Positions 1 to 6,001 of a stretch of 6,001 nucleotides of DNA are shown here, piece by piece. The notes below the pieces were generated by a model that saw only the letters and a list, made by a program, of their open reading frames with translations, had not been told where the DNA came from and did not search any database. This DNA is from a bacterium (lineage in GTDB: Bacteria > UBA9089 > CG2-30-40-21 > SBAY01): contig JBFLYA010000225.1 of assembly GCA_040757115.1 (NCBI GenBank), positions 1-6,001 of the forward strand. The letters are read 5' to 3'. Each line of letters starts with the position of its first letter. Position 1 is the stretch's first letter. The translations under genes and the position numbers were made by a program.

Positions 1-1
1 T

Positions 2-104
2 AAAAAAATTGAAATTAATAGAAACTAATAGAAATTTATGGAAATTTGTTGTTTTCCACAATCAATTTCTACCTATTTCTATAAATTTCAATCTATTTCT
101 ATTA
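2..104. repeat. Long AT-rich palindrome made of 10-bp phased repeats; possible operon terminator
   Basis: The left arm (about 8-52) has GAAA at 11, 21, 31 and 41, an exact 10-bp period. The right arm (about 60-104) carries complementary TTTCT/TTTCA units at the same period, and the arms are separated by roughly 8 bases (TTTTCCAC). Aligned by hand, the arms match at about 33 of 45 positions, with the GAAAT blocks conserved and the spacers varied. Read on the minus strand, it follows the last gene of the operon and ends in seven T (complement of 2-8), so a factor-independent terminator is possible. The stem is almost free of GC, which argues against a classical one. Bases 105-171, between the palindrome and the formyltransferase stop, hold only a short CTTATCTCC repeat. 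The repeat structure is directly visible; the terminator role is inferred. Confidence 0.7.
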
Positions 105-171
105 TCTTATCTCCATATCACTCTTATCTCCTTATCCCCTTTCTTACACTTTTGATATATAGCCTGAACGG

Positions 172-948
172 TTACAATTTTTCTTCCAGAATCCTCTTTA
201 ATTTCTCATGCATGATATACCATATTTTTCCTTCTGCAGGGTTTTGGGGTGTAGGTTTTATTTCATTATTGAGTAATTTTTCAACACATTCTGCCATCAA
301 TCTGAAGACAAAATCAAATCCACGCTGGCGAATTTCTTCGATTGACTTACAACCTTCCAAACTGAATGGTTTTTGATATAAAATATCTCCAGTATCAATT
401 CCACGGTCCATAAAATGTATCGTCCCAATTGTCTCATCATTATTAAGATATGCCCATTCGATGACATTCATCCCACGATATTTTGGTAAAAAGCCGGCAT
501 GGGCATTAACTACCTTTAGATTGGGGATATTGAGGATGATTTCTTTCACAATTCCCACGCTAAATGCTATTAAGATGTTTATCTGTAGTTCTTTAATGAG
601 ATTGGCACATTTGTTGGTGTTTAAATAATTAACAGAATAAACAGGAACATTGTTTTTAACTGCCCATTCATAGATAGAAATTCGTTCCTGCTCTGGTATT
701 TCATTTTTTCCCTTTGGGATTTCCTTTGTTTTATTTTCTTTAATCAACCCTGATTTAACCATTATTTTCCTGAAAATCCCTAATCCTTCTGTCTTAAGTT
801 GAAGTTTGAGAGAATTTAGTAGATTTTGTCCTTGTTTTCTTTTGACAAGAATTATGGCAGAAACAGGAATATGGCGTTTTTCAAATTCTTTAAGCACGGT
901 TATGCTGGCGCGATTATAAGCTCCGCGAGTGATTAATCCAATTCTCAT
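172..948 (-). CDS. Formyltransferase-family protein, probably sugar-nucleotide N-formyltransferase-like
   Basis: This 258-residue protein has the Formyl_trans_N (PF00551) catalytic signature. It shows N148-A-H150 followed by the LPKYRG loop (154-159), then DRGIDTGDIL (181-190), where D185 aligns with the catalytic Asp of Fmt and PurN. The Asn-His-Asp triad is therefore intact, and N10-formyltetrahydrofolate is the expected donor. An N-terminal Rossmann-like strand (RIGLIT) comes first, then an unusual lysine-rich stretch at about 36-90 before the conserved core. It lacks the C-terminal OB domain of methionyl-tRNA formyltransferase (about 315 aa), so it is unlikely to be Fmt. With deacetylase and glycosyltransferase neighbours, formylation of an amino sugar is the best guess, comparable to the VioF/WbkC type; the substrate is unproven. 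The start overlaps the upstream stop by 4 nt (ATGA), and it is the last gene of the run. Confidence 0.85.
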   Translation of the reverse strand: MRIGLITRGAYNRASITVLKEFEKRHIPVSAIILVKRKQGQNLLNSLKLQLKTEGLGIFRKIMVKSGLIKENKTKEIPKGKNEIPEQERISIYEWAVKNNVPVYSVNYLNTNKCANLIKELQINILIAFSVGIVKEIILNIPNLKVVNAHAGFLPKYRGMNVIEWAYLNNDETIGTIHFMDRGIDTGDILYQKPFSLEGCKSIEEIRQRGFDFVFRLMAECVEKLLNNEIKPTPQNPAEGKIWYIMHEKLKRILEEKL

Positions 949-2150
949 TTAAGAATCTCCTCTTTTAATTGTTTTATAATCCTGTCTTCTAATATCAGTG
1001 CATCTACGAAATATTTTGTTGCCCAACTGGGGTAAGAAAAGATACGATAGTCGCCCCAGATAGGGTGTGAACCCTTTATTCCTGCTTGTATTCCTTTATC
1101 AGAGGAATTTAGAACCTGCGTCGAAATGAGGAAATCATTCATTTTTAATGAGGCATTCAAATATTTAAAATCTTTAGTCTTTTCAAATAACCTCATCCAG
1201 ATAATTGACATCTGAGCACAGCCGGTTAAACAACAAGAAGTAACGGTTGGTTTCCAATCAGAATTATATCTTCCTTTTAAAGACTTATCAATCTCAAATC
1301 TTTTTAAAAGGGCATCAGCCGAGATTGTAGCTTTTTCAATATATCTTTGCTCATTTAATAGAATGCCTGATTCTAAAAGTCCCTCAATGGTATATCCAAT
1401 GGTATGAGTAAGTGGCTCAAAATTTCTTTTTGGGCTATTATCACAATCTTTAAACCAGCCATTTTCCTGTTGTAGTGTTAGTGCCCATTCGATATTTTTT
1501 CTTGCGGCTTGTCGGTATTTATCTTCTTGATTTATCTGATAAAATTCTAACAATGGCAAATCAACCCTTGTATCATAGACCCGCACAATATCTAAATAGA
1601 CATATTGTCTCCAGGCACCATCATCATCTTGAACTGCACATATCCAATCAGCCGCCTTTTTAGCCGCATTATAATATTTTAAATCATTCGTTTCTTTATA
1701 AGCCCTGGTTAAACCCTGGAGTATCTGGCCTGTATTAAACACTGTAGGTTTAGCTCCTCGACCAACATATCCCCCTTGAAAGGCACCATTTTCCATCTGG
1801 ATGGAAAGTTCAAAATCAGCCATTTTAATGGCACGATTTCTTATTTCCTTATATGAGGTCAGGTGATAATAATCAAAGAAGGTAGGGATAATATAACCGG
1901 TTACCTCCGGGTAAGAACTTGACCAACCTTTATCAAAGAAATATGTTGCCACTCCACCATCACCCGTTGTATCCTGGGCTCGACACAACCAATTTATGGC
2001 CGCATCTATATATTTTGTATTTGTCTGGTAATCATCCCGTTCAGGTTTTATTAATAACCAGTCGTGATAGATTATCTTAAATCGGGCTGGATAAATTAAA
2101 TTGCGGACCATTGCTATTCCAAATTTAATCTTTTGTTTAATACCATCCAT
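945..2150 (-). CDS. Alpha/alpha-toroid protein with QxxxGxW-like repeats, function unknown
   Basis: This 401-residue protein has no visible signal peptide or membrane segment. It is built of helical-hairpin repeats that each end in a Q-x-x-x-G turn: Q59..G63, Q118..G122 (F124), Q174..G178-A-W180 and Q227..G231-W-F233, spaced 53-59 residues apart. A further degenerate unit begins near Q345 and runs to HPIWGDY (362-368). This resembles the QW turns of terpene-cyclase/prenyltransferase toroids and the barrels of six-hairpin glycosidases and AGE or C5-epimerase-like enzymes. Other conserved-looking stretches are the SCCLTG segment (305-310) and the YDTRVDLPLLEFY region (192-204). No catalytic residue set can be assigned. 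Its position between a deacetylase and a formyltransferase suggests it acts on a glycan or lipid-linked glycan, either as a lyase, hydrolase or epimerase or as a binding scaffold. The start is supported by a strong Shine-Dalgarno site. The fold is fairly sure, the activity is not. Confidence 0.75.
   Translation of the reverse strand: MDGIKQKIKFGIAMVRNLIYPARFKIIYHDWLLIKPERDDYQTNTKYIDAAINWLCRAQDTTGDGGVATYFFDKGWSSSYPEVTGYIIPTFFDYYHLTSYKEIRNRAIKMADFELSIQMENGAFQGGYVGRGAKPTVFNTGQILQGLTRAYKETNDLKYYNAAKKAADWICAVQDDDGAWRQYVYLDIVRVYDTRVDLPLLEFYQINQEDKYRQAARKNIEWALTLQQENGWFKDCDNSPKRNFEPLTHTIGYTIEGLLESGILLNEQRYIEKATISADALLKRFEIDKSLKGRYNSDWKPTVTSCCLTGCAQMSIIWMRLFEKTKDFKYLNASLKMNDFLISTQVLNSSDKGIQAGIKGSHPIWGDYRIFSYPSWATKYFVDALILEDRIIKQLKEEILK
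957..963 (-). promoter_or_regulatory. Ribosome binding site of the formyltransferase gene
   Basis: AGAGGAG on the minus strand lies 8 bases before the ATG at 948. It sits inside the 3' end of the toroid gene, as expected for coupled translation, and supports the chosen start. Confidence 0.75.
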
Positions 2151-2158
2151 CAGTTAGA

Positions 2159-2167
2159 ACCTCCTTT
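2159..2167 (-). promoter_or_regulatory. Strong ribosome binding site of the toroid gene
   Basis: AAAGGAGGT on the minus strand is a near-perfect anti-Shine-Dalgarno complement, 8 bases before the ATG at 2150. It lies just outside the mobile element and the target duplication. Before insertion it would have been inside the last codons of the deacetylase gene (Lys-Gly-Gly), so it is the original coupled site and was not brought in by the element. Confidence 0.85.
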
Positions 2168-2170
2168 CGG

Positions 2171-2179
2171 GACTTTTAT
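2171..2179. repeat. Target-site duplication, left copy
   Basis: GACTTTTAT (ATAAAAGTC on the minus strand) is repeated perfectly at 2573-2581, just outside the two ends of the 393-bp element. The identity extends two more bases (TA), because the element's own end also begins with TA. Confidence 0.8.
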
Positions 2180-2194
2180 TAGAATTCTGCAAAA
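2180..2194 (+). repeat. Terminal inverted repeat, left end of the element
   Basis: TAGAATTCTGCAAAA. It pairs with the complement of 2558-2572 with two mismatches (AA against GG at positions 4-5), and the core TTCTGCAAAA is identical. Confidence 0.8.
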
Positions 2195-2260
2195 CCAAGG
2201 AACTATAGTTTTTAAGCGGGTATTTAAAACCTCTATTTTTATCAATTTCCTCCAAAGAGC

Positions 2261-2297
2261 AAAATGCAAAAAGCAAATATAAAAATTACATATCAAA
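2261..2297 (+). repeat. Internal inverted repeat, left arm, flanking the four-helix-bundle remnant
   Basis: AAAATGCAAAA (2261-2271) is an exact inverted match to TTTTGCATTTT at 2489-2499. The adjacent 16-base block at 2282-2297 matches the complement of 2477-2492 at 15 of 16 positions. The arms lie well inside the terminal repeats and border the coding remnant closely. This resembles the pairing ends that let 23S rRNA intervening sequences fold as a stem. The sequence match is direct; the link to intervening sequences is inferred. Confidence 0.6.
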
Positions 2298-2304
2298 ATG
2301 TAAA
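2276..2304 (-). promoter_or_regulatory. Possible sigma70-type promoter inside the element, directed at the toroid gene
   Basis: On the minus strand, TTTACA (complement of 2299-2304) and TATATT (complement of 2276-2281) are exactly 17 bases apart. Each matches five of six bases of the consensus -35 and -10 boxes. Transcription would start near 2269 and run toward the toroid and formyltransferase genes. Such matches are common by chance in DNA this AT-rich, and the boxes overlap the internal repeats, so this is a hypothesis only. Confidence 0.3.
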
Positions 2305-2305
2305 A

Positions 2306-2497
2306 TTATCTCTTTCCTTTCAGCGTTAAAATACTTGAAGCAAAGATATTACCAAATTCCTCCAACTCTTTGAGAAACCGTGCTACTTTCTCTGGTTTAG
2401 CATGTTTACTATCACGAAGTAATGCAAGCCATAACTTACTTTCGTTAACAGTCTTTTCTCGAAGTCCTTTTTGAAATTTGATTTGTAATTTTGCATT
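2306..2497 (-). pseudogene. Four-helix-bundle (S23, 23S rRNA intervening-sequence) protein, C-terminal remnant
   Basis: The minus-strand frame ending in TAA at 2306-2308 encodes a stretch starting KGLREKTVNESKLWLALLRD, followed by an acidic/basic helix and ending in IFASSILTLKGKR. This is the pattern of the last two helices of the S23/IVP four-helix-bundle family (PF05635, TIGR02436), including the E-S-K-x-W-L segment and a final IxASSI helix. The usual first half, with its G-S-x-A-N-I-A-E-like region, is absent. The frame instead enters low-complexity AAATTACAAATC-type DNA and meets a stop at 2498-2500, with no in-frame ATG. Family members are about 115-130 aa and only about 55 recognisable residues remain, so it is treated as a truncated relic. 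It sits inside the mobile element, bordered by inverted repeats. Confidence 0.75.
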
Positions 2498-2499
2498 TT
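2477..2499 (-). repeat. Internal inverted repeat, right arm
   Basis: This is the partner of 2261-2297: TTTTGCATTTT at 2489-2499 is an exact inverted match, and 2477-2492 matches 15 of 16. It marks the point where recognisable S23 coding sequence gives way to low-complexity DNA. The adjoining 2503-2517 adds two TATTTGAT-type units. Confidence 0.6.
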
Positions 2500-2557
2500 A
2501 ATATTTGATATTTGATTTAATTTCAGGTCTAACTCTCAGTTATCTCTCCTAATCCTA

Positions 2558-2572
2558 TTTTGCAGAACCCTA
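2558..2572 (-). repeat. Terminal inverted repeat, right end of the element
   Basis: On the minus strand this reads TAGGGTTCTGCAAAA. Its first three bases are the present stop codon of the deacetylase gene, so the element end overlaps that coding sequence. Confidence 0.8.
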
Positions 2573-4276
2573 GACTTTTATTAAAAATTCCTTTGTCGCC
2601 TCTTTGGTGATTAACATACATTCCGTCTCGGATAAAGGGTGAAGGTCACACTTAACCCCCTCAATGGCAAGATTTTTTAAATTAATATTACTGAGTTTAA
2701 AAGAAAAATCTCTTTCTATGAGTATGTCAGAAATACATCTATACTCAAATCTGTCTTCTTTTATTATTCTAACCGCTTCACGCCTTTTCCACCACTGAAT
2801 AATATCCTGACATAATCTCACATAAATTTTATTCTCAGATAACCATTCTAATATCTCTTCATATATTCTTTCCCGGCCTGGATTTTCTTTTTCATTAAAT
2901 CCCTGTTGATGCCAGAGAATTATACCTAATCCATTATAGTTTTTAGCCATTTCCAATAACCTTTTGATATTGGTTAATGCTTCATCTGGGGAGTATTTCT
3001 GATAAGTAAATAATGTCGTATCCATAATTATCAGTGGTAACTCGATTAATGGCAATTTTTTATTCTCTTTAATATGATAAAGATACAAAGGGAAACTGCA
3101 TCCTGTTCGGAATCCTTCATGGTCAGCATAGCCAACCGTAGTATCATATTCAAAACCTGCCTCTGTATAAACTTGCCATGTGACCTCCGGATTAAATCTT
3201 AGATAATGACCTCTAATGCCGTTGATAGGATAACTTGATATTTTCTCAACTCGCTTCTTTTCACATAAAACTTGATTGTGCCTATTATAAGAATCATAAC
3301 TTGCGTGTAATCCAATCTCAAATCCTTGTTGACTAATTTCTTTAACAATATTTTTTAGTTTTTTATTTCTGATTTTATATGTACTATTATCTGCTAATAG
3401 ATAAAAGGAAGAGAGATAGCCGTATTGTTTTTCTAATCGGACTATTTTCTCAAAATTCCAGTAAGGGTCCTCATATCGCAAGCAATTATAAATCTCTAAT
3501 ATTCCATTTTGAATCCATTGATATTTACATTTTAGAGTTCCGACGATTATCTCTCTTATTCCTTTTTCCCATAGTTTCCATTTCTGAATATCGTCCACAT
3601 CATGCGTTAAACAAACTGCTGATATTCTTCCTTCTGGCCAGTACCACTTCTGAACGAGAACCTCTTTTTGCCTCTTTGCACAATATAAAAATATTTGCTG
3701 TAAGAAGGTTAGATAAATGCTGACAATCGGTGTTTCAACAAGTTTATCCAACATACTGTAAGAAGATAAGAACCTATCGTGAATATCTCTTTTAAGTGAT
3801 AGAATTTGCTCCTGACATGTCACTAAATAGAATGTCGAGGCAATAATATCAATTTTAATGTCTATTATGGTTACATTCCCCTGTTGTCTGGTAGATAAAA
3901 TATCATTATCAAAACAAAGATTTTCAGCGTCAAGATAAGTAATTTTTTTTAAAATTTCTGATAAGAATTTATTTTCTAAAGTAACGATTTCCTGCCAATA
4001 GGATTGTGTTTTATCTTTATCCAGCTTAGACTTGAAAAGGGAACGAAGCGATATAAATTCTTGACTACAAGGGATATTGACAATTATTCCTGTTTTTTCA
4101 AGACAATTGGGAAGACTGTCTCCATAATTTATTATCAACAAAGGGTTAGTTTTAATAAGTTCCTTATGATTAGAAGAAACAACATAAGAAATCCCTATGG
4201 TATTAAGTAATATCTCAAATACATAGGTAATCTCGTTATCAATTGCAGAATCCCAGTTTTTATATATTCCAATCAT
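2570..4276 (-). CDS. Polysaccharide deacetylase (NodB-like/CE4-type) with large N-terminal domain
   Basis: This 568-residue protein has an N-terminal region of about 200 residues without catalytic motifs, then a deacetylase domain at roughly 215-500. It begins with T224-H-D-V-D228, the variant of the metal/catalytic-base motif (TFDDG in classical CE4). H324 in GLHASYD (322-328) follows, then R355-G-H-Y-L-R-F361 and W455-H456 near the end of the barrel. These match the deacetylases of surface-polysaccharide clusters rather than classical chitin deacetylases. The last 60-70 residues look like a small beta-rich appendage. Expected reaction: removal of N- or O-acyl groups from a sugar. No signal peptide is visible, suggesting a cytoplasmic lipid-linked or nucleotide-linked substrate. 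The start overlaps the acyltransferase stop (ATGA), and its own Shine-Dalgarno is weak, pointing to coupling. The 3' end is truncated by six codons through the inserted element; the catalytic motifs are untouched. Confidence 0.85.
   Translation of the reverse strand: MIGIYKNWDSAIDNEITYVFEILLNTIGISYVVSSNHKELIKTNPLLIINYGDSLPNCLEKTGIIVNIPCSQEFISLRSLFKSKLDKDKTQSYWQEIVTLENKFLSEILKKITYLDAENLCFDNDILSTRQQGNVTIIDIKIDIIASTFYLVTCQEQILSLKRDIHDRFLSSYSMLDKLVETPIVSIYLTFLQQIFLYCAKRQKEVLVQKWYWPEGRISAVCLTHDVDDIQKWKLWEKGIREIIVGTLKCKYQWIQNGILEIYNCLRYEDPYWNFEKIVRLEKQYGYLSSFYLLADNSTYKIRNKKLKNIVKEISQQGFEIGLHASYDSYNRHNQVLCEKKRVEKISSYPINGIRGHYLRFNPEVTWQVYTEAGFEYDTTVGYADHEGFRTGCSFPLYLYHIKENKKLPLIELPLIIMDTTLFTYQKYSPDEALTNIKRLLEMAKNYNGLGIILWHQQGFNEKENPGRERIYEEILEWLSENKIYVRLCQDIIQWWKRREAVRIIKEDRFEYRCISDILIERDFSFKLSNINLKNLAIEGVKCDLHPLSETECMLITKEATKEFLIKV
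2573..2581. repeat. Target-site duplication, right copy
   Basis: GACTTTTAT is identical to 2171-2179. On the minus strand it encodes the last three codons before the stop (Ile-Lys-Val) of the deacetylase, so it is the original gene sequence and the left copy is the duplicate. Confidence 0.8.
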
Positions 4277-5328
4277 TTATATCTACCCACTAAAAAAAGT
4301 TTTATCTGACTTTTAATTTCATTTATATTTTGAGATATGGCTAAAGCGATAGAATTTATCTTACTTACCGCAAAATAATGTTTGAGTTCTCCACCAAATC
4401 CTCTTTTAAATTTTTCAATTGAGGGAGTATTAGCTCCGACAAGGTCGAACTCTTTAATCTTCCCTGAAAGATGCTCAAAAACTGTCCAGAAGGTTAATGA
4501 TGCTCCACCACTACTGCGTAAAGTCGGGTGACTCGCTCCAAATAGATAATAGGCTCTTTTATTATCCGTAACAATGAATACCCCGGCGATTAATTCCCGA
4601 TTAACATCTCTTGCAAAATACATCTGAGCCTGATTTAGTGATTTTAGTTTTGTATAGACATTTGCCATCAATTCTGGTGAAGAAGGTTGTAGTCCCTGTT
4701 TTTTATAAGTAACTTCATAAAGTTGATAGAACTCATCAATGTCTTCTTGTGGAGTAACCTCGATATTCTCTTTCCTTGCCTTTTTTATATTACGAATAGT
4801 TGTGGACTCCATATTATCCCAGACATAGCTCAAATCTTCTATGTTGATGATATAAGTATATCTCACTTCATGGGTAAAGTTATTCCATGTAAATGGTCTA
4901 ATATCCTCATAGGAGATATGATGAGCCATAGTTATTTTATCGTAAGTCTTTATGAGTTCTGGAATTATAGTGTTAGCCACATCTCGTTGCAGGGTAATGC
5001 GTTTTTTATAGCTCAGAGATGATGGGTCTTTACATAATATCCCTCCATAGGGCGTAAATTTTGGGATAAAGATATATTTGAATCTTTTTTCCTTTCGTTC
5101 GACAAAAGATATCCCTCCAATTAGTTCATCTCCTTTATAGCAGGTTAAAATTTTAAACTCACCACTTAAAGAGGTTATAATTTCTAACCATTTAGAAGAA
5201 GAAAATATAGTTCCTTGAGGTGATTTTTGGACGAATTCATCCCATTTATCATATTCATCTTTTCCTAAATATCGTGTCGTATATTTCTCCTCAACACTTT
5301 CCTCAATGGATAATTCATTACTCTCCAT
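4273..5328 (-). CDS. FemAB-like/GNAT acyltransferase (Acetyltransf_6 type)
   Basis: This 351-residue protein has the double-GNAT layout of FemAB-like proteins. An N-terminal half contains FSSSKWLEI (42-50) and a P-x-F-T-P-Y-G-G-I segment (89-97). A C-terminal half (about 165-320) has the basic RNIKKARK motif (179-186), a GNAT-like beta core (AGVFIV, 248-253), FDLVGAN (294-300) and KFKRGFGGELKHYF (306-319). The last two are hallmarks of the PF13480 BioF2-like domain and of FemX-type proteins. Relatives transfer acyl or aminoacyl groups to amines, on peptidoglycan precursors or surface sugars. Here the cluster favours a glycan amine, but donor and acceptor are unknown. The protein is soluble by sequence. 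The start at 5328 follows AAAAGGA at normal spacing and lies inside the glycosyltransferase gene, an 11-nt overlap. The stop overlaps the deacetylase start by 4 nt. Confidence 0.85.
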   Translation of the reverse strand: MESNELSIEESVEEKYTTRYLGKDEYDKWDEFVQKSPQGTIFSSSKWLEIITSLSGEFKILTCYKGDELIGGISFVERKEKRFKYIFIPKFTPYGGILCKDPSSLSYKKRITLQRDVANTIIPELIKTYDKITMAHHISYEDIRPFTWNNFTHEVRYTYIINIEDLSYVWDNMESTTIRNIKKARKENIEVTPQEDIDEFYQLYEVTYKKQGLQPSSPELMANVYTKLKSLNQAQMYFARDVNRELIAGVFIVTDNKRAYYLFGASHPTLRSSGGASLTFWTVFEHLSGKIKEFDLVGANTPSIEKFKRGFGGELKHYFAVSKINSIALAISQNINEIKSQIKLFLVGRYK

Positions 5329-6001
5329 TTTTATTTCCTTTTGAAGATAGGATGGAATTAAGTATTTCAGTGAGATTTAAACCAAGTCTTTCATAAGAGA
5401 ATTTAGCTATTTCTGCAGAAATGCCTTCAAATTTTAAACACTTTTCTTTATATTTATTATACAGTTCAATTATTGCTTTTTTAATCTCTTGAGGGTTATC
5501 CGGTTCTATTACCGCGCCAGTATTTGTTTTTCTAATTATTTCTGCGGCGACTCCAGTTGAAGGAACAAGTGCCAGAATTGGTTTTTTTGCTGCCAGATAT
5601 TCAAATATCTTACCGGTCACAATATAATCTGTCATATTACCTTGCTTCTGAATAAATAAAAGAAGGACATCTGAAGAGCTCATATACCGTATCGCCTCAT
5701 TATGAGGTAGCCAATTAATTATTTTTAAGATTTTATCCCATTTAAAGCCGTTCACAAGTGTTTTATATTCTTCTTCCAATATCTCTCCTAAAAAAATTAC
5801 ACTTATCTCTTTTTCTATCCCTTGATTTTCTTCAATTAACTCTGTCAGTGCCTTCAAAAAGTACTCTGGTGTTCTCCCTCGATAAAAACTGCCTATATAA
5901 CTCATTGTGAATTTTTCCGATAATCTTTCTAATGTTATCCCTTTAAAGTCATCCGGGTCAAATCCATTAGTAATGGTGATAAATTTCTCCTTTTCTATAT
6001 T
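5318..6001 (-). CDS. GT-B glycosyltransferase (group 1/GT4-like), partial: C-terminal domain only
   Basis: The frame is open to the right window edge: 227 codons are visible and the N-terminal acceptor domain lies outside. An ATG at 5905 could be mistaken for the start, but the 32 codons before it continue the family pattern with ITNGFDPDDF, the linker typical of GT4 enzymes just before the C-terminal Rossmann domain. After it come SYIGSFYRGR, a VIFLGE strand and INWLPHNEAIRYMSSSDVLL. Next is GKIFEYLAAKKPILALVP, which contains the conserved Glu region binding the sugar nucleotide, then AAEIIRKTNTGAVIEPDN. Expected role: transfer of a sugar from an NDP-sugar to a growing lipid-linked glycan at the cytoplasmic face of the membrane. 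The sugar cannot be inferred. It is the most upstream gene seen; its 3' end overlaps the acyltransferase gene by 11 nt, so the operon continues off the window. Confidence 0.85.
   Translation of the reverse strand, partial: NIEKEKFITITNGFDPDDFKGITLERLSEKFTMSYIGSFYRGRTPEYFLKALTELIEENQGIEKEISVIFLGEILEEEYKTLVNGFKWDKILKIINWLPHNEAIRYMSSSDVLLLFIQKQGNMTDYIVTGKIFEYLAAKKPILALVPSTGVAAEIIRKTNTGAVIEPDNPQEIKKAIIELYNKYKEKCLKFEGISAEIAKFSYERLGLNLTEILNSILSSKGNKNGE

Follow-up and report, generated by a model that had tools for sequence, protein, structure and literature searches.

The window, a 6,001-bp stretch of bacterial contig JBFLYA010000225.1, carries two minus-strand protein genes separated by a short insert. 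The upstream gene encodes a polysaccharide-deacetylase-like protein with DUF7033 (2570–4276), and the downstream gene an alpha/alpha-toroid protein (945–2150) whose start codon lies 30 bp from the insert. The insert is 393 bp long (2180–2572, minus strand) and is bounded by terminal inverted repeats (TIRs) of 15 bp each that match at 13 of 15 positions, the left one being TAGAATTCTGCAAAA (2180–2194, plus strand) and the right one TTTTGCAGAACCCTA (2558–2572), which reads TAGGGTTCTGCAAAA on the minus strand. A perfect 9-bp target-site duplication, GACTTTTAT, flanks these ends at 2171–2179 and 2573–2581. The left TIR faces the Shine-Dalgarno sequence of the toroid gene, AGGAGG (2160–2165, minus strand), which starts 5 bp past the duplication edge; the site as a whole reads ATAAAAGTC/CCGAA/AGGAGG. 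Within the insert lies a decayed gene of the S23/23S-rRNA-IVP four-helix-bundle family (2306–2496) on the minus strand, reading toward the toroid gene. Both the TIRs and the duplication are as claimed in a preliminary description made from the sequence alone. That description also gave a 393-bp interior without a transposase; no transposase ORF was found within 2180–2572, but 393 bp is the whole element including its TIRs, and the interior measures 363 bp. No Rfam family matched the window, no plasmid match to the full element was found, and promoter and terminator scans of the element gave nothing above chance.

The insertion was predicted to be reversible on paper. Excision of the element with one duplicate extends the deacetylase from IKV by PKGGSN to a TGA that overlaps the toroid ATG (TGATG), as anticipated, and the present stop is indeed supplied by the element: the TAG that opens the right TIR is in frame and ends the protein at 568 aa, leaving its C-terminus six residues shorter. 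An uninterrupted junction, proposed as a check, is present at locus L129 of G001, a sister species of the same genus. Window flanks joined by script matched this genome without gaps at 98.0% over 4704 bp. The sister site has one copy of the 9-bp repeat, lacks the element and also contains AGGAG; its deacetylase is 96% identical, in a 574-aa frame (568 + 6), and terminates in IKVPKGDSN with the TGA overlapping the toroid ATG (TGATG). The real extension differs from the predicted one by a single residue. Judged against this sequence, the insertion in the window split a TGATG-coupled pair and cost the deacetylase six codons; the toroid gene kept its own ribosome-binding site. The proposal of a small mobile element in a coupled junction, with a reconstructable event, is borne out by the pre-insertion sequence in the sister and by the element's multiple copies. 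TIRs, a target duplication with an empty site in a relative, multiple short copies and the lack of a transposase are features expected of a MITE, a further one being an autonomous transposon with the same ends (see below), and the 393-bp insert is confirmed as a genuine transposase-less mobile element.

Further copies of the ends, also expected, were abundant: TAGRRTTCTGCAAAA with at most one mismatch gave 156 matches in the 4.3-Mb source genome, and the reversed pattern gave none. Searching by interior sequence recovered about 52 left ends in the source genome and six in the sister. Source-genome copies are mostly 250–600 bp long. The best full copy (L003:1039–1622) spans 584 bp, has a duplication with one mismatch and encodes an intact 123-aa S23/23S-rRNA-IVP protein (PF05635; TIGR02436 at 4e-23) with a PDB relative, 2rld; a second intact S23 gene is found in the L011 copy. 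As read from alignments, the S23 gene of the window keeps its start region and last 49 codons, has lost ~176 bp and is frame-shifted. Over those 49 codons it agrees with the intact L003 protein at 44 of 49 residues (90%). The gene is broken in most source-genome copies and absent from the cousin elements described below. Because the 584-bp relative keeps the gene intact, S23 is cargo and not the remnant of a transposase. At least 23 S23/23S-rRNA-IVP genes or fragments in the source genome score above the family cut-off, most of them outside elements of the window's own family (hereafter the A family).

When the flanks of all source-genome copies were aligned, CCTCC stood nearly always outside the left end; this is the complement of the Shine-Dalgarno sequence of a gene reading away from the element. 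GGAG occurred within 35 bp outside 43 of 55 left ends and 2 of 45 right ends in that genome. Exact spacing was measured in a pooled set of 68 non-redundant insertions with duplications, drawn from 12 genomes. In 49 of the 68, GGAG lay at exactly offset 6 from the gene-side duplication edge (AGGAG at 5), with four at offset 5, three at offset 7 and almost none elsewhere. Random positions have GGAG at that offset in 0.57% of cases, giving a binomial P of about 1e-94. This value assumes independent insertions; A-family copies are related, but their insertion sites differ, so each was counted as a separate event. Anchored insertions came from 11 of the 12 genomes, including KSB1 and Calditrichia, and AGGAG was found at offset 5 in 17 of 27 of the source genome's own insertions and in 23 of 28 elsewhere. 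An unrelated element in the same genome (B family, with 8-bp duplications) had GGAG outside only 4 of 42 ends.

Base composition at the anchored sites is NNNWAAGGAGG, the fourth position being without G or C in all 49. Their duplications measure 8 (3 insertions), 9 (20), 10 (12), 11 (9), 12 (4) or 13 bp (1). A description as a 9-bp duplication plus 0–4 extra bases was rejected, as the duplications are simply 8–13 bp; their length floats while the gene-side edge is fixed, and the distance to the TIR thus varies slightly. A start codon with an ORF follows 24–33 bp from the TIR in 36 of the 49. Among the 19 insertions that lack GGAG at offset 6, the motif is displaced or degenerate in several (GGAGG nearer or farther by one or two bases, AAGGG, AAGGA), and seven have no convincing AGGAG-like motif nearby. 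Insertion 5 bp ahead of AGGAGG follows the target rule of this family and is not an accident of this operon. The family, which spans several bacterial phyla, integrates at a nearly fixed 5 bases upstream of ribosome-binding sites, a rule for which we found no precedent: a search of the literature on the TIR sequence and on transposons or MITEs that target Shine-Dalgarno sites returned nothing relevant, which is weak evidence given that most subscription journals were not covered. Short repeats resembling TTGGTAATTGGT also abound in the intergenic DNA of the source genome, and the duplicated target bases often come from them (flanks at L133, L143 and L174, for example).

The breadth of the rule depends on how genomes were reached. 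Kinship or the TIR alone, with no Shine-Dalgarno criterion, led to seven genomes (G001–G004, G367, G139 and G276), and these show the same spacing. Genomes G061–G064 (KSB1, Calditrichia) were reached by a pattern requiring CCTCC near the TIR, after which their elements were collected by TIR alone. Across G003, G004 and G061–G064, a Shine-Dalgarno sequence was found on a side in 37 of 43 elements, against 10% in the control. With the source genome and the pattern-search seed loci excluded, the exact offset was met in 24 of 32 insertions. Elements in KSB1 and Calditrichia have only the TIRs in common with the window family. These and the other cousins (G003, G004) are mostly 130–230 bp long and have no S23 gene, and because their interiors are unrelated and often palindromic, it is the ends, not the interior, that carry target specificity. 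Orientation is nearly fixed in the A family and mixed in G061, G064 and G004. The family has a patchy distribution, exact TIRs being present in only 8 of 386 sampled genomes. REP-like palindromes lie between the TIRs of many cousins (e.g., GTCATTGCGAGCGATAGCGAAGCAATC and GGTAGCCGCAACCTTTAGGTTGCG; L190:1446, L220, L226, L230, L301–L340).

We hypothesize, and consider it probable, that the window element is a non-autonomous transposon, a MITE with a dead S23 gene, which is mobilised in trans and whose target is chosen by the Shine-Dalgarno motif. A trans-acting transposase, not found here, would recognise TAG(A/G)(G/C/A)TTCTGCAAAA ends (a consensus also written TAG(A/G)(G/C)TTCTGCAAAAT). The integration complex is inferred to bind WAAGGAGG as duplex DNA and to join one strand ~5 bp upstream of it; the other strand would be joined at a floating position 8–13 bp further upstream, which would account for duplications that vary in length but keep one edge fixed. 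In the A family the left end faces the gene, so that the S23 cargo reads in the gene's direction. That AGGAGG is read directly as a duplex is an inference, as are the sequence in which the strands are joined and any consequence for expression; the data do not separate recognition of the duplex from that of single-stranded DNA, an R-loop or RNA.

Selection might produce a similar distribution if insertion were wide across intergenic DNA and copies upstream of ribosome-binding sites survived, whether because genes there stay uncut, because translation is not blocked or because expression is helped. The 36 of 49 anchored insertions that precede a start codon with an ORF fit this idea, as does the skew between the two A-family ends (43/55 versus 2/45), and the fixed A-family orientation could still be explained by selection. 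In sampled loci of the source genome (G000), moreover, 34 of 52 WAAGGAGG sites are followed by a gene, that is, they are genuine gene starts anyway. However, purifying selection would clear insertions from ribosome-binding sites and coding DNA, but selection sets a minimum distance and not an exact one, whereas a single offset holds in 49 of 68 insertions while duplication length floats; the B family of the same genome is not found near Shine-Dalgarno sites; and the window insertion itself truncates a gene. We consider an origin by selection quite unlikely. Because the anchoring is exact, it points to target recognition instead, although site recognition is itself inferred and the transposase was not found. 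Recognition of the DNA motif alone would suffice, and translation need not be involved, because a gene follows WAAGGAGG sites at large (34/52) about as it follows anchored insertions (36/49).

Recognition could also be coupled to RNA or the ribosome, through pairing with an anti-Shine-Dalgarno-like guide or through use of translated or transcribed DNA, instead of depending on a protein that reads AGGAGG in the duplex. The 3' end of 16S rRNA is complementary to the target, the cut is inferred to lie just outside the point where pairing would end, and the sense strand of A-family elements runs with the gene. Yet neither a guide-like RNA nor a reverse transcriptase or partner gene was seen, some anchored sites (e.g., L167) have no obvious gene behind the motif, and the combination of TIRs and two-sided duplications is a usual mark of DNA transposases. 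We regard such coupling as unlikely, and have similarly little confidence in its extension, in which site finding by an anti-Shine-Dalgarno guide or the like would make insertion 5' of Shine-Dalgarno sequences a built-in mode of spread across phyla. That the S23 four-helix-bundle protein itself drives mobility is hardly credible. Its relative Avd assists diversity-generating retroelements, the longest copies contain no gene other than an intact S23, and a weak resemblance to Avd was seen in one copy; but the same TIRs and target rule occur in S23-less elements of 130–230 bp in G003, G004, KSB1 and Calditrichia, and S23 is broken in most of the source genome's own copies.

The Shine-Dalgarno-anchored transposon that we favor resembles several known systems in part. 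Like bacterial MITEs such as Correia, RUP and BOX-like repeats, these elements are short, TIR-bounded, AT-rich, multicopy and intergenic, lack a transposase and generate target duplications; unlike them, the window family has duplications fixed at one edge and floating in length, and a gene is present in one subfamily. Reviews of MITEs, in the passages searched, state an intergenic preference and give no fixed Shine-Dalgarno spacing (PMC10969869, PMC3049150). The 23S rRNA intervening sequences (e.g., the Coxiella IVS, PMC4990558) share the protein family (PF05635, TIGR02436) and inverted AT-rich repeats around the gene. In the window, by contrast, the S23 gene is cargo between transposon ends and the element lies between two protein genes, not in a 23S rRNA gene. 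As in site-specific transposons such as Tn7, insertion occurs at a defined distance from an adjoining host sequence that determines its position; here, however, the motif is a short signal at thousands of genes and offers many sites, and no Tn7-type genes were seen. Several cousin interiors are palindromes like those of REP/BIME repeats, but the window family has TIRs and 8–13-bp target duplications, both of which, to our knowledge, REPs lack.

If the proposed rule is correct, such a transposon would have thousands of near-equivalent targets, all lying immediately outside genes and ahead of their ribosome-binding regions. This would explain high copy number without the killing of genes, as well as the wholesale replacement of leader regions and the splitting of coupled operon junctions. 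The fixed edge and floating second cut constrain the integration mechanism, and the occurrence of the rule in lineages with only TIRs in common makes it directly testable once the transposase is known.

A full-length transposase with these ends, hoped for in the preliminary description, was not found among PF01609 loci in G000–G004, among PF13808 loci in nine genomes, or near lone TIRs. The search covered these two families only, in genomes that are mostly fragmented. None of the PF01609 loci (IS4/IS1634/IS1380/IS5/IS1182-type) had the TIRs; PF13808 (ISAs1 family) matched well once, in G004, and weakly twice, again without them. In the single-contig genome G367, where ten of the 32 TIR matches were viewed, and in G139 and G276, lone TIRs led only to host genes. 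An apparent 2.1-kb TIR pair at L269 was rejected as an element since it encloses host genes, and TIR matches in viral contigs were rejected as being at chance level without paired ends.

Other mobile DNA was noted in the source genome. An IS4-type element of 1990 bp at locus L061 (C158) has perfect 26-bp TIRs, CAATACTGTTCGGCATGATTTTTGCT, which bear no relation to those of the A family. The B family has ends GGTGGTGTCTGAAAATAAC and TAGATTAAGACACCACC, 8-bp duplications and at least 21 complete copies (L018–L029, L036, L039 and L040). A single B-type end, TATTTTCAGACACCACC, lies ~0.8 kb downstream of the frame at an IS1634-family transposase locus (L068, C66), which is possibly a relative of the B-family mobiliser. 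An A element, truncated but with its right TIR retained, is also nested inside the B family, and this chimera went on to spread.

Follow-up and report, generated by a model that had tools for sequence, protein, structure and literature searches.

A probable non-autonomous transposon carrying a decayed S23 cassette of the intervening-sequence type in a bacterial operon

Among the closest described systems is the 23S rRNA intervening sequence (IVS) of Coxiella burnetii, in which heptameric repeats precede the start of the S23 gene (PMC4990558). That paper calls the function and origin of the IVS unclear, citing a 1990 idea of a transposition remnant and a 1993 idea of a mobility gene; the origin and movement of IVSs and the role of S23 are stated to have been unresolved for decades (PMC4990558). 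Heptameric repeats have also been described in Xanthomonas (GGGAATC) and Nostoc (PMC4692102), and the relation of Avd, from DGRs, to PF05635 has been noted (PMC10053308). Our search of open-access papers found no report of S23 cassettes in MITEs, or of the rule on heptad arms described below.

We analysed a 6,001-nucleotide stretch of a bacterial genome (the window; genome G000) together with the rest of the genome, its relatives and S23 loci from other phyla. The sister species (G001) was the sole other genome of the genus compared.

The element in the window and its S23 relic

The window contains a minus-strand operon for glycan synthesis, encoding a glycosyltransferase, a FemAB/GNAT-like protein, a DUF7033 protein, a pectate-lyase/epimerase-like protein and a formyltransferase. 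A MITE-like element of 393 bp, which we assigned to family A, was placed between the third (DUF7033) and fourth (pectate-lyase/epimerase-like) genes. It is larger than the segment 2261-2499 singled out in the preliminary description. The features are as follows.

945-2150, minus strand: downstream host gene, 401 aa, pectate-lyase/epimerase-like; its own SD lies outside the element
2171-2179, no strand: left 9-bp target-site duplication GACTTTTAT; one copy at the empty site (G001:C220)
2180-2572, S23-sense strand minus, as for both flanking genes: family-A MITE-like element, delimited by TIRs, target duplication and empty site
2180-2194, no strand: left TIR TAGAATTCTGCAAAA, from the element end and the family consensus
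2259-2299, minus strand: 3′ stem arm, complementary to 2471-2519, from the inverted repeat, arm test and fold
2306-2447, minus strand: C-terminal part of the S23 relic, about 46 codons plus stop, frame broken, from alignment to C211
2448-2496, minus strand: N-terminal part of the S23 relic, ATG plus 16 codons, from alignment to C211
2471-2519, minus strand: 5′ stem arm, degenerate tandem repeat (CAAATAT CAAATAT ...), overlapping the S23 start
2558-2572, no strand: right TIR, reverse complement TAGGGTTCTGCAAAA, at the element end
2570-4276, minus strand: upstream host gene, 568 aa, DUF7033 match, C-terminus shortened by the insertion
2573-2581, no strand: right 9-bp target-site duplication GACTTTTAT, from the sequence and the empty site

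The family-A TIR TAGRGTTCTGCAAAA was found at both ends of the element, as in a MITE, and the 9-bp repeat GACTTTTAT was perfect on both flanks. On contig C220 of the sister species, the sequences corresponding to window positions 1700-2179 and 2573-3000 meet with a 9-base overlap, which is an exact empty site; the target duplication of fixed length typical of MITEs is thus 9 bp both in the window and by comparison with this site. Insertion of the window element is demonstrated by the empty site, and the target duplication gives the direction of change as a gain in G000. The TAG at the element tip (2572-2570, minus strand) serves as the stop codon of the upstream gene. The 568-aa protein lost its final six residues to the insertion: at the empty site its counterpart has six more, ends in EFLIKVPKGDSN, and is terminated by a TGA that overlaps the ATG of the next gene. 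The 401-aa gene starts 30 nt past the element.

An Rfam search of the window gave no RNA family match. Positions 1-177 are the right half of another dispersed element, with the tip CCTGAACGGTTAC as in the IS66 and family-D ends described below and a tandem-repeat stem (TAGAAACTAATAGAAAT / ATTTCTACCTATTTCT) without S23; this sequence is also nested within a family-A element on contig C176 (L090).

The S23 (PF05635) relic lies on the minus strand and consists of two parts joined out of frame by a 181-bp deletion, as measured by alignment to the complete 584-bp element on contig C211. The deletion point is 2448/2447, and the relic retains the C-terminal 46 of 123 codons plus the start, so the preliminary description of a C-terminal half was about right. 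Intact S23 copies were present between family-A ends on C211 and on C50, where the element runs off the contig. The C211 protein (123 aa) matched PF05635 with 67.2 bits (cut-off 33.8), and its AlphaFold model was a four-helix bundle (mean pLDDT 92) whose top structural matches were the S23 structures 2RLD and 2GSC, followed by Avd of DGRs. Profile and fold place this copy in the S23/23S_rRNA_IVP family. The two intact genes differ by six synonymous and three nonsynonymous changes (pN/pS 0.13, p 0.003), and on this comparison of sequences they look to be under purifying selection.

Two sets of bordering inverted repeats had been described beforehand. Both are present: the outer set is the TIRs of 2180-2572, and the inner set is the stem of the S23 cassette. 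For the arm test, DNA just upstream of S23 was aligned to the reverse complement of DNA just downstream, with dinucleotide shuffles as the reference. The intact copy gave z 6.2, in line with the complementary ends of an IVS stem; its best repeat period was 7. RNA folding, proposed earlier as a check for a long stem, showed a moderately stable structure for the decayed window copy (z -2.4) and a stronger one for the intact element (z -3.1; 0 of 100 shuffles as good). Unlike an IVS inserted in an rRNA gene, the window element lies between protein genes.

Family A and other carriers of S23

The 15-base family-A end occurred at 125 sites in G000, against none for the reversed sequence, which excludes chance as the source of the TIR. 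The sister species had 12 such sites, two species from a second genus in the family had 4 and 2, and the rest of the phylum had 0-1; these numbers point to a recent burst of family A in G000. Copy counts rest on scored candidate loci and matches to the end pattern, and the scored candidates amounted to ~40 related copies. Family-A elements are 300-600 bp long, lack a transposase and occur in high copy, as MITEs do. Flanking repeats of at least 8 bp were found in 17 of the 21 closed elements, although the longer values partly reflect repeat context. By the exact-match test, a target duplication was absent in four elements, in L014 only through a one-base indel. A proposed check was whether intact copies have these terminal repeats and duplications of 9 bp; they do, and the ends are common to C211 and C50. 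In all 21 closed copies, 30 nt or more of the S23 reading frame survive, and in 15 of them 30 nt or more lie past the first 16 S23 codons. In several, a further tandem-repeat stem without S23, or a D-type insert nested in the element, was also present. The 21 closed elements contained no transposase gene between their A-type ends, and no autonomous family-A partner was found. An IS256 transposase was rejected as the partner; it is a single broken copy without A or C ends.

About 26 S23 matches were detected in the genome, some of them stand-alone and others carried by four or more mutually unrelated TIR families (A, D, E and F). The S23 core of family A also occurred between B ends (GGTGGTGTCT) and C ends (GGGTGTATGTAAAATT). 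Half of the B elements (6/12) had 8-bp duplications, and many near-identical B copies contained the complete right end of A. B-type copies of 356 bp, such as L048 942-1297 and L019 1353-1708, have this right end inside and 8-bp duplications. The B-type element is a recently amplified chimera. B derives from A; the derivation of C is uncertain. Unrelated S23 genes were found in D (TIR GTAAC.RTTCA, 8-bp duplication), in E (TIR AGTGCTCTGTCGC, target duplication not convincing) and in F (TIR CCCTACAACG, 4-bp duplication). A decayed IS66 transposon on contig C277, with the 15-bp TIR GTAACCGTTCAGGTA, has the same ends as D. The IS66 genes of the genome, the presumed drivers of D, appear broken or partial, and many D elements lack S23. 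The different duplication lengths imply different transposases, and the occurrence of S23 in several TIR families indicates that no fewer than four transposon-like families (A, D, E and F) acquired it.

S23 cassettes were also observed beside or within CRISPR-like arrays with the repeat GTAGGAAAATAAGACCTGATGAATAAGGGATTGCGAC (L021 on C42 and L026 on C7).

Stem arms of S23 genes and inserts in the 23S rRNA gene

Matching arms were found at 23 of the 25 S23 genes of the genome (z 5 to 17), and most arms matched their own partner and no other. A truncated gene and a gene broken by an insertion account for the other two. The arm motif varied from gene to gene (GGGACTC, GGTGTC, TATAGTTGA and others), and periods 7 and 8 dominated. 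The test was extended to 65 S23 loci of named genomes from ~15 phyla, with 40 shuffles each and 120 displaced controls. All 40 shuffles were beaten at 54 loci but at only 2 of the displaced controls, and z exceeded 5 at 47 loci and at none of the controls. The best repeat period was 7 in 86 of 94 arms, compared with 4 of 94 after shuffling. On either side, 38 of 45 neighbouring genes shared the strand of S23. The arm and strand results together indicate that an S23 gene typically caps a potential stem of heptad repeats and runs in the direction of its neighbours.

At six loci (L142-L146 and L153, at ~1400-1800), a large DNA-methyltransferase-like gene has an S23 cassette within it. The hosts are hot-spring Planctomycetota, Bacteroidia, Thermoflexus, Kapabacteria, Chloroflexi and HR30. 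The methyltransferase-like frame stays open through the cassette, and S23 is read in another frame.

A comparison with insertions in the 23S rRNA gene had been suggested. Only one 23S gene was found; it exceeds the model in length and carries two inserts on L079:

~1425-1505, minus strand: 78-nt insert in a helix loop at model position 1218/1219
~2205-2290, minus strand: second insert, further 3′

We take model position 1218/1219 to be the classical helix-45 IVS site. The helix-45 insert contains partly complementary repeats with a ~9-nt period. Its arms scored 12 (shuffle mean 7.1, maximum 15), which is weaker than S23 arms, and it holds neither S23 nor family-A terminal repeats. The second insert showed no significant pairing and no S23. 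The 23S gene was therefore ruled out as a holder of the window element; the helix-45 insert resembles the element in style, not in sequence or ends.

The results on stem arms, with the cassette turnover between sister species described below, suggest that IVSs in 23S rRNA are only the minority, resident in rRNA, of a wider class of stem cassettes. S23 cassettes are widespread outside rRNA, so an rRNA origin need not be assumed, and the earlier label of an rRNA-type relic was misleading. S23 with complementary heptad arms may constitute one very widespread mobile stem-cassette class, located mainly in intergenic gaps of protein operons, of which rRNA IVSs are a minority and MITEs one vehicle; the S23 protein might recognise the heptad stem and thereby aid spread or tolerance. 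We put this wider proposal forward tentatively, as possible but short of probable.

Origin of the element and comparison with known systems

We interpret the window element as a non-autonomous family-A transposon carrying a decayed S23 cassette of the IVS type, and consider that such cassettes spread in this genome partly by transposon hitch-hiking (probability about 0.78). A family-A element inserted at the junction of two overlapping glycan-synthesis genes, generating the 9-bp duplication; its interior is a decayed IVS-type cassette, in which an S23 gene is flanked by complementary arms of tandem repeats. This cassette was probably already present in the family-A ancestor, and internal-deletion derivatives like the window copy would then have multiplied with a transposase presumably supplied in trans. 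Unrelated S23 genes were likewise taken up by other TIR families. Cutting of the transcribed stem by RNase III would make an insertion within an operon mRNA tolerable, and any role of the S23 protein itself is putative. Hitch-hiking of S23 cassettes in MITE-like transposons is well supported for this genome. The earlier suggestion that IVSs spread in MITE-like elements gained support for S23 cassettes, from the empty site, the ends shared by intact copies and several TIR families with differing duplication lengths, but not for the movement of rRNA IVSs.

Transposon carriage is not the sole route of movement, since a TIR-less S23 cassette was present in the sister species, where it separates a stop codon from the SD that follows, and cleanly absent from G000 (L110 and L231). 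At three sites with flanks ~90-98% identical, the two species had different S23 proteins and different repeat arms (L027/L104, L034/L101 and L036/L111). Other sites had an S23 gene in one species and only a tandem-repeat array or a different stem element in the other, and tandem-repeat arrays of one kind occurred with and without an S23 gene in them (L107/L235 and L038/L199). Site-specific homing was considered for the sites with different cassettes and dropped; the gaps are full of stem elements, so shared slots are unsurprising. The S23 stem cassette might itself be the mobile unit, with A-F having arisen when cassettes landed in existing MITEs and were then copied. The L110/L231 difference, the exchanged cassettes between flanks 93-98% identical and the presence or absence of S23 within like arrays all agree with this. 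However, the TIR-less junctions show no target duplication or defined ends, no enzyme is known, and the differences could have arisen by loss, by gene conversion or by transfer of flanking DNA. We regard this account as rather unlikely, and it is compatible with hitch-hiking as a second step.

S23 could instead be the mobility machinery of family A: an intact A element would be complete, S23 would be an accessory of recombination or retro-mobility, and the deleted copies would be its MITEs. S23 is the sole gene in any A element and recurs in several TIR families, its intact copies look to be under purifying selection, and its fold matches Avd, including Avd in the DGR reverse-transcriptase complex, which provides a precedent for an accessory. 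However, no catalytic site is known in S23, TIR families whose duplications measure 9, 8 and 4 bp must rely on different recombinases, and the D ends come from an IS66 transposon, which has a transposase of its own. In addition, many D elements lack S23, and stand-alone S23 cassettes lack TIRs. The preliminary description had raised a similar alternative, that the protein belongs to the biology of the element; it is weakened because most S23 genes of the genome have unrelated flanks, one of the refuting conditions named there, although none of the 21 closed copies is wholly without S23 sequence. A mobility role is improbable on these grounds.

A start codon lay 15-43 nt downstream on the S23-sense strand in 16 of the 21 A insertions, and the upstream neighbour was on the same strand at 13 of the 14 scorable ones. 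Domestication as an mRNA-processing or regulatory part of the operon, retained to separate expression of the two genes, would accord with this sense orientation, with the position just upstream of the next SD in most copies and with the strong stem, but it is very improbable: the sister species lacks the element in its orthologous operon, copies adjoin numerous unrelated genes, S23 is decayed, and selection against harmful insertions could produce the same position and orientation.

S23 cassettes have now been caught in transposons with target duplications and an empty site in a sister species, and their stems obey a simple rule (complementary, mostly 7-bp tandem repeats) over ~15 phyla. With transposon capture and the stem rule, direct tests become possible of where IVSs come from, how they spread and what they do. 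Both results may also help to place the heptameric repeats of bacterial genomes, which have lacked an explanation.

Avd of DGRs (PDB 4DWL; PMC10053308) has the same fold as the family-A S23 model (TM ~0.7-0.8), whereas no reverse transcriptase or template repeat was noticed beside the S23 cassettes looked at. The Xanthomonas and Nostoc repeats (PMC4692102) are likewise intergenic degenerate 7-mers, often paired in inverted orientation in Xanthomonas; no link to S23 was seen in that paper, whereas here the arms bracket S23 in ~15 phyla. Like MITEs, the window family is short, has TIRs, target duplications, many copies and internal deletion derivatives, and lacks a transposase; unlike them, it carries a non-transposase gene, S23, in a tandem-repeat stem, and several TIR families do so independently. 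The 23S IVS of Coxiella burnetii (PMC4990558) shares an S23 gene enclosed by complementary ends that form a stem, heptameric repeats by the S23 start, and decay of the gene while the stem survives. In contrast to that IVS, the cassettes described here reside in protein operons, within high-copy TIR elements flanked by target duplications.
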